Of a stretch of 64,000 nucleotides of DNA, positions 1 through 64,000 are shown piece by piece; position 1 is the first letter of the stretch, and every line of letters begins with the position of its first letter. The translations under genes and the position numbers were made by a program. The notes beneath the pieces were generated by a model. That model saw only the letters and a list, made by a program, of their open reading frames with translations. It was not told the DNA's origin and did not search any database. The stretch is from Filomicrobium insigne. Lineage in GTDB: Bacteria > Pseudomonadota > Alphaproteobacteria > Rhizobiales > Hyphomicrobiaceae. Where the stretch lies: positions 1 to 64,000 of the forward strand of contig NZ_FNJC01000001.1 in NCBI RefSeq assembly GCF_900104305.1, read 5' to 3'.

Positions 1-2
1 GC

Positions 3-62
3 GTGCCCTCAGCGGAAGCCATCCGCCTCAATGATCAGGGCCATATCGAGAACCTGAGCTAA
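3..62 (+). CDS. 3' end of an upstream gene (partial, unidentified)
   Basis: Frame 3 is open from the window edge to a TAA at 60-62, about 19 codons ending in ...GHIENLS. A strong terminator hairpin follows seven bases later in the same direction, which supports this being the true end of a gene. The visible part is too short to identify a family. Confidence 0.35.
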   Translation: MPSAEAIRLNDQGHIENLS

Positions 63-68
63 CCCAAA

Positions 69-102
69 GCCGGGGAGGGGCGCAGCAGCGCCTCTCCCCG
101 GC
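69..102 (+). terminator. Rho-independent-type terminator
   Basis: Near-perfect GC-rich inverted repeat: a 15-base left arm (69-83) and right arm (88-102) around a 4-base loop, followed by a T-rich stretch. It closes the upstream gene and insulates folD. Confidence 0.75.
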
Positions 103-162
103 ATCTTACACTTATTTATTTCCGGTGGCGTTCGGCGACGAATGCCGAAAAGAGGTTCGGAG

Positions 163-1065
163 ATGACAGCAAAAATTATCGACGGAAAGGCAGTCGCCGC
201 CTCAGTACGCGAAGAGTGCCGCACGCGAGTCGACGTCATCAAGGAGCGTTACGGCGTTACTCCTGGACTGGCAGTGATCATGGTTGGCGAAAACCCAGCC
301 TCAAAGGTCTACGTCTCCAATAAAATCCGTGCTTGCGAAGAGGTCGGCATTAATTCGACCAAGTATCTGTTTCCCGATACGGCTTCCCAAGAGGAAGTGC
401 TGGATCTCATTGAACAGCTCAGCATCGATCCAACTGTTCACGGGATCCTCGTTCAGCTGCCGCTGCCCAAGCAGTTCGACATCGAACGCGTTCTGGGTGC
501 TATCAGTGCGCAAAAGGACGTTGACGGCTTCCATCTTTATAATGTCGGCGGCCTTGTCGTCGGCAATACGATCTTCCCGCCTTGCACACCCTTTGGCGTG
601 ATGCGTCTCCTCCAGCACGAAGGCATCGAGGTTGCCGGACGTAACGCGGTTGTAGTTGGCGCCAGCAACATTGTCGGCAAGCCGATGGCGCTCATGCTTA
701 TGCAGAATGAGGCCACGGTTTCGGTTTGCCACGCGCGTACCCGCGACTTGGCACAGTTCACGATCCTTGCGGATATTCTGGTCGTCGCGGCCGGTTGCCC
801 GAATCTGATCCTTGAACAGATGGTCAAGAAGGACGCTGTTGTCATCGACGTGGGGATTAATCGTCTGCCAAATGGCCGTCTCGTCGGCGATTGCGACTAC
901 GAAGGCGTGCGGAAGCGGGCTTCCTACATCACGCCGGTACCAGGTGGCGTGGGGCCGATGACGGTCACGATGCTTCTGGTCAACACAATCAGCTCGGCAG
1001 AACGTTCATTAATGGCGGCTTCTTACCGGGCCTCAACAAACATTCACGAGGCTCACGGAGCATAA
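163..1065 (+). CDS. folD: Bifunctional methylenetetrahydrofolate dehydrogenase / methenyltetrahydrofolate cyclohydrolase
   Basis: FolD interconverts 5,10-methylene-, 5,10-methenyl- and 10-formyl-tetrahydrofolate in the cytosol, feeding purine, fMet and C1 metabolism. The 300-residue product has the family's usual length. Visible signatures are the substrate-site Y50 and K54 in SKVYVSNK, QLPLP near 98-102, D121 in KDVDGF, the NADP-binding GASNIVGKP at 166-174, and PVPGGVGPMT near the C-terminus. The ATG at 163 is preferred over the in-frame ATG at 142 because it has GAGG upstream and matches the family N-terminus (MTAKIIDGK). It stands alone between two terminators. In a methylotroph FolD would join formaldehyde/formate C1 handling, but no other C1 genes lie adjacent. 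Confidence 0.95.
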   Translation: MTAKIIDGKAVAASVREECRTRVDVIKERYGVTPGLAVIMVGENPASKVYVSNKIRACEEVGINSTKYLFPDTASQEEVLDLIEQLSIDPTVHGILVQLPLPKQFDIERVLGAISAQKDVDGFHLYNVGGLVVGNTIFPPCTPFGVMRLLQHEGIEVAGRNAVVVGASNIVGKPMALMLMQNEATVSVCHARTRDLAQFTILADILVVAAGCPNLILEQMVKKDAVVIDVGINRLPNGRLVGDCDYEGVRKRASYITPVPGGVGPMTVTMLLVNTISSAERSLMAASYRASTNIHEAHGA

Positions 1066-1103
1066 TACATAAGGGCGTCGGCACCTGTTTCTTGACTTGA
1101 CGG

Positions 1104-1126
1104 CCGGCGGGCTCCCCGCCGGATTG
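1104..1126 (+). terminator. Hairpin terminator after folD
   Basis: Perfect 8-bp stem CCGGCGGG/CCCGCCGG (1104-1111 with 1115-1122) and a 3-base loop, 38 bases after the folD stop. The T tail is short, so termination strength is uncertain. Confidence 0.55.
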
Positions 1127-1281
1127 TCGTAAGTACATGTACAAACGGCTGGCGGGTCTTGGCAAAGCGGCTTGCGAGGTCCCGCCCCTGGAGCTATAAG
1201 GTCGCTTCGCTTGGCGACCGACCTCCGCGCAAAGTTCCTTTGCCGACGTTCGGCGGCAGCAATCATATATCCTCGGTCGGG

Positions 1282-1358
1282 CGGAGCGTAGCGCAGCCTG
1301 GTAGCGCACTTGCTTCGGGAGCAAGGGGTCGGGAGTTCGAATCTCCCCGCTCCGACCA
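1282..1358 (+). tRNA. tRNA-Pro (anticodon CGG)
   Basis: Complete 77-base cloverleaf with encoded CCA. The acceptor CGGAGCG pairs with CGCTCCG. The D arm holds GCGCAGCCTGGTAGCGC, the anticodon stem CTTGC/GCAAG encloses loop TTCGGGA (anticodon CGG), and the T arm holds GTTCGAA. Starting with C1 and paired to G72 is typical of bacterial tRNA-Pro. Its 3' 67 bases plus a few flanking bases recur at 2337-2410, so it is a plausible integration target. Confidence 0.95.
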
Positions 1359-1364
1359 TTATTT
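1291..1364 (+). repeat. Direct repeat copy 1 (tRNA-Pro 3' portion, putative att site)
   Basis: This 74-base stretch runs from the D arm through the CCA and into CATTATTT. It matches 2337-2410 in the same orientation without gaps and with only scattered substitutions. A direct repeat made from a tRNA 3' end is the classic footprint of tyrosine-integrase insertion. No integrase gene is visible, so the att role is an inference. Confidence 0.6.
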
Positions 1365-1750
1365 CGGTTGTGATTTGCCACGCACTCCGTCCACATCATC
1401 ATATACAGCCCCGCCAGACCGATGCGCGTATATTCGTAGCCGAGCGCGCTATGGGCCAGCCTCAGAGTCACCTCAAGAAGGTGACGCAGAGGATAAAGAT
1501 AAATGCGCCCACCATTAGTGTGGCGTGGAATGACATGAGCAGGCGTCGAGCCTCAGCTTCAGGCATAAAACTTGAGAGTATCAAAGCCATAGTGGTTCAT
1601 CTTTCTGCTCGCCGAGGTATGTGCTCGGCGTAACTGGCGCGCCCTGCAAACACGAGACAGCTGTGATTTATGCCGTATCACCGGTTCGCCGCCCCGAAAG
1701 TCTCCCGGAGCGGCGGACATGTCAGTTAGGTAAGGACTTTTTAGAGCTGG
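1365..1750. other. Intergenic stretch between tRNA-Pro and csbD-like gene
   Basis: No credible coding sequence is seen. Open frames here are run-throughs of the tRNA. It holds an imperfect GC-rich inverted repeat around 1688-1716, which could terminate the leftward gene at 1751. It also holds a 10-base tandem duplication (TTAGAGCTGG at 1741-1760) that overlaps that gene's stop codon. Confidence 0.5.
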
Positions 1751-1975
1751 TTAGAGCTGGCGCCCGTTCGCAAAGGCATCAACCTCACGTTTGGCTTCCT
1801 CGTGATCTAGCGAGTATTTTGACTGAACCTGGGTAACCAAATCCGCATTGTCTTTTAGGGCTCTGATTTCCTGATGTGAGAACTTGCCCCACTTCTGCTC
1901 AATCTCGCCCCTCATACCGCTCGGTGAAGCTGTGTTGGTCTGGGTGTTTTTCTGGGCTTGTGCGTTGTCAGTCAT
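1751..1975 (-). CDS. CsbD-like stress protein
   Basis: 74-residue hydrophilic protein. The C-terminal half (EQKWGKFSHQEI... then KYSLDHEEAKREVDAF) matches the CsbD pattern of a KWG-[KR]-[LF]-[ST] segment followed by a YG/YS-x3-EEA-x-x-[EQ]-V helix. CsbD-family proteins are small general-stress proteins of unclear biochemistry. The ATG at 1975 is chosen over an upstream in-frame start (2050) because GGAG lies 8 bases before it and the added 25 residues are unlike the family. It lies between the two tRNA-Pro repeat copies, with AT-rich DNA upstream unlike the rest of the window, suggesting acquisition with an element. Confidence 0.7.
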   Translation of the reverse strand: MTDNAQAQKNTQTNTASPSGMRGEIEQKWGKFSHQEIRALKDNADLVTQVQSKYSLDHEEAKREVDAFANGRQL

Positions 1976-2111
1976 GATGTATCTCCAAATTATACAATAT
2001 TGAAAATCTAGATTTTGAAACTCGATGAATTCGAACTTCCAAACATACATATGGATAATACATTCGACAAAACAATGCCGATCGCAGAAATAAAAGCTTA
2101 AATACTAAATT

Positions 2112-2125
2112 TGTCAGCGCTGACA
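2112..2125. promoter_or_regulatory. Perfect 14-bp palindrome in AT-rich DNA
   Basis: TGTCAGCGCTGACA is a perfect palindrome in a markedly AT-rich segment about 140 bases upstream of the csbD-like start. This is the shape of an operator for a dimeric regulator. The cognate factor is unknown. Confidence 0.35.
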
Positions 2126-2336
2126 CAAATATACTTGCAAATATTTTCGATTAAATATTTTAAAGATACTTATTCTTTCTACAAAGTCTATTTAACAACA
2201 TTTGCTGTGTCGACTGATCCGCTACGAGCTTTGCCTTGCCTCGGTTACTGGTGCACAGCCCAATCCCAAAAGATTGCTTGCTTGAAGTCGCACCCTTACC
2301 ACCCCTGATTGTTGCAGCCTCAACGACGTTGCTTTC

Positions 2337-2410
2337 GCGCTACTTGGTAGGGCGCTTGCTTCGGGAGCAAGGGATTGGGAGTTCGCATCTCCCCGCTCCG
2401 ACCATTATTT
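2337..2410 (+). repeat. Direct repeat copy 2: degenerate tRNA-Pro 3' portion (pseudo-tRNA)
   Basis: It aligns gaplessly with 1291-1364 and keeps the whole anticodon arm (CTTGC TTCGGGA GCAAG), the T arm with one loop change (TTCGCAT), the 3' acceptor strand and the CCATTATTT flank. The 5' acceptor strand is absent (TTGCTTT in place of CGGAGCG) and the D arm is mutated, so it cannot fold as a tRNA. It is interpreted as the far att site of a decayed element about 1 kb long. Confidence 0.65.
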
Positions 2411-2572
2411 ATCTTTCGGATAGTCAGGGCAGCCCCTTCGCGTCATAAGTTGTCCCGTGAGGGCCGGGTACCTCCCTGGCTCGGTTTGCTCGCCGTTAGA
2501 GGGCATTGCCTGCACCCGCTGCGCGGGGCACGACTTCATTAAATTGGTGCTTCGGCTTTTGAGCTATAACGG

Positions 2573-3349
2573 TCACAAAAGCTCTACGACGTACTCGCGC
2601 AGACGCTCCGCCAGCCGCCGCGCATCGCCGCTCCGAATTCCCCGTTCATCGACGGTTTCGCCCAGATACGCCCTGCGCACATCCTCGAGGATCGCGGCAT
2701 CCTGATTCCGGATTTGTGGGATGGCCCATTCAGCGGCTGCATCTTTCGTGACGAACTCACCCGTGCTGGCGGTTCGCCACATCCTCGCAAGTGTCAAAAG
2801 GACGTTCCGCTCGTCTCCTTCAAAACTGTCCAGCAGCGCCGGGAGTGCATCCCGCATGGCCTGCCGGACCTGCTCTGGGGGGATTACAGGCAGCAGCTCG
2901 GGTGCGCGCGGGCCGAACAGGGGCAGAGCCGCCTGACGGGCTTGCGCGAGAACCAGCGTATGTTCGGGATCATGTGCGGGCATCGGTCTATCACCAGCCT
3001 CGAAAGCGTCCCGCAACCATTCGCCATAGATGAATTCTGCCCGCGCCGGGAAGGCCACTTCAGCAAAGTCGGATCGACGGAATACCATGATCTCGAGGCA
3101 GCGCGGGCCTCCCGGCGTTGCAGGATGGCGGCCGGATAGTCGCAGCAGAGCCGTCAACAGTTCATCACGCTGATCGTCGGTCAGGTCGCGCTCCACGACC
3201 GCCAGAAGGTCAATGTCGCTCTGCCGCTGAAGCCGGTTTAAACCCGCCGACCCATGCAGATAAACAGCAAGCAACGTCTCCCCAAGGATGGCGCGCAAAG
3301 CCGCTACCGCTCTTTGTGTCTGCTCGGCTTGTTCTGGTCTCGTCTGCAT
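2573..3349 (-). CDS. AadA-family aminoglycoside nucleotidyltransferase (ANT(3'')(9)-like)
   Basis: 258-residue protein with the full AadA architecture: an N-terminal nucleotidyltransferase domain with LHGSA (31-35) and SDID (44-47), then a helical C-terminal domain. Residues corresponding to the catalytic and substrate-binding residues of AadA are present: E86 in CLEIMVF, W111 in GEWLR, and D179 in GDERNVLLTLARMW. The family adenylylates streptomycin/spectinomycin. Actual resistance here is an inference. The start at 3349 has GAGG 7 bases upstream and gives family length; an upstream in-frame start at 3418 is rejected. It lies between tRNA-like repeats and next to no resistance cassette or integron site that I can recognise, so it may be a chromosomal homologue. 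Confidence 0.88.
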   Translation of the reverse strand: MQTRPEQAEQTQRAVAALRAILGETLLAVYLHGSAGLNRLQRQSDIDLLAVVERDLTDDQRDELLTALLRLSGRHPATPGGPRCLEIMVFRRSDFAEVAFPARAEFIYGEWLRDAFEAGDRPMPAHDPEHTLVLAQARQAALPLFGPRAPELLPVIPPEQVRQAMRDALPALLDSFEGDERNVLLTLARMWRTASTGEFVTKDAAAEWAIPQIRNQDAAILEDVRRAYLGETVDERGIRSGDARRLAERLREYVVELL

Positions 3350-3525
3350 TGGTCGCCTCGCTTCTCGTGAGGCGCTTAGCACCCAAAAGATGGCTTTGTC
3401 CCGCATAGCCGCCCTCAAGAAGATCGCAGCGTCGCCACTCCTGGTTTCAGGACTTGCGCTTTTTTCCTCGCGCTATACGACGATCCGTTTGGTTCCAGTT
3501 CCGGATGAGACCAGGAGATTGCTGC

Positions 3526-4506
3526 ATGCCAACCGCCCGCAGAATCGTTGTCGAGGCCCACGGTGGGCCAGAGGTTCTATCGCTTGTATCCGTAGACGTG
3601 CCACCGCCTGCCGCGGGAGAGGTGACAGTCCGACACTCCGCGATCGGCTTCAATTTCATCGACACCTACCAGCGTAGCGGCAGCTATCCGCTCGACTTGC
3701 CGAGCGGTCTCGGCTTTGAGGCGGCCGGGCGCGTTGAGGCGGTCGGGGACAGCGTGATCGGGATCAAAGTCGGCGACCGGGTTGCGTACATGAACGCGGG
3801 CGTGGGCGCCTACTCCGAACTGCGCAATGTCCCCGCAGCAAAACTCGTCGTCTTGTCGGACAACGTGAGCGATGAAGCTGCCGCTTCGCTGTTGTTCAAG
3901 GGAATGACTGCGCAGTATCTCGTCCGCAAAACGCATGCTGTCCAGCCGGGCGACCTGCTGCTTGTTCATAGCGCTGCTGGCGGCGTTGGGCAGATCCTGA
4001 CCCGCTGGGCTACCGCGCTTGGTGCGACCGTGATCGGAACGACGAGCTCTCCCCACAAGCGCGATCAGGCGCTGGCGGCCGGAGCCGTCGCGGTCATCGA
4101 CACGAATGATGAGAATTGGCCAGAGGCATTTGTGAAAGCAGCAGGCGGCCGCAAGGCCCGCGTTGTCTATGATGCCGTTGGCAAAGACACGCTTCTCAAG
4201 TCCCTGGACTGCGCAGCGCCTTTCGGTCTCGTCGTCATTTACGGTGCCGCCTCGGGACGCGCACCTGCCATCGATCCCGAATTGCTGAACAAGAAAGGCT
4301 GCCTCTTCCTGACGCGCCCGTCCGTCTTCCCGCACAATGCCGATCCGGAGACGTTCCGCGCTAACGCGGCCGATCTGTTCGATGCCATCGGCAAAGGACA
4401 TGTCACCGTCGACATCGGTGCGCGCTTTCCACTTGAGCAGGTCGCCGACGCCCATAGAGCCGCCGAGGCACGCAGCGTAACCGGCGCTATCGTGATCACG
4501 CCGTAG
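3526..4506 (+). CDS. NADPH:quinone oxidoreductase (QorA-like, MDR family)
   Basis: 326-residue zinc-independent medium-chain dehydrogenase. It has an N-terminal GroES-like fold with GFEAAG (63-68), then a Rossmann domain with the nucleotide loop HSAAGGVGQ around 138-146, and a C-terminal substrate-domain strand (VTGAIVITP). No zinc-binding cysteines are seen, as expected of quinone reductases. These enzymes reduce quinones or enones with NADPH. The ATG at 3526 has AGGAG upstream; the longer frame to 3454 is rejected. It is divergent from the AadA-like gene. A short tRNA-like fragment follows its stop. Confidence 0.88.
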   Translation: MPTARRIVVEAHGGPEVLSLVSVDVPPPAAGEVTVRHSAIGFNFIDTYQRSGSYPLDLPSGLGFEAAGRVEAVGDSVIGIKVGDRVAYMNAGVGAYSELRNVPAAKLVVLSDNVSDEAAASLLFKGMTAQYLVRKTHAVQPGDLLLVHSAAGGVGQILTRWATALGATVIGTTSSPHKRDQALAAGAVAVIDTNDENWPEAFVKAAGGRKARVVYDAVGKDTLLKSLDCAAPFGLVVIYGAASGRAPAIDPELLNKKGCLFLTRPSVFPHNADPETFRANAADLFDAIGKGHVTVDIGARFPLEQVADAHRAAEARSVTGAIVITP

Positions 4507-4534
4507 GCAACGTTCGTATCAACGTACGCCTCAT

Positions 4535-4567
4535 GGGCGGGGTTCGAACTTTCCCCGCTCCCGGCCA
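4535..4567 (+). repeat. Possible third tRNA-Pro 3'-end fragment
   Basis: GGCGGGGTTCGAAC, then CCCCGCTC and CGGCCA, resembles the T arm and acceptor end of the tRNA-Pro at 1282-1358, with small indels. It is short and imperfect. If real, it extends the tRNA-linked accessory region over the AadA-like and quinone reductase genes. Confidence 0.35.
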
Positions 4568-4607
4568 AAGGGGGCTCCGACACGGCGGGTGAGCGTTGAT
4601 GCGTCCG

Positions 4608-5420
4608 CTATGGCACGAACGCGATTGCCCGCGCCGGTGCGCCGGACCCCTTCGCGATCTTCATCGGCAGCACGATGGCCCACGCTCCGGTGGCGGGCAG
4701 TTGGTCGAGATTTGTCACATTTTCCAAGCCGACCACATTGGCGGCGCCTGCGATGCGGTGGACGAGGAAGTCCTTCGAAGGCCCGTTGTCAATGCTGGCG
4801 GTGTCGACGGCGAGGACCGCGACGCCACGGTCGACAAGGAGGCGCGCGGCCTCAGGTCCATACGAGGGAAAATGCAGGTTGCTGGCATCGCCCGGCGTGT
4901 CGTCGCCGAGATATGCGCGTTTATTGGGCCAGCGGCTGCTCCAGCCGGTCCGTAATAGAACGATGGCGCCGTCTGGAATCTTGCCGTGGGCATGTTCCCA
5001 GTCGCTCACATCCTGTGCGCTTAACGTGTAGTCCGTATCCTCTGCGGCCTTTGTCGACACGTCGATAACGACCGCTGGCCCGCTTAAGCGATCGATGGGA
5101 ATTACAGCGGTCGTCTGGCCACGTTCGGCAAAGTGAAAGGGTGCGTCGACGTGCGTGCCCCCGTGCTCGGGTGAGCAAAATCTGTAGGACGCATAAAAGA
5201 AGCCCCGCTCGGTGACGCCTTTGTGTACTTCGTCGAGCTGAAAGGTTTTCGTCTCCGTCGGCCAATAGATTGTATTGGCGTCGATAGGATGGGTGAGGTC
5301 GACGATCGTCGCCTTGGAGACATCAAGGGCCTGCGCCGCTGGAGCTGAACTGAGTGAGGACGACGTGACTATCAGAACTATGAACGCGAAGGTGAAGAAC
5401 AAACGGAGGAATATGGTCAT
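4608..5420 (-). CDS. Secreted cyclase-family metal-dependent hydrolase
   Basis: 270 residues. Residues 1-32 form a signal peptide with a long hydrophobic core ending near AQA. The body is the cyclase / kynurenine formamidase-like fold, with the metal-binding signature HGGTHVDAPFHF at 86-97 (H86, H90, D92, H96). Family members hydrolyse amides or lactones such as N-formylkynurenine or carry out polyketide cyclisation. The substrate here cannot be told. It is predicted periplasmic, which is unusual for kynurenine formamidase proper. It is monocistronic, converging with the quinone reductase. Confidence 0.85.
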   Translation of the reverse strand: MTIFLRLFFTFAFIVLIVTSSSLSSAPAAQALDVSKATIVDLTHPIDANTIYWPTETKTFQLDEVHKGVTERGFFYASYRFCSPEHGGTHVDAPFHFAERGQTTAVIPIDRLSGPAVVIDVSTKAAEDTDYTLSAQDVSDWEHAHGKIPDGAIVLLRTGWSSRWPNKRAYLGDDTPGDASNLHFPSYGPEAARLLVDRGVAVLAVDTASIDNGPSKDFLVHRIAGAANVVGLENVTNLDQLPATGAWAIVLPMKIAKGSGAPARAIAFVP

Positions 5421-5528
5421 TGCAGCCTCTCGGAATCATTGCGATGGAGAGCGTAGATGAACGCTAGCACCGGAGCCTATACCGACTGTTTTAAGCTAGC
5501 TTACCCCGTTTGCGCGCGCTGCCCACGC

Positions 5529-5637
5529 GATCAAGTTGCTGAGGCCTACAGGGCGGCTGAGGCGCACAAGGTATCCGGTTCTATGGTGATCCCGCGCTTT
5601 TCATTCTCGAAGGACTTGAGGCGGCTCCGGCCATGAC
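5529..5637 (+). pseudogene. C-terminal remnant of a medium-chain oxidoreductase
   Basis: The frame beginning at 5529 reads DQVAEAYRAAEAHKVSG and then SMVIP. It closely parallels the C-terminus of the quinone reductase at 3526-4506 (EQVADAHRAAEARSVTGAIVITP). Upstream homology stops abruptly within a few codons and the frame runs on about 14 codons past the normal end. It looks like the tail of a deleted paralogue. Seen only by eye. Confidence 0.5.
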
Positions 5638-5812
5638 CGTGGTGTGGACGGTCGACCTCATCGAACTCTGCTTAGGTCAATCGTCCAACAGATCCGTCGA
5701 CTTCCCCATTTATGCTATGTTGGAGCGCGTTAGATCTCAGCGCACCATTGCGCGGCCTTCGATCGGCCAAACAGAACCAGCGGGCAACCGCTCACTCTCA
5801 CCTTTTTCGATC

Positions 5813-6724
5813 ATGAGCGCCAAACTGACATTCAATACAGACATGACGTTTTCGTACGGCGAGCCGGCGCCAATGGCACCGGGCGTGCAGCGGATCGTTG
5901 CGAACAACCCAGGCCCATTCACGTTCAAGGGGACGAATACCTACCTAGTGGGGACCGAGACTCTTGCCGTCATCGACCCGGGCCCGGACGACCCAGCCCA
6001 TCGCGACGCCATTCTTGCGGCGGCTAAGGGACGGCCGATCACGCACGTTCTCATTACCCATACCCATCGCGACCACGTAGATGGTCTTGCCGCATTGCAG
6101 GAGGCGACGGGCGCGAGGAGCTATGGCTATGGCCGCCGGCAGTTTGCGACGCAGATGAAAGGCACAAGCCCTTCGGGCACTGAATTCATCGATCAGGACT
6201 TTGCGCCGGATGTGGTGGTGCAAGATGGCGATGTGATCTCGGGACCCGATTGGGCTTTGCTGGGGCTCTACACGCCCGGCCATGCACCGGACCATCTCTG
6301 TTTTGAGCTCCGCGACCAAGGCGTAATCTTTTCCGGTGACCACGTCATGGGCTGGAACACGACGGTTATCGCACCACCCGAAGGCCATATGGCGTCATAC
6401 TTGGCGTCTCTGGAACGTCTGCTTGAACGGCAGGGCGAGATTTATCTGCCGGGTCACGGTGGCCAAATCGAAACGCCGCAACGCGCCGTGAAAGCCTATC
6501 TGCTGCACCGGCAATGGCGCGAGCAAGCCGTGCTCCGCGCCGTGCGCGGTGGAGTTGGCAGCATTCGCGATATCGTCCGGCTTATCTATCCCGACCTTTC
6601 AGACAAGCTGATTACCGCAGCCTCGCTGTCCGTCCAGGCGCATGTCGAGCATCTGATGGACAAAGGTGAAATCGAAAAGCAAACGCCGCTCGATTTCGAT
6701 ACGCCGCTCAGCGCTCGCGCCTAG
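5813..6724 (+). CDS. MBL-fold metallo-hydrolase (LACTB2-like)
   Basis: 303 residues. The metallo-beta-lactamase fold shows the zinc motif THTHRDH at 82-88, a downstream TPGHAPDH (third metal histidine), SGDHVMGW (bridging aspartate) and a late LPGHGG histidine. A C-terminal winged-helix-like segment (about 245-300) is typical of the LACTB2/beta-lactamase-like subgroup. Family members include endoribonucleases and thioesterases; the true substrate is unknown. The ATG at 5813 gives a product starting at the fold, and the longer frame to 5633 adds sequence unlike the family. Confidence 0.85.
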   Translation: MSAKLTFNTDMTFSYGEPAPMAPGVQRIVANNPGPFTFKGTNTYLVGTETLAVIDPGPDDPAHRDAILAAAKGRPITHVLITHTHRDHVDGLAALQEATGARSYGYGRRQFATQMKGTSPSGTEFIDQDFAPDVVVQDGDVISGPDWALLGLYTPGHAPDHLCFELRDQGVIFSGDHVMGWNTTVIAPPEGHMASYLASLERLLERQGEIYLPGHGGQIETPQRAVKAYLLHRQWREQAVLRAVRGGVGSIRDIVRLIYPDLSDKLITAASLSVQAHVEHLMDKGEIEKQTPLDFDTPLSARA

Positions 6725-7541
6725 CGCTGCTGCGGCGTAGCGTGTCGCCCTCCGCAGTCGGTACTGTCGCTTCCAGCCGAACAACGATCTCCTTCAGTAT
6801 TCGCCGGATGCGTTCCGTATTGCGTCCGAGATCATGGGCGCCGTAGCGCGAGGCCGACCGCACATCGATTTGCGCAGTCTGGCTGTTGCCGGTCACGCGG
6901 ATCGCGACGTCATCGTAAAACCCCCAGATAGGTGTGCGGTCATAGGCTTCAATCAATCCGGTAGCCGGAAAATCCTCGCCAGGCGGTTCTTCATTAACGA
7001 GGGACAAACGCTGACGGCGCAGGGCGTCAGCGGAAATTTCGTAGGCCTCCGCTACGGAGCGATTGATCTGCAGTGGGCGCAGGTCCGGATAAGCCCGCAT
7101 CTGCGCTTCCGCAAATGCCGCCCCTGGATACTTAGGGTTGTTCGCATCACGCGCGCGGGCGGCAGCCAACTTCTTGAAGGGTGGTGGGGACTTCGTATCC
7201 GTCGTCAAATCATTGATTTCGGGCTTGTCTCTAATCGTCGCCAACTGCGGCAGCGGCCAGCCAATGACGGCCAGTGCAATCAGACCCCCCACAAAGACCC
7301 GCGCGCCCCCGGCAGCGCCGACCCGCCATATTCGAACGCTGGCGATGAAAGCCAACGCGAGCGAGATAAACCCGCCGAGAATTGAAAGCTTGACGAGATT
7401 GAGCGCCACGGGTGTCGGAATAGAAAACAGCCTGTGAAGGAACAAGGCAGACAAAACAAGCGCCGCGCTGAAGAGCGCGATGCGCGTTGTCCAGCGTGCT
7501 GACACTGGTGTGGTCTCACTCGCATCCTCAGTAAGCGGCAT
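6708..7541 (-). CDS. DUF1499 membrane protein
   Basis: 277 residues. Three hydrophobic segments lie near residues 20-38, 47-70 and 80-100. A soluble C-terminal domain follows, with a YDRTPIWGFYDDVAIRV core and DVRSASRYGAHDLGRNTERIR, which are characteristic of DUF1499. Function is unknown; I infer an inner-membrane anchor with an external domain. The 3' end overlaps the convergent MBL gene by 17 bases. An upstream in-frame start at 7589 is less likely than 7541. Confidence 0.75.
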   Translation of the reverse strand: MPLTEDASETTPVSARWTTRIALFSAALVLSALFLHRLFSIPTPVALNLVKLSILGGFISLALAFIASVRIWRVGAAGGARVFVGGLIALAVIGWPLPQLATIRDKPEINDLTTDTKSPPPFKKLAAARARDANNPKYPGAAFAEAQMRAYPDLRPLQINRSVAEAYEISADALRRQRLSLVNEEPPGEDFPATGLIEAYDRTPIWGFYDDVAIRVTGNSQTAQIDVRSASRYGAHDLGRNTERIRRILKEIVVRLEATVPTAEGDTLRRSSARRER

Positions 7542-7630
7542 CGTGAGGTCATTCCCCTTGCGAAGTGGTCGCGTGACGCACATCGTCACCGTGCAAAATT
7601 AGCTCATGACGACTGAGCCTGCGCGCCGCT

Positions 7631-8311
7631 CTATGGGAAGAGGCACTGCTTGTGCCATTCCACATCGGCTGTGGCTCGACGAAACACCAGACGATCGTGG
7701 AGACGGTAAGGCCGCTCGTGCCAGAACTCTATCTCCAGGGGGACCAGACGGAAGCCCGACCAATGGGGAGGACGCGCGACGTCGGAGCCAGAAAACCGGG
7801 CTTCCTGTTCCGCAACGCGACTTTCGAGAACCTCGCGCGAGGGTAGCCTGCGCGATTGATCAGACGACCATGCCCCGATCTGACTCCCCCGCGGGCGCAT
7901 TGCAAAATAGGCGTCGGCCTCATCGGGCGTGACGGTTGAAAGAATACCGCGCACGCGGATTTGGCGCTGCAGAGATTTCCAGTGAAACAAAAGCGCGGCC
8001 TGCGGGTGTGCCTTGAGCTCTTGGGACTTTGCACTGGTGAGGTTGGTGTAGAAAACAAAACCTTGGTCTGGACCGACCTCGTCATCGAGACCCTTAAGCA
8101 GCACCATGCGCACATTCGGCATGCCGCGCTGATCGACCGTCGCCAGCGCCATTGCATTGGGATCGGCTGGCTCGCTCGCTTCCGCTTCCGTCAGCCACGC
8201 GGAGAACAAAGCAAAAGGATCATCCGCTCCGAGAAAGTCTTCACTGGCCGCTTGCCCCGGCTCCGTCTTGAAATTGCCGTCCTCTTTCGATTTCACTTCG
8301 CCACCGATCAT
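7631..8311 (-). CDS. pdxH: Pyridoxamine 5'-phosphate oxidase
   Basis: 226 residues, the family length. PdxH oxidises pyridoxine- or pyridoxamine-5'-phosphate to pyridoxal 5'-phosphate using FMN. Recognisable segments are NAMALATVD then VRMVLLKG (FMN/substrate), [19 protein letters not shown], and the C-terminal [13 protein letters not shown]. The extreme C-terminus is QCLFP where most homologues have a conserved R-L-x-P, a small variation. It is divergent from the surface-antigen-like gene. Confidence 0.93.
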
Positions 8312-8453
8312 GGTTAACGCCTCAATTTCCCGAATCGCACGAATGACGCGACCGTTTAGTTGCTCTTAACGCGTAACGTGCACACTTGGAATCTCGCGGC
8401 TTAAGTTTGTGGGCCGATTGTCTTGTCTTTGCGTTCTGCTTGATGTGAGCGTC

Positions 8454-8909
8454 ATGCGTCATTGTAATTGCTTGCCTTCATTGCTGGCCATATTTGTGGT
8501 CATTGCCGCCGCCTCTATTATGGGCGCGGCTTCAGCAACTGCTGCGGATGCGCAAACATCATCTGCAAACACCGAGTGCAAAGATACGCAAAACGGTGGG
8601 CAAACGCTGCGTCCCAAGTTTGCTGGGCTTTCCGCTCCCGCAGTTACCGTATTCGACGTCTCTGATCAGCGCGCGGCGCTCGAAAGTGTGCAGTATGCCC
8701 TGACTGAAATCAGTGACGGGGCTAGCTATGTCTGGCATCGTGGTCATGGTAAACTCTCCGGTGTCGTGCAGCCGACCCAGTCATTCAAGGACGCGAATGG
8801 CAAAATATGCCGTCATTTCGTCGTCATGCTCGCCTCGGGCACCTATACAAAACGCACGGAAACTGTCGCGTGTCGGACGGAGGATGGCATCTGGCAGCTC
8901 GACGGCTAA
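8454..8909 (+). CDS. RT0821/Lpp0805-type surface antigen-like secreted protein
   Basis: 151 residues with an N-terminal hydrophobic signal segment ending around ASATAADA. The C-terminal half (ALTEISDGASYVWH, CRHFVVML, TETVACRTEDGIWQL) matches the small surface-antigen domain of rickettsial and legionella-type 17-kDa-like proteins. It is likely periplasmic or outer-membrane associated. Start chosen at the ATG immediately before the signal peptide; an upstream in-frame start (8409) is possible. Function is unknown. Confidence 0.65.
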   Translation: MRHCNCLPSLLAIFVVIAAASIMGAASATAADAQTSSANTECKDTQNGGQTLRPKFAGLSAPAVTVFDVSDQRAALESVQYALTEISDGASYVWHRGHGKLSGVVQPTQSFKDANGKICRHFVVMLASGTYTKRTETVACRTEDGIWQLDG

Positions 8910-9072
8910 GAAATCATTGGCTTTTTTGATATTTCGGCGCTCGCCACCCCGCGGGCGCCCCTTCGTGTCACTTAGCCGCCGACTTCCTATCACATGGCCA
9001 TCTGGACCACGGGGCCCTTTTGTGTAGGATGCGCGCGAAACATCATAGAAACTTAAAAAGGGCTTAGGGCTT

Positions 9073-9918
9073 ATGACCGAACCTGCGCCGGGCACGGGCG
9101 CCGCCACTGGCACTCTGATGACTGGCAAGCGCGGCCTTATCATGGGGGTTGCCAACAATCGTTCAATCGCCTGGGGTATCGCCAAAGCATGTGTGGCGCA
9201 GGGCGCTGAAGTCGCTCTGACTTATCAAGGCGACGCGCTTAAAAAACGCGTTGAGCCATTGGCTGCTGAGCTTGGCTCCAACCTCGTGCTCCCGTGCGAT
9301 GTCACCAATGCGGCTTCGATGGATGCCGTATTTGAATCTCTAGGCAATGCCTGGGGTGGCCTTGACTTCCTGGTCCACGCCATCGCGTTTTCCGACAAAT
9401 CCGAGCTCGACGGCCGTTATGTCGACACCACGGAAAAAAACTTCTCACAAACGATGCTGGTGTCGTGCTTTTCGCTCACGGCATTGGCCCAGCGCGCTGA
9501 AAAGTTAATGCCGTCAGGGGGATCAATCCTCACGCTTACCTACTATGGCGCTGAAAAGGTCATGCCCCATTACAACGTGATGGGCGTTGCCAAGGCCGCC
9601 CTGGAAGCGTCCGTCCGCTATCTCGCCGCCGACCTCGGGCGTACGGGAATCCGCGTCAACGCTATTTCTGCCGGGCCGATCAAAACGCTAGCGGCATCGG
9701 GAATCTCGGACTTCCGGTATATCTTGAAGTGGAACGAGTATAATTCGCCGCTACGCCGGACTGTAACGATTGAAGAAGTGGGCTCTGCGGGGCTCTATCT
9801 TTTGTCGGATCTCTCACGTGGCGTAACCGGTGAGGTCCATCACGTCGACTCCGGCTATCACGTGCAAGGCATGAAGAACGAGGACGCGCCCGATATTACA
9901 GTGGCTAAAGGGGATTAG
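9073..9918 (+). CDS. fabI: Enoyl-[acyl-carrier-protein] reductase (NADH)
   Basis: 281-residue short-chain dehydrogenase that reduces enoyl-ACP in the last step of fatty-acid elongation. Visible are the family-specific N-terminal GVANNRSIAWGIA (25-37) nucleotide loop, the active-site Y157, Y167 and K174 with FabI spacing, and VNAISAGPIKTLA for the substrate-binding loop. The start at 9073 leaves a short extra N-terminus before TGKRGLIMG; a second ATG at 9118 is an alternative. Followed by a histidine phosphatase and aroC, an order often seen in Rhizobiales. Confidence 0.95.
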   Translation: MTEPAPGTGAATGTLMTGKRGLIMGVANNRSIAWGIAKACVAQGAEVALTYQGDALKKRVEPLAAELGSNLVLPCDVTNAASMDAVFESLGNAWGGLDFLVHAIAFSDKSELDGRYVDTTEKNFSQTMLVSCFSLTALAQRAEKLMPSGGSILTLTYYGAEKVMPHYNVMGVAKAALEASVRYLAADLGRTGIRVNAISAGPIKTLAASGISDFRYILKWNEYNSPLRRTVTIEEVGSAGLYLLSDLSRGVTGEVHHVDSGYHVQGMKNEDAPDITVAKGD

Positions 9919-9920
9919 CT

Positions 9921-9947
9921 GGTTGCGGCCTTCCGCGGCCGCCTTTA
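9921..9947 (+). terminator. Hairpin after fabI
   Basis: GCGGCC (9925-9930) pairs with GGCCGC (9937-9942) around a short loop and is followed by CTTTAT, directly after the fabI stop. Moderate terminator. Confidence 0.5.
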
Positions 9948-10061
9948 TCCCGCTTATCGGATCATTCGGGATCTACAGCATCAGCCTATCGATGCATTGC
10001 GCGCGTGTTGTGAGCTACCATATGCCTGAGGTGGCGGGCACGAAGCATTACGATGGGGACC

Positions 10062-10649
10062 ATGCTTGAAGATGTCACAATATACTGCATCCGACACGGT
10101 GAAACGGATTGGAATGCAGAGTCGCGCTATCAAGGCCAGGCCAATATTCCCCTAAACGCGCGAGGGCGCGCGCAGGCCAAGCGCAACGGCGAAGCACTTC
10201 GGCAATTTCTCCCCCAGATCGCCGACGCGGACTTCGTCGCCAGCCCGCTCGACCGCGCGTATGAGACCATGCGTATCGTGCGCCGCGCGCTGGAGCTTCC
10301 AGAAGACGACTTCCGTCTCGAAGACAGATTGCGCGAAGTTCACTATGGACATTGGGAAGGTAAGCTGCTCACCGAGCTTCCTGAGCTCGATCCGGTGGGC
10401 GTGGCGGACCGGCGGGCAGATCCCTTCAAATGGCGTCCCGACGGGGGCGAGAGCTATTCAGACCTCATGGAGCGTGTCGCGGAATGGCTGGAGACCGTTA
10501 AGCGGGATACAGTTATTGCGGCGCATGGCGGCGTCAGCCGATCGCTCCGGGGGTATCTACTCGGTGCGGACATGGGCGGTGTCTTACGTGTGCCTGTGCC
10601 TCAAGACCAGGTCCTGATTATCCGCAACGGTGAAATGCAGTGGCTCTAG
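10062..10649 (+). CDS. Histidine phosphatase family protein (phosphoglycerate mutase-like)
   Basis: 195 residues with the RHGETDWN phosphohistidine motif at 11-18, a conserved second arginine/glutamate region (DRLREVHYGHWEG), and the late AAHGGVSR motif. These mark the cofactor-dependent mutase / acid-phosphatase superfamily. At this size it is more likely a phosphatase than a glycolytic mutase, though the substrate cannot be told. Two ATGs (10053, 10062) are possible; the second better matches homologous N-termini. Confidence 0.85.
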   Translation: MLEDVTIYCIRHGETDWNAESRYQGQANIPLNARGRAQAKRNGEALRQFLPQIADADFVASPLDRAYETMRIVRRALELPEDDFRLEDRLREVHYGHWEGKLLTELPELDPVGVADRRADPFKWRPDGGESYSDLMERVAEWLETVKRDTVIAAHGGVSRSLRGYLLGADMGGVLRVPVPQDQVLIIRNGEMQWL

Positions 10650-11205
10650 CGAGCCGTGCGCGCTCCCACACCTCTACCGCCTCATAAAAGCAGAAAGAGC
10701 TGAAGCAGCGGCCGCCTCAGCTCTTTCCAACGCTGGTTAAAGAATCGCTCTTACGGGTTGCTCAGACCTACAAGAGAAACTCCTTTTGCATGGTAATCAC
10801 GACGCTCCCTTCGTTGTATGTCGTTCAGCTTGGCTGAACAAACGAAGGCGCGACGGACTCTTTACCTACGCGGCTGCGTGTTCCGGCTTAGCGTTCCTCA
10901 TCCTAAGCATGTAAATGCCAGCCGGTTCCCTGTGGAATCTTCGGCTCGGTCATTGAGGTTGAAAACCCGGAGTTTGCCGAAGACACGCCTTGGGTGGGCT
11001 GTGTCGACGGGAATCACGCTGTTACTGAATCTGAGTCATAAGCTGCGTTGCGGGGCATTGTCATCCAGAATGCCCGCTACGGGTGGGTTGCGACGCGCTT
11101 GCCGGCCCCGTAAATGTCTTTTGCAACACACTCCGCTATAGAATCAGCGGGCAACCGACACCGAGGATGTATCATTCTCGTCGTCCCTTTTGCCGTACGA
11201 GGCCC
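10650..11205. other. Structured non-coding gap between phosphatase and aroC
   Basis: No supported gene. It contains two notable hairpins: a perfect 10-bp inverted repeat AAAGAGCTGA/TCAGCTCTTT (10694-10703 and 10717-10726), and a compound hairpin at 10808-10848. The rest shows neither coding signal nor clear promoter. One frame near 10930-11035 reads a protein-like string without a start and is not called. Confidence 0.5.
10808..10848. repeat. Compound inverted repeat (possible structured RNA)
   Basis: CCTTCGTT (10808-10815) pairs with AACGAAGG (10841-10848), enclosing a second stem GTTCAGC (10823-10829) with GCTGAAC (10833-10839) and a TTG loop. The total is 15 paired bases with an asymmetric internal bulge. 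No T run follows, so it is not a simple terminator. Confidence 0.45.
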
Positions 11206-12300
11206 ATGTCACACAACTCATTCGGTCATCTTTTCCGCCTTACGACCTGGGGCGAAAGCCACGGTCCGGCGATCGGCGGCGTCGTTGATGGCTGTCCACC
11301 AGGAATTCCCCTTGAGGCCTCGGAAATTCAGACCTACCTCGACAAACGTAAACCGGGGCAATCGCGCTTTACGACGCAACGTAAAGAGCCGGATACAGTC
11401 GAAATCCTTTCGGGTGTTTTTCAGGATCAATCCGGTCGACAGGTCACGACCGGAACACCTATTTCCCTGATGATCCGAAACGTCGATCAGCGGTCGAAAG
11501 ACTATGGTGAGATTGCCCGCACATTCCGCCCGGGACATGCCGACTTCACATACCAGCAGAAGTACGGAATTCGCGATTATCGCGGCGGCGGCCGTTCGTC
11601 TGCGCGCGAAACGGCTGTGCGGGTCGCGGGGGGTGCCGTCGCGCGCAAGATCCTCGACGGCGTGACATTCAAAGGCGGATTGGTCCAGATCGGCCCACAC
11701 AAGATCAACCGTGACCGGATTGACTGGGGTACCGTCGATGACAACCCCTTCTTCTGCCCCGATCCGAGCGTGGTCGACTTCTGGTCGACCTATCTCGACG
11801 GCATCCGCAAGGATGGTTCCTCCATCGGCGCAGTCGTCGAGGTGATCGCGGAGGGTGTGCCGGCAGGCCTCGGCGCCCCGCTCTACGGAAAACTCGATCA
11901 AGATCTCGCGTCAGCGATGATGAGCATCAACGCCGTTAAGGCCGTCGAAATCGGTGACGGCATGATGGCGGCGACGCTTACGGGAGAAGAGAACGCTGAT
12001 GAAATCCGTCTCGACAGGGATGGGCAACCAGTGTTCCTATCAAACCATGCAGGCGGCATTCTGGGCGGCATTTCAACGGGGCAGCCCATCGTCTGCCGGT
12101 TCGCGGTAAAACCGACGTCGTCAATTCTCAAGCCGCGCTTGACGATTGATGCCGACGGCAACGAGACGGAAATCGTCACAAAAGGCCGGCACGACCCGTG
12201 TGTTGGAATTCGGGCCGTGCCAATCGGGGAAGCCATGATGGCAATCGTACTTGCCGACCATTTGCTGCGTCATAGGGGACAATGCGGACCGGGCGGCTAG
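11206..12300 (+). CDS. aroC: Chorismate synthase
   Basis: 364 residues. It converts 5-enolpyruvylshikimate-3-phosphate to chorismate with reduced FMN, the last common step of aromatic amino-acid synthesis. Signatures are [20 protein letters not shown] at the N-terminus, GRSSARETA (about 125-133), and GISTGQP and RHDPCVG near the C-terminus. The ATG at 11206 gives the family N-terminus (MSHNSFGH), although its GAGG is only 3 bases away; upstream in-frame codons would add a non-conserved extension. Confidence 0.95.
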
Positions 12301-12322
12301 CCAAACAGTACTTGAGGGCAGA

Positions 12323-12862
12323 ATGGGCATTCCCGCGCGAGATATTGAACACGCCGAAGGTTACATCGTCCGCTACGATAGCGCGAAAGCGGGTACCCGC
12401 GTTTATGCAATGGCAGCGATCGGCGTGGGCGTGTGCGCCGCCGCTATTTTGCTGGGCAGCGAAATTTTGATTGCCCTTGGCCTCGGCGCTCTCGCCACGG
12501 CTTATTATTTCTATCCGTTTCTGGAAGCACGCCGCGCCCGGCTGGGGGCCAATGAATACGGCATCTTCATAGAGGGTTTCGGCCTTATCGACTGGCGATC
12601 CATCCGGCGTATCGAGCTCGTTCCCACTTCCGTGAGGAGTATCATCCTCCACGAGTTGCAAATCCAGCTTAGCCAACCGGTCTCAAGAGCACTGCTCGTC
12701 GATTGGCGCCGCATGCCACTTTACCGCCGGCTGATGCGCCTTCCCTGGGTTATAACTCCTGATGACAACACGCTCCACGTCGAGTTGGACTCATTCAAGC
12801 AGTCCCCCGAGACGGTGCACCGCACTCTGCAAAGCATCTGGCAGCACTATCGCGGCTGGTGA
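12323..12862 (+). CDS. Hypothetical membrane protein with PH-like C-terminal region
   Basis: 179 residues, family not firmly recognised. Two adjacent hydrophobic segments (about 27-64) sit near the N-terminus. A following GIFIEGFGLIDWRSIRRIEL resembles the YcxB/PH-like membrane-associated domain. ATG at 12323 has GAGGG upstream. It begins 22 bases after aroC and may be co-transcribed. It converges with the AarF gene. Confidence 0.6.
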   Translation: MGIPARDIEHAEGYIVRYDSAKAGTRVYAMAAIGVGVCAAAILLGSEILIALGLGALATAYYFYPFLEARRARLGANEYGIFIEGFGLIDWRSIRRIELVPTSVRSIILHELQIQLSQPVSRALLVDWRRMPLYRRLMRLPWVITPDDNTLHVELDSFKQSPETVHRTLQSIWQHYRGW

Positions 12863-12865
12863 GCT

Positions 12866-14272
12866 TCACTTGGGAACCGGTGTGCTCTCATTCTGTACCC
12901 GGGTCTTCGCGGGCAGAGGTACACCTGCAGTTTTGAACGCTTCTGCCTGACGCGCCTCGACGACTGCAGGGTCGAAGTCTTGAATGGTTTCATTAAACAG
13001 CTCGTACCAGTTGAGCTTGGCGCCAAGATGCAGGAATACGCCACCTAGGCCAATCGCAGCGCGATCCATGAAGACGAACTCGCGCGGGACGGTCACTGGC
13101 CCCTTTTCCTTCAGCATCTTGCTCACAGTGAAGGCTTCCTTGCGGCCATACTCGCCCGGAGCGGTATCCTCGGCGATGGTGCGCTCGCGATCATCGAGTA
13201 AGGGGCCGTAGATGAACCGCGCCCAGATCGTCAGCGCCTCGATTAGTTCGTCGTTGAGGCCCCGAAAGCCCCACCTTTCGTAGGCATGGACGATGAGGTC
13301 GCGGTCGTTGCGTTGCAATCCCGTATAAAGATCGATGACGCCGCTGATGAACGAGATCGGAAAGGTCCGGATGCATCCGTAATCCAGGAGGTTCACGCCG
13401 CCGGGTTTCGCGTCAGCCTCGGAGGATGGGAAGATCGTGTAGTTGCCCAGATGCGGATCGCCATGAATGGCCCCGAAATGACTGAAGGGGTACCACCATG
13501 CTCGGAACATCGCGCGCGCAATCGTATTGCGGTCTTCGAGTGCGTGCTCCTTGAACTCCAGCAGTGGGCGCCCTTCCAGCCACGTCATGGATAGCAGCCG
13601 TTTGGTCGACAGCTCCGGCACGACCTCGGGCACCCGGATCGCCGCGTCGTCTCGGAAGATCAAATCGTAGAGCGCGATGTGGCAAGCTTCGAGTTCGTAA
13701 TCGAGTTCCTCGCGCAGGCGCAGTGAGATCTCCTGATAGATTTCTTTCGTATCGATGCCTGGATCCATCCGGGCGTGAAGCTGGAAGATGACCCAGAGCT
13801 GATTGAGATCCGCCTCCACGGCCGATTGCATATCGGGATACTGCAGCTTGACCGCCAGATCGCGGCCATCGGCTGCGACAGAGCGATGGACTTGCCCTAG
13901 CGAGGCCGAAGCTGCAGCTTCCGTCGAGAAGTCCTTGAACCGGTCACGCCATTCCGGCCCAAGCTCCGCGACCATGCGCCGACGCACGAATCCGGGGCCC
14001 ATCGGCGGTGCCTGGCTTTGAAGCTGCGCCAGCTCTCTGGCATATTCCTTTGGGAGAGCCTCTGGAATGGTTGAAAGCAGCTGGGCCACTTTCATAATCG
14101 GTCCCTTAAGTCCTCCGAGTGCCGCGGCAAGATCCTGCGCTGCCTTTGATCGGTCAAACTCAAGACCAAGAAAGCGTTGCCCCGCAAACCGCGCGGCCAC
14201 GGAGCCGACGTTGGAGCCAACACGGGCATATCGCGCAGCGCGCGCTGAAAAGCGATTTTCTTCGTTGCTCAT
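12866..14272 (-). CDS. AarF/ABC1/UbiB-family atypical kinase
   Basis: 468 residues. The UbiB-like fold is visible from a G-rich MKVAQLLST segment (in place of the usual KxGQ), SLGQVHRS, the lysine strand AVKLQYP, EELDYELEA, the catalytic GDPHLGNY, and LLDYGCIR (DYG rather than DFG). Family members support ubiquinone biosynthesis or lipid homeostasis by ATPase-like activity; Rhizobiales often carry this variant beside the true ubiB. Start at 14272 is preferred (GGAA upstream, MSNEEN), and the longer frame to 14371 is rejected. Confidence 0.85.
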   Translation of the reverse strand: MSNEENRFSARAARYARVGSNVGSVAARFAGQRFLGLEFDRSKAAQDLAAALGGLKGPIMKVAQLLSTIPEALPKEYARELAQLQSQAPPMGPGFVRRRMVAELGPEWRDRFKDFSTEAAASASLGQVHRSVAADGRDLAVKLQYPDMQSAVEADLNQLWVIFQLHARMDPGIDTKEIYQEISLRLREELDYELEACHIALYDLIFRDDAAIRVPEVVPELSTKRLLSMTWLEGRPLLEFKEHALEDRNTIARAMFRAWWYPFSHFGAIHGDPHLGNYTIFPSSEADAKPGGVNLLDYGCIRTFPISFISGVIDLYTGLQRNDRDLIVHAYERWGFRGLNDELIEALTIWARFIYGPLLDDRERTIAEDTAPGEYGRKEAFTVSKMLKEKGPVTVPREFVFMDRAAIGLGGVFLHLGAKLNWYELFNETIQDFDPAVVEARQAEAFKTAGVPLPAKTRVQNESTPVPK

Positions 14273-14446
14273 GTAGCTTTCCGGCTTAGGACTTCTCTCA
14301 ACGGATATCGCCACGCCCGTGGCGCGCTTCAACATGATGTTATGCCAACGTGAGATCGGCTTCACCGGCATTTCATGCTATCGCAGCCCCAATACAAGAG
14401 GCCGCCTTTTATTCAACGTGCGAAGCGATAGAAACGGATTACACCT

Positions 14447-14908
14447 ATGTTCTTCCGAGCCCCCGTCTTAGTCGCCATCATGGGCCTGGTTTGGGGCGGC
14501 GTTGCTCTTGCCGCCGAAACTCAAGCCCCGCCATTGCAGGTCTTCAAGTCTGCCACATGCAGCTGCTGTTCAGCCTGGATCAAGCATATGACCCAACACG
14601 GCTTTACAGCTGAGGCGCAGGACGTTGCCGCAGGTGAACTGGCGCGGATCAAGCAATCCGCTGGCATCGGACCGCAGCACGCCTCCTGCCACACGGCCAA
14701 GATCGGCGGCTATTCCATCGAAGGTCACGTACCGGCCGCCGATGTGAAGCGGTTGCTTGCGGAAAAGCCAGATGCCGTTGGGCTTGCGGTTCCGGGGATG
14801 CCGATCGGATCACCCGGAATGGAAGCGGGCGACACGCGCGAGCCGTACGAGGTGCTTCTCATCAAGCGTGACGGCACGAGCGAAGTCTGGTCGAAGCAGA
14901 ACCAGTAG
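14447..14908 (+). CDS. DUF411 periplasmic metal-binding protein
   Basis: 153 residues with a signal peptide (1-22, cleavage near ALA-AE). The DUF411 core follows: FKSATCSCCSAW near 33-44 with the CxCC-type cluster, a later ASCHTAKI, GHVPAADVKRLL, and GMPIGSPGME. DUF411 proteins are found in copper-handling contexts and are believed to bind metal. No copper genes are adjacent here. Gene converges with pepF. Confidence 0.85.
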   Translation: MFFRAPVLVAIMGLVWGGVALAAETQAPPLQVFKSATCSCCSAWIKHMTQHGFTAEAQDVAAGELARIKQSAGIGPQHASCHTAKIGGYSIEGHVPAADVKRLLAEKPDAVGLAVPGMPIGSPGMEAGDTREPYEVLLIKRDGTSEVWSKQNQ

Positions 14909-14964
14909 TTCTCAGCGGTTCATTGTGCCTTCGTCGAGGGTAACGCTGAGCGAGATCGCCGAAG

Positions 14965-14995
14965 CTCCCGCGAACAAGTCGCGGGATGACCGATG
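14965..14995. repeat. Short inverted repeat between DUF411 and pepF
   Basis: TCCCGCG/CGCGGGA with a 7-base loop, in the convergent intergenic region. Together with a second weak stem near 15068-15104 (GACGGCGG/CCGCCGTC) it probably separates transcription of the two genes. No strong T tail. Confidence 0.35.
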
Positions 14996-15112
14996 TGTGG
15001 GTGCGAGCGCGTTACCCCCGCAACCCGACGTACCAGGCCACACCGGGCCGCATCTGATCGAGAGTGACGGCGGAGGCATAGGCTCATAGGCTCCCGCCGT
15101 CCTCGTATACTT

Positions 15113-16981
15113 CTAAGCCGCGCGATCCATCGCCTCGAGTTCGTCGATCATGCCTTCGATGACCTTGAGGCCCTTCTTCCAGAATTGCGGATCGCGGGCA
15201 TCTAGGCCGAAGGGTGCGAGCATCTCTGAGTGATGCTTCGAGCCACCGGCTTTCAGCATGTCGAAATACTTTTCGACGAAGCCCGGATGCGCTTCTTGAT
15301 ACAGACCGTAGAGCGAATTCACGAGGCAGTCGCCGAACGCATATGCGTAAACGTAGAACGGCGAATGGATGAAGTGTGGCACATAGGTCCAGAAGACCTC
15401 ATATCCATCCTTGAATTCGATCGCAGGCCCCAGGCTTTCGGCCTGAACTTCCATCCAAATAGCGTTGATCTGATCCGAGGTCAGCTCACCGCTGCGTCGT
15501 GCTTCATGCACCTTGCGCTCGAATGTGTAGAACGCGATCTGACGGACGACCGTATTCAACATGTCCTCGACTTTGCCGGCCATCATCGCTTTACGCTCTT
15601 TCGGGTCGGTCGTGTCGGCCAGCAGTTTACGGAATGTGAGCATCTCGCCGAAGACCGATGCGGTTTCTGCAAGCGTCAACGGTGTCGGTGCGAGCAAGGG
15701 ACCCTGATCGCGCGCAAGCCACTGGTGAACACCGTGGCCTAGCTCATGCGCCAACGTCATGACGCAACGCGGCTTGCCGAGATAGTTCATCAGCACGTAC
15801 GGGTGGGCTGAGGGAACCGTGGCCGCAGAAAATGCCCCAGGGGCCTTGCCGGGCCGGACCGGCGCATCGATCCAATTATTCTCGAAGAAGCGGTCGGCGA
15901 TCTCAGCCATCTCGGGCGCGAACCCGCCATAGGCAGAGAGCACCATCTCACGTGCCTCCGGCCATGAAATCACACGCTCAGGACGGTCCGGAAGCGGTGC
16001 GTTGCGATCCCAGTGGGCCAACTTGTCGAGACCGAGCCACTTCGCTTTCATCGCATAATAGCGGTGGGACAGTCTGGGGTAGGCCTCGCGCACGGACTGT
16101 ACGAGGGCGTCGACCACAGGGGCTTCAACGCGGTTGGACAGGTGGCGGCTGTCCGCAACGTCCTTGAAACCGCGCCAACGATCCGAGATTTCCTTGTCCT
16201 TGGCGAGAGTGTTCGTGATCAGCGTGAAGACACGCACATTGTCCTTGAAGACTTTCGCCAGCGCTTCCGAGCCAGCTTGCCGGCGCGCCCGATCTGAATC
16301 CGACATCAGATTGAGCGTCGGTTCCAATGCTAGAGGCTCGTCTTCGCCTTCGACGTCGAAGCGGAGGGCGGACATCGTTTCATTGAAGTGACGCGTCCAA
16401 GCGCTCCGTCCAGTCTGGCCCTTTTCGGTGAACAAACGCTCGATGTCTTCGGAGAGCTGATATGGCTTCTCTTTGCGCAGATCCTCGAACCACGGTTTGT
16501 AGTGCATCAGGTCCGGGTGTGTCAGGGCCTTATCAAGAACAGCGTCATCGATCTGGTTGAGTTCCAGCTCAAAGAAAATGAGATCCGTCCAAATCGCGGT
16601 CAGCTTCTCTGAAACGTCGCCGTAGAACTTCGCAATTGTCGGGTCGGACTGGTCGGCGGCGTAAAGCAGACCGGCATAGGAGCCCAGGCGTCCCAAAACA
16701 TCCGCCAAATCTTCATAGGACTTTACCGCCTTCGCTAGAATAGCGCCGTCGGCAGCCATGGTCGCAAGCTTGCCTTGGCACGTCTCTTTGATGCGTGCCG
16801 CGGCCGCAGCTGCTGCTTCCAGGTCGCGCTGAACCTCTGGCGCAGTTGGAGCCGTATAAAGATCATCAAGTCTCCAGTTCGGCAGATCGCCAAGTTGGGC
16901 CGTCGCCGCGGACGCGGCCTCAGGCGGAGACATCGTTACAGTCATCAAGTCGGCGAATTTCGCACGCGGCGTCAACGTCAT
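15113..16981 (-). CDS. pepF: Oligoendopeptidase F (M3 metallopeptidase)
   Basis: 622 residues, the usual PepF size. The zinc motif is clear in TLAHELGHGVHQ (HEXXH, about residue 398). Upstream GAFSAATVPSAHPY and downstream TASVFGEML supply other M3 signatures. It cleaves short cytosolic peptides. The ATG at 16981 has GGAG 6 bases upstream; the in-frame TTG at 16996 is rejected. The region 16982-17277 to the next gene is divergent and holds both promoters but no other gene. Confidence 0.93.
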   Translation of the reverse strand: MTLTPRAKFADLMTVTMSPPEAASAATAQLGDLPNWRLDDLYTAPTAPEVQRDLEAAAAAAARIKETCQGKLATMAADGAILAKAVKSYEDLADVLGRLGSYAGLLYAADQSDPTIAKFYGDVSEKLTAIWTDLIFFELELNQIDDAVLDKALTHPDLMHYKPWFEDLRKEKPYQLSEDIERLFTEKGQTGRSAWTRHFNETMSALRFDVEGEDEPLALEPTLNLMSDSDRARRQAGSEALAKVFKDNVRVFTLITNTLAKDKEISDRWRGFKDVADSRHLSNRVEAPVVDALVQSVREAYPRLSHRYYAMKAKWLGLDKLAHWDRNAPLPDRPERVISWPEAREMVLSAYGGFAPEMAEIADRFFENNWIDAPVRPGKAPGAFSAATVPSAHPYVLMNYLGKPRCVMTLAHELGHGVHQWLARDQGPLLAPTPLTLAETASVFGEMLTFRKLLADTTDPKERKAMMAGKVEDMLNTVVRQIAFYTFERKVHEARRSGELTSDQINAIWMEVQAESLGPAIEFKDGYEVFWTYVPHFIHSPFYVYAYAFGDCLVNSLYGLYQEAHPGFVEKYFDMLKAGGSKHHSEMLAPFGLDARDPQFWKKGLKVIEGMIDELEAMDRAA

Positions 16982-17277
16982 ATCGTGCTCCGGCAAATGG
17001 CAGGGAAATCGGTGTTAATGTGCCGATCATGGTGTCGAACTTCAAGGTCGACGTTTCACGGCGGGACAACATAAGGGGCATGCCCTTGTGCCACTTTCGA
17101 GAAAAAAGCACCAAGACGGCAAATTCGGAAACGGCTTCTTTACCCTTATCGGGCAATTCTCATCCCGCAAGTCGAGTAGCTGCTTGCTGCGTTGGTACTC
17201 GGAGCGCCTGTCCATGGCGCCGATGTGTATCGCGCTCTGCAGCATCGTTTTAGTCGAGTTTGAGTACGAGTGCCCCC

Positions 17278-18777
17278 ATGGCAAAACGCGTCCTTGTTGT
17301 CGATGACGACCCAGTACAGCGCCGTCTCCTTGAGGAAGTCATTAAACGCCTCGGTTATGAGACGAAGACCGCCGCATCCGGCGAACAAGCCCTATCCCTT
17401 CTTGATGACCGTGAAACGAACGCCATTGGGCTCGTTCTGCTCGATCTGGTGATGCCGGAAGTAGACGGCATGGCCGTTCTTGACCGGATGCGCGAAAAGC
17501 CAGGCATGCCGCCGGTGATCGTTCAAACGGCTCATGGTTCTATCGATGCAGCCATCAACGCCATGCGCGCCGGCGCCGTCGATTTCGTGATCAAGCCGGC
17601 AAGCCCGGAACGCCTTGAGGTTTCCATCAAGAGCGCGCTCAAGATTGAAGCCCTTTCGGGTGAAATCTCCCGGATGCGCAAGACCGTCGAGGGGACTATG
17701 ACTTTCGCCGATCTGGTCATGCGTGGCGATGCCATGAACCGCGTAGTCGCACTCGGTAAGCGTGCCGCAGCTTCCAACATTCCGGTCCTCATCGAGGGGG
17801 AGTCGGGTGTCGGTAAAGAGTTGATCGCACGGGCCGTGCAGGGTGAATCCGATCGCGCAGGCAAGCCGTTCATCACGGTCAACTGCGGCGCAATTCCCGA
17901 GAACCTCGTAGAATCCGTCCTGTTCGGGCACGAAAAGGGCTCGTTCACGGGTGCCGTCGATAAGCGCATCGGTAAGTTCCAAGAAGCCGACGGCGGAACG
18001 CTGTTCCTGGATGAAGTCGGTGAGCTGCCACTTGAAGCTCAGGTCAAACTCCTCCGCGCTCTGCAAGAGGGCGAAGTTGACCCGGTCGGCAGCAAGCGTC
18101 CAGTCAAGGTGGACTTCCGCCTGATCTCGGCGACCAATCGCGACATGATCCAGCTCGTCAAGGAAGGTAAATTCCGCGAGGACCTGTATTACCGGCTCAA
18201 CGTCTTCCCAATCTGGGTGCCGCCCCTGAGAGAACGTGCGGATGACATCCCCGAACTCGCCCACCACTTCCTGGCCCGGTTCGCGGCTGAAGAGGGTAAA
18301 CGGGTCACCTCGATCAGCGAAGACGCGCTTCGTCTGCTCAAATCCTATTCCTGGCCGGGCAACGTGCGCCAGCTCGAAAACGCCCTGTTCCGCGCTGTCG
18401 TGTTGACGGATGGCGCTGAACTTACGGTCAGCGAGTTCCCGCAGATTGCTGCCCACGTCGAGGGCTTCAAGGTTCAACCGCCGGAAGCTCCGGCAGCACC
18501 GATCTCAACCACGCCCACTTATACGGGTCCGGCGTTGCTCGGCGCGGAGAACACGATCCCACAGACTATCGAAGTAAAGCCAGGCGCGCTCGGTATCCCG
18601 GCGATGGACCCAGGCGGCAATGTGCGGCCGCTTGATGAAATCGAAGCCGATATGATCCGCCTGGCACTCGGACGCTATCGCGGTCACATGACGGAAGTTG
18701 CTAAGCGGTTGAAGATCGGTCGCTCGACGCTCTACCGGAAAATGCAGGAATACGGACTGGAGCCCAGGGCCAACTAG
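17278..18777 (+). CDS. Sigma-54-dependent response regulator (NtrC family)
   Basis: 499 residues in three parts. The receiver domain (1-120) has the acidic pocket at 10-11 and phosphoacceptor D56 in LLDLVMP. The AAA+ domain (about 142-370) carries Walker A GESGVGKE (174-181), the sigma-54 contact loop GSFTGA (221-226, the S variant of GAFTGA) and GGTLFLDEVGE. A C-terminal Fis-type helix-turn-helix ends the protein (EVAKRLKIGRSTLYRKM). A long proline-rich linker precedes the HTH. No histidine kinase is adjacent, so it is an orphan in this window. Start at ATG 17278; an upstream TTG is rejected. Confidence 0.92.
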   Translation: MAKRVLVVDDDPVQRRLLEEVIKRLGYETKTAASGEQALSLLDDRETNAIGLVLLDLVMPEVDGMAVLDRMREKPGMPPVIVQTAHGSIDAAINAMRAGAVDFVIKPASPERLEVSIKSALKIEALSGEISRMRKTVEGTMTFADLVMRGDAMNRVVALGKRAAASNIPVLIEGESGVGKELIARAVQGESDRAGKPFITVNCGAIPENLVESVLFGHEKGSFTGAVDKRIGKFQEADGGTLFLDEVGELPLEAQVKLLRALQEGEVDPVGSKRPVKVDFRLISATNRDMIQLVKEGKFREDLYYRLNVFPIWVPPLRERADDIPELAHHFLARFAAEEGKRVTSISEDALRLLKSYSWPGNVRQLENALFRAVVLTDGAELTVSEFPQIAAHVEGFKVQPPEAPAAPISTTPTYTGPALLGAENTIPQTIEVKPGALGIPAMDPGGNVRPLDEIEADMIRLALGRYRGHMTEVAKRLKIGRSTLYRKMQEYGLEPRAN

Positions 18778-18799
18778 GGCACTCCAAACTCCCAGAACT

Positions 18800-18823
18800 C
18801 TCGAAAGCCCTCTTTCGAGTTTG
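18800..18823 (+). terminator. Terminator after the sigma-54 regulator
   Basis: Perfect 8-bp stem CTCGAAAG/CTTTCGAG (18800-18807, 18812-18819) with a 4-base loop and a short TTT-like tail, 22 bases after the stop. The remaining 270 bases to the next gene show no other feature beyond a GGAG before its start. Confidence 0.55.
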
Positions 18824-19090
18824 CCAGAAGGGCTCGGCCACCTGTGGGTTGCCGGGCCCTTTTGGCATGCATGCGCGGTCCCGTGTCGAAATTTGAGCGC
18901 AGAACAATCCATCCGTGGGCGCAGCTTCGACTATTTGCGGTCAAATTCAGCAGTAACATCCTTGCGAATGGCATTATCGCCACACGTTCTGCACGACGTT
19001 GCATCAACAGACCCATCTCTGCCCGCTTAGTCTGGCCATCGCCCCTCAGGTCAATTATTTTCCGGCGGCCTGAGATTTTGGAGATTCATA

Positions 19091-20872
19091 ATGCGCGCCC
19101 GCCTGGTTGCCCTCAGTATTGCTACCTCAATTTTTTCACTCACGCCTGCGCTCGCCATCGAACCCAACGCACCGGAGCGGTTGATTTCGGTTGATCAGGC
19201 GGCCGGAATTTCAGCGCGTCAGATGCTGGAAAGTGGCTCAGGAGTCGCCGCGCGTGCCTATAAGTCCGACCGCGAGGCGCTGGTCGCCTTCTATACTGCG
19301 CGCGAAAGCCACCCATTATGGATCGACGGAGATCATCTCTCCTTGAAAGCCCAGGCCGTAATTGGGGAAATCAAAAAGGCCGCTGACTGGGGGCTCGATC
19401 CTGCCGAATTCACGCTGCCGGGGACAAGCGTTCAGACGAGCAGTGATACTGACAAGCGCGACACTCTCGCAGAAGCCGAAATGACGCTGTCACTTGCGGT
19501 GTTGAAGTATGCACGGCATGCGCGTGGTGGTCGGATTATGGATCCGGCGGGGGATCTGAGTTCCTACCTTGATCGTAAGCCCCAGCTTAAAGACCCGGCT
19601 GCTGTCCTCGAAGATATTGCGGCTGCATCGGAAGCAGATGCTTACCTGCGCGGGCTGCATCCTCAGCACCCGCAGTTTGCCAAGCTTCGCGCTGCGCTCT
19701 TGAAGATGCGCGGTGGTGGGGCGGAAGCTGAAGAAGAAAAGATCGTTCGCCTGCCGAGCGAAGGCCCCCTCTTGAGTGTTGGCAAACGACATCCCGATGT
19801 TGCCCTGCTTCGTCAACGCCTTGAAGTGCCCCCGCCAACAGGTGATGGCGAAGAAACCCCTGCGGAATTGTTTGACAAAGACGTCGAAGACGCGGTCGTC
19901 GCGTTCCAGCGCGAAGCAGGCATCTCCGCCGACGGTGTTGTCGGCAGCGGGACGCGTGCAGCGTTGAATGGCGATACGCCAGCGGAAATAACCGAAGCTG
20001 CGATTATCGCCAACATGGAACAGTGGCGCTGGATGCCGGAAGACCTCGGGCGCTTTTATGTGACCGTGAACCTCCCCGAGTATACGATCCGTGTGGTGCG
20101 CGACGGTGATGTCATTCACAGCGAGCGGGTCATCATCGGCGAAATCGCAAAGCAGACCCCCATATTTTCAGATGAAATGGAAACGGTGGTGTTCCACCCC
20201 TTCTGGGGCGTGCCCAATTCCATAAAGGTCAATGAGATCCTTCCTAGCCTAGCGCGCGGCGGGAACGCTATGTCCCGGCATAATTTGCGGCTTCAGTACA
20301 ATGGGCGGGACGTCGATCCTAATTCCGTCGACTGGAGTCAGGCGGACATCCGTAGGTTCCATGTGTATCAGCCTCCGGGCGGTGGCAACGTGCTGGGTCA
20401 GGTGAAATTCCTGTTCCCCAATCATCACCAAGTCTACATGCACGATACGCCGACGAAGAACCTGTTCAACTCTACGCAGCGTACATTCAGCCATGGTTGC
20501 ATGAGAATTCGCGATCCGCTGAAACTTGCTGGATTCATTCTCGCGGAAGACAATGGGTGGGACGAAGCAAAGGTCCAGAGCATCGTGCGTGGTGGTCCGC
20601 AGAACAATCACGTGAGCCTGGAAAAGAAGACGCCCGTGCACATGACGTACTTCACCGTTGTTGCGAACGATGATGGTAGCGTCCACGCGTTCAAGGACAT
20701 TTACGGTCACGAGAAGCGCATCAAGCTTGCGCTCGCTGGCAAGTTTGACCAGATCGCACGGCATCGGGATCATCTTGCGCCGGTCACCTACGACCGCGCG
20801 AAATATGCCGGCATGAAGAAATCCTATGAGCCTGTAACTGATATCTTCAAGGCCGTGTTCGGCGGCTTCTAG
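19091..20872 (+). CDS. L,D-transpeptidase (YcbB/LdtD-type, YkuD domain)
   Basis: 593 residues. Residues 1-23 are a signal peptide. Then come a helical domain, a peptidoglycan-binding repeat (LLSVGKRHPDVALLRQRL ... AVVAFQREAGISADGVVG, about 220-300) and a YkuD catalytic domain with HDTPTKNLF and SHGCMRIRDP. The latter carries the nucleophile C470. The layout matches large LdtD-type enzymes that make 3-3 peptidoglycan crosslinks in the periplasm, common in Rhizobiales with polar growth. Followed by a terminator and a second cell-wall gene. Confidence 0.92.
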   Translation: MRARLVALSIATSIFSLTPALAIEPNAPERLISVDQAAGISARQMLESGSGVAARAYKSDREALVAFYTARESHPLWIDGDHLSLKAQAVIGEIKKAADWGLDPAEFTLPGTSVQTSSDTDKRDTLAEAEMTLSLAVLKYARHARGGRIMDPAGDLSSYLDRKPQLKDPAAVLEDIAAASEADAYLRGLHPQHPQFAKLRAALLKMRGGGAEAEEEKIVRLPSEGPLLSVGKRHPDVALLRQRLEVPPPTGDGEETPAELFDKDVEDAVVAFQREAGISADGVVGSGTRAALNGDTPAEITEAAIIANMEQWRWMPEDLGRFYVTVNLPEYTIRVVRDGDVIHSERVIIGEIAKQTPIFSDEMETVVFHPFWGVPNSIKVNEILPSLARGGNAMSRHNLRLQYNGRDVDPNSVDWSQADIRRFHVYQPPGGGNVLGQVKFLFPNHHQVYMHDTPTKNLFNSTQRTFSHGCMRIRDPLKLAGFILAEDNGWDEAKVQSIVRGGPQNNHVSLEKKTPVHMTYFTVVANDDGSVHAFKDIYGHEKRIKLALAGKFDQIARHRDHLAPVTYDRAKYAGMKKSYEPVTDIFKAVFGGF

Positions 20873-20907
20873 GGACCCGCAGCCGTACTATTCATAGTGA
20901 GCCAGAG

Positions 20908-20945
20908 CCATCGCGTGCTGGAACAAATGCACGCGATGGTTTGCC
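20908..20945 (+). terminator. Terminator after the L,D-transpeptidase
   Basis: Perfect 11-bp stem (20908-20918 with 20929-20939), a 10-base loop and a TTTGCC tail, 36 bases after the stop. Downstream, 20990-21129 holds a short AT-rich zone and a 7-bp hairpin CCACCGG/CCGGTGG (21045-21065) in the leader of the next gene. Confidence 0.65.
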
Positions 20946-21129
20946 ATGCTCATGCCGCAACTCGCTTCTAGATTCACCCTTACGACATTTTAACGGTTCC
21001 ACGTTAATCGTTAATTTGCCGGTATTCGGGAGACGACGCTTCGCCCACCGGCACAATTCCGGTGGACCTTGACTTCGCTAGGGGGCGAACGGGGGCGCGA
21101 CGTCGAAAATCGACGGGGCAAATTTACTC

Positions 21130-22521
21130 GTGCAATTCAGCTTGAGACTGCGCGCGACTTGCTTGCTTGGCGTTCTGGCCTTAGCCGGTCTCGCAAGCAC
21201 GCATCTGCTGGCTGACCGCAAGGATGAGCGGCGGATCGCGCTGTACAATATTCACACCAAGGAAACGCTCGACATCGTCTATATGCGCGATGGCAAGCGC
21301 ATTCCGGAAGCCATGACCAAGATCAATTGGATGTTGCGGGATTGGCGCCGCGACGAGGCCACCAAGATGGACCCAGAGTTGATCGATATCCTCTGGGAAT
21401 TAAAAACCGAACTTGGCGCCACGAAGCCGATCCACATCATCTCCGGTTACCGGTCTGAAAAAACCAACAAGATGCTTCGCCAAACTCGGGGTGGCCAGGC
21501 GAAGAAGAGCCGACACATCCTTGGCATGGCCGCGGACGTGCATTTCCCGGACGTCCCCCTGAAGAAGTTGCGTTATTCGGCGCTCGTGCGTGAAAAGGGT
21601 GGCGTGGGATATTACCCCACTTCGGCAATTCCGTTTGTACACGTCGATACTGGTCGGGTTCGGCATTGGCCGCGCATGCCGCGCTATGAACTCGCGCTCT
21701 TGTTCCCCAATGGACACTCAAAACACGTACCGGCCGACGGGCACGAGATTACAAAATCCGATGTGCAAATTGCGCGGAAGAAAGAACCTGCACTCGCGAC
21801 GCAAATCGCAGCCTTTCACGATTTCCGCGCGCGGCCCCATGCCCCGGCTCCGGTGCTCGTGGCCAATGGCTGGAACGCAAACGTACAAGCTCATCAACAC
21901 GATACGCCTGAGATGCCGACGCGGCCCTACCAAGTGGCATCTCTGGGTCCTATTGCGCCCCCAGCGCCGAGATTGGCAGAGCGACCCTCGCACTTTCGGT
22001 CTGGTCCTGATGAAGCCGACCGCCGGCAGCTTGCCGATCTCGTAGCGCGCGCGTCCGTCAATCCTCTGATGGGATTGTTCAGTGCGATGGGTAAAAAGGA
22101 GCCGGCGGAAGCACGCGGCATCGGGGCCGCGTTCGCACGCCCGCCAGCGAAGCCTCAGGACGAAACAGCTCGACACGCCGACAGTCGCTTTGGTTGGAGC
22201 AACGGCTGGGTGACCGCGCCGGCTTACGATGAGGAGCATCCGGACGAGTTGTTCTACCGACCCTTCCCGCTTGCTCCGTTTCTTACGGCATCAGAATCAG
22301 CAGACGATCCGGCTTTGGCTCAGATGCAGCATCCCGACGTCTCGGCGACTCTTGAGTTCGTAAGCGATGAGATCAGCGCCTTACCTATGCGCTTCACTCC
22401 CGGCGGGGGCATTGCGGAACTTCTCTGGACTCAACAGTTCACACCCGCTCCCGGTGGGTCGCCACCCACTATCGGTCGCGGCGGCCTTGAGAACAGACGT
22501 GTTCAAACCTCTATGAGATAA
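21130..22521 (+). CDS. DUF882 / M15A-type (YcbK-like) secreted protein
   Basis: 463 residues with an uncleaved-looking or cleaved N-terminal hydrophobic segment (1-28). The DUF882 domain spans about 30-200: HIISGYRSEKTNK, the zinc-ligand motif SRHILGMAADVHF, and PFVHVDTGRVRHW. This peptidase-like fold resembles D-alanyl-D-alanine carboxypeptidases. The C-terminal 250 residues are low-complexity, proline- and alanine-rich, without a known domain. GTG start, the only sensible choice before the signal segment. It follows the L,D-transpeptidase and probably shares a role in wall remodelling. Confidence 0.85.
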   Translation: MQFSLRLRATCLLGVLALAGLASTHLLADRKDERRIALYNIHTKETLDIVYMRDGKRIPEAMTKINWMLRDWRRDEATKMDPELIDILWELKTELGATKPIHIISGYRSEKTNKMLRQTRGGQAKKSRHILGMAADVHFPDVPLKKLRYSALVREKGGVGYYPTSAIPFVHVDTGRVRHWPRMPRYELALLFPNGHSKHVPADGHEITKSDVQIARKKEPALATQIAAFHDFRARPHAPAPVLVANGWNANVQAHQHDTPEMPTRPYQVASLGPIAPPAPRLAERPSHFRSGPDEADRRQLADLVARASVNPLMGLFSAMGKKEPAEARGIGAAFARPPAKPQDETARHADSRFGWSNGWVTAPAYDEEHPDELFYRPFPLAPFLTASESADDPALAQMQHPDVSATLEFVSDEISALPMRFTPGGGIAELLWTQQFTPAPGGSPPTIGRGGLENRRVQTSMR

Positions 22522-22570
22522 AGGAAGACATGCGGCGCGAGCTTGCGCCCTGGATGCATATCGGGGGGGT

Positions 22571-23521
22571 TTAGGCTGCCTCGTTGCCCTTGCCCTTTGG
22601 CACGAATGTCCCTGCAGCTTCCAGCAATTGCGTCGCCGACTTCTTCACGATTTCGCCGAGTTCGATGAAATCCTGCTTGCGTGGCGATGTCGCGCGCCAA
22701 ACCAATCCAAGCGTCCGGCTCGGTTCGGGTTCGACGAAGCGCATCAGCTTAAGTGAGCGCCCGCGCGTTTCAATGCCAAGGCTAATCTCAGGGAGCAGCG
22801 TGATGCCATATCCGGCGGCGACCAGTTCAACAATTGTGGCCAGACTGGAAGCTCCAAAAGTATTGATCTTCCGGACTTGCTGCAGGTTACAGTAGGTCAG
22901 TGCCTGATCACGAAGGCAATGCCCTTCCTCCAGCAACAAGAGACGCTGCTGTTCGACGAAGTCTGGCGTAGCACGCACGCGCCCTGACAGCTCGCGGCCC
23001 GCAGGCAGCGCCAGGACGAACCGATCTTCGACCAAATCCATCGTCTCGATATCAGCATGCTTGACGGGTAATGCGAGCAGCAAAACGTCGAGTTTGCCGT
23101 CGACGAGTTCCTGCAAAAGCGTGTGTGTCTGCGTCTCGCGGACTGCCAAAGTCAGGTCGGGATAGCTCTCGCGCAAAGCCGGCAAGACGGGCGGCAACAA
23201 ATACGGCGCCACGGAGGGGATCACCCCCAATCTCAATTCACCGGTAAGCACTTGATCGCCGTGTTGTGCCACCTCAATGAGTTCGCGAGTATCCGCGAGA
23301 ATCCGTGCAGCGCGCGCGGCGATTTCAACGCCGTGTTTGGTGAGCTGAACACCTGATCTCGTCCGCTCAAGAAGCGTGAGGCCAAGATTATTCTCAAGCT
23401 CCTGAATCTGCATGGAGAGCGCAGGTTGGGTGACGGAACATGCCTCAGCGGCGCGCCCGAAATGCAGCTCGCGCGCCAACGCATCGAAGTAGCGCAACTG
23501 TTTCAAGGTGATGTTGATCAT
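22571..23521 (-). CDS. oxyR: Hydrogen peroxide-sensing LysR regulator OxyR
   Basis: 316 residues: N-terminal LysR helix-turn-helix (1-65; FGRAAEACSVTQPALSMQI) and a substrate-binding-like sensing domain. The redox cysteines C202 and C211 lie in GHCLRDQALTYC, with the nine-residue spacing of E. coli C199/C208. That identifies OxyR rather than a generic LysR protein. It is divergent from the catalase gene, its classic target. The ATG at 23521 begins the conserved MINITLKQLRYF; the longer frame is rejected. Confidence 0.94.
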   Translation of the reverse strand: MINITLKQLRYFDALARELHFGRAAEACSVTQPALSMQIQELENNLGLTLLERTRSGVQLTKHGVEIAARAARILADTRELIEVAQHGDQVLTGELRLGVIPSVAPYLLPPVLPALRESYPDLTLAVRETQTHTLLQELVDGKLDVLLLALPVKHADIETMDLVEDRFVLALPAGRELSGRVRATPDFVEQQRLLLLEEGHCLRDQALTYCNLQQVRKINTFGASSLATIVELVAAGYGITLLPEISLGIETRGRSLKLMRFVEPEPSRTLGLVWRATSPRKQDFIELGEIVKKSATQLLEAAGTFVPKGKGNEAA

Positions 23522-23555
23522 AAGCCAACCTGATAGCCTCGGCCACAACTTCATA

Positions 23556-23570
23556 TTAGAACTTATCTAA
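23556..23570. promoter_or_regulatory. Candidate OxyR operator half-site pair
   Basis: TTAG-N7-CTAA in the 91-base divergent region between oxyR and katA fits the spacing of the OxyR consensus ATAG-N7-CTAT, with T to A changes at the outer bases. A further CTAG lies about 11 bases on. Location and gene pair support it; binding is inferred. Confidence 0.5.
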
Positions 23571-23612
23571 ACAAGTGTCTAGTTTGAAGGCGTTCTAACT
23601 TGAGAGGTAGTC

Positions 23613-25118
23613 ATGACCAAAAAGACCCTAACGACCTCCGCTGGCGCGCCAGTGGCGGACAATCAAAATTCCATGACTGCTGGTGCACGTGGCCCGGTGC
23701 TGCTGCAGGACTACCAGCTTATTGAAAAGCTTGCGCATCAGAACCGGGAGCGGATTCCTGAGCGCGTCGTGCACGCCAAGGGTTGGGGGGCCCATGGTAC
23801 GCTCACAGTCACGCACGATATTTCCAAGTACACGCGCGCCAAGCTGTTCTCGAAGGTCGGACAAAAAACCCCGATGATTGCCCGCTTCTCAACGGTTGCC
23901 GGTGAGTTGGGCGCGGCAGACGCCGAGCGCGACGTTCGCGGTTTTGCCCTGAAATTTTACACAGAGGAAGGTAACTGGGACCTCGTCGGCAACAACACGC
24001 CTGTCTTCTTCGTCCGTGACCCGTTGAAGTTCCCTGACTTCATCCACACGCAGAAACGCCACCCCAAAACCAACCTCCGGTCACCCACCGCCATGTGGGA
24101 TTTCTGGTCGTTGTCACCCGAAAGCCTTCATCAGGTGACGATCCTGATGTCGGACCGCGGTATCCCAGTCGCTCCGATGTACATGAACGGTTACGGCAGC
24201 CATACCTACAGCTTCTGGAACAATGACGGCGAACGATTCTGGGTGAAGTTCCACTTCAAGACCCTGCAGGGCCACAAGCACTACACCAACGCTGAAGCTG
24301 AAGCTCTGATCGGTAAAACCCGCGAGAGCTATCAGGAGGAACTGTTCGGCGCCATCGAGCGCGGCGAGTTCCCGAAGTGGCGCGTGTGCGTGCAGATCAT
24401 GCCGGAAACGGATGCTGAGAAGACGTCCTACAATCCGTTTGACCTGACCAAGGTCTGGCCGCACGGGGACTATCCGCTCATTGAGGTTGGTGAACTCGAA
24501 CTCAACCGGAACGCAGATAACTATTTCGCGGAGATCGAAATGGCAGCGTTCTCGCCTTCGAACGTCGTTCCGGGCATTTCGTATTCCCCAGATAAGATGC
24601 TGCAGGCGCGAATCTTCTCGTATGCGGACGCGCACCGCTACCGTCTTGGTACGCACTACGAGGCGCTTCCGGTCAACGCTCCGAAGTGCCCGGTTCACCA
24701 CTATCACAAGGATGGGGCGATGCGCTTCTTCCCCAATGATACGGGCAATCCGGACGTCTACTACGAGCCGAACAGCTTCAACGGTCCAACGGAAGATCCT
24801 TCCGTGAATGAACCGCCGCTCAAGATCTCTGGCGATGGCGACCGTTATAATCACCGCATCGGCAATGATGACTTCTCGCAGCCACGCGCGCTGTTCGAAC
24901 TCTTCGATGCCGGTCAGCGCGCACGTCTATTCAGCAACATCGCAGCTGCGATGGGCGGCGTTCCACCAGTCATCAAGGAGCGGCAGTGCCGCCTCTTCGA
25001 CCAAATCCATCCTGAATACGGTGCAGGCGTACGGAAGGCGCTTGAAGCCGCTGGCGAAGGGTATGATCCCAACGCTATTCCTGTGACGGACGCCACGCCA
25101 CAGGAAGCCGCAGAGTAA
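23613..25118 (+). CDS. katA: Monofunctional haem catalase (small-subunit type)
   Basis: 501 residues. It decomposes hydrogen peroxide. The distal histidine H54 sits in [12 protein letters not shown], followed by [29 protein letters not shown] (catalytic Asn), and the proximal haem tyrosine in [12 protein letters not shown]. Length and sequence fit clade-3 small-subunit catalases; the extra C-terminal flavodoxin-like domain of large catalases is absent. Divergent from oxyR, so very likely induced by peroxide. Confidence 0.95.
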
Positions 25119-25135
25119 TCTGAGGCTTATGGCTT

Positions 25136-25184
25136 AGAATTATGGGGCGCTCCAACTGTTGGTTGGGGTGCCCTAATTCTTTTT
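25136..25184 (+). terminator. Strong terminator after katA
   Basis: Long hairpin: AGAATTA...GGGGCGCTCCAAC pairs with GGTTGGGGTGCCC...TAATTCT around a TGTT loop, followed by five T residues. Starts 18 bases after the katA stop. Confidence 0.8.
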
Positions 25185-25331
25185 GCCGCTGCTACGCCAT
25201 GTCAGCCGCAAACGGCCCGCACAGACGCTCACCGGCTGGACTATTTTCCCAGCGGTCGCACCTGTTGCAGGCGGAAATCGGTTTGGTCGCGGAAGCTGAA
25301 CCGAATCAGGCTCAGGCCGCGGGCACCCGGC

Positions 25332-25625
25332 CTATTCGGCGGCCATCAAGGCGTCTACAGCTTCATCGGAAGGCAACTCATCGAGCATTCCTAGAGCATG
25401 CATGTAGACTTCGAGGATGCCATCCTCTTCCTGGCGCTCGGTCTTCGATTTCTTACGCAGAGATATAATCTTGCGCATTGCTTTGACATCGAACCCCGTC
25501 GCCTTGGCCTCTAGGAACTTGTCCTTGATGTCGCCAGCGATGGCCTTTTTCTCTTCTTCAAGCCGCTCGATCTGTTCGATGAACTGGCGCAATTGCGCCT
25601 GCGACGACGCTTGCAGCGTTGTCAT
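25332..25625 (-). CDS. gapR: GapR-like nucleoid-associated protein (DUF2312)
   Basis: 97 residues, nearly all coiled-coil: [25 protein letters not shown], then a short basic [11 protein letters not shown] segment. This is the DUF2312/GapR pattern, an alphaproteobacterial DNA-binding tetramer that prefers overtwisted DNA ahead of forks and transcription. Length is slightly above the Caulobacter protein. It is part of a housekeeping block (DUF1244, gckA, pyk, cpdR) typical of Rhizobiales. 25626-25820 upstream holds no gene. Confidence 0.9.
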
Positions 25626-25820
25626 GGCTCAAACCCCACTGAATGCTTAAACGATGAACGCGATGTACTGGAGGTCAATGCACCGCCCCGCCGAAGCGGC
25701 ACGGTGCTTGCTGCCAAAAACCCTCTCTTCTGGCGCATGACTTCACGCTAACGGGGGCTGGCGGCGCTATCAAGGCACAGTTGAAAACCATCCAAAGGTT
25801 TCGAGGGGTCCAGAATAAAA

Positions 25821-26141
25821 TCAGTGGTCCTTCGGGCGGTTTTGCTCGAAAGCGGCCTTCTGGTCTGAAGAGGCCTCAATTTGATGTTTGGCCTGCCACT
25901 GCTTGTAGGGTTCGCCGTAGATGATCTCTCGCGCCTCGTCCTTACTCAACGTAATCCCGTGATTGCTTGCCGCCTCCATATACCAATTGGACAGGCAGTT
26001 ACGGCAAAAGCCAGCAAGGTTCATGAGATCGATATTCTGGACATCGGCGCGTGTGCGGAGATGGCTGACCAAGCGGCGAAATGCAGCAGCTTCCAGCTCG
26101 GTGCGGGTTTTGTCGTCGAATTCTTGCGAGCGGTCGGTCAT
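25821..26141 (-). CDS. DUF1244 protein
   Basis: 106 residues. The conserved DUF1244 block is plain: AAAFRRLVSHLRTRADVQNIDLMNLAGFCRNCLSNW (paraphrased: the FRRLVSHL helix, then NLAGFCRNCLSNWY with CxxC). The family is small, mostly alphaproteobacterial, of unknown function. ATG at 26141 has AAGGA upstream; an in-frame start at 26171 is rejected. Probably follows its own promoter divergent from gckA. Confidence 0.85.
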   Translation of the reverse strand: MTDRSQEFDDKTRTELEAAAFRRLVSHLRTRADVQNIDLMNLAGFCRNCLSNWYMEAASNHGITLSKDEAREIIYGEPYKQWQAKHQIEASSDQKAAFEQNRPKDH

Positions 26142-26326
26142 TAATCCGTTTTCCTTGTTATGATTTCGCACTTCTAGATATGGTTATGGTGCTTGCTGGA
26201 TATCAGGATAACGAGGGTGCGGCCTGCGGCCAAGACGCGGACAGTGGCGGAGCGACTTGACGGCCTCGCGCCGATCCCGCAAACCAGCCCGGCAATTCGA
26301 CTAAACGCTAACACGAAGGACCGCCC

Positions 26327-27622
26327 ATGGCCGCCAGTCCCGTCCGCGACACGCGGGCGTTTCTCATGCAGCTGTTCGATATCGCCGTTAAGGCCGCGCA
26401 TCCACATGCTTGCGTTCCACCACATCTTCCAGAAGTTCCTGAAGGCGGCCGCATCATAGTTGTAGGAGCTGGCAAAGCCGCTGCCGCCATGGCGCAAGCC
26501 ACGGAACGGCATTACGAGGCCAAGGGACAGATCGATCGCGTCAGTGGTTTTGTTGTAACGCGGCACGGGTACGGCCTACCCACGAATGCCATCGAAGTTG
26601 TCGAAGCTGGACACCCGGTACCTGACGCCAACAGCGTAGCCGGCGCCAAGCGCGCCATGGAGCTGGCAAAGAGTGCCGGGCCGAACGATCTCGTGTTGTG
26701 TCTGCTTTCCGGCGGCGCCTCTGCACTCTGGTCGGCTCCTGTCGATGGAATCGATTTCGAAGCCAAGCAAATGCTGACAAAGCAGCTCTTGGCCTCGGGG
26801 GCCCGGATTTCAGAAATCAACTGCGTCCGTAAGCACCTCTCGCGCATCAAGGGCGGACGACTTGCCGCTGCAGCCTATCCAGCACGTTTCATCACGCTGG
26901 CCATCTCCGACGTTCCCAAGGACGATCCGGACGCTATCGGTTCGGGGCCGACTGTCGCGGACAAGACCACCCTGGCTCAGGCAAGGGCGGTTATCGAACA
27001 TTATCGGATTACGCCGTCCCCTCAGGTCATGGCGGCGTTAAACGATCCTGCCAATGAAACACCCAAGCCAAACGACGAGGCATTGTCGCGCTCGGAATAC
27101 ATTCTTGTGGCGGCTCCCAAGGCTTCGCTAGAAGCAGCCGCAGCCCTTGCGCGTGACCAGGGATTCCGCGTCGATATCCTTGGCGACTCGCTGGAAGGCG
27201 AGGCACGCGACGTCGCGCGTTTTCACGCGGAAATGGCTATGGATGCGAAACGCCGTGGCGAACGCCTAGCGCTCATGTCGGGTGGCGAACTGACGGTCAC
27301 GGTACGGGGCAACGGTAAAGGCGGGCCCAACCAAGAATATGCTCTGGGGTTGGCCGCCGCCCTCAATGGCGCAGAAGGAATAGCCGGCCTCGCGGCAGAT
27401 ACCGATGGCACTGACGGTGGCGTCGGCTCAGCAGATGACCCGGCGGGTGCCCTGGTTTTGCCCGATATTCTAGCACGCGCTAAAGCGAAAGACCTCGATC
27501 CGGTCACCTTTCTGCAGAACAACGACTCTACAGGCTTCTTTCGCACGACCGACGATCTCATTTTGTGCGGCCCGACCCAGACGAACGTGAACGATTTTCG
27601 CGTGATACTTGTCGAGCCCTGA
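26327..27622 (+). CDS. gckA: Glycerate 2-kinase (GckA/TtuD, MOFRL family)
   Basis: 431 residues with the two-domain MOFRL kinase layout: an N-terminal IIVVGAGKAAAAMA (about 43-56) and LVLCLLSGGASALW, central CVRKHLSRIKGGRLA, and C-terminal MSGGELTVTVRGNGKGGPNQE and TDGTDGGVG. These mark glycerate kinase type 2, which phosphorylates D-glycerate to 2-phosphoglycerate. In serine-cycle methylotrophs this enzyme links formaldehyde assimilation to central metabolism; that role here is inferred. AAGGA precedes the start. Confidence 0.92.
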   Translation: MAASPVRDTRAFLMQLFDIAVKAAHPHACVPPHLPEVPEGGRIIVVGAGKAAAAMAQATERHYEAKGQIDRVSGFVVTRHGYGLPTNAIEVVEAGHPVPDANSVAGAKRAMELAKSAGPNDLVLCLLSGGASALWSAPVDGIDFEAKQMLTKQLLASGARISEINCVRKHLSRIKGGRLAAAAYPARFITLAISDVPKDDPDAIGSGPTVADKTTLAQARAVIEHYRITPSPQVMAALNDPANETPKPNDEALSRSEYILVAAPKASLEAAAALARDQGFRVDILGDSLEGEARDVARFHAEMAMDAKRRGERLALMSGGELTVTVRGNGKGGPNQEYALGLAAALNGAEGIAGLAADTDGTDGGVGSADDPAGALVLPDILARAKAKDLDPVTFLQNNDSTGFFRTTDDLILCGPTQTNVNDFRVILVEP

Positions 27623-27650
27623 GACCGGCGCGGCTGCGACCTGCCTTTTA

Positions 27651-27676
27651 CTCCGCCGCTTTGCGGCGGAGACAGC
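27651..27676 (+). terminator. Possible terminator after gckA
   Basis: Perfect 9-bp stem CTCCGCCGC/GCGGCGGAG (27651-27659, 27663-27671) with a TTT loop. The tail is not T-rich, so it may only attenuate read-through into the DUF1036-pyk pair. Confidence 0.4.
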
Positions 27677-27704
27677 GCTTTTCGATTGGTGTCCGCGGGG
27701 ACCT

Positions 27705-28175
27705 ATGACTGTGTCATATGAGGGATCGGTCCGTTTTCGTGTGCCGCGCTCTGCGCGATGGCTGGTGATCTTAGCTGTTGCCATGGTGGCCCTTGGCAGC
27801 ATAAGCAGCGCAGCGCGCGCGGATCTCAAACTCTGTAACGGGACAACGAGCCGCGTAGGCGTTGCTGTCGGCTACCAAGATGACACGGGCTGGACCACCG
27901 AAGGATGGTGGAACATAGCGTCGCAAACATGTGAGACACTGCTCAGAGGTGCAGTGCCGAGCCGCTTTGTGTATGTGCATGCGGTCGACTACGATCGCGG
28001 TGGCGCTTGGGTCGGCAAGCACTTCATGTGTACGCACGACAAATCGTTTGCGATTCGCGGCGTGCAGAATTGTCGTAGCCGAGGCTACAAGCGGACAGGA
28101 TTCTTTGAGGTGGACACCGGAGAGGCAAAAGAATGGACGATCCGTCTGGCCGATCCGGAAGCGGAGGGGGAATGA
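27705..28175 (+). CDS. DUF1036 secreted protein
   Basis: 156 residues with a signal peptide (about residues 15-37, ending ARA). The body carries the DUF1036 signature: LCNGTTSRVGVAVGY, GWTTEGWWNI, GKHFMCT and a late CRSRGYKRTGFFEVDTG, with paired cysteines. Function unknown, presumed periplasmic. Its stop overlaps the pyk start (ATGA), so it is translationally coupled to pyruvate kinase, a pairing seen in Rhizobiales. Start 27705 has GGGGA upstream; the longer frame is rejected. Confidence 0.85.
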   Translation: MTVSYEGSVRFRVPRSARWLVILAVAMVALGSISSAARADLKLCNGTTSRVGVAVGYQDDTGWTTEGWWNIASQTCETLLRGAVPSRFVYVHAVDYDRGGAWVGKHFMCTHDKSFAIRGVQNCRSRGYKRTGFFEVDTGEAKEWTIRLADPEAEGE

Positions 28176-29617
28176 GGCGCAATAGACGTGTAAAGCTGGT
28201 TGCCACTGTAGGACCGGCGTCTTCATCACCGCAAATGCTTGAAAAGCTATTTCAGGCCGGCGTCGATGTCTTTCGTATCAACATGAGCCATGCCAGCCAT
28301 GAGTTGGCGCGCGAGCTGCATCTGCGGATTCGCGAACTATCGGCAAAACACAGCTTCCCAATAGGTATTCTTGCCGACTTACAGGGTCCCAAGTTCCGCC
28401 TAGGCGCTTTCCAAGATGAACGCGTGAAGCTGGAGCCAGGCTCAACATTCACATTTCTGCGCTACGAGAGCCCCGGGAAGGCGGATCAGGTCTACCTGCC
28501 GCATCCTCAGATTTTCGAAGCTGTCGAAGCCGGACACACGCTGCTCCTAGACGACGGCAAACTCAGGATGCGCGTCGACAAAGCCAGCGACGACAAAATC
28601 GTCGCGGAAGTGCTTGTCGGCGGCATGCTGGCCAGCCGTAAAGGCATTTCTCTTCCTGATACGCTTCTCCCTGTCGGTCCGCTGACGGACAAAGATCGTC
28701 TGGATCTCGATTTTGCTTTGCAGCTTGGTGTCGATTGGGTGGCATTGTCGTTCGTGCAACGCGGTGTCGATGTCGAGGAAGCAAACGAGATCGTCGCCGG
28801 GCGCGCTTCGGTCATGGTCAAAGTCGAGAAGCCTCAGGCCATCGACGACCTCAACGCTATCATCGCTGCCGCTGACGGCTTCATGGTGGCCCGTGGCGAT
28901 CTCGGCGTCGAGATGCCGATCGAGAAGGTACCCGGCCTGCAGAAGAAGATCACCCGCAAGGCTCGCGCCGCGGGTAAGCCCGTCGTAATCGCGACGCAGA
29001 TGCTGGAGAGCATGATCTCCTCGCCGGTCCCAACGCGTGCCGAGGTGTCCGACGTGGCAACGGCCGTGTTCGAGGGCGCAGATGCCGTCATGCTCTCGGC
29101 GGAGTCTGCCGTCGGCAAGTACCCTGTCGAAGCAATCGAGATGATGAATCGGATTGCCGTCGAGGTCGAAAACGATAAGGGCTATCAGGCGATCCTGTAC
29201 GCTTGGCAAACCGAACCACAGCCAACAGCGGCGGACGCCATCGCTGCGGCCGCACACGCCATCGCCAACACGGTGCAGCTCGCAGCGATCGTCTGCTACA
29301 CCGCAACGGGCTCGACAGCCCGGCGGGTCGCGCGCGAACGGCCGAATTTGCCGGTGATCGCATTGACGCCTGTGCCAGAAACGGCGCATCAGCTATCCGT
29401 CGTTTGGGGGCTGCACTCCATTGTGCTCGATGCTGATCCGGATACGACGTCAGACATGACGCGCAAGGCGTGTCAGATCGCATTCAGTCAGGGCTTTGCA
29501 AAGCCTGGAGAAGGTGTGCTGATCACGGGCGGCGTACCGCTGGGGACGCCGGGCACCACGAACATGATCCGCATCGCATACATCAATGAGGATGGTGAGC
29601 CGATGGCTAAAGGGTAA
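28172..29617 (+). CDS. pyk: Pyruvate kinase
   Basis: 481 residues. Converts phosphoenolpyruvate and ADP to pyruvate and ATP. Seen are the N-terminal KLVATVGPASSS, FRINMSHAS, ADLQGPKFRLG, the active-site VARGDLGVEMP and KPVVIATQMLESMI, and MLSAESAVGKYP. The C-terminal domain ends the protein, with no PEP-utiliser extension. GGAGGGGGA precedes the ATG, which overlaps the DUF1036 stop. Confidence 0.96.
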   Translation: MRRNRRVKLVATVGPASSSPQMLEKLFQAGVDVFRINMSHASHELARELHLRIRELSAKHSFPIGILADLQGPKFRLGAFQDERVKLEPGSTFTFLRYESPGKADQVYLPHPQIFEAVEAGHTLLLDDGKLRMRVDKASDDKIVAEVLVGGMLASRKGISLPDTLLPVGPLTDKDRLDLDFALQLGVDWVALSFVQRGVDVEEANEIVAGRASVMVKVEKPQAIDDLNAIIAAADGFMVARGDLGVEMPIEKVPGLQKKITRKARAAGKPVVIATQMLESMISSPVPTRAEVSDVATAVFEGADAVMLSAESAVGKYPVEAIEMMNRIAVEVENDKGYQAILYAWQTEPQPTAADAIAAAAHAIANTVQLAAIVCYTATGSTARRVARERPNLPVIALTPVPETAHQLSVVWGLHSIVLDADPDTTSDMTRKACQIAFSQGFAKPGEGVLITGGVPLGTPGTTNMIRIAYINEDGEPMAKG

Positions 29618-29647
29618 TCCCTTGCACGCGTCCTAATCGGCGACATG

Positions 29648-29690
29648 AATGCGGCCGTGGAGATGGAAGCTCCCACGGCCGCATTTTCTT
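29648..29690 (+). terminator. Strong terminator between pyk and TPR gene
   Basis: Perfect 13-bp stem AATGCGGCCGTGG/CCACGGCCGCATT (29648-29660, 29673-29685), an 12-base loop, then TTCTTTC. It may work in both directions because the next gene converges. Confidence 0.8.
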
Positions 29691-29716
29691 TCAGTGGAGA
29701 CTAACGGGGCGCCCGC

Positions 29717-30352
29717 TTAAATTCCCTGCCCCTCGACTTCACGCTCAAGCTCTTTCACAGCATCACTGGCACCGGGCCAGTAGGGATTGATGCTCATAAT
29801 CTGACGATAGGCCTGCAAGGCCTGCTTATCTCGATCCAGTTCCCGAAGAATCTGGGCGAGCCCATCAAGCGCCTTGTAGTGGTTGGGATCCAAAGCCAGC
29901 ACCCGGCGCAAGTCTCCCAGCGCTCGCATGTAATCGTTGTTGGCGTAATAGACGATGGCGCGCCGATTCCACCCTTCCGCATAGTCCGGAGCCAAATCCA
30001 CAACCGCGTCGAGCAGCTTCAAGGCAAGGCCGCTGTTCTTTTCCGCCATCGCCTTTACGGAACGATCCATGAGCACGGCGATGGTATCGCTGTAGGACAG
30101 CGACCATACCTGTTCGATGGTTTCGGTTATCATCGAGGCCGACTGCGCATCCGGCGCGGCTGCCAAATGGGCGTAGAGGTTTGCTAAAACCTTCGCGCGG
30201 TCAGCCGGCGTCTTTGGCAGCCCTTCACGGACCTGCTTGAAATAAGGCTTCTCAGCTTTGGGCTGATCTTGCGCGAGCTCCTGCGCCGAGGCTGTAACGC
30301 CTGAAAAGGCGAGCAGGATCACCGCGAAGAATGTGGAGGTTTTGATATGCAT
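29717..30352 (-). CDS. Secreted tetratricopeptide-repeat protein
   Basis: 211 residues with a signal peptide (1-23, ASA-QE). At least two TPR units occupy the C-terminal half: AEGWNRRAIVYYANNDYMRALGD and ALDGLAQILRELDRDKQALQAY (paraphrased, each a helix-turn-helix of 34 residues). It is likely a periplasmic protein-protein adaptor; the partner is unknown. Start at 30352 sits at the signal peptide; an upstream in-frame codon at 30388 is possible but gives extra N-terminal residues. Confidence 0.75.
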   Translation of the reverse strand: MHIKTSTFFAVILLAFSGVTASAQELAQDQPKAEKPYFKQVREGLPKTPADRAKVLANLYAHLAAAPDAQSASMITETIEQVWSLSYSDTIAVLMDRSVKAMAEKNSGLALKLLDAVVDLAPDYAEGWNRRAIVYYANNDYMRALGDLRRVLALDPNHYKALDGLAQILRELDRDKQALQAYRQIMSINPYWPGASDAVKELEREVEGQGI

Positions 30353-30474
30353 CCCGCCACGATAGGCTTGCACCATGCGCGATGTCAAAGCTGATATTTC
30401 AGCCTTAATCGCGCCGGCTTCTCGCCAGCGTATACGCGAAATCTAGCTCGCGCGACATGCAGGAGATCAGTGGC

Positions 30475-30600
30475 TTAGCCCTGACGCGCCTTGAACCGAC
30501 GCTGCGTCTTGTTGATCACGTAAAGCTTACCCTTACGGCGAACAAGACGGTTGTCGCGATGACGCGAGCGAAGCGATTTCAGAGAATTGCGGACCTTCAT
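30475..30600 (-). CDS. rpmJ: 50S ribosomal protein L36
   Basis: 41-residue, strongly basic protein: [18 protein letters not shown] then [19 protein letters not shown]. This matches the alphaproteobacterial L36, the type lacking the zinc-binding CxxC...C-x4-H. It stands alone here, as is common in Rhizobiales, rather than in the spc ribosomal operon. The gene is shorter than ordinary ORF-length cut-offs. Upstream (30601-30836) is a 240-base leader region without another gene. Confidence 0.95.
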
Positions 30601-30836
30601 GGTGACACCGGTATATTTATAAAAGCTGCTCTTCGATATGGCCTTACTACGGGGCCATCAGGAAAGGACCGCCGCACCGATACATCAACCGATGCGGTGT
30701 AGTCAGCCGCGCGCCCTTTCGAAAGATTGCGCGACCCTATTCATCCCAGCGCATATGTCAACAGTGGCAATGCTTTCCGGACGGCTGTTACCGCCTCGGT
30801 TGCTTCGTGCCGCCCTACTGTTGGCCGCGGTTGGGA

Positions 30837-30911
30837 TGGTGGGCACTAGAGGGATCGAACCTCTGACCCCTACCATGTCAAGGTAGTGCTCTACCGCTGA
30901 GCTAAGTGCCC
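30837..30911 (-). tRNA. tRNA-Val (anticodon GAC)
   Basis: 75-base cloverleaf on the minus strand with encoded CCA. Acceptor GGGCACT/AGTGCCC; D arm GCTC AGCGGTA GAGC; anticodon stem CTACC/GGTAG with loop TTGACAT (anticodon GAC); T arm AGAGG TTCGATC CCTCT. Lies between rpmJ and cpdR. Confidence 0.96.
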
Positions 30912-31026
30912 GTTGGCGCTCGGCGCCTGAGGAAGGCCTCCTATATCGACATTGCGGCCGGGAGGCAAGCCAATCATAGACATTTCGATGGCGGCAAATA
31001 GATCTGAGATCGCAGCCGAAGAAAGA

Positions 31027-31413
31027 TCAAGCCTCCAACAGCGTCTCGACCTGCGTGACCAGGTCTTTGAGATGAAACGGCTTGGAGAGGACGCGGGCAT
31101 CCTCAAGCGCATCCGCTGCATTATTCAGCGTGACGGCAGCAAAGCCCGTGATGAACATAATTTTTAGGTCGGGATCCAGTTCACTGGCACGGCGGGCCAG
31201 CTCGATCCCATCCATGTGCGGCATCACGATATCGGTCAGCAGCAGAGAGAATGGCTCTTCCTTCAAACGCTCATACGCCTCGGCGCCGTTTGCGAATGAG
31301 GCGACGTCGTAGCCGGCTTTCGTCAATGCGCGTTCGAGAAAGCCCCGCATAGAGTCATCGTCTTCAGCGAGAAGAATGCGGCTCAGGGGAAGGCGCGATG
31401 GCTTGGCGGTCAT
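31027..31413 (-). CDS. cpdR: Single-domain response regulator CpdR
   Basis: 128 residues, receiver domain only. ILLAEDDDSMRGFL gives the acidic pocket, LLLTDIVMPHMDGIELARRASELDP the phosphoacceptor region, IMFITGFAAV the conserved threonine and VLSKPFHL the lysine. The run DIVMPxMDGIELARRASELDP is characteristic of CpdR, the adaptor that, when unphosphorylated, primes ClpXP for cell-cycle proteolysis in alphaproteobacteria. Neighbouring N-formylglutamate amidohydrolase and hisN agree with Rhizobiales gene order. Confidence 0.9.
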   Translation of the reverse strand: MTAKPSRLPLSRILLAEDDDSMRGFLERALTKAGYDVASFANGAEAYERLKEEPFSLLLTDIVMPHMDGIELARRASELDPDLKIMFITGFAAVTLNNAADALEDARVLSKPFHLKDLVTQVETLLEA

Positions 31414-31785
31414 GTTCGATTTTACCAGACTAATCTGCTACGTTTGTAAGGCATCCGATGCTCGGACAGGCGACAGTCCATACCCGCCATCGGTCGAAAT
31501 TACGGCCACGCAGCTCGCATTTTTCCCGGCATCGGGAAATGTCCACAGCGTCTCGCATTCAGAACCAATAGCGCGTTACCTGCCAACTTGTCGCGAGTTT
31601 GGTAAAGGTAAGGTTGAGGCGGAGACACTTCCGCGACGAGCGTGGCACGGTAAAGACACTTGAACGTGCATAGCTTTGCCCAGCGGGCTCAACGAGCATA
31701 GACATACCGCAATGGCGTTGGCAGAGTGTGGGCGGCCGCAACCCGCCACCCTGCTTCAATCGAACAACACGGAATTACGCCTACG
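31414..31785. other. Intergenic region between cpdR and the amidohydrolase gene
   Basis: 372-base divergent promoter region. No gene or strong hairpin recognised; it presumably holds the promoters for both flanking genes. Confidence 0.4.
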
Positions 31786-32685
31786 ATGCCCGCAAACGAA
31801 CGGAACGCAATTCTGGCCGAATTGACGCCTGCATTCACTATTGATCCGCCGCAGGAACTGAATTCGCCGTTCGTATTTTGCTCACCGCACTCGGGGCGCG
31901 TGTATCCGCGCAACTTCCTGCGGCAGTCGCGGCTCAGCCCTCACGCATTACGCAAGTCCGAAGATTACTATGTCGATGAGTTGTTTGCTGGGGTCCCCCG
32001 GCATGGTGCGCCGCTGATCGCTGCGCGGTTCCCGCGTGCGTATCTGGACGTTAACCGTGAGCCGTATGAGCTTGATCCGTACCTGTTTACCGAACCCGTA
32101 CCCGATTATGCCAACTGCCAGTCAACACGGGTTGTCGGCGGGCTGGGCACTATCGCACGTATCGTCGCTGACGGCGAAGAGATCTATGCACAGCGGATGT
32201 CGCTCGCCGCAGGGCTTGAGCGGATCGAAAGATTGTACAAGCCATTTCACCGTGCATTGAACGGCCTTATCGACGATGCGCGGGAAAAGTTTGGGCACTC
32301 AATCCTGATTGATTGCCATTCAATGCCGTCTTCTTCGATGACAGCCGTCTCTGGACGCCGACCGGACATCGTTCTTGGCGACCGCTTTGGCGCGTCTTGT
32401 GACGGTCGTATCACGGCCTTTACCAAGGAAACATTTGCCAACCTTGGGTATAACGTACAGATCAATCGGCCTTATGCCGGCGGGTTCATTACCGAACACT
32501 ACGGCCAACCGTTGCAGCGCTCTCATGCGTTGCAGATAGAGATCAATCGCGGCCTTTATTGCGACGAGGCGAAGCTATCGCCCACGAGCGGATTCGAAGC
32601 CTTGCGTCGGGATCTCGAGGTGGTGACGTCGCGGCTTCTCTTTGCGTTGCCGCTCCTGCTCGAAAGCCGGCAGGCGGCCGAATAA
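31786..32685 (+). CDS. N-formylglutamate amidohydrolase
   Basis: 299 residues. FCSPHSGRVYP (about 31-41), AYLDVNREPYELDP, LIDCHSMPS and the C-terminal RPYAGGFITEHYG with ALQIEINRGLY are characteristic of the family, which releases formate from N-formylglutamate (a late step of one histidine-degradation route) and includes related formylated-substrate hydrolases. No hut genes are nearby, so the physiological substrate is uncertain. ATG at 31786 is chosen; an upstream in-frame codon at 31726 is weaker. Confidence 0.88.
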   Translation: MPANERNAILAELTPAFTIDPPQELNSPFVFCSPHSGRVYPRNFLRQSRLSPHALRKSEDYYVDELFAGVPRHGAPLIAARFPRAYLDVNREPYELDPYLFTEPVPDYANCQSTRVVGGLGTIARIVADGEEIYAQRMSLAAGLERIERLYKPFHRALNGLIDDAREKFGHSILIDCHSMPSSSMTAVSGRRPDIVLGDRFGASCDGRITAFTKETFANLGYNVQINRPYAGGFITEHYGQPLQRSHALQIEINRGLYCDEAKLSPTSGFEALRRDLEVVTSRLLFALPLLLESRQAAE

Positions 32686-32854
32686 CTGCACCGCGGCAAT
32701 AATATGCTGCAGCGCAACATCAGAACTCAGACGGCACGCATAAGTCTGCCTACGCCAGCGCGTTGGCATACCAGCGAGCAGTAATTTTCTGAAATCACCC
32801 GGGTTTAGTGCGCTTTGTCGGCTTTGGGTTGCGCCGTAGCGTCGATGTCCGCCC

Positions 32855-32945
32855 CAAAAAGAAAAGGGGCCGCTCGAAAACGAACGGCCCAAGTCTAGGG
32901 AGGAAACGCCCAAGGAGGGCTGCGGCATCGAGAGCATATGTCATC
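32855..32945 (-). ncRNA. Tandem sRNA candidate 1 (suhB/mmgR (alpha-r8)-like)
   Basis: On the minus strand a small 5' hairpin GCCC-TCCTT-GGGC is followed by an unpaired TTTCCTCCCTAGACTT, then the terminator hairpin GGGCCGTTCG/CGAGCGGCCC and a T-rich run (CTTTTCTTTTT). The exposed UUUCCUCCC is complementary to a Shine-Dalgarno sequence. The same core recurs at 33255-33330. Upstream TTGATT and CTATTT with 16-base spacing (near 32970-32997) could be a promoter, so the 5' end is approximate. The resemblance to the Rhizobiales suhB/mmgR RNA family is from memory. Confidence 0.65.
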
Positions 32946-33254
32946 GATGTCGCATTGCACAAATAGCGCTGCACCGCACAACAATCAAGCGCCTTTTTTG
33001 CATTGCTGCCCTGCGGAGCGCGGGCATCTCGTGACCGGTAAAGCTCATCAATGAACCGCAGTGTCACGAAACGCCTTGAGCGCTTTGAGATATGGGGCGT
33101 TTTTGAACGTCTGCAAGGTGCTAGCTATCGCTGCCGAGCTCGATCGCTGACGATAAAGTCGGGCCGAATTGCCGCAGGCTGAAATTTATAAGGTTTAAGA
33201 AGTGATCAGCTTCCGCCTACGCGATCCAAGCCAATTAAACAGGCTATACGCAGC

Positions 33255-33330
33255 GTAAAAGGGGCCGTGCGACGCCGCAGCGGCCCAAGTCTAGGGAGGA
33301 AGCACCCGAAGCGGGCAAAAACGGCAGATG
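33255..33330 (-). ncRNA. Tandem sRNA candidate 2
   Basis: Second copy with the same order: 5' hairpin CCCG-CTT-CGGG, unpaired GCTTCCTCCCTAGACTT, terminator stem GGGCCG/CGGCCC, and TTTT. The single-stranded core CTTCCTCCCTAGACTTGGG is almost unchanged from copy 1, whereas both stems differ in sequence but still pair. That co-variation supports a conserved RNA structure. It lies about 240 bases upstream of, and divergent from, hisN. Confidence 0.65.
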
Positions 33331-33570
33331 CGAAAAAGTTCAGCTTGCCGTTGCATGCTGTTATGCGCTTATTCGTGGGATCGCGCAATTCGGTCATTCC
33401 ATCTTTGCCTAACACGCAGGATTTCGTTGCCGTTGAGCCACTCCGCCGTTGCGTATGAGCAAATCCGATCATCCTCGTGACTTTCGTAGACTTTCCGGCT
33501 ACGCAAGCACCGATGTAGCGCCTAATCCGCTTTCACCTCCTCTAGCTTCATCCACAGGTACTTTATCGCT

Positions 33571-34395
33571 GTGCCCATAACAACACACTCTACTGCACCC
33601 TCCCCAGATGAATTTCTGGAATTACTAGCCTGTGCGCATAGCCTTGCGGACCTCGCTGCTCCGCTCACCCTCCAGTATTTCCGTACCCCTATGTCGATCG
33701 ACAACAAGGCGAGCGAGAGCGATTTTGACCCTGTGACGGCCGCCGATCGGGCAGCGGAAGAGGTGATGCGCCAGGAAATCTCCCGGCGCTTTGCGAGCCA
33801 CGGGGTTATCGGAGAAGAGTTTGCCGACACAGGCATCGAGGCGCGATTTCGCTGGGTTATAGATCCGATCGATGGCACCCGCGCCTTCATTATGGGTTGG
33901 CCAATGTGGGGCATGCTGATCGGACTTATGCATGACGACATGCCCTACCTGGGCCTCATGGATCAGCCGTTCACCAAAGAACGCTTTTGGTCCACGAAGG
34001 ACGCGGCACACTTTCGCTATGGCGACGGGACGACCGGCGAACTGAGAACGAGGGCCTGCGGCGGACTGGGAACCGCAGTACTCTCCACCACGCACCCAGA
34101 CCTGTTCGCCCCCGGAGAAGAGGCCGATGGTTTTGGACGGATCAAGTCTGAAGTCCGCATGACTCGTTTCGGGGGAGACTGCTACGCCTATGCGATGCTG
34201 GCGGCAGGTCATTGCGATCTCGTTGTCGAGGCGGGGCTGAAACCGCACGATATCGCCGCACTTATTCCGATCATAGAAAGGGCCGGCGGGGTGATCACGA
34301 CGTGGGCGGGTGATCCAGCCAGCAACGGCGGCAACATTGTCGCTGCCGGAGATGCAAAAGTGCATGCAGAAGCCGTGGCCCTATTGTCGCGCTGA
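33571..34395 (+). CDS. hisN: Histidinol-phosphatase, inositol-monophosphatase family
   Basis: 274 residues. Metal-binding motifs of the IMPase superfamily are present: GEEF near 89, DPIDGTRAFI (about 98-107), and GLKPHDIAALIPIIERAGG toward the C-terminus. GGDCYAYAMLAAGHCDLVVE is typical of HisN-type histidinol-phosphate phosphatase rather than SuhB. It would catalyse the penultimate step of histidine synthesis. Start is GTG without a good ribosome site; no better upstream ATG exists. Confidence 0.85.
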   Translation: MPITTHSTAPSPDEFLELLACAHSLADLAAPLTLQYFRTPMSIDNKASESDFDPVTAADRAAEEVMRQEISRRFASHGVIGEEFADTGIEARFRWVIDPIDGTRAFIMGWPMWGMLIGLMHDDMPYLGLMDQPFTKERFWSTKDAAHFRYGDGTTGELRTRACGGLGTAVLSTTHPDLFAPGEEADGFGRIKSEVRMTRFGGDCYAYAMLAAGHCDLVVEAGLKPHDIAALIPIIERAGGVITTWAGDPASNGGNIVAAGDAKVHAEAVALLSR

Positions 34396-34506
34396 CCGCT
34401 CCAACGCTGGGCTCTGGATGCAACGCCACGTGGCTCACACAAACTCCATGTCATAAGGTGGCGCTCGGCGATCCCGAATCACAGCGTGGCAATCCGCGAG
34501 GGCAGG

Positions 34507-35466
34507 ATGGAGCTTAAGTCCCAAGCAAAGAACCCGGTCCCAAGCGGTCCCGTCGTCGGCGCCTTTCGGGGATATGACGGACAGCCCCTGCGCTTTGCCC
34601 GCTGGGACGCAACCCAAGGGCCGCGACGTGGCACTGTTTGCCTATTCCATGGCCGTAGCGAATTCATAGAGAAGTACTTCGAGACGGTTGCCGATCTCCG
34701 GCGCCGCGGCTTTGCCGTCGCGACCTTCGATTGGCGTGGCCAAGGCGCTTCCTATCGCAGCCTCGACAATTTCAGGAAGGGCCATATCAACGACTTTTCC
34801 GAATATGAAAGAGATGTTCTGCGGTTCATGAAGGATGTTGTGCTGCCGGACTGTCCACCGCCTTACATCGCGTTGGCTCATTCCATGGGTGGCAACGTCA
34901 TGATGCGTATGGCGAGCATGCAGGGTTCGTGGTTCGAGCGGATGGTCCTTGCCGCGCCCATGATTGCCATTTCAGAGGAAGAACTACGCCACAGGCGCCG
35001 ATTGGTACGCCTTTATGCCGAACTCAGCGTGCTGGCTGGCCTTTCGACATCATATATCTACGGCGGCAGCGACGCGATCGTCGGAACGGAGAGGTTTGAA
35101 GGCAATCCGCTGACCTCGGACCGGGAGCGGTGGTCGCGCAACAAAGCTATCATCCAAGTTGCTCCGCAGCTTGGGCTCGGCTCTCCCACCAACGGCTGGC
35201 TGCGCGCTGCTTTGCGCTCTTGCGCCAAAATCTCCAACCCAGATTACATTCGGCGGATTAATCTTCCGATTTTGATGTTTGCGGCCGGTGAAGACACCGT
35301 TGTCTCAACTCGGGCTATCGAGGAGCTTGGCGTGCGGCTGAAGATGGGCAGCCATATTCTCATTGCCGGATCACGTCATGAGATTTTGCAGGAGCAAGAC
35401 CGCTTCCGTCAGAAATTCTGGGCTGCCTTTGATGCATATCTTGGAGTGGCGAGCGCCGCTGCCTGA
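34507..35466 (+). CDS. Alpha/beta hydrolase (lysophospholipase-like, PldB)
   Basis: 319 residues. Serine-hydrolase fold with oxyanion HGRSEFIEKY, the nucleophile elbow AHSMGG (S128-like position), an acidic residue in MFAAGEDTVV and histidine in AGSRHEIL. The pattern FDWRGQGAS and the overall order fit the PldB / monoacylglycerol lipase group (serine aminopeptidase S33 family). The ATG at 34507 has GAGGGCAGG immediately upstream; the GTG at 34486 is rejected. Confidence 0.85.
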   Translation: MELKSQAKNPVPSGPVVGAFRGYDGQPLRFARWDATQGPRRGTVCLFHGRSEFIEKYFETVADLRRRGFAVATFDWRGQGASYRSLDNFRKGHINDFSEYERDVLRFMKDVVLPDCPPPYIALAHSMGGNVMMRMASMQGSWFERMVLAAPMIAISEEELRHRRRLVRLYAELSVLAGLSTSYIYGGSDAIVGTERFEGNPLTSDRERWSRNKAIIQVAPQLGLGSPTNGWLRAALRSCAKISNPDYIRRINLPILMFAAGEDTVVSTRAIEELGVRLKMGSHILIAGSRHEILQEQDRFRQKFWAAFDAYLGVASAAA

Positions 35467-35494
35467 TAGCGCAGCGCTCGCCACTCATGAGATC

Positions 35495-35953
35495 TTAGTA
35501 GCGAGAGCCATACCGCCGAGCCCAACGGCGGTCTTCGGGTTTCGCATCGACGATGTTTCCTGAGCAGGCGTCGAGCACCAAATCAAACTCTCGATCGGTG
35601 TCCACGCGCCGGGCCTCCAGCTGCATGAACCGGCCCTCGAACTCGACATCTTCGATGTCGTGCCAGCCATCCTCATACAGCACCCGCTCGATCTCTTGAG
35701 GGCTCAGACAGGGCGCTGGCTCGCTGACATAGCGCTCGCGCACGCGGTAGTGCCGCTCCTCTCGCTCCTCGTAATGGCGAACTTGAGCTCTAGGCGGGGG
35801 GTACTCATAGATCTCACGATAGCGCTGATCTTCGTAAGCGTACGGCCTGCGCTCGCCACCATCATATAAGTCTGCGGCAGTGGCTGGCACGGTGCCCACC
35901 GCGGCAGCGGCCAACATCACGGGCGGGAGGAAGAAACGCGTTAAGTGCGTCAT
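35495..35953 (-). CDS. Secreted protein with PepSY-like C-terminus
   Basis: 152 residues. Signal peptide 1-26 (AVGTVPATA). The middle is Tyr/Arg/Glu-rich and of low complexity; the C-terminus LSPQEIERVLYEDGWHDIEDVEFEG then YDLVLDACSG-like resembles the PepSY-type fold. Function unknown. Start at 35953 is chosen because it begins the signal peptide; GGAG lies 10 bases upstream. Confidence 0.55.
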   Translation of the reverse strand: MTHLTRFFLPPVMLAAAAVGTVPATAADLYDGGERRPYAYEDQRYREIYEYPPPRAQVRHYEEREERHYRVRERYVSEPAPCLSPQEIERVLYEDGWHDIEDVEFEGRFMQLEARRVDTDREFDLVLDACSGNIVDAKPEDRRWARRYGSRY

Positions 35954-36169
35954 GTTCAGGTCACTCCATAAACTGAGGCGCGCGTCCCCCCGGCCCCTTA
36001 GCGCTCCATCCGCCAAACTCTCCGGACTATAGCCCGGACTAACTGCAAACGGCCCCATCAAATCCGTCTACAGAAGCGTTGACCGTAACACGGCTTACCC
36101 GGGATCGCATCCGTATACTTTCAATGAAAACAGTGCCCTGGGTTAAATCTCAGGAAAGAGAGGCATGTG

Positions 36170-36318
36170 TGCTTCACCCCTCTTGAAAGGGGCGTATGGC
36201 CTCCTAAATCAAGCTCGTGCGCTCGCCGCTTGTTGGGTGTGCACGGTTATGTCTCCGGCCGGCAAAAGCAAATGCGGCCGGGAGTTCACATGTCGCTTCT
36301 TCAGGAGGATATGTCATG
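36170..36318 (+). promoter_or_regulatory. ROSE-type RNA thermometer in the hsp20 leader
   Basis: Three hairpins precede the hsp20 start: CCCCT/AGGGG (36177-36192), CTCCGGCCG/CGGCCGGGAG (36253-36284) and a final hairpin ACATGTC-G-CTTC / GGAGGATATGT (36288-36314). The last one sequesters the AGGAGG ribosome site, with one unpaired G opposite it. The T-C-G-C-T at 36293-36297 fits the ROSE consensus U(U/C)GCU. Expected to melt on heat shock and allow translation. TATACT at 36114-36119 may be part of the promoter. Confidence 0.75.
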
Positions 36319-36771
36319 CGACACATCGATTTTCCGTCTCTTTATCGTTCTACCGTTGGCTTTGACCGGCTCGCACAGTTGCTAGACCAGGTTTCCGGAG
36401 AGGACAGCGGGTACCCCCCTTACAACATCGAACGTCTCGCCGAGAATGAGTACCGCATCTCGATGGCGGTCGCCGGCTTTACGCGCGATGAATTGGAAGT
36501 AGAGGTCAAGGAACAGACGCTTAGTGTGCGTGGCCAAAAGGCTGCGGAGAGTACAGAACGACAATTCCTACATCGCGGCATCGCCGCCCGGTCCTTTGAG
36601 CGCCGTTTCCAGGTTGCTGACCATGTTGAGGTCACCGGGGCCGATCTGAAGGATGGCATGCTGCACGTTGACCTTGTCCGCAATCTGCCGGAGCGGATGA
36701 AGCCGCGTACCATCAGCATATCGGACGGCAATACCGGTGACACCGCAAAGCAGATTGAGGCTCACGCCTAA
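36316..36771 (+). CDS. Small heat-shock protein Hsp20 (IbpA-like)
   Basis: 151 residues. Alpha-crystallin domain about residues 35-125: YNIERLAENEYRISMAVAGFTRDEL, QTLSVRGQK, and the A/SFERRFQVADHVEV strand with VDLVRNLPE near the end (the I-x-I/V-like tail follows). An ATP-independent chaperone that holds unfolded proteins. ATG at 36316 lies 8 bases after AGGAGG. The ROSE leader indicates temperature control of translation. Confidence 0.92.
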   Translation: MRHIDFPSLYRSTVGFDRLAQLLDQVSGEDSGYPPYNIERLAENEYRISMAVAGFTRDELEVEVKEQTLSVRGQKAAESTERQFLHRGIAARSFERRFQVADHVEVTGADLKDGMLHVDLVRNLPERMKPRTISISDGNTGDTAKQIEAHA

Positions 36772-36807
36772 ATCTGGTTCTTCCGTTCGTTCCCCTATCT
36801 TCCCAAC

Positions 36808-36846
36808 TCGGCCGCCACCGTCATCAGTGGCGGCCGATTTTTTTTT
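36808..36846 (+). terminator. Strong terminator after hsp20
   Basis: Perfect 11-bp stem TCGGCCGCCAC/GTGGCGGCCGA (36808-36818, 36827-36837) with an 8-base loop followed by nine T residues. Confidence 0.9.
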
Positions 36847-36847
36847 A

Positions 36848-37346
36848 TCGTAAACGGCCTTAGCCCAATGCCGGCGGGCACAGCGCGTCCGGAAGGTTTG
36901 GGCAGTTAGATTTTTTCTTGTGCGATTTTCCGAAATCTGCAACATAAGTGCATTAGGTCAGCACTCCTGTCCTTCTTTTGCAGAGAGTGTGCGACCTGAG
37001 TGGAGATTGTTTTGCGTGCTTTCCAAGGGCTGTTGCGGTGAACCCGAGCATGGTTTGTGCCGTACGACCAGGGAAGTTCGAGGGGCAGTAACCAGGGGAA
37101 ACCGGGCGGTGGTCGCGGTCGTCATGTTGGATGACCTCAGACCATTATAATGCGGCGACACGCTTGCCGTTTCCGGCTTACTCCTCCACTCTGACTATCG
37201 TCAAATACGGGCGACGTGTGCCGTGACCTTTTTGAGGCCGGTACTCGGGTGGCCGCCGGTGTTGTCATGCCTGTGGCCTCTTACGTTTCGGCTGCCGCAG
37301 CCGACGTAAGCCTTCTCAATAACGCCACGAGAGACAAGGCCGAACC
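36848..37346. other. 500-base leader region upstream of gltB
   Basis: No coding sequence or recognised riboswitch. A -24/-12 (GG-N10-GC) sigma-54 promoter was looked for and not found. The region before the gltB start is presumably its promoter and regulatory zone. Confidence 0.4.
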
Positions 37347-42074
<4,728 letters not shown>

Positions 42075-42182
42075 GCCGTTACACGGCTAGGGCCGGCTGG
42101 AAATGATCCCGGCCGGCTCCTCGAATGTTCGACGCAGGCAGTAAATAGAACGCCACGACAGGGCAGAGAAACGGACTGAAGA

Positions 42183-43622
42183 ATGGGCAAGGTTACGGGT
42201 TTTCTGGAATTTGCGCGCGCTGAGCGGAAATATGCGCCAGTCGAAGAGCGCATACAGCATTGGCATGAATTCGTGCTGCCGATGGCTGAGGACGAAACCA
42301 AAACTCAGGCCGCACGCTGCATGGATTGCGGGATTCCGTATTGTCAGACGGGCTGCCCGGTCAACAACCAGATCCCTGACTGGAACGACCTCGTCTATCA
42401 TAGCGATTGGCAGAGGGCGGCAGTCAACCTGCACTCAACCAATAACTTCCCTGAAGTGACGGGACGCGTTTGCCCGGCACCCTGCGAAGCAGCCTGCACG
42501 CTTAACATCGATGACACGCCGGTCACGATCAAAGCGATCGAGTGCGCCATTGCCGATCGCGGCTTTGAGGAAGGTTGGATCGTACCGAAGCCGGCCGACA
42601 AGAAAACCGGAAAGAAAATTGCTGTTATCGGCTCCGGTCCGGCTGGGCTGGCTGCCGCGCAGCAGCTGGCGCGTGCGGGTCATGATGTGCATGTCTATGA
42701 GAAGAACGCTCGCCCCGGCGGACTTCTCGTTTACGGCATTCCCGATTTCAAAATGGAAAAGAGCGTGATCGCCCGACGCGTTCGCCAGATGGAAGCCGAA
42801 GGTGTCACCTTTCACTGCAACGTCAATGTTGGCGTCGACGTGACGGCGAAGAGCCTGGATAGTTCGCACGACGCCGTCCTGCTCGCCATTGGCTCGGAGC
42901 GCCCGTTTGATTTCTTCGCGGATGCGCCCGGCCGGAACCTCGACGGCATCCACTTCGCCATGGATTTCCTGCCTCAGCAGAACCGGCGCGTTGCCGGCGA
43001 GACTATCCCGCCGACGATCAACGAAATCTCGGCGAAGGATAAGCATGTGATCGTTATTGGCGGTGGCGACACGGGCTCGGACTGCATTGGCACGTCGATC
43101 CGTCAAGGTGCGAAGTCCGTCACTCAGCTTGAAATTATGCCGAAGCCTCCTGTGAAGGAGAACAAGGCGATGAGCTGGCCCAACTGGCCGATGAAGTTGC
43201 GGATATCGAGCAGTCAGGCGGAAGGTGCGGAAACCGTTTACTCCGTTTCGACGACCGGGTTTTCCGGCGAAGACGGCAAGGTGAAGAAACTCAACTACGT
43301 CCAAGTGGACGAAAAACTGCAGCCGATCCCGGGCAGCGAAGCTTCACTCGATGCGGATCTCGTGTTGCTCGCGATGGGCTTTTCCGGCCCCATCGAGGAC
43401 GGTCTCGTCAACGAACTTGAGCTTTCTGCCGTGCCGCGCGGCCGCTTCAAAGGCCTCGATGCCGACGAACAGAACTACAAGCTTCCTGGCGACAATGCTC
43501 TGTTTGCTGCCGGGGATATTCGCCGCGGTCAGTCTCTGGTCGTCTGGGCGATCCGCGAAGGCCGCCAGGCCGCGCACGCCATCGACAAGTTCCTGATGGG
43601 CTCAACGGTCCTGCCGCGCTAA
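42183..43622 (+). CDS. gltD: Glutamate synthase, small subunit
   Basis: 479 residues. N-terminal cysteine clusters [14 protein letters not shown] and CPAPCEAAC bind Fe-S centres. The FAD loop is [18 protein letters not shown] and the NADPH loop is [12 protein letters not shown]. It passes electrons from NADPH to GltB. Starts 108 bases after the gltB stop. A weak stem lies in between. Confidence 0.96.
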
Positions 43623-43657
43623 ACGCAGCGTCCTGATTTTAGGATTTATGCCGAGAT

Positions 43658-43689
43658 ATTCCGGCCTGGGTTAAGCCCTGGGCCGGAAC
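43658..43689. terminator. Bidirectional hairpin between gltD and the SGNH gene
   Basis: TTCCGGCC-T-GGG pairs with CCC-TG-GGCCGGAA around TTAAG. It overlaps the last codons of the convergent gene. No T run. Confidence 0.45.
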
Positions 43690-45059
43690 GGGCTGACGTC
43701 CGGCAGCGGCGTTCCGCCATTCTCTCCGTCTTGGTCCGGTTTGGAATCGCTTGGGCGCTTCAAAGGTGGCGGCTCAGGGCGCGGCCATGCAAAGTCATCG
43801 GCGCGACCCGCACGCGCTTCGAGCCGTTCTCCTTTAACGAGTACACGGAAGAAGGGGGCTTGCGCCGGCGAGAACTTCCGCATTTGACCGTCGATCGAAG
43901 CATCGCTGGCAGCTGTCACGGAGCTCATGATGTTGAGGCCTCCGGCGATCTGATCGACGAGCACCGCACCCATAGGAGTCGGACGATCCGGGCTCTGCTT
44001 GCGGGTGACAAGGGCAACCACGGAGCCTGGAATAGCGGGACGCACGATCTCCAACGGCACGATGTTTTCGCGACCGTTGGGTCCGATGGTCTTCAAGTTG
44101 ATGCGGCTGTTGTCTTCCTTCTGTTCGCCGCCCCCGGCGCGCAGGAAAAATGAGCCTTCGCTGCTTTGCGTGGCGGCTTTGGCCTTTGCCCGATCAATAG
44201 AAGCGCGCCACCCTGTCAGGTTGGCCTGCTCGTCCTGTTTGACCATGGCGCTCACGCGCTTTTGCTCTTCCTCAGCGCCCGCAAGTGGAATGGACCGATC
44301 AGCTTTGGCCTGCGCCAGATCCCGCTTGAGTTCGCGCTCCAAGAAGTGCGCGAGCTTCTCATAACCGCGGTAGGTAAAATGGATGCCATCGCGCCAACGC
44401 AACAAGCTGATCTTACCGCTAAGGTCGGGCCCATAAGCGCTATAGCCTTCTTCACCGTCTGAGAAATTTGCGACCGTGTCGATAAATTTCAGGCTGTTGA
44501 GGTAGGCCCGCTCACGAATGATTTCGTTGATGATCTGGGTTTCAGCATCGGCACTCGTGGAGCGCATGGTCGGCGCACCCATCCAATAGACAGCGATACT
44601 CTTGTTTTTCAGCTCTTTCATGAGTTGATCAACTCGGCGGCCGTACTCTGTGCGCCAATCCTGCGAACCGAACCGATAGCTATTGCCATTTGGCGCGCGG
44701 ACGGACCGGCGGTCGTTCACGCCGAGCATGATGACCGCGATGTGCACCTTGTCTCGCTCAAGATCAGAGACCAGCTCCTTCAACTCGGACGGGAAGCGAT
44801 TGGTCGTTATTCGACTCAGGGTCCACAATTTACGGTTGACGTTTACGCGCGCTTCCCTCGCCAGGGTGTCGGAGTCGACCATGGCTCCCAACAGCCCTTC
44901 TGCGAGCGTGTCTCCCACAACCCGGATCTGATACGTGTCGCCTTCCGGAAACGGCGTGATGTAGCTCGCCCCTGCGCCCATTTGCGCACGCACCGCCATC
45001 GGCGTCATGACCGCAATGGTCACGCAAAACGTCAGTGCCCAAGTCAAACGCTTCGACAT
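43671..45059 (-). CDS. SGNH/GDSL hydrolase-family secreted protein (DUF459-like)
   Basis: 462 residues. N-terminal signal segment (1-25, ending VRA). The SGNH-like domain spans about 45-260: VVGDTLAEGLLGAM (block I, where the usual serine appears as T), IAVIMLGVNDRRS (block III N), AVYWMGAP, and LRWRDGIHFTYRGYEKLAHF (D/H of block V). The C-terminal 200 residues are charged, proline-rich and of unknown structure. DUF459 proteins are linked to cell-surface polysaccharide in Rhizobiales. The conserved nucleophile appears altered. Confidence 0.75.
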   Translation of the reverse strand: MSKRLTWALTFCVTIAVMTPMAVRAQMGAGASYITPFPEGDTYQIRVVGDTLAEGLLGAMVDSDTLAREARVNVNRKLWTLSRITTNRFPSELKELVSDLERDKVHIAVIMLGVNDRRSVRAPNGNSYRFGSQDWRTEYGRRVDQLMKELKNKSIAVYWMGAPTMRSTSADAETQIINEIIRERAYLNSLKFIDTVANFSDGEEGYSAYGPDLSGKISLLRWRDGIHFTYRGYEKLAHFLERELKRDLAQAKADRSIPLAGAEEEQKRVSAMVKQDEQANLTGWRASIDRAKAKAATQSSEGSFFLRAGGGEQKEDNSRINLKTIGPNGRENIVPLEIVRPAIPGSVVALVTRKQSPDRPTPMGAVLVDQIAGGLNIMSSVTAASDASIDGQMRKFSPAQAPFFRVLVKGERLEARAGRADDFAWPRPEPPPLKRPSDSKPDQDGENGGTPLPDVSPFRPRA

Positions 45060-45205
45060 TGTCACGTCGGAGTTGCTCCATCGAATCGGCGCATGCGCCA
45101 CCTGTGTCCCTGACCCGGCACGGGTTGGGACGGAACCGGCGGATCGCGGGTAAGATACCGCGTGGTCGTCTCGCGTTAAAGCTGGATGTTAGCCAACTCT
45201 GCGCG

Positions 45206-46477
45206 TCATCCGGAAGTCTTTTGCAGGTGGTTCAAAACAGCATCGGACGGCCAGCAATCAACGCGCAGGCCATTGTCTTTCTGGTATCGCCCAACCTGAC
45301 GCCGCGTATTGGAGCCGATAAAGCCATCGACGATCTCGATGCCATAGCCGCGGTCTTTCAATCCCTGCTGTATACCACGGATCAATGCCGTGCGTTGCGG
45401 TCCGATCGCTTCCCACCGCGTATGGAAATCGCCGCCTCCAGCAATGCGGTCGGCCAAATTACCGACGAATGTCGCGTAGAGGTCCGATGTGTTGTAGCGA
45501 CGAATTACCTGGAAATTTTCCAACGCCAGGAAGGACGGGCCATGAGCGCCCGCCGGTGACATGAGATACGCATTTTCATTCAGCATGGCGTCTGGAAATT
45601 CGCGGCCGCCCGTGCGGCGGTATCCCAACGCCACCCACTCGCGCAGCGGACGCAGGCCTGGAGGGCCTTCGAGGGAACAATCTGACGTTTCTGGGATGGC
45701 GACCTCATAGCCCCACGTCTGACCACGCTGCCAGCCCTTGTTCTTTAGCTGGCGTGCAGCGGAAGCTAAGGCGTCGGGAACGGAATCGAAAAGATCTGCA
45801 TAACCATCGCCGCCCATGTCATGCACATGCGCGAAGAATTCCGAGGGCATGAACTGAGTCAGCCCCATCGCGCCAGCCCAAGAAGCGCGCATTTTGTTCC
45901 GGGGCACGCCCTTTTCCAGCAATTTCAAAGCGTAAAGGAACTCGTCGCGAAACATTTCCTTGCGCCGGCCGGTCCAGGCTTGGGTGGCAAGCACAGTGAT
46001 CGCATCATGTTTTGGTGTGTACGCGCCGAATGCTGTTTCGCGGCCGAAAATCGCCAGCACCGAATAGCGATCGACACCGAATTCCTGCTCAATGCGGTCA
46101 AGCGCGGCCTTGTGTTCAGAGGCTAGCCTCTGTCCCGTGTTGGCGAGACGGGCAAGATAGGCCGCATCGATGTAGTCGCTTGGTTCGCTGGTGAACTCAG
46201 ACTGGCGCACCTGCGTTTTCTGGCGGCCTGGGATCTCCAAATCGGGCAGGGACAGATCCGGCTTCAGGCTTTTGACCACCTTGTCGAAGGTCTGTCGCGA
46301 AACTCCGTATTTATCGCGCGCTTCCGGCCAGAGGCTCTCCAGGAAGGTCTTGAAATCCTCACGAGCTTGAGCCGGAGCTGACCAGCTCCAGAAGCTGGCG
46401 AGCATCATGCATACGACCAAAGCTTGGAACGCGAAGGGGCGCGCGCCAAGCTTGTCTGCCGGCCTACCGATTGTCAT
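45206..46477 (-). CDS. Lytic murein transglycosylase (MltB/SLT_2 type)
   Basis: 423 residues. Signal peptide 1-38 (ending AQA). The catalytic domain follows with the transglycosylase glutamate in IFGRETAFG, GAMGLTQFMPSEF and the NENAYLMSPAG region. A C-terminal peptidoglycan-binding domain ends the protein (QQGLKDRGYGIEIVDGFIGSNTRRQ). It cleaves the glycan strand of peptidoglycan with 1,6-anhydro product. ATG at 46477; the GTG at 46486 is an alternative. Downstream of the SGNH gene's promoter region, probably separately transcribed. Confidence 0.9.
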   Translation of the reverse strand: MTIGRPADKLGARPFAFQALVVCMMLASFWSWSAPAQAREDFKTFLESLWPEARDKYGVSRQTFDKVVKSLKPDLSLPDLEIPGRQKTQVRQSEFTSEPSDYIDAAYLARLANTGQRLASEHKAALDRIEQEFGVDRYSVLAIFGRETAFGAYTPKHDAITVLATQAWTGRRKEMFRDEFLYALKLLEKGVPRNKMRASWAGAMGLTQFMPSEFFAHVHDMGGDGYADLFDSVPDALASAARQLKNKGWQRGQTWGYEVAIPETSDCSLEGPPGLRPLREWVALGYRRTGGREFPDAMLNENAYLMSPAGAHGPSFLALENFQVIRRYNTSDLYATFVGNLADRIAGGGDFHTRWEAIGPQRTALIRGIQQGLKDRGYGIEIVDGFIGSNTRRQVGRYQKDNGLRVDCWPSDAVLNHLQKTSG

Positions 46478-46594
46478 GCGTTGCACCGCATCTGCCTTTA
46501 TTTGTCGGGCCCAGTTTCAAAAACGCTTTCGGGCACTCCTACTGGCTAGGCAGTCTGCGAGGATTCGCGGCGATTTTAGGACTTTTGAGCCCAA

Positions 46595-47587
46595 CTACGA
46601 GGCCTCGCGGAGCCCAACGAGATGGCGTTCCCAGGCGAAGGCCTGGGCGACAATCACATCGAGGTCATCATATTCGGGCTGCCAGCCGAGTGCTTCGCGG
46701 ATTTTGGCGGATGCCGCAACGATCGCCGCGGGATCTCCGGGACGCCGCGCGGTCATTCGCACGTCGAAGTTCGCTCCGGATGCACGCTTTACGGCCTCAA
46801 CCACCTCGAGCACCGAAGCGCCGCGCGAGTAGCCGCAGTTGAAGATTTCCGACGCGCCGCCGCTCCGCAAATGCGCGAGCGCCTTCATGTGAGCGCGCGC
46901 CAGATCCTTCACATGGATAAAATCGCGGATGCAAGTGCCATCTGGGGTCGGATAGTCCGTTCCAAATACTTGCATGTAGGGACGCATACCTAACGCCGTT
47001 TCACAGGCGACCTTGATCAAATGCGTCGCCTGCGGAGTGGATTGGCCAGTGCGGCCGTCCGGGTCCGCACCAGCCACGTTGAAATAGCGCAGCGCCACGT
47101 AGTTGAAATCGTGAGCCCGCGCAACATCAGCGAGCATAAATTCCGTCATCATCTTGGACGTGCCGTAGGGCGACATCGGCCGCAGCGTCGCGGTCTCGCT
47201 TACAGGGTTTTCTTCCGGCATGCCGTATACGGCTGCTGTCGAGGAGAAGATGAATTTGTCGATCCCTGAACGTACGGCGGCCTCGATGAGATTGCGCGAG
47301 TTGCCAGTATTATTCTGATAGTACTTCAGAGGATTGCTGACGGATTCAGGAACGATGATGGATCCAGCGAAGTGGATGATCGCTTCTACGTTCCACTCTT
47401 TCGCGATCCGGCAAACGAGATCCATGTCGCCGACATCGCCGACGATCAAAGGTACGTCGTCGGGAACGGCCCAGCGGAACCCGGTTGAAAGGTTGTCGAG
47501 TACAACGACGCTTTCGCCCGCGTCGCGCAGCTCAAGAACCATGTGACTCCCGATGTAACCCGCCCCGCCTGTTACCAAAATCGTCAT
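46595..47587 (-). CDS. galE: UDP-glucose 4-epimerase
   Basis: 330 residues, extended short-chain dehydrogenase. NAD loop TGGAGYIGSHMVLEL at 6-20, SSTAAVYG then the catalytic YGTSKMM (Y-x3-K), and FNVAGADPDG toward the substrate site. Converts UDP-glucose to UDP-galactose for surface polysaccharides. Divergent from galU, with a 200-base shared promoter region that includes two GATATC sites. Confidence 0.95.
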   Translation of the reverse strand: MTILVTGGAGYIGSHMVLELRDAGESVVVLDNLSTGFRWAVPDDVPLIVGDVGDMDLVCRIAKEWNVEAIIHFAGSIIVPESVSNPLKYYQNNTGNSRNLIEAAVRSGIDKFIFSSTAAVYGMPEENPVSETATLRPMSPYGTSKMMTEFMLADVARAHDFNYVALRYFNVAGADPDGRTGQSTPQATHLIKVACETALGMRPYMQVFGTDYPTPDGTCIRDFIHVKDLARAHMKALAHLRSGGASEIFNCGYSRGASVLEVVEAVKRASGANFDVRMTARRPGDPAAIVAASAKIREALGWQPEYDDLDVIVAQAFAWERHLVGLREAS

Positions 47588-47787
47588 TTTCGACTCAATC
47601 CTCTTGCTAATTAAGGACTATGTTCCCGGCGATCAGGAAGTGCAAAAAAATCGACACAATGTCCCGCCTAGTAACCGCCGGCGTCCTTTAGCCTTTGATA
47701 TCAAGGCGCAGCAAATTCCGAATTAACGTGATATCAGCGCTTCGGTTGTCCTTTTCAACTCATTAACAGAACTACGGGAATCCGCGA

Positions 47788-48666
47788 ATGGCTTCACCAC
47801 ACCGCCCAATCCGAAAGGCCGTACTCCCTGTCGCTGGACTTGGAACCCGATTCCTACCGGCTACGAAAGCGGTTCCAAAGGAGATGCTGACGGTCGTCGA
47901 TCGTCCCGTTATCCAACACGTGGTGGACGAAGCTCTCGCGGCGGGCATCGAGCATCTGGTTTTCGTAACTGGTCGCAATAAAGCAGTTATCGAGGATCAT
48001 TTCGACAGCCAGTTCGAGCTGGAATGGACGCTACAGGATCGCGGTAAAGAGCGCGAACTGGAGAAATTGCGCGCGGAAATGCCCAAGCCCGGACAGACGA
48101 GCTTTACGCGCCAACAAGCGCCTCTGGGTCTTGGCCATGCCGTATGGTGTGCACGGAACATCGTCGGCGACGAACCCTTCGCTTTGCTCTTACCGGACAT
48201 GCTTCATCTGGCCGATACGCCATGCCTCGCGGACATGATCACAGCCTATAACGCGTGCGGCGGGAACCATATCGCGGTGTCGCCAGTCCCCGAGGACCAG
48301 ACGCAAAACTACGGCATCGTCGGTGTCAAAGACGCATCGGCTCCCGTGAGCGAAATCACCGCAATGATCGAGAAGCCCAAGCCGGGGACTGCGCCCTCCA
48401 ACCTGCACATCACCGGCCGTTATATTCTGCAGCCGGAAATTTTCAGCATTCTCGCCGATCAGGAACGCGGCGCCGGCAACGAAATTCAGCTCACGGACGC
48501 GATGATAAAGTTGCAACACGAACAGTCTTTCCACGCCGTGCGCTTCGACGGGACGATTTACGACTGCGGCTCGAAGATGGGCTTTCTGCTCGCCAACGTC
48601 GCCTACGCCCTGGAGCGTGAAGATCTCGCCGATACGTTCCGCGCAGAGCTCAAAAAGTTCATATGA
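47788..48666 (+). CDS. galU: UTP-glucose-1-phosphate uridylyltransferase
   Basis: 292 residues. N-terminal nucleotide motif [24 protein letters not shown] (paraphrased: [11 protein letters not shown]), then [22 protein letters not shown], and [11 protein letters not shown]. Makes UDP-glucose from glucose-1-phosphate and UTP, the substrate for GalE. Together with galE, the beta-barrel gene and kdsD, it places this stretch in envelope-sugar metabolism. Confidence 0.95.
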
Positions 48667-48685
48667 TCTGACGGCTGATCAACCT

Positions 48686-50251
48686 CTAACGCCTCAGCCG
48701 CAAGCCAATCCGGAATTCGTCAGAATTGTAGTTGCTATCGGGGAAATCCGAGCGGAACGCGACGTGCTCATAGCGCGAGAAGACAATCGCTTCTCGGGTC
48801 ATGAAATATTCAAGCCCCAGCCTCAGTGCCAATTGGCGCTCATCGACATCTATACCGGCGTAGCTTCGGCGGGTTCCCTCGATACCCGCTGAACCAACGA
48901 GGCTTGTCATGAAGGCATGACGCATTTCTACGCCCGCACGGTGTTCCAGGACGCCGCCGGAGCCAACGGTCGTGGTTTCCGAAAAATTGGTTCCCGCCGT
49001 GAAGAGGAAAGACGTTAGTGCGTTGAAACGGTAAGCGAGGTTGGCTTCCAGGATCGTACCGTCAACATCTGCGAGATCTGCGGCGTCAAAATCCTGGCTG
49101 CCGTATCCGACGCTGACCTCGCCGCGCAGAACCTGCCCCGTCTCACCGAAGGAAATACCGCCGCGGTAACGGCTACCATGGGAATCCCGGCTCAATCCGT
49201 CGGTCGTCGCGACTTGTTCGAACTTGCGCGTATTGCCGTCAACCGCGGCAAACACGGACAGCGTCGGTTTGAACTCCCATGATACACGCGCGCCCGCGGC
49301 TCGCTCCGTAAAGTCACGATCGTCAGGATTGCTTATGCCGGGCGTGTCGTACTGAGTATCGGTGAGCGTTCCGTTCAATTGAACGGTCAGGCGGTTGAAC
49401 CGGTGGGTGAGTGTCGAAGCCGCCAGGTCCTGCGTGACGTAAGAAGCGGGACCGACCGACGAAGCGTCGATGGCAGACCGGCTCTCTTTTGCATGTTGCC
49501 GGGTCAGGACGGCCTGCAGGTTCGTCCGACGTGTGACATCCAGGCGACCACGTCCCTCTAAGAGATAGCCACGGTCGTTCTCGCTCGTGAACTCGTTGTA
49601 AAAACTGAAATCACCAGCTGCTCGCAGTTCCAACGCGTGGTTGGACCAATCGGACACCAGGCGCCCTGTCGGCAGAATGTCGAGAGCCCAGTCCGACTCT
49701 GCGTTGGGCGAGGCGAATACGTTGGAAAATCTTGCGCCGCTGAGCTCTACCTCCGGGAACAGCACGAAAGATCCCAGCCGGATACCGATGGGATCGTAAG
49801 GCTCGATCTCGAACAAGCGGCGAGGCCGCCGGTTGAGGATAGGGTTTGAGGGGGCGATGTCCTCAATCTGAAACAATAGCGGATCGTAGCCAGCCGGCGG
49901 GTTTTCAAATGCCGCTATAGCTTCCGGCGCACGCTGATCCACAAGGGCTGGGTCGTCAACAGCGCCAGCCTCCTCGGGCGCAGGCGCCGTTAAGATGCCA
50001 TCTTGAACATCTTGGGGCTCGGGCGGGTAGTTAAGATCACCATCTTGTACGATAGGCCTGCCGGAGGGAATTGTGCCGCGTAATCCCGCACTTGGAATAA
50101 TTGTGTCGCTGGGATCACCCGCAGTTTGATCTCGGGAATCGACATTCGGCGCCTGGCCGAACGCTGGCGTGGCGACAAGCACCATCGCAGCCGCACAGGC
50201 GACTAGCGCACGACCGGCTCGAGGTCGGACGACCTGTGCAAAATGACGCAC
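48686..50251 (-). CDS. Outer-membrane beta-barrel protein (BBP2-like)
   Basis: 521 residues. Signal peptide 1-32 (ATPAFG). A proline/acidic linker (about 33-115) is followed by repeated amphipathic strands such as RVSWEFKPTLSVFAAVDG and LAYRFNALTSFLFTAG and a terminal FRIGLRLRR. This looks like the putative beta-barrel porin-2 family, associated with exopolysaccharide export loci in Rhizobiales. GTG start with AGGAG upstream. It converges with galU. Confidence 0.75.
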   Translation of the reverse strand: MRHFAQVVRPRAGRALVACAAAMVLVATPAFGQAPNVDSRDQTAGDPSDTIIPSAGLRGTIPSGRPIVQDGDLNYPPEPQDVQDGILTAPAPEEAGAVDDPALVDQRAPEAIAAFENPPAGYDPLLFQIEDIAPSNPILNRRPRRLFEIEPYDPIGIRLGSFVLFPEVELSGARFSNVFASPNAESDWALDILPTGRLVSDWSNHALELRAAGDFSFYNEFTSENDRGYLLEGRGRLDVTRRTNLQAVLTRQHAKESRSAIDASSVGPASYVTQDLAASTLTHRFNRLTVQLNGTLTDTQYDTPGISNPDDRDFTERAAGARVSWEFKPTLSVFAAVDGNTRKFEQVATTDGLSRDSHGSRYRGGISFGETGQVLRGEVSVGYGSQDFDAADLADVDGTILEANLAYRFNALTSFLFTAGTNFSETTTVGSGGVLEHRAGVEMRHAFMTSLVGSAGIEGTRRSYAGIDVDERQLALRLGLEYFMTREAIVFSRYEHVAFRSDFPDSNYNSDEFRIGLRLRR

Positions 50252-50479
50252 TGCAGCAACGCTCCTGGATCAAGCAACGAAAAACGCAATACGCCAGCGC
50301 CAAAGCTAGGAGGTTGTGGTTAACCATCCGTTTAGCGTTGGTCACATCACCGCCCGCATTGGCGGATCAAAATGTGTCTGATACACAGACATGACCCAGA
50401 GGGATTGGGACCTACAAGGGGCTGCAGCCGCGGGCAACCATCGGCTGCGAAAGAGGGAGCCGCCACGGGGGCGGATAGG

Positions 50480-51532
50480 ATGGCGCAACAACGGGTCAAG
50501 CTGAGGGCTATCGAGGGCGGCGCCGGGCGCGCACCTGCGAAAAAGCCGACCAAGTCGAAATCCAAGACCTTGGCATCGGTGGAAGCCGCTACACGCACGG
50601 TGCGGCTAGAAGTCGAAGGGCTTGCCGCTCTTGATGAAGCGCTGCAGAACGGACTTGGAAAGCCGTTTAGCCAAGCGGTTAAGCTGCTCGCCGCCGCACG
50701 TGGCCGCGTGATCGTTTCCGGCATCGGCAAATCAGGGCATGTCGGCCAGAAAGTTGCCGCGACGTTTGCCTCGACTGGTACGCCATCGTTCTTCGTGCAT
50801 CCGAGCGAAGCCTCCCACGGTGACCTTGGGATGATTACGCCAGATGATGTGATCCTCGCGATCTCATGGTCTGGCGAGACCGTCGAACTCAAGAATATCA
50901 TTACGTATTCGCGGCGCTTTTCCGTGCCGTTGATCGCAATTACATCACGGAAAACTTCGGCGCTCGGCGGGCAAAGCGATGTCTGCCTGGAGTTGCCGCG
51001 GGCTAAAGAAGCCTGCCCACACGGATTGGCTCCAACCACGTCCACGACCATGCAACTGGCGATGGGTGATTGTCTGGCGGTTGCGCTCTTGGAGGCCAAG
51101 GGCTTTACGGCCCATGACTTTAAGGTGTTTCACCCGGGTGGTTCGCTCGGTGCGTCGTTGAAATACGTCGGCGACCTGATGCACAGCGGCGAAAAGCTTC
51201 CACTGGCCCGCAGTGACGAGCCGATGGCCGCCGCTCTCGTTACGATGACAGCCAAGGCGTTCGGATGCCTTGGGATCGTGAACGGGAAGGGTAAAATGGT
51301 CGGTATCGTCACCGATGGTGATTTGCGGCGCCACATGGGGGCAAGTCTGGTCGATGCGGTTACCCGCGATGTGATGACTAAAAACCCCAAGACCGTCGAA
51401 CCAGGGATGTTGGCCTCTGCCGCGCTTGAGCTTATGAACTCAAAACGCATTACGGCATTGTTCGTCGTCGAGAAGGGACGGCCGGTCGGGATCGTGCATG
51501 TCCACGACATGCTGCGCGCAGGCGTTGTCTGA
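50480..51532 (+). CDS. kdsD: Arabinose-5-phosphate isomerase (KdsD/KpsF)
   Basis: 350 residues. SIS domain (about 60-200: RVIVSGIGKSGHVGQK, STGTPSFFVHPSEASHGDLG, ISWSGETVEL) followed by two CBS domains (FGCLGIVNGKGKMVGIVTDGDLRR and ITALFVVEKGRPVGIVH). Interconverts ribulose- and arabinose-5-phosphate, the first step to KDO for lipopolysaccharide. The ATG at 50480 has GGATAGG upstream; the longer frame is rejected. The lysine-rich N-terminal 50 residues are extra relative to the E. coli enzyme. Confidence 0.93.
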   Translation: MAQQRVKLRAIEGGAGRAPAKKPTKSKSKTLASVEAATRTVRLEVEGLAALDEALQNGLGKPFSQAVKLLAAARGRVIVSGIGKSGHVGQKVAATFASTGTPSFFVHPSEASHGDLGMITPDDVILAISWSGETVELKNIITYSRRFSVPLIAITSRKTSALGGQSDVCLELPRAKEACPHGLAPTTSTTMQLAMGDCLAVALLEAKGFTAHDFKVFHPGGSLGASLKYVGDLMHSGEKLPLARSDEPMAAALVTMTAKAFGCLGIVNGKGKMVGIVTDGDLRRHMGASLVDAVTRDVMTKNPKTVEPGMLASAALELMNSKRITALFVVEKGRPVGIVHVHDMLRAGVV

Positions 51533-51539
51533 GCGCAAT

Positions 51540-51566
51540 AACGGCGGCCCGCAGGGGACCGCCGTT
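51540..51566. terminator. Shared terminator core 1 (kdsD / small peptide 1)
   Basis: AACGGCGG (51540-51547) pairs with CCGCCGTT (51559-51566). It follows the kdsD stop on the plus strand and also lies 29 bases beyond the stop of the minus-strand peptide gene at 51596. An almost identical core occurs after the second peptide gene. Confidence 0.55.
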
Positions 51567-51595
51567 CGGTAATTCGTTCTATTGTGTCTCTAAAC

Positions 51596-51733
51596 TCAGT
51601 CGCCCTGGAAGATGGGGTTATCGCATCCCTGACCGCTGTACGACAGTGGAGCTGCTTGCGCTGCACCGAATGCGCCAGCGAGAACTACGAGGGAAAGGGC
51701 AGCCAGTCCGAAGGTCTTTGCGATCATGTTCAT
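51596..51733 (-). CDS. Small secreted peptide, copy 1
   Basis: 45 codons. The ATG at 51733 (an in-frame ATG at 51727 is also possible) has GGAG 8 bases upstream. The product is a 28-residue signal sequence (FGLAALSLVVLAGAFGAAQA) followed by an 18-residue mature tail, APLSYSGQGCDNPIFQGD. The gene is too short for ordinary ORF calling. Its paralogue at 51943-52086 has the same architecture and tail motif D-[NS]-P-[IV]-F-Q-G. I do not recognise a family; function is unknown. The tail holds one cysteine, which copy 2 lacks. Confidence 0.7.
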   Translation of the reverse strand: MNMIAKTFGLAALSLVVLAGAFGAAQAAPLSYSGQGCDNPIFQGD

Positions 51734-51883
51734 CTCATTGTCTCCATGTGTTTACGTCACCCGTTGTGACTGAAGGGACAATGCTCCGAGCTCCGCCATT
51801 CGCATGTTTCTCAGGGAACATTCTCTGGTAGGTTCACGAGAGTGTGACGTATGCCGCCCAACTCCAACGTCATTCTCAATGAA

Positions 51884-51910
51884 TACGGCGGTCCCAATGG
51901 AACCGCCGTA
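51884..51910. terminator. Shared terminator core 2 (small peptide 2)
   Basis: TACGGCGGT (51884-51892) pairs with ACCGCCGTA (51902-51910), 33 bases beyond the stop of the second peptide gene. Same core and spacing as the hairpin at 51540-51566, suggesting the duplicated unit was gene plus terminator. Confidence 0.5.
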
Positions 51911-51942
51911 CCGTCTCCGATCGATTTATGCGAAGTCAGGGA

Positions 51943-52086
51943 TCAGTTGCCCTGGAAAACAGGACTATCGATGCCCTGGCTTCCGAAGGGTGCGTGCTTG
52001 GTATGCGCTTGAGCAGCCCCCATGACGCCCAGCGACATCGTCGTTATGGCAGCTGCTACGATCAGTGTCTTTGCGATGGCTTTCAT
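51943..52086 (-). CDS. Small secreted peptide, copy 2
   Basis: 47 codons, with GGAG 6 bases before the third ATG of a run of three (52086). Signal sequence MKAIAKTLIVAAAITTMSLG to GAAQA, then a short mature tail, HTKHAPFGSQGIDSPVFQGN. It shares the [MK]-x-AIAKT start, the GAAQA cleavage site and the D-S-P-V-F-Q-G-N end with copy 1. About 200 bases of non-coding DNA separate the two. Expression and function unknown. Confidence 0.7.
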   Translation of the reverse strand: MKAIAKTLIVAAAITTMSLGVMGAAQAHTKHAPFGSQGIDSPVFQGN

Positions 52087-52233
52087 CATCATCTCCACTT
52101 TTTAAAAGCGCCTTTTATTCTGACGCTTATCTGGATTTAGGCAGTGGAGATGATCCGCCAAGAGCGAATACGCGCGTTTCACCGGGGTGTGACGCACCGT
52201 GATTTTTGCGGAGACTAATTAATTTTGCGAGGG

Positions 52234-52719
52234 CTACTCGGCGGTGCGCTGTACGATCAAAACAGTCGCATTGACGCCGACAACCTTCACTCTGGTTCCG
52301 GCAGGTAAATCTGGGCCTTCCGCTTGCCACAAGCTATCTCCCACCTGGACCTTGCCGCGCCCATCAACGATGGGTTCGACGACAGTGAAGGTGCGTCCTA
52401 CGTAACGAAGCGCGCGCGTATTAAGGCCAGGCTCATCGCTAGGGTCCAAATCGGGACTCGAATAGCGCCGGACGAAAAGTACGGCTGCCATTGACAACAA
52501 TGCAAACGCAACGAGTTGAAGTTGCCAGGTAAAAAGCTCGGCGGCTTCTGGAACAAAATTAGCAAATGCCAACGTGACCGCGCCGATAATCATCGCGGCG
52601 AGCCCGAACCAGATCAAATAGACCCCTGGCAGAAGGGTTTCCATGACGAACAACGCAACGCCGAGTATCACCCAATTCCAAGGACCAAGGCTGCCGAAGA
52701 AATCTGTTAATCCAGCCAT
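52234..52719 (-). CDS. NfeD-family membrane protein
   Basis: 161 residues. Three hydrophobic helices (about 15-30, 33-52, 62-82; LGVALFVMETLLPGVYLIWFG) and a C-terminal OB-fold-like NfeD domain (YVGRTFTVVEPIVDGRGKVQVGDSLW ... VKVVGVNATVLIVQ). Partner of the SPFH protein encoded directly upstream, the usual NfeD/slipin pairing at membrane microdomains. Its start lies 90 bases downstream of the SPFH stop on the minus strand. Confidence 0.9.
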   Translation of the reverse strand: MAGLTDFFGSLGPWNWVILGVALFVMETLLPGVYLIWFGLAAMIIGAVTLAFANFVPEAAELFTWQLQLVAFALLSMAAVLFVRRYSSPDLDPSDEPGLNTRALRYVGRTFTVVEPIVDGRGKVQVGDSLWQAEGPDLPAGTRVKVVGVNATVLIVQRTAE

Positions 52720-52809
52720 CTTGGGTTACCCCCATTGCACCCGAACACAAGTCTAGATCAAACGGACGAAGGCACAATCTCCTTCGTCCGTGCGCGAGCC
52801 TGCTTAGCC

Positions 52810-53778
52810 TCAGGTGCGGGGCACCGAGCCGCGTGACGCAGGCGTGGACGGAGGAGACTGATCCTTCTTGAAGGCCTGTCCTGTAATCTCCGCGAGCCCG
52901 GCGATGGAGCCAATCACCGATGACGCTTCTAACGGCATCATGATCACTTTCTGGTTCGGAGAGGCCGCCAACTTCTCCAGCGCCTTCACGTAATTGTTGG
53001 CGACGAAGTAGTTGATGGCCTGGACGTTCCCATTGGCAATCGCTTCAGACACCATCTGCGTGGCCTTGGCTTCGGCCTCGGCTTGGCGCTCGCGTGCCTC
53101 GGCGTCCTTGAATGCAGCCTCACGGCGTCCTTCCGCCTCTAGCACCGCTGCTTGCTTCTCGCCTTCGGCTTCAAGGATGGCGGCTTCCCGTGCGCCTTGA
53201 GCTTCCAAAATCTGGGCCCGCTTTTCGCGTTCGGCTTTCATCTGGCGGGCCATCGAGTCGACGAGGTCACGCGGGGGATCGATATCCTTGATTTCGATGC
53301 GGGTGACTTTGATGCCCCAAGATTCAGTCGCCGCGTCCACGACGTGGAGTAGCTGCGCGTTGATGTGGTCACGGTTGGACAGGAGCTCATCGAGGTCCAT
53401 CGAACCCATAACGGTACGAATGTTCGTCATCGTCAGATTGATGATCGAATGTTCGAGCATATCGACTTCATATGCGGCGTTAGCAGCGTTGATGACCTGA
53501 TAGAACGTGACGCCGTTGACGCGCACCATAGCGTTATCGCGGGTGATGACATCCTGCGAAGGAATATCGAGCACCTGTTCCTTCATATTCATACGGGTAC
53601 CGATACGCTCCATAACCGGAACCAGAATATGCAGTCCCGGCTGTAGCGTGCGGGTGTAACGTCCAAAACTCTCGACAGTATAATTGTACCCCTGAGGTAC
53701 GATCTTCACAGTCGACCAAAGCGCCGCAATGGCCGCCAAGATCAAAAGGGCTCCAAGGAGGCCCAGTCCGTCCAACAT
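52810..53778 (-). CDS. SPFH/stomatin-family protein (QmcA-like paraslipin)
   Basis: 322 residues. One N-terminal hydrophobic segment (about 3-22), then the SPFH domain (KIVPQGYNYTVESFGRYTRTLQPGLH, VLDIPSQDVITRDN, GSMDLDELLSNRD) and a long coiled-coil rich in Glu-Ala repeats (AILEAEGEKQAAVLEAEGRREAA). Probably scaffolds inner-membrane microdomains with its NfeD neighbour. GGAG lies 7 bases before the ATG. Confidence 0.92.
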   Translation of the reverse strand: MLDGLGLLGALLILAAIAALWSTVKIVPQGYNYTVESFGRYTRTLQPGLHILVPVMERIGTRMNMKEQVLDIPSQDVITRDNAMVRVNGVTFYQVINAANAAYEVDMLEHSIINLTMTNIRTVMGSMDLDELLSNRDHINAQLLHVVDAATESWGIKVTRIEIKDIDPPRDLVDSMARQMKAEREKRAQILEAQGAREAAILEAEGEKQAAVLEAEGRREAAFKDAEARERQAEAEAKATQMVSEAIANGNVQAINYFVANNYVKALEKLAASPNQKVIMMPLEASSVIGSIAGLAEITGQAFKKDQSPPSTPASRGSVPRT

Positions 53779-53815
53779 GCTTTTTCTCCAAAACGAGGCG
53801 TCGTGAGGCGACTTT

Positions 53816-53838
53816 AGCTCTGCAGTCAGAGCTTTTTT
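53816..53838 (+). terminator. Isolated plus-strand terminator
   Basis: Perfect AGCTCTG/CAGAGCT stem (53816-53822, 53827-53833) with a CAGT loop and a following run of six T residues. It faces the plus strand, but both flanking genes read minus, so no known plus-strand gene ends here. Confidence 0.6.
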
Positions 53839-53914
53839 ACGGCACGGCGTGCAAAGTCTTGGTTAATAAAGCGTCTATAAGCTATTAAATTCCTGATAAA
53901 AATTCCCTCTCTCT

Positions 53915-53929
53915 GGGGGGTAGCCCCCC
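53915..53929 (-). terminator. GC hairpin after hemH
   Basis: GGGGGG-TAG-CCCCCC, a simple strong stem. On the minus strand it lies about 40 bases past the hemH stop and is followed after 13 bases by five T residues, so it may act as the hemH terminator. Confidence 0.5.
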
Positions 53930-53967
53930 GGTCCCAGCGGCCGGCTCATGAATTAAGGCGCTTTTGT

Positions 53968-55041
53968 TTAGATCCAGCCCATCAATTCACGACGCACGAC
54001 CGCTTCGATGACCTTCAGGCCTTCTTCGCTGTCGTTGAGCGCAGGAACGTAAGAGAAGCGTCGCCCACCATTCTCGCGGAAGATGTCACGATTTTCGACT
54101 TCGAGTTCTTCCAGGGTTTCGAGGCAATCAGCAGAAAATCCGGGGGCGATGAGCAGAATGTTTTTCACGCCTTCCTTTGCCAACGCCTCAACCGTTTTGT
54201 CCGTATAGGGCTGCAGCCAGGGATCGTTTCCGAAACGGGATTGAAATGTGGTCAGCCAAGTCTCCGCGGGCCAATTCATCTTCTCGCGCAACAGCCGCGA
54301 TGTTTTCTGGCATTGGCAGTGATAGGGATCACCCTTCTCCAGATATTCCTGCGGCATACCATGGAATGTCGCGATGATCCTTTCGGGCTTGAAATCGAGG
54401 CCGTCGAGATGGCGCTGCATGCTGGTGGCGAGCGCCTCGATATAGACAGGGTCGTCGTGATAACTGGGCGCAACCCGCACAAACGGCTGCCATCGCATTT
54501 TCATCAAGGCGCGAAAAGCTTGATCGCATGCCGTCGCGGTGGTTGCCGCCGCATACTGCGGGTATAGAGGAACAAGCAGAATGCGCTCGCAACCTTGCTC
54601 CTGCAGCCACTTTAGGCGGCTTTCGGTCGACGGGTTTGCATAGCGCATCGCCCAATCGACAATAATTCTGGGATCTCCGGACAGACGCTCGGCCAGGACA
54701 GTTGCCTGATTTCGAGTGATCGTCTTAAGCGGACCTTCGTCGCGTTCTTTGTTCCAAATAGTCTCGTAGTCTTTGCCCTTGGTGGAGGGCCGGCGCGTCA
54801 AAATAATTAGATTAAGAATTGGCCACCATTTCCAGCGTGGCACTTCGATAACGCGTGGGTCGGATAGGAATTCATGCAGATAACGGCGCATCGACCAATA
54901 GTCGGTGCCGTCTGGCGTTCCGAGATTGAGAAGCAAAACACCAATGCGACCGCAGTTTGTCTTGGGGTGACCGGCCGGCCACGTGGCGCGGTCAGGCTTC
55001 GGCGCAACGGCCTTGGTCATCTCGTTCATCAACGTACCCAT
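53968..55041 (-). CDS. hemH: Ferrochelatase
   Basis: 357 residues. Inserts iron into protoporphyrin IX at the last step of haem synthesis. GRIGVLLLNLGTPDG, SDPRVIEVPRWKW, the catalytic histidine in ATFHGMPQEYL, and the later LLIAPGFSADCLETLEEL glutamate-containing motif mark the family. No [2Fe-2S] C-terminal cysteine cluster is evident. Start at 55041; a few codons of N-terminal extension lack a strong ribosome site. Confidence 0.94.
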   Translation of the reverse strand: MGTLMNEMTKAVAPKPDRATWPAGHPKTNCGRIGVLLLNLGTPDGTDYWSMRRYLHEFLSDPRVIEVPRWKWWPILNLIILTRRPSTKGKDYETIWNKERDEGPLKTITRNQATVLAERLSGDPRIIVDWAMRYANPSTESRLKWLQEQGCERILLVPLYPQYAAATTATACDQAFRALMKMRWQPFVRVAPSYHDDPVYIEALATSMQRHLDGLDFKPERIIATFHGMPQEYLEKGDPYHCQCQKTSRLLREKMNWPAETWLTTFQSRFGNDPWLQPYTDKTVEALAKEGVKNILLIAPGFSADCLETLEELEVENRDIFRENGGRRFSYVPALNDSEEGLKVIEAVVRRELMGWI

Positions 55042-55133
55042 TTCTCAATCAAAACAGCATTGCGGAAACGAGCTGCGTGCCCGGATCAGGCTTAGGCCTC
55101 CTATAATGAAGCCTTTGGCTCGCAAAAGCAGGA

Positions 55134-56126
55134 CTATGATACGACTAAGCGTTTCGCCAGCGTACGGTTTGACGTTGAACTCGCGTTCTGGTCGCTTGGG
55201 GCGGCCGCCTCGCCAGTTTCTTGCTCAACTTGCGCTCGTCGGGCAGAAATTGCCCGGTAGCGCTGCACCCGTTCCGCCAACTCTTTCGCACCATCCGCGA
55301 AAAGGAGTTCACCCTTCGCGAAGGCCTTCGCACGCAATTCCTGCTGGCGAGCGCTAGCTAGCGCCGAGATCAATTCAACTCGACGCGCACCGATAGCATT
55401 TCCTTCACCCTTCTCAACAAAGGCGATCAGGACGGCAAGGTCATGATCCAGTCCCAGCAAATCTGAGAGCTCCTTGGCCAAATTCGCGCGTACGGTTAAG
55501 TAGGCCGGCCACGCTTCCGAGAGCAGAAGAGCGTGCCGCCAGTGAGCCTGAACGGTCTTTCTCCAGTCGTGCATCGCGTCATCGTTGGGCCGCTCCTTAG
55601 CGGCCGCCAGTGCGCGCTGGCCCGACTTGTAACTGCGCTTCAAACCGACCGGAAGCGGGTCCTTAATCCGGAACTGGACGCTCTTGCCCTTTAGGTCTTT
55701 CTTCGCCTCATCCAGCGCGGCGATGGCTGTGGCAACTGACTGATCCGCTACCGTGTCTGTGCCGTCCTCCATGTCTTTGGAGAGCACTTCGGCCAAAGCT
55801 TGAAGCGCCTTTTGATGTTGGACATCAGAATCTCCCGCAAGGCTCGCCACAGTTTCGCGCATAACCTGCCGATCGCGCGAAGCCGACAGCATGCGGCCGA
55901 TATCGCGGAAGCGGGCGTTTTCCCGACGATATCGCTCGTCGCTCAGCGCCGGGCGCACAAGCCGAAGAAGGGCTCGCACGCGTTTCAGGCATTTGCGCGC
56001 CTCATGGACGGCAACGCCGTGATCCTGACCTTCAGCGAGTTCTCGACGGGCGCGGCTAATCTGGCTTATGGCGAGACGCCGGAAACCTGCCGCGGCGCTT
56101 TCTTTCGTCCGGAAGCAAAATGCCAT
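55134..56126 (-). CDS. CHAD-domain protein
   Basis: 330 residues, rich in Lys/Arg. The CHAD core shows VAVHEARKCLKRVRALLRLVRPAL (paraphrased: the first helix with conserved H-x2-R-K-x2-K-R-x-R), followed by HDWRKTVQAHWRHALLL. CHAD domains bind polyphosphate granules and often accompany CYTH triphosphatases; no CYTH domain lies in this protein. Likely polyphosphate-associated. The C-terminal 45 residues are low complexity. Confidence 0.85.
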   Translation of the reverse strand: MAFCFRTKESAAAGFRRLAISQISRARRELAEGQDHGVAVHEARKCLKRVRALLRLVRPALSDERYRRENARFRDIGRMLSASRDRQVMRETVASLAGDSDVQHQKALQALAEVLSKDMEDGTDTVADQSVATAIAALDEAKKDLKGKSVQFRIKDPLPVGLKRSYKSGQRALAAAKERPNDDAMHDWRKTVQAHWRHALLLSEAWPAYLTVRANLAKELSDLLGLDHDLAVLIAFVEKGEGNAIGARRVELISALASARQQELRAKAFAKGELLFADGAKELAERVQRYRAISARRAQVEQETGEAAAPSDQNASSTSNRTLAKRLVVS

Positions 56127-56205
56127 TTCTGCTCTAAATCAACGTTTGCCAAGTTATAGATATGCCTGCGTTTTCGCAGGTGCATCGCAAAAAGTAATAT
56201 CGCTA

Positions 56206-56847
56206 TTAATTGGATGAAAGTACAGATCCCAGCCGCTGTGACCAGCTCAGCCATTCTCGGACACGGTCTTCCGGATCCGGATGTGTGATGAAATCGGTAA
56301 TGACTGCAATACTGTCGGCGCCCTGCTTATGCGCGAGTGTCGCGCGCTCCGGCGTCAAACCACCAATGGCGACGAGTGCAACATCACCGATACGGTTGCG
56401 CCATTCCGTGATGCGATCCAATCCCTGCGGGGCCCATTTCATCACTTTGAGCTTGGTTTCGTATATCGGCCCCAGCGCCACATAATCCGGCTCTATACGC
56501 AATGCCGTTTCCAATTCGGAATGATCGTGTGTCGAAATTCCAATTCGGAGGCCGGCGGCACGAATGGAAGCGATATCCGCGACCGCCAAGTCTTCCTGAC
56601 CTAGGTGAACATAATCGGCGCCCAACGCGATCGCGTCCGCCCAGTAGTCGTTGACAATCAGCTGGCACGCGTATTGGCGGGTGATTTCGATGCTCTCTGC
56701 AATCTGCCGCTTTACTTCGTCGGGCGCAGTATCCTTGAGACGGAGCTGAATTGTGCGCACCCCTAGAGGTACCAGCCTGCGCAGCCAATGAACATCAGGT
56801 GCGATCGGATAGAAGGCATCCAGCCCTGCAGCGGATTCACGCGTCAT
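56206..56847 (-). CDS. thiE: Thiamine-phosphate synthase
   Basis: 213 residues. TIM-barrel ThiE with VPLGVRTIQLRLKD near 27-40, LIVNDYWADAIALGADYVHLGQEDL (substrate phosphate), GISTHDHSELETAL and VALVAIGGLTPERATL. Couples hydroxymethylpyrimidine-PP to thiazole phosphate. Its start overlaps the thiG stop (TGATG). Confidence 0.9.
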   Translation of the reverse strand: MTRESAAGLDAFYPIAPDVHWLRRLVPLGVRTIQLRLKDTAPDEVKRQIAESIEITRQYACQLIVNDYWADAIALGADYVHLGQEDLAVADIASIRAAGLRIGISTHDHSELETALRIEPDYVALGPIYETKLKVMKWAPQGLDRITEWRNRIGDVALVAIGGLTPERATLAHKQGADSIAVITDFITHPDPEDRVREWLSWSQRLGSVLSSN

Positions 56848-57701
56848 CAGTTGTTACCAGCTCCGCGCGGCAAGGAACCGGAAGGCTCCAAATCAAAAAA
56901 AGCTGTTCCTGCGACGGGCGTTGAGGGGGCGGCCATGTCGCGCATCTCCATCAGCCCGGCCTCGTAAGCTTCCCGACCACATTCTATGGCACGGGCGAAG
57001 GCGCGCGCCATGCGTACCGGATCGATAGCCTTGGCGACGGCGGTATTCAGAAGGACGGCGTCGAACCCCATCTCCATGGCCTGAGCGGCATGAGATGGAG
57101 CCCCAATTCCGGCATCCACGACCAGCGGAATATCCGGGAAATAATTGCGCATAGTTCTCAAGGCGTACGGATTGGCCAGCCCTCGGCCAGTACCAATCGG
57201 GGCACCCCATGGCATCAGAACGCGGCAGCCAGAAGCGACTAGGCGATCGGCTGCGCCTAAATCTTCCGTGGTGTAGGGGAAGACTTTGAAGCCTTCGGCA
57301 TTGAGGGTGGTTGCCGCTTCCACGAGTCCGAAGAGGTCCGGCTGCAACGTGTCATCGTTGGCGATGACCTCGAGCTTGATCCAATCTGTGCCAAAGAGCT
57401 CGCGCGCCATCATCGCCGTGGTCACGGCGTCTTTCGCTGTGCGACACCCAGCCGTGTTCGGGAGTACGTGAACACCCAGACGCTTAATAAGCTCCAAGAA
57501 CCTTTCGCCCATGCGGCCACGTGCGGCCTCTCGGCGCAAAGAAACGGTGACGATACCGCACGCTGATGCTTCGACGGCATCAGCCATGACTTGGGGTGAG
57601 GGATAGAGCGCAGTGCCGAGCAGCATGCGCGAAGCAACCGGCTCGTCGTAAAACGTCAAGCCGGTGAGCGCCCTGTGGGTCGTCGTATTCATAACGGTCA
57701 T
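56847..57701 (-). CDS. thiG: Thiazole synthase
   Basis: 284 residues. Catalytic lysine in [27 protein letters not shown] near the N-terminus, [36 protein letters not shown] and [11 protein letters not shown]. Builds the thiazole ring from ThiS thiocarboxylate, deoxyxylulose phosphate and dehydroglycine. Sits between thiS and thiE in one unit. AAGG lies 8 bases before the ATG. Confidence 0.94.
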
Positions 57702-57716
57702 CTGCGAGCCTTGTCC

Positions 57717-57938
57717 TCAACCACCCTGGCGAGCGGACAGAATTTCTATGCGGTCCCCTGGGGTCAGTCGGACTGAGCTGCGTGCCTCGCGCCGCACAAA
57801 CTCACCATTCACCGCCGTAGCGACGCGTTCATCGACAAAATCAAGCTCCACAATCAAGGCCGCCAAATCAGCGGCGCCGGTTTCTACGTCGGAGCCGTTA
57901 ACCGACACGTGGATGCCGGGGGTAGTGATTGCAAGCAA
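57717..57938 (-). CDS. thiS: Sulfur carrier protein ThiS
   Basis: 73 residues with the ubiquitin-like fold (VSVNGSDVETGAADLAALI, VATAVNGEFVRR) ending in the required diglycine (ARQGG). TTG at 57938 is chosen because AAGAGGAG lies 6 bases upstream and the product then has family length; the extended frame to 58019 adds 27 unrelated residues. Delivers sulfur to ThiG. Confidence 0.88.
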   Translation of the reverse strand: MLAITTPGIHVSVNGSDVETGAADLAALIVELDFVDERVATAVNGEFVRREARSSVRLTPGDRIEILSARQGG

Positions 57939-58247
57939 CGTCGTCTCCTCTTGGTCGTGCTTCACGACTAGAATATTGCTCTTGTTGCGGGTCTTTGAAG
58001 GGTGGATGCACCTTGGCATACCACCGCGCGCAGGCCAAATCTGCGGTAAATTTTCTACCGAAGCAAATCTTGCGCTGGCGGGACATGAACCCGGGCTGCT
58101 ATTGCGGTCAAGACGGAAGACAGTAGGGGGTCGGGGCGGTGCCCATTCGGAGCCGTCCTTTCAACATGTTCGAGCGCAAAGCTGTCTTCAGCATCCGCCT
58201 CTCTTGGTGCATTGCAGCCGCGTTCGTTGCCTGACAGGACACTAAAA

Positions 58248-61200
58248 ATGTTTAGCGACCTCATGACTTCCCGCCGTTTCGCACCCTTGTTCTGGTGCCA
58301 GTTCCTGTCGGCGCTGAATGACAATTTCATCAAGAACGCACTGGTGATCCTGGTGCTTTTCAAGATCGGCGCGGATTCCGGGGCTTCGCTCGTGACGTTG
58401 GCCGGTGCCGTGCTGGTGGTGCCATTCTTCTTCCTCTCCGCTTTAGGCGGGGAGCTCGCCGATAAGTATGACAAGGCCAAAGTGGCGGTCGCCATCAAGC
58501 TCGCCGAATTCCCGATCGCCGTCCTGGCCGCCGTTGGCTTTGTGATGAGCGGCAGCACTGATCCGGATATTGCCCGCTGGTCGATACCGGTATTGTTCTC
58601 CGCGCTTTTCCTGTTTGGGAGCATGGCGGCGCTTTTCGGACCGATTAAATACGGCATTCTACCCGACCATCTGCAGATCAAGGAGTTGCCGGCGGCCAAC
58701 GCCTTGGTGGAAGGTGCCACGTTCCTTGCCATCCTCGGCGGCACCATTGCCGGCGGCTATGCGATGACCAGCGAAGCAGGACAGGCTGTTGTTCCAGAGT
58801 GGGTGGTCGCCCTTCTGATCGTCTCGTTCGCGTTGTGCGGATGGTTGACGGCCAAATGGATCAAACCAACGGGCGGGCAGCACGATCTGCGGATTACGCC
58901 CAACCCGCTCTCATCGACTTTCCGGCTTCTATGGGAATTGCACGCGGAACGGCGCCTATGGATCGGCGGCCTGATCACGTCGTGGTTTTGGACGGCCGGG
59001 ATTGTTGCATTGTCCTTGCTCCCCACCCTCGTAAAAGATGTCGTCAACGGCACCGAACATGTCGTCACCCTCGGCCTTATTGTCTTCGTCGTCGGCATCG
59101 CGATCGGCTCGTTTTTGGCAGCCCGGGCGAGCCACATGCACCCCAATCTCGCGTTGGTGCCGATTGGCGCTCTTCTCATGGGCCTGTTCTCTCTCGATAT
59201 CGCGTGGGTTGCTTCGGCGATGACACCGGCGCCTGTGCCGCTTTCGCCCAGCGACCTGCTCAAGACGTTTTCCGGCGTGCGCTTGATGTTCGATCTGGCC
59301 GCATTGGCCGCGGCCGGCGGGTTGTTCATCGTACCTGCGTTCGCGGCCGTTCAAGCGTGGGCGAAGCCCGATCACAGGGCGCGCGTCGTGGCTGCCGTCA
59401 ACATTCTCAATGCGGCTTTCATGTCCTTGGCCACGCTCGCCGTGTTTGCCGCTCAAGTCTATGGTGCAACGGTCGCGATGCTGTTTGCGATTGTCGGCAT
59501 CGCAGGTCTCATCGTGACGGTAGGGGTTCTACGCGCATGGGGGCGTGAGGGTGTTCGAGACGTCGCGCGCTTCATTTTCAAAAGCCTGCTGGGCCTCGAA
59601 GTAACAGGGCTCGAAAATCTGCCACCTGATGGCGAGCGAGTCATTATCGCGCCCAATCATGTCTCCTTCCTCGACGCGCCGATCCTCTATTCCATTCTAC
59701 CGGGGCACGCGGGCTATGCCATTGACACACAGATGGCGCAGACGTGGTGGATCAGGCCATTTCTCGCGCTCGCCAAAACCTGGTCCATCGATCCGACGCG
59801 ACCGCTTGGTGCGCGGAGCCTGATCGCTCACGTCAAAGATGGAGAGACGCTGGTCATCTTTCCGGAGGGCCGCTTAACGGTTACCGGCGGACTGATGAAG
59901 GTCTACGACGGCACCGCAATGATTGCCGATAAGAGTGACGCGATCGTGGTACCGGTACGCATAGACGGCCCCGAGCGCTCTCCATTCGGCTACATGAACC
60001 GCATGCAGACGAAGAAGGTGTGGTTGCCGAAGACACGCGTCTCGATCCTGCCTCCCGTCAAACTGGACGTACCGGAGGACCTCAGAGGGCGCGCGCGACG
60101 CCAATCGGCGGGGGCACGGCTCCAGGACATTATGGTCGAGGCCGCCGTCGCGACTGCGTCAACGGAGCAGACGCTGTTCCAAGCTCTGGCGGAAGCCCGG
60201 AGAACTCGCGACACGGGCCGCGCTGCGATCGAAGATCCGCTCGGTACGAAATTATCCTACGCCAAGCTCATCACGTCAGCGCAAGTGCTCGGTGCCAAGC
60301 TGAAACCGCTGGCTGGCATCGGCGAAAGCGTCGGTGTGCTGCTGCCGAACTCAGCTGGTGTGGCCGTGACCTTCTTTGCCCTACAGACGATCGGTCGCGT
60401 GCCGGCGATGCTCAATTTCACCGCCGGCAGCAGCAATCTGATCTCTGCCTGCAAAGCCGCTAAGATCAAAGTCATTCTCACGTCGCGTGCGTTTATCGAA
60501 AAGGCACGCCTTGGTGACGTCGTTGCTTCGCTATCGGAGCATACTCGTATCATCTATCTGGAAGATGTTCGCGCGAGCATCTCTGCGGGCGATAAACTTT
60601 GCGGCGTGATGGCGGGGTCGTCTCCGCAGGTGAAACGCAAGCCTGACTCCCCCGCCGTTATTCTGTTTACGTCGGGCAGCGAAGGCGCTCCCAAAGGGGT
60701 CGTGCTGTCTCACCGAAATATGCTGGCCAACGCGATGCAATCGCTCACGCGCGTTGCGGTGAACGGTCAGGATCGCGTGTTCAACGTGCTGCCTGTCTTC
60801 CACTCGTTCGGCCTTACGGCGGGGCTCGTGATGCCGCTCGTGGCAGGCGTGCCGGTGTTCCTCTATCCGACGCCACTGCACTACCGCATCGTGCCGGAAC
60901 TCGTTTATCAGACCAACGCGACGATCCTGTTCGGCACCGACACCTTCCTCAACGGCTACGCGCGTACGGCGCATCCTTATGATTTCGCGCGCGTGCGTCT
61001 CGTGCTCGCTGGCGCAGAGCCGATCAAAGATCGCACACGCTCGCTCTACATGGACAAGTTCGGCGTTCGCATTCTGGAAGGCTATGGCGTTACCGAGACG
61101 GCACCTGTGCTGGCTATCAACACACCCCTTGCCAACAAGGCGGGAACCGTCGGCCGGCTTTCGCCTCTGATGGAGGCGCGGCTGGAACCGGTGCCCGGAA

Positions 61201-61697
61201 TCGAAGAAGGTGGGCGGCTATTCGTTCGCGGTCCCAACGTCATGCTCGGCTATCTGCACGCGAGTAATCCCGGCGTTCTCGAACCGCCGGAGAATGGCTG
61301 GCACGACACAGGCGACATCGTCACCATTGACGAGAACGGGTTCATCACCATTCGCGGCCGCGCCAAGCGCTTTGCCAAAATCGGTGGGGAAATGGTGTCC
61401 CTTGCAGCCGTCGAGGCGCTTGCAACGGAGCTATGGCCCAGCGCCACGTCGGTGGTGGTCGCGCTTCCCGATCAACGCAAAGGCGAACGGCTTATTCTGA
61501 TGACGAACGAAGCCAAGGCCACACGCGCTGAATTCCTGGCGCACGCTCGTGCCTCCGGGGCCAACGAGCTCTCGGTCCCCGCAGAAGTGTTAGTCGTTTC
61601 AGCGGTTCCGCTTCTTGGCAGCGGCAAACCCGACTATCCGGCAGCGCTGGTGCTTGCGAAGGAGCGGCTCGGTCTGGCTGATATTAACGCGGCCTGA
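58248..61697 (+). CDS. Fused MFS transporter / acyltransferase / acyl-ACP synthetase (Aas-like)
   Basis: 1149 residues in three parts. MFS domain (about 1-420; SALNDNFIKNALVILVLF start and about 12 membrane helices) like the lysophospholipid flippase LplT. PlsC acyltransferase (about 440-620; NHVSFLDAPIL with the HX4D motif, then FPEGRLT). AMP-forming ligase (about 650-1149; ILFTSGSEGAPKGVVLSH, YGVTETAPVLAIN, DTGDIVTIDENG). Together they would take up and re-acylate lysophospholipid. The ATG at 58248 has AGGA upstream. Confidence 0.9.
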   Translation: MFSDLMTSRRFAPLFWCQFLSALNDNFIKNALVILVLFKIGADSGASLVTLAGAVLVVPFFFLSALGGELADKYDKAKVAVAIKLAEFPIAVLAAVGFVMSGSTDPDIARWSIPVLFSALFLFGSMAALFGPIKYGILPDHLQIKELPAANALVEGATFLAILGGTIAGGYAMTSEAGQAVVPEWVVALLIVSFALCGWLTAKWIKPTGGQHDLRITPNPLSSTFRLLWELHAERRLWIGGLITSWFWTAGIVALSLLPTLVKDVVNGTEHVVTLGLIVFVVGIAIGSFLAARASHMHPNLALVPIGALLMGLFSLDIAWVASAMTPAPVPLSPSDLLKTFSGVRLMFDLAALAAAGGLFIVPAFAAVQAWAKPDHRARVVAAVNILNAAFMSLATLAVFAAQVYGATVAMLFAIVGIAGLIVTVGVLRAWGREGVRDVARFIFKSLLGLEVTGLENLPPDGERVIIAPNHVSFLDAPILYSILPGHAGYAIDTQMAQTWWIRPFLALAKTWSIDPTRPLGARSLIAHVKDGETLVIFPEGRLTVTGGLMKVYDGTAMIADKSDAIVVPVRIDGPERSPFGYMNRMQTKKVWLPKTRVSILPPVKLDVPEDLRGRARRQSAGARLQDIMVEAAVATASTEQTLFQALAEARRTRDTGRAAIEDPLGTKLSYAKLITSAQVLGAKLKPLAGIGESVGVLLPNSAGVAVTFFALQTIGRVPAMLNFTAGSSNLISACKAAKIKVILTSRAFIEKARLGDVVASLSEHTRIIYLEDVRASISAGDKLCGVMAGSSPQVKRKPDSPAVILFTSGSEGAPKGVVLSHRNMLANAMQSLTRVAVNGQDRVFNVLPVFHSFGLTAGLVMPLVAGVPVFLYPTPLHYRIVPELVYQTNATILFGTDTFLNGYARTAHPYDFARVRLVLAGAEPIKDRTRSLYMDKFGVRILEGYGVTETAPVLAINTPLANKAGTVGRLSPLMEARLEPVPGIEEGGRLFVRGPNVMLGYLHASNPGVLEPPENGWHDTGDIVTIDENGFITIRGRAKRFAKIGGEMVSLAAVEALATELWPSATSVVVALPDQRKGERLILMTNEAKATRAEFLAHARASGANELSVPAEVLVVSAVPLLGSGKPDYPAALVLAKERLGLADINAA

Positions 61698-61760
61698 GGG
61701 TGAACAACTCTCAAGCGTTGTAATGTCAGATGCACTTGAGGCTGCGCTCTTTGCGCCGCC

Positions 61761-62303
61761 TCATCGGCCGTCGCTCTCTGCAAAGCCTGCAATATTCCTT
61801 CGGCGGACATCCTCCGAGAGTTCAGACACTTTCCGCCGCATACTTTTGTTGTCGAGGTCCTGCTTGGCGAGCTGGGTGAAGTTAGAAATATGATGATGGA
61901 GCAAGCTATAGGTGTTGGCGAACGCAGCCAGCTTATTTCCATCAGTGCCTTCCGTGCGCGAGGGATCCGGCATACCCCAATGTTCCGTTATAGGATTGCC
62001 CGGCCAGACGGGGCATGTTTCAGCGGCGGCCTCGTCGCAAAGCGTAAAGACAAAATCAAACTCCGGGGCGCCCGGTTCTGTAAACTCATCCCAAGATTTA
62101 GAGCGTAGCCCGTCCGTCTTGAGACCGTAATTTTTGAGAATCTTGATGGCAAAGGGATTGATCTGGCCTGCCGGGGCGCTTCCTGCGCTGTAGGCGTTAA
62201 ATGCACCCTGACCGAGCGAGTTCATCAAACACTCACCGATAACAGAGCGTGCTGAATTGTGCGTGCACAAGAAGAGCACGTTGTAGGGCCTCTCATCAAT
62301 CAT
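61761..62303 (-). CDS. arsC: Arsenate reductase, thioredoxin-coupled (LMW-PTP fold)
   Basis: 180 residues. P-loop LCTHNSARS with nucleophile C13, followed by C89 and C97 in FTLCDEAAAETCPVWPG, the three-cysteine relay of pI258-type ArsC. Reduces arsenate to arsenite. The ATG at 62303 has AAGGAG upstream. It overlaps arsR by 8 bases and is translationally coupled to it. No arsenite efflux gene (arsB or acr3) is in the window. Confidence 0.93.
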   Translation of the reverse strand: MIDERPYNVLFLCTHNSARSVIGECLMNSLGQGAFNAYSAGSAPAGQINPFAIKILKNYGLKTDGLRSKSWDEFTEPGAPEFDFVFTLCDEAAAETCPVWPGNPITEHWGMPDPSRTEGTDGNKLAAFANTYSLLHHHISNFTQLAKQDLDNKSMRRKVSELSEDVRRRNIAGFAESDGR

Positions 62304-62658
62304 GACGCTCTTCTCCTTCACAAACGCATTCTAAATTACGATCGGGTTGCCAGCCTTCGCCGCATAGTTTCGGGTGTCCGCCACAGCAGTCCTCTGTGAG
62401 ATACGTCAGCAGGGCACGTACCCCTTCGACCTGAACCGCGTAGCGGATGTAACGCCCATCGCGCCAGGAGCGCAGCAAGCCCGCGCGGTCGAGTTCCTTT
62501 AAGTGAAATGACATTGCCGTCGGACCGACCCCGATGGCCTTGGCGATGTCGCCAGCTGCCATCCCTGACGGACCGCGCGCCACCAGCAGGCGGAACAGCG
62601 TGAGTCGGCTTTCATGAGCCAGAGCTGACAGCGCTCGTACTACGTCCTGTGTCTCCAT
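62296..62658 (-). CDS. arsR: ArsR-family metalloregulator
   Basis: 120 residues. Winged helix (about 5-80; ALSALAHESRLTLFRLL, GDIAKAIGVGPTAMSFHLKEL, GRYIRYAV). A C-terminal cysteine-rich tail follows (TEDCCGGHPKLCGEG, CVCEG), plausibly binding As(III). The cysteines are outside the classic ELCVCDL helix position. Represses its own arsR-arsC operon by inference. Directly upstream are two short palindromes. Confidence 0.9.
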   Translation of the reverse strand: METQDVVRALSALAHESRLTLFRLLVARGPSGMAAGDIAKAIGVGPTAMSFHLKELDRAGLLRSWRDGRYIRYAVQVEGVRALLTYLTEDCCGGHPKLCGEGWQPDRNLECVCEGEERHD

Positions 62659-62664
62659 AATTTC

Positions 62665-62693
62665 ATTGTTACAATAATCCTTGAATTGTTCAA
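62665..62693. promoter_or_regulatory. Candidate ArsR operator
   Basis: Two small palindromes lie just upstream of arsR: ATTGT-T-ACAAT (62665-62675) and TTGAA-TTG-TTCAA (62681-62693), in AT-rich DNA where the promoter should be. Position and symmetry suit an autorepressor site; binding is inferred. Confidence 0.5.
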
Positions 62694-62701
62694 TTGTTAT
62701 T

Positions 62702-63042
62702 TTGAGAGACCTGGGACGTTCAGCAGTTCGGGAGGCTGGAGAGCGTTCGAGGACGTCTGGTCAGCGATGGCGTTCGCGATGGTTATTGCGAACGCCTAGG
62801 CTGCCGCGCTGAAGGCCGCGCACTCTGGCTCGATCGCGTTTGCTGAGCATGCGACACTGCGTTGACACGCTTCCGGACACCGTGTCTGCGATTGCAATTG
62901 TGCGCGACCAGAATTTCAGGTGTTCAAACGATTTTACGCACGGATTTGAAATCGCGGGGCCAAGGGACGCGCTCGCCATCACGATATTCGCTCGTTTCGC
63001 GTGCTCCACCTTGGGCACAGCACAATTCAGAGGGACCCACCG
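62702..63042. other. Gap between arsR and the YrhK-like gene
   Basis: No gene supported. A minus-strand frame here is a shadow of the YrhK-like gene. A perfect 9-bp hairpin GGCGTTCGC/GCGAACGCC (62769-62777, 62788-62796) lies within, with no T tail and no clear owner. Confidence 0.45.
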
Positions 63043-63321
63043 ATGCACCTTTTCAATCCCGAGAACCGCACCCGGTCTGCCGAGCATATCCGCATCTACA
63101 TTCTCTTCGAGATCTGGTACACGTTCGTCGATTTTACGGCTGCGCTTTGCTTCCTCATCGGGAGCGTTCTTTTCTTTTGGGACAGCACCATGTTTGTAGG
63201 AACGTGGTTGTTTGTTGTGGGTTCTGCCTTCTTTGCTTTGAAGCCAACGCTGCGATTGCTGCGCGAGTTGAAATATCTGAGCATGGGGGAGATCCCTCCA
63301 GCTCCCGAAAGCATCCCCTGA
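63043..63321 (+). CDS. YrhK-like small membrane protein
   Basis: 92 residues with two hydrophobic segments (about 26-46 and 50-66; DFTAALCFLIGSVLFFW and VGTWLFVVGSAFFALKP), matching the YrhK domain of tandem helices. Function unknown. ATG at 63043 has GAGG upstream; the longer frame from 63001 is rejected. Confidence 0.7.
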   Translation: MHLFNPENRTRSAEHIRIYILFEIWYTFVDFTAALCFLIGSVLFFWDSTMFVGTWLFVVGSAFFALKPTLRLLRELKYLSMGEIPPAPESIP

Positions 63322-63473
63322 CGCTTTACACTCACGCTCAGGTTTGACCGACACACAGCTGCCTTTGATCTCGCGGCGATATCGGGCCATAAGCTTCGCA
63401 ACGCACATGCCCGCCCCAATCCTGCCAACCGGCGGCGCGTGCCCTGCAGAACAGACAGCGGAGGTAAGTAACG

Positions 63474-63950
63474 ATGGATCACTGGACCATCTATCTTTCG
63501 GGCGAAATCCACACCGACTGGCGCGCGCAGATCGAGTCCCAGGCGCTTGCTGCCGGTTTGCCAGTTTCGTTCACGGCACCGGTTACAAACCACGAATATT
63601 CCGACGATTGCGGCGTCGCCATCCTTGGATCAGAACCGAACAAGTTCTGGCACGATCACAAAGGTGCGCAGATGAACGCAATTCGCACGCGTACGCTTAT
63701 TGAGAACGCCGACCTCGTGATTGTGCGCTTCGGCGACAAGTACAAGCAGTGGAATGCGGCCTTTGATGCCGGCTATGCCAGCGCGCTCGGAACGCCGATG
63801 ATCATCATGCACGAGCCGGAAAATGCGCATGCGTTGAAAGAGGTCGACGCGGCGGCTTTGGCAGTTGCACGGACTGTCGATGAGATCGTTGCCATCTTGC
63901 GGTACGTCATCGCCGGCGAACTGAAGCTCACGAGGGCCGCCGCAGAGTAA
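63474..63950 (+). CDS. YtoQ-family protein
   Basis: 158 residues. WTIYLSGEIHTDWRAQI at the start, NHEYSDDCGVAILG, then IENADLVIVRFGDKYKQWNAAFDAGYASALGTPMI, which fits the YtoQ / nucleoside 2-deoxyribosyltransferase-like fold. Biochemical role unknown. GGAGG precedes the start by about 10 bases. It follows the YrhK-like gene by 150 bases. Confidence 0.8.
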   Translation: MDHWTIYLSGEIHTDWRAQIESQALAAGLPVSFTAPVTNHEYSDDCGVAILGSEPNKFWHDHKGAQMNAIRTRTLIENADLVIVRFGDKYKQWNAAFDAGYASALGTPMIIMHEPENAHALKEVDAAALAVARTVDEIVAILRYVIAGELKLTRAAAE

Positions 63951-64000
63951 GGCGTGGCGAAAGAGACCGGCGTGCGCGTTTCTCAATTGCGAGCCGCGCA

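What the first reader, a model, noticed from the sequence alone, without database searches (positions are those of the whole stretch)
51596..52086. Duplicated, apparently undescribed family of tiny secreted peptides
Two minus-strand genes of 45 and 47 codons each encode a clean signal sequence ending GAAQA and a mature tail of about 18-20 residues ending in D-N-P-I-F-Q-G-D or D-S-P-V-F-Q-G-N. Each gene has its own GGAG ribosome site and its own downstream hairpin with the same core (ACGGCGG/CCGCCGT) at nearly the same distance from the stop. Conserved amino acids with diverged DNA suggest a duplicated unit under protein-level selection. I do not recognise a family. A secreted signal, metal or surface-binding peptide are all possible. 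Seen in the sequence; function is unknown.
Basis: partly seen in the sequence, partly recalled or inferred. Interest (0 to 1): 0.7.

Follow-up and report, generated by a model that had tools for sequence, protein, structure and literature searches.

The report
Undescribed family of tiny exported peptides
Two neighbouring mini-genes encode what look like exported peptides of 18 and 20 residues, from a small, apparently undescribed family found in one bacterial genus and conserved mainly at the last five residues, which suggests that another molecule recognises the tail; the function is untested.

Summary
Window 51596-51733 and 51943-52086 (minus strand) encode 45- and 47-residue precursors, each with a signal-like start ending AAQA, a GGAG site and a downstream hairpin. 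They are related genes; a third copy lies on another contig. I found 14 members in 8 of 9 genomes of the genus. The same profile found none in 94 other genomes of the taxonomic family or 384 others of the class. The last five codons are constrained as protein (pooled pN 0.10, pS 0.65), the preceding six are not (0.61, 0.73). Conservation is thus anchored at the carboxyl end, [VIFL]F[QKE]G[DN]. No curated family matches. One copy group lies near kdsD, another between a two-component system and a copper-type P-type ATPase. A paralogue with a different tail (TVHGYLGTxYGG), and other tandem mini-genes, occur in further genera. Most likely these are exported peptides whose C-terminal tail is read by an envelope or extracellular partner, a signal-like ligand. 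Export, cleavage and recognition are inferred; no partner was found and nothing shows expression. Metal binding is plausible only for the five members whose mature part starts with His.

The parts
51596..51733 (-). Peptide gene 1, 45 codons plus stop: MNMIAKTFGLAALSLVVLAGAFGAAQA / APLSYSGQGCDNPIFQGD
51653..51733 (-). Predicted signal peptide of gene 1 (27 residues, ends AAQA)
   Evidence: sequence and simple rule; cleavage inferred
51599..51652 (-). Predicted mature peptide 1 (18 residues, tail PIFQGD)
51943..52086 (-). Peptide gene 2, 47 codons plus stop: MKAIAKTLIVAAAITTMSLGVMGAAQA / HTKHAPFGSQGIDSPVFQGN
52006..52086 (-). Predicted signal peptide of gene 2 (27 residues)
   Evidence: sequence and simple rule; cleavage inferred
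51946..52005 (-). Predicted mature peptide 2 (20 residues, starts HTKH, tail PVFQGN)
51742..51745 (-). GGAG ribosome site of gene 1
52093..52096 (-). GGAG ribosome site of gene 2
51540..51566 (-). Hairpin after gene 1 (AACGGCGG...CCGCCGTT), also just after the convergent kdsD; possibly a two-way terminator
   Evidence: termination inferred
51885..51909 (-). Core of the hairpin after gene 2 (ACGGCGG...CCGCCGT)
   Evidence: termination inferred
51804..51819 (-). GTTCCCTGAGAAACAT, imperfect copy of the GTTCCN4GGAACA palindrome upstream of several kdsD-type members
   Evidence: motif search had no shuffled control
51830..51849 (-). CGTCACACTCTCGTGAACCT, element shared with the gene 2 upstream region
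52175..52194 (-). CGTCACACCCCGGTGAAACG, matching element upstream of gene 2
50372..51532 (+). Convergent neighbour kdsD/kpsF (SIS plus CBS domains; KpsF/GutQ family above cut-off)
52234..52719 (-). Upstream neighbour with NfeD C-terminal domain
52810..53778 (-). SPFH/Band 7 protein

Best explanation
Each gene is a short unit for a Sec-exported peptide. The signal peptide is removed after A-x-A (mostly AQA), releasing a soluble, uncharged to acidic peptide of 16-20 residues into the periplasm and perhaps beyond. A variable spacer of 11-15 residues carries a C-terminal recognition tail, [VIFL]F[QKE]G[DN] with a free carboxylate. The tail is read by a specific partner in the envelope or in neighbouring cells, so the peptide most likely acts as a signal-like ligand; extra copies and tail changes (FQGD, FKGD, FEGD, FQGN) tune dose or specificity. 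Shown: gene anatomy, family, constraint on the tail, tandem copies in three genomes. Inferred: export, cleavage, recognition, signalling. No partner was identified.
For: Fourteen members in 8 of 9 genus genomes. Tail five codons pN 0.10, pS 0.65; preceding six codons 0.61 and 0.73, over 78 non-independent pairs of 13 members (G008b left out). The tail keeps its distance to the stop although spacer length and sequence vary. A strong hairpin lies within about 35 nt of the stop in 14 of 15 genes folded (14 members plus the C8 paralogue); the exception, G008b, is followed directly by G008c. Shared upstream elements in kdsD-type copies (no shuffled control). Tandem pairs in G000, G001 and G008. Mature charge (K+R-D-E, His ignored) -4 to 0 and negative GRAVY, unlike a cationic membrane-active peptide.
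Against: No receptor gene was recognised among the neighbours read, and no expression data exist. C-terminal conservation would equally suit a stability tag or binding to a structural protein. The only linked protease seen, a trypsin-PDZ gene, is beside one copy (G008a) only. The C8 paralogue shares upstream DNA and signal peptide with the C9 copy but carries another tail. G004 has no copy within 1,497 bases of kdsD, where G003's copy lies in a stretch that does not align with G004. G002 lacks a standard start codon. G005 (70% complete) has no member at E 1e-5.
Confidence: 0.37

Rival explanations
1. The peptides are periplasmic microproteins that bind and tune an envelope protein (a sensor kinase, an SPFH/NfeD complex, a PDZ protease) by the C-terminal tail, with no intercellular role.
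For: kdsD-type copies lie near kdsD, NfeD-domain and SPFH genes in the window, G001 and partly G008; G008a is followed by a trypsin-like protease gene with PDZ domains, and PDZ domains binding free C-termini is recalled knowledge. The second group is divergent from an OmpR-type regulator gene, with an EnvZ-like kinase gene next to it in G003.
Against: The neighbourhood is not constant: G006, G002 and G001 copies lie beside a Polyketide_cyc2 gene, and the C9 copy lies near an ABC-2 transporter gene and other unrelated genes.
Confidence: 0.31
2. Metal peptides: members whose mature part begins with His (G003a, G004, G008b, G008c, window gene 2) bind Cu(II) through the free N-terminus and His and help copper handling.
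For: G003a, G004 and G008b/c share one alignable island, in which the peptide lies between a regulator and methyltransferase, permease and copper-type P-type ATPase genes. TGTAAC repeats lie between regulator and peptide in G003 and G004. N-terminal His as a copper ligand is recalled (CopC-like proteins, LPMOs).
Against: Nine of 14 members do not start with His. Four have one Cys, at three different distances from the end. No metal gene was recognised among the ORFs read beside kdsD-type copies.
Confidence: 0.12
3. Secreted antimicrobial peptide or bacteriocin.
For: Short, signal-peptide bearing, sometimes tandem, lineage-restricted.
Against: Charge -4 to 0, hydrophilic; no immunity or transporter gene recognised beside the window pair.
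Confidence: 0.06
4. Small RNAs with incidental ORFs.
For: Hairpins and shared upstream DNA.
Against: Codon-level constraint in the tail and a conserved frame and signal peptide, with a standard start in 13 of 14; no Rfam match at gathering score in this stretch.
Confidence: 0.05

Closest known systems
Exported Phr/PapR/NprX-type signal peptides of Firmicutes (recalled; NprX seen only in a search listing, PMC5641580)
   Same: Short Sec-exported precursor, variable middle, activity expected in the last residues, small sets of paralogues.
   Different: No RRNPP receptor gene recognised beside the window pair; no evidence of further processing or re-import.
MNIO-modified bufferin-type precursors (DUF2282; recalled)
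   Same: Small exported precursor; a copper neighbourhood for one branch.
   Different: No Cys-rich core, no modifying enzyme recognised beside the window genes, no Pfam match.
Sister family TVHGYLGTxYGG found here
   Same: Same size, signal peptide plus conserved C-terminal part, a tandem pair in G031; the own C8 member shares upstream DNA and signal peptide with the own C9 member.
   Different: Different tail; read in four genera (own, G021, G030, G031) rather than one.
Small proteins of Sinorhizobium meliloti found by Ribo-seq (PMC10117765, passages read)
   Same: Short ORF-encoded proteins of an alphaproteobacterium.
   Different: The passages seen describe membrane proteins and lipoproteins, not exported peptides with this tail; supplements were not read.

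Membership tests
Any Pfam-A or NCBIfam family | Score at or above the curated cut-off | tested here: not met
   where cut-offs are shown none is reached; weak matches only (best E 0.0076, PraB, 2 of 14 members)
Known structure family (PDB) | Significant sequence match | tested here: not met
   best E 0.046, profile positions 6-30, i.e. the signal-peptide part
Phr/RRNPP signalling system | Adjacent RRNPP-type receptor gene | tested here: not met
   window neighbours are kdsD, NfeD-domain and SPFH genes; a distant receptor was not searched for
Phr/RRNPP signalling system | Signal peptide with short C-terminal active peptide | tested here: inconclusive
   signal-like start and conserved C-terminal tail present; activity not testable
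MNIO/bufferin | Conserved Cys residues and a neighbouring modifying enzyme | tested here: not met
   4 of 14 members have one mature Cys, 8, 9, 9 and 10 residues from the end; window neighbours
Cationic antimicrobial peptide | Net positive mature part | tested here: not met
   -4 to 0, His ignored
FQGD family (defined here) | Signal-like start ending A-x-A and terminal F-[QKE]-G-[DN] | tested here: met
   13 of 14 members; G008b ends FDDMGD

The most novel reading that the evidence does not exclude
A peptide-ligand system of Gram-negative bacteria: tiny Sec-exported peptides built as promoter plus signal peptide plus exchangeable C-terminal code word (VFQGD, TVHGYLGTxYGG, VHGVWDxIWAExxGK and others), multiplied in tandem and replaced between lineages, acting as lineage-specific signals. 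The C8/C9 pair of this genome, alike in upstream DNA and signal peptide but with tails of two families, would be a case of code-word exchange.
Probability: 0.17. Interest if true: 0.78.

Novelty: new variant of a known kind. Interest (0 to 1): 0.47.

Why it matters
Genes this small are often left out of annotation, and exported peptide signals are, as far as I recall, rarely documented in Alphaproteobacteria. A family with a constrained C-terminal motif and natural tail variants is directly testable with synthetic peptides, and the sister families suggest an overlooked class of exported mini-genes.

Tried and rejected
Chance: rejected by homologues and codon pattern, although signal-like small ORFs alone are at background level. 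Structural RNA: no Rfam match at gathering score in this stretch, weak E-value matches only. Full-length proteins ending PVF[QKE]G[DN] (enoyl-CoA hydratase type, name recalled) turned up in tail-pattern searches and are unrelated. Plasmids: the G003a peptide had no match, the G003b peptide one chance hit inside moaC, the sister-type G057 peptide no match; the window peptides themselves were not searched there. EcfG-type promoter (recalled consensus): no matching second box seen by eye in the loci. ChvI regulation: a lead from GTCACA-like sites, present in only some members, not followed. Literature: searches listed nothing describing this family (two returned no papers); of one paper only passages were read. 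Structure prediction was not run.

Limits. The genome contigs pattern scan can see only 4 of the 14 known members; it gave 14 stretches, 2 of them family members, both in the genus, and 12 unrelated frames. One search scored at most 18 first-look candidates per genome, at most 29; one search scored every candidate in the rows listed. Loose profile searches are swamped by signal peptides; of the rows outside the genus only those opened were read and none had the tail. kdsD neighbours were checked with a home-made signal-peptide and ribosome-site rule over 565-2790 bases.

Full report
Observation. Both minus-strand ORFs exist as described: 51596-51733 (45 codons) and 51943-52086 (47 codons), each with a GGAG site, a signal-like N-terminus ending AAQA, a short tail region and a hairpin whose ACGGCGG/CCGCCGT core begins 30 and 33 nt after the stop. 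The own hairpins do not meet the simple terminator scan. Signal-like small ORFs alone are at background level: 4 in the window, mean 3.15 and range 0-9 in 20 Markov versions. The case rests on homology.

Family. In the own genome the first peptide finds the second (44% identity, E 3e-4) and a third copy on contig C9 (E 0.0097). Profile searches and reading of fetched loci give 14 members: three in G000, two in G001, one in G002, two in G003, one each in G004, G006 and G007, three in G008. Five of them (G003b, G001a, G001b, G008b, G008c) were found by a profile that did not contain them, at E 3e-11 to 4e-4. G005 (70% complete) has none at E 1e-5. With all 14 in the profile, no member appears in 94 other genomes of the taxonomic family (one row at E 8e-8, G075, is the signal peptide of a longer protein) nor in 384 others drawn from the class, where at most 18 candidates per genome were scored. 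Two named records from genome contigs, LOEV01000210.1 (MAG BRH_c36) and JAHZKP010000118.1, have the contig lengths and peptides of G003:C210 and G008:C3. No call names the window's genus.

Selection. Over 78 pairs of 13 members (G008b, with two extra residues in the tail, was left out), the last five codons have pN 0.10 and pS 0.65, with identities 0.77, 1.00 and 0.61 at codon positions 1-3; the preceding six codons, aligned from the right without gaps, have pN 0.61 and pS 0.73. Pairs are not independent. G006/G007 gives dN 0.10 and dS 0.47; G003a/G004 has 3 non-synonymous and 2 synonymous changes, too few to judge; the two window copies have pS 0.74 and pN 0.40. So the tail is constrained as protein, at a fixed distance to the stop, while the spacer drifts.

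Units and places. Of 15 genes folded (14 members plus the C8 paralogue) 14 have a strong hairpin starting 9-33 nt after the stop; the exception, G008b, is followed directly by G008c. kdsD-type upstream regions share a GTTCCN4GGAACA palindrome 89-95 nt before the start in G001a, G001b, G003b and G008a, imperfect in window gene 1, weaker or not found in the others (the motif finder was run without a shuffled control). An exact form occurs in 8 of 9 genus genomes, not in G000: 69 strand matches against 18 for the reversed pattern, palindromic sites counting twice. In five of the loci read it precedes a gene starting MKLT[IV]VGSGDAFGSGG. A convergent copy follows kdsD in five of seven genus genomes with a kdsD hit (G000, G001, G003, G006, G007; in G003 another small ORF lies between). 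G004 has none in 1,497 bases; G008 shows only 569 bases there, and its copy lies instead after SPFH and two NfeD-domain genes, upstream of a trypsin-PDZ protease gene. None of 24 kdsD loci from other genera showed one under the rule used (the best 30 loci of 33 genomes with a hit were examined, G006 was judged from its places). A second group (G003a, G004, G008b/c) lies between an OmpR-type regulator and methyltransferase, permease and copper-type P-type ATPase genes. Regulator, methyltransferase and ATPase were assigned in both G003 and G008, the permease in G003; the G004 and G008 loci align with the G003 locus at 85-86% and 72-87%.

Copies and tail replacement. In the tree of kdsD-type units the G001 pair groups together (ultrafast bootstrap 96) and a split of 86 separates the window pair from the other seven; in the protein tree of 14 the window copies are not together (gene 1 beside C9, gene 2 beside the His-starting group, 71), so the history of the window pair is unresolved. 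On contig C8 a paralogue shares upstream DNA and signal peptide with the C9 copy, but its tail is DPITVHGYLGTNYGGK. That tail belongs to a sister family read in G021, G030 and twice in tandem in G031; its profile matched 8 of 297 genomes at E 0.001, not all of which were read. Other tandem mini-genes were read in G057, G041 and G207. Seven such peptides gave no Pfam match at cut-off. This suggests, but does not prove, a modular class.

Interpretation. A C-terminal motif under selection, after a spacer that is not, on a hydrophilic, uncharged to acidic peptide with a signal-like start is what one expects if a partner binds the tail. I judge a signal-like ligand most likely (0.37), a local envelope modulator next (0.31), copper binding limited to the His-starting branch (0.12). 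Export, cleavage and recognition are inferred; nothing here shows expression.

Known families. No Pfam, NCBIfam or PDB match of note, and no relevant plasmid match for the two family peptides tried. Literature searches listed nothing on it; one paper was read in passages only.

Noticed in passing
L119 4197-4322 (own contig C8); L233 1498-1623; L234 1495-1614; L235 1498-1632; L240 1498-1632: Sister family of tiny signal-peptide genes with tail TVHGYLGTxYGG; tandem pair in G031.
   Followed up: partly
L245 1462-1590 and 1726-1854; L246 1501-1629 and 1681-1809; L122 3381-3866: Further tandem mini-genes with signal peptides and other tails (VHGVWDxIWAExxGK; CxPYYG; IWEQQ/WWEQQ) in G057, G041 and G207.
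   Followed up: partly
L159, L165, L172, L177, L184: GTTCCCNNGGGAACA palindrome shortly upstream of a gene starting MKLT[IV]VGSGDAFGSGG in five genus genomes; regulator unknown.
   Followed up: no
L009 about 1495-1632 (G002): Family member whose frame has ATC ATC AAA where relatives have an ATG start; assembly error, rare start or decay.
   Followed up: no
L130 5880-6060 (upstream of G003a): TGTAACGGCGTGTAACA direct repeat between an OmpR-type regulator gene and the peptide gene; same spacing in G004.
   Followed up: no
L129 6797-8392 (G008): Trypsin-like protease with PDZ domains downstream of the G008a peptide gene; PDZ domains are recalled to bind free C-termini.
   Followed up: no
window 32852-32927 (minus): Rfam suhB/mmgR small RNA match at 74 bits.
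   Followed up: no
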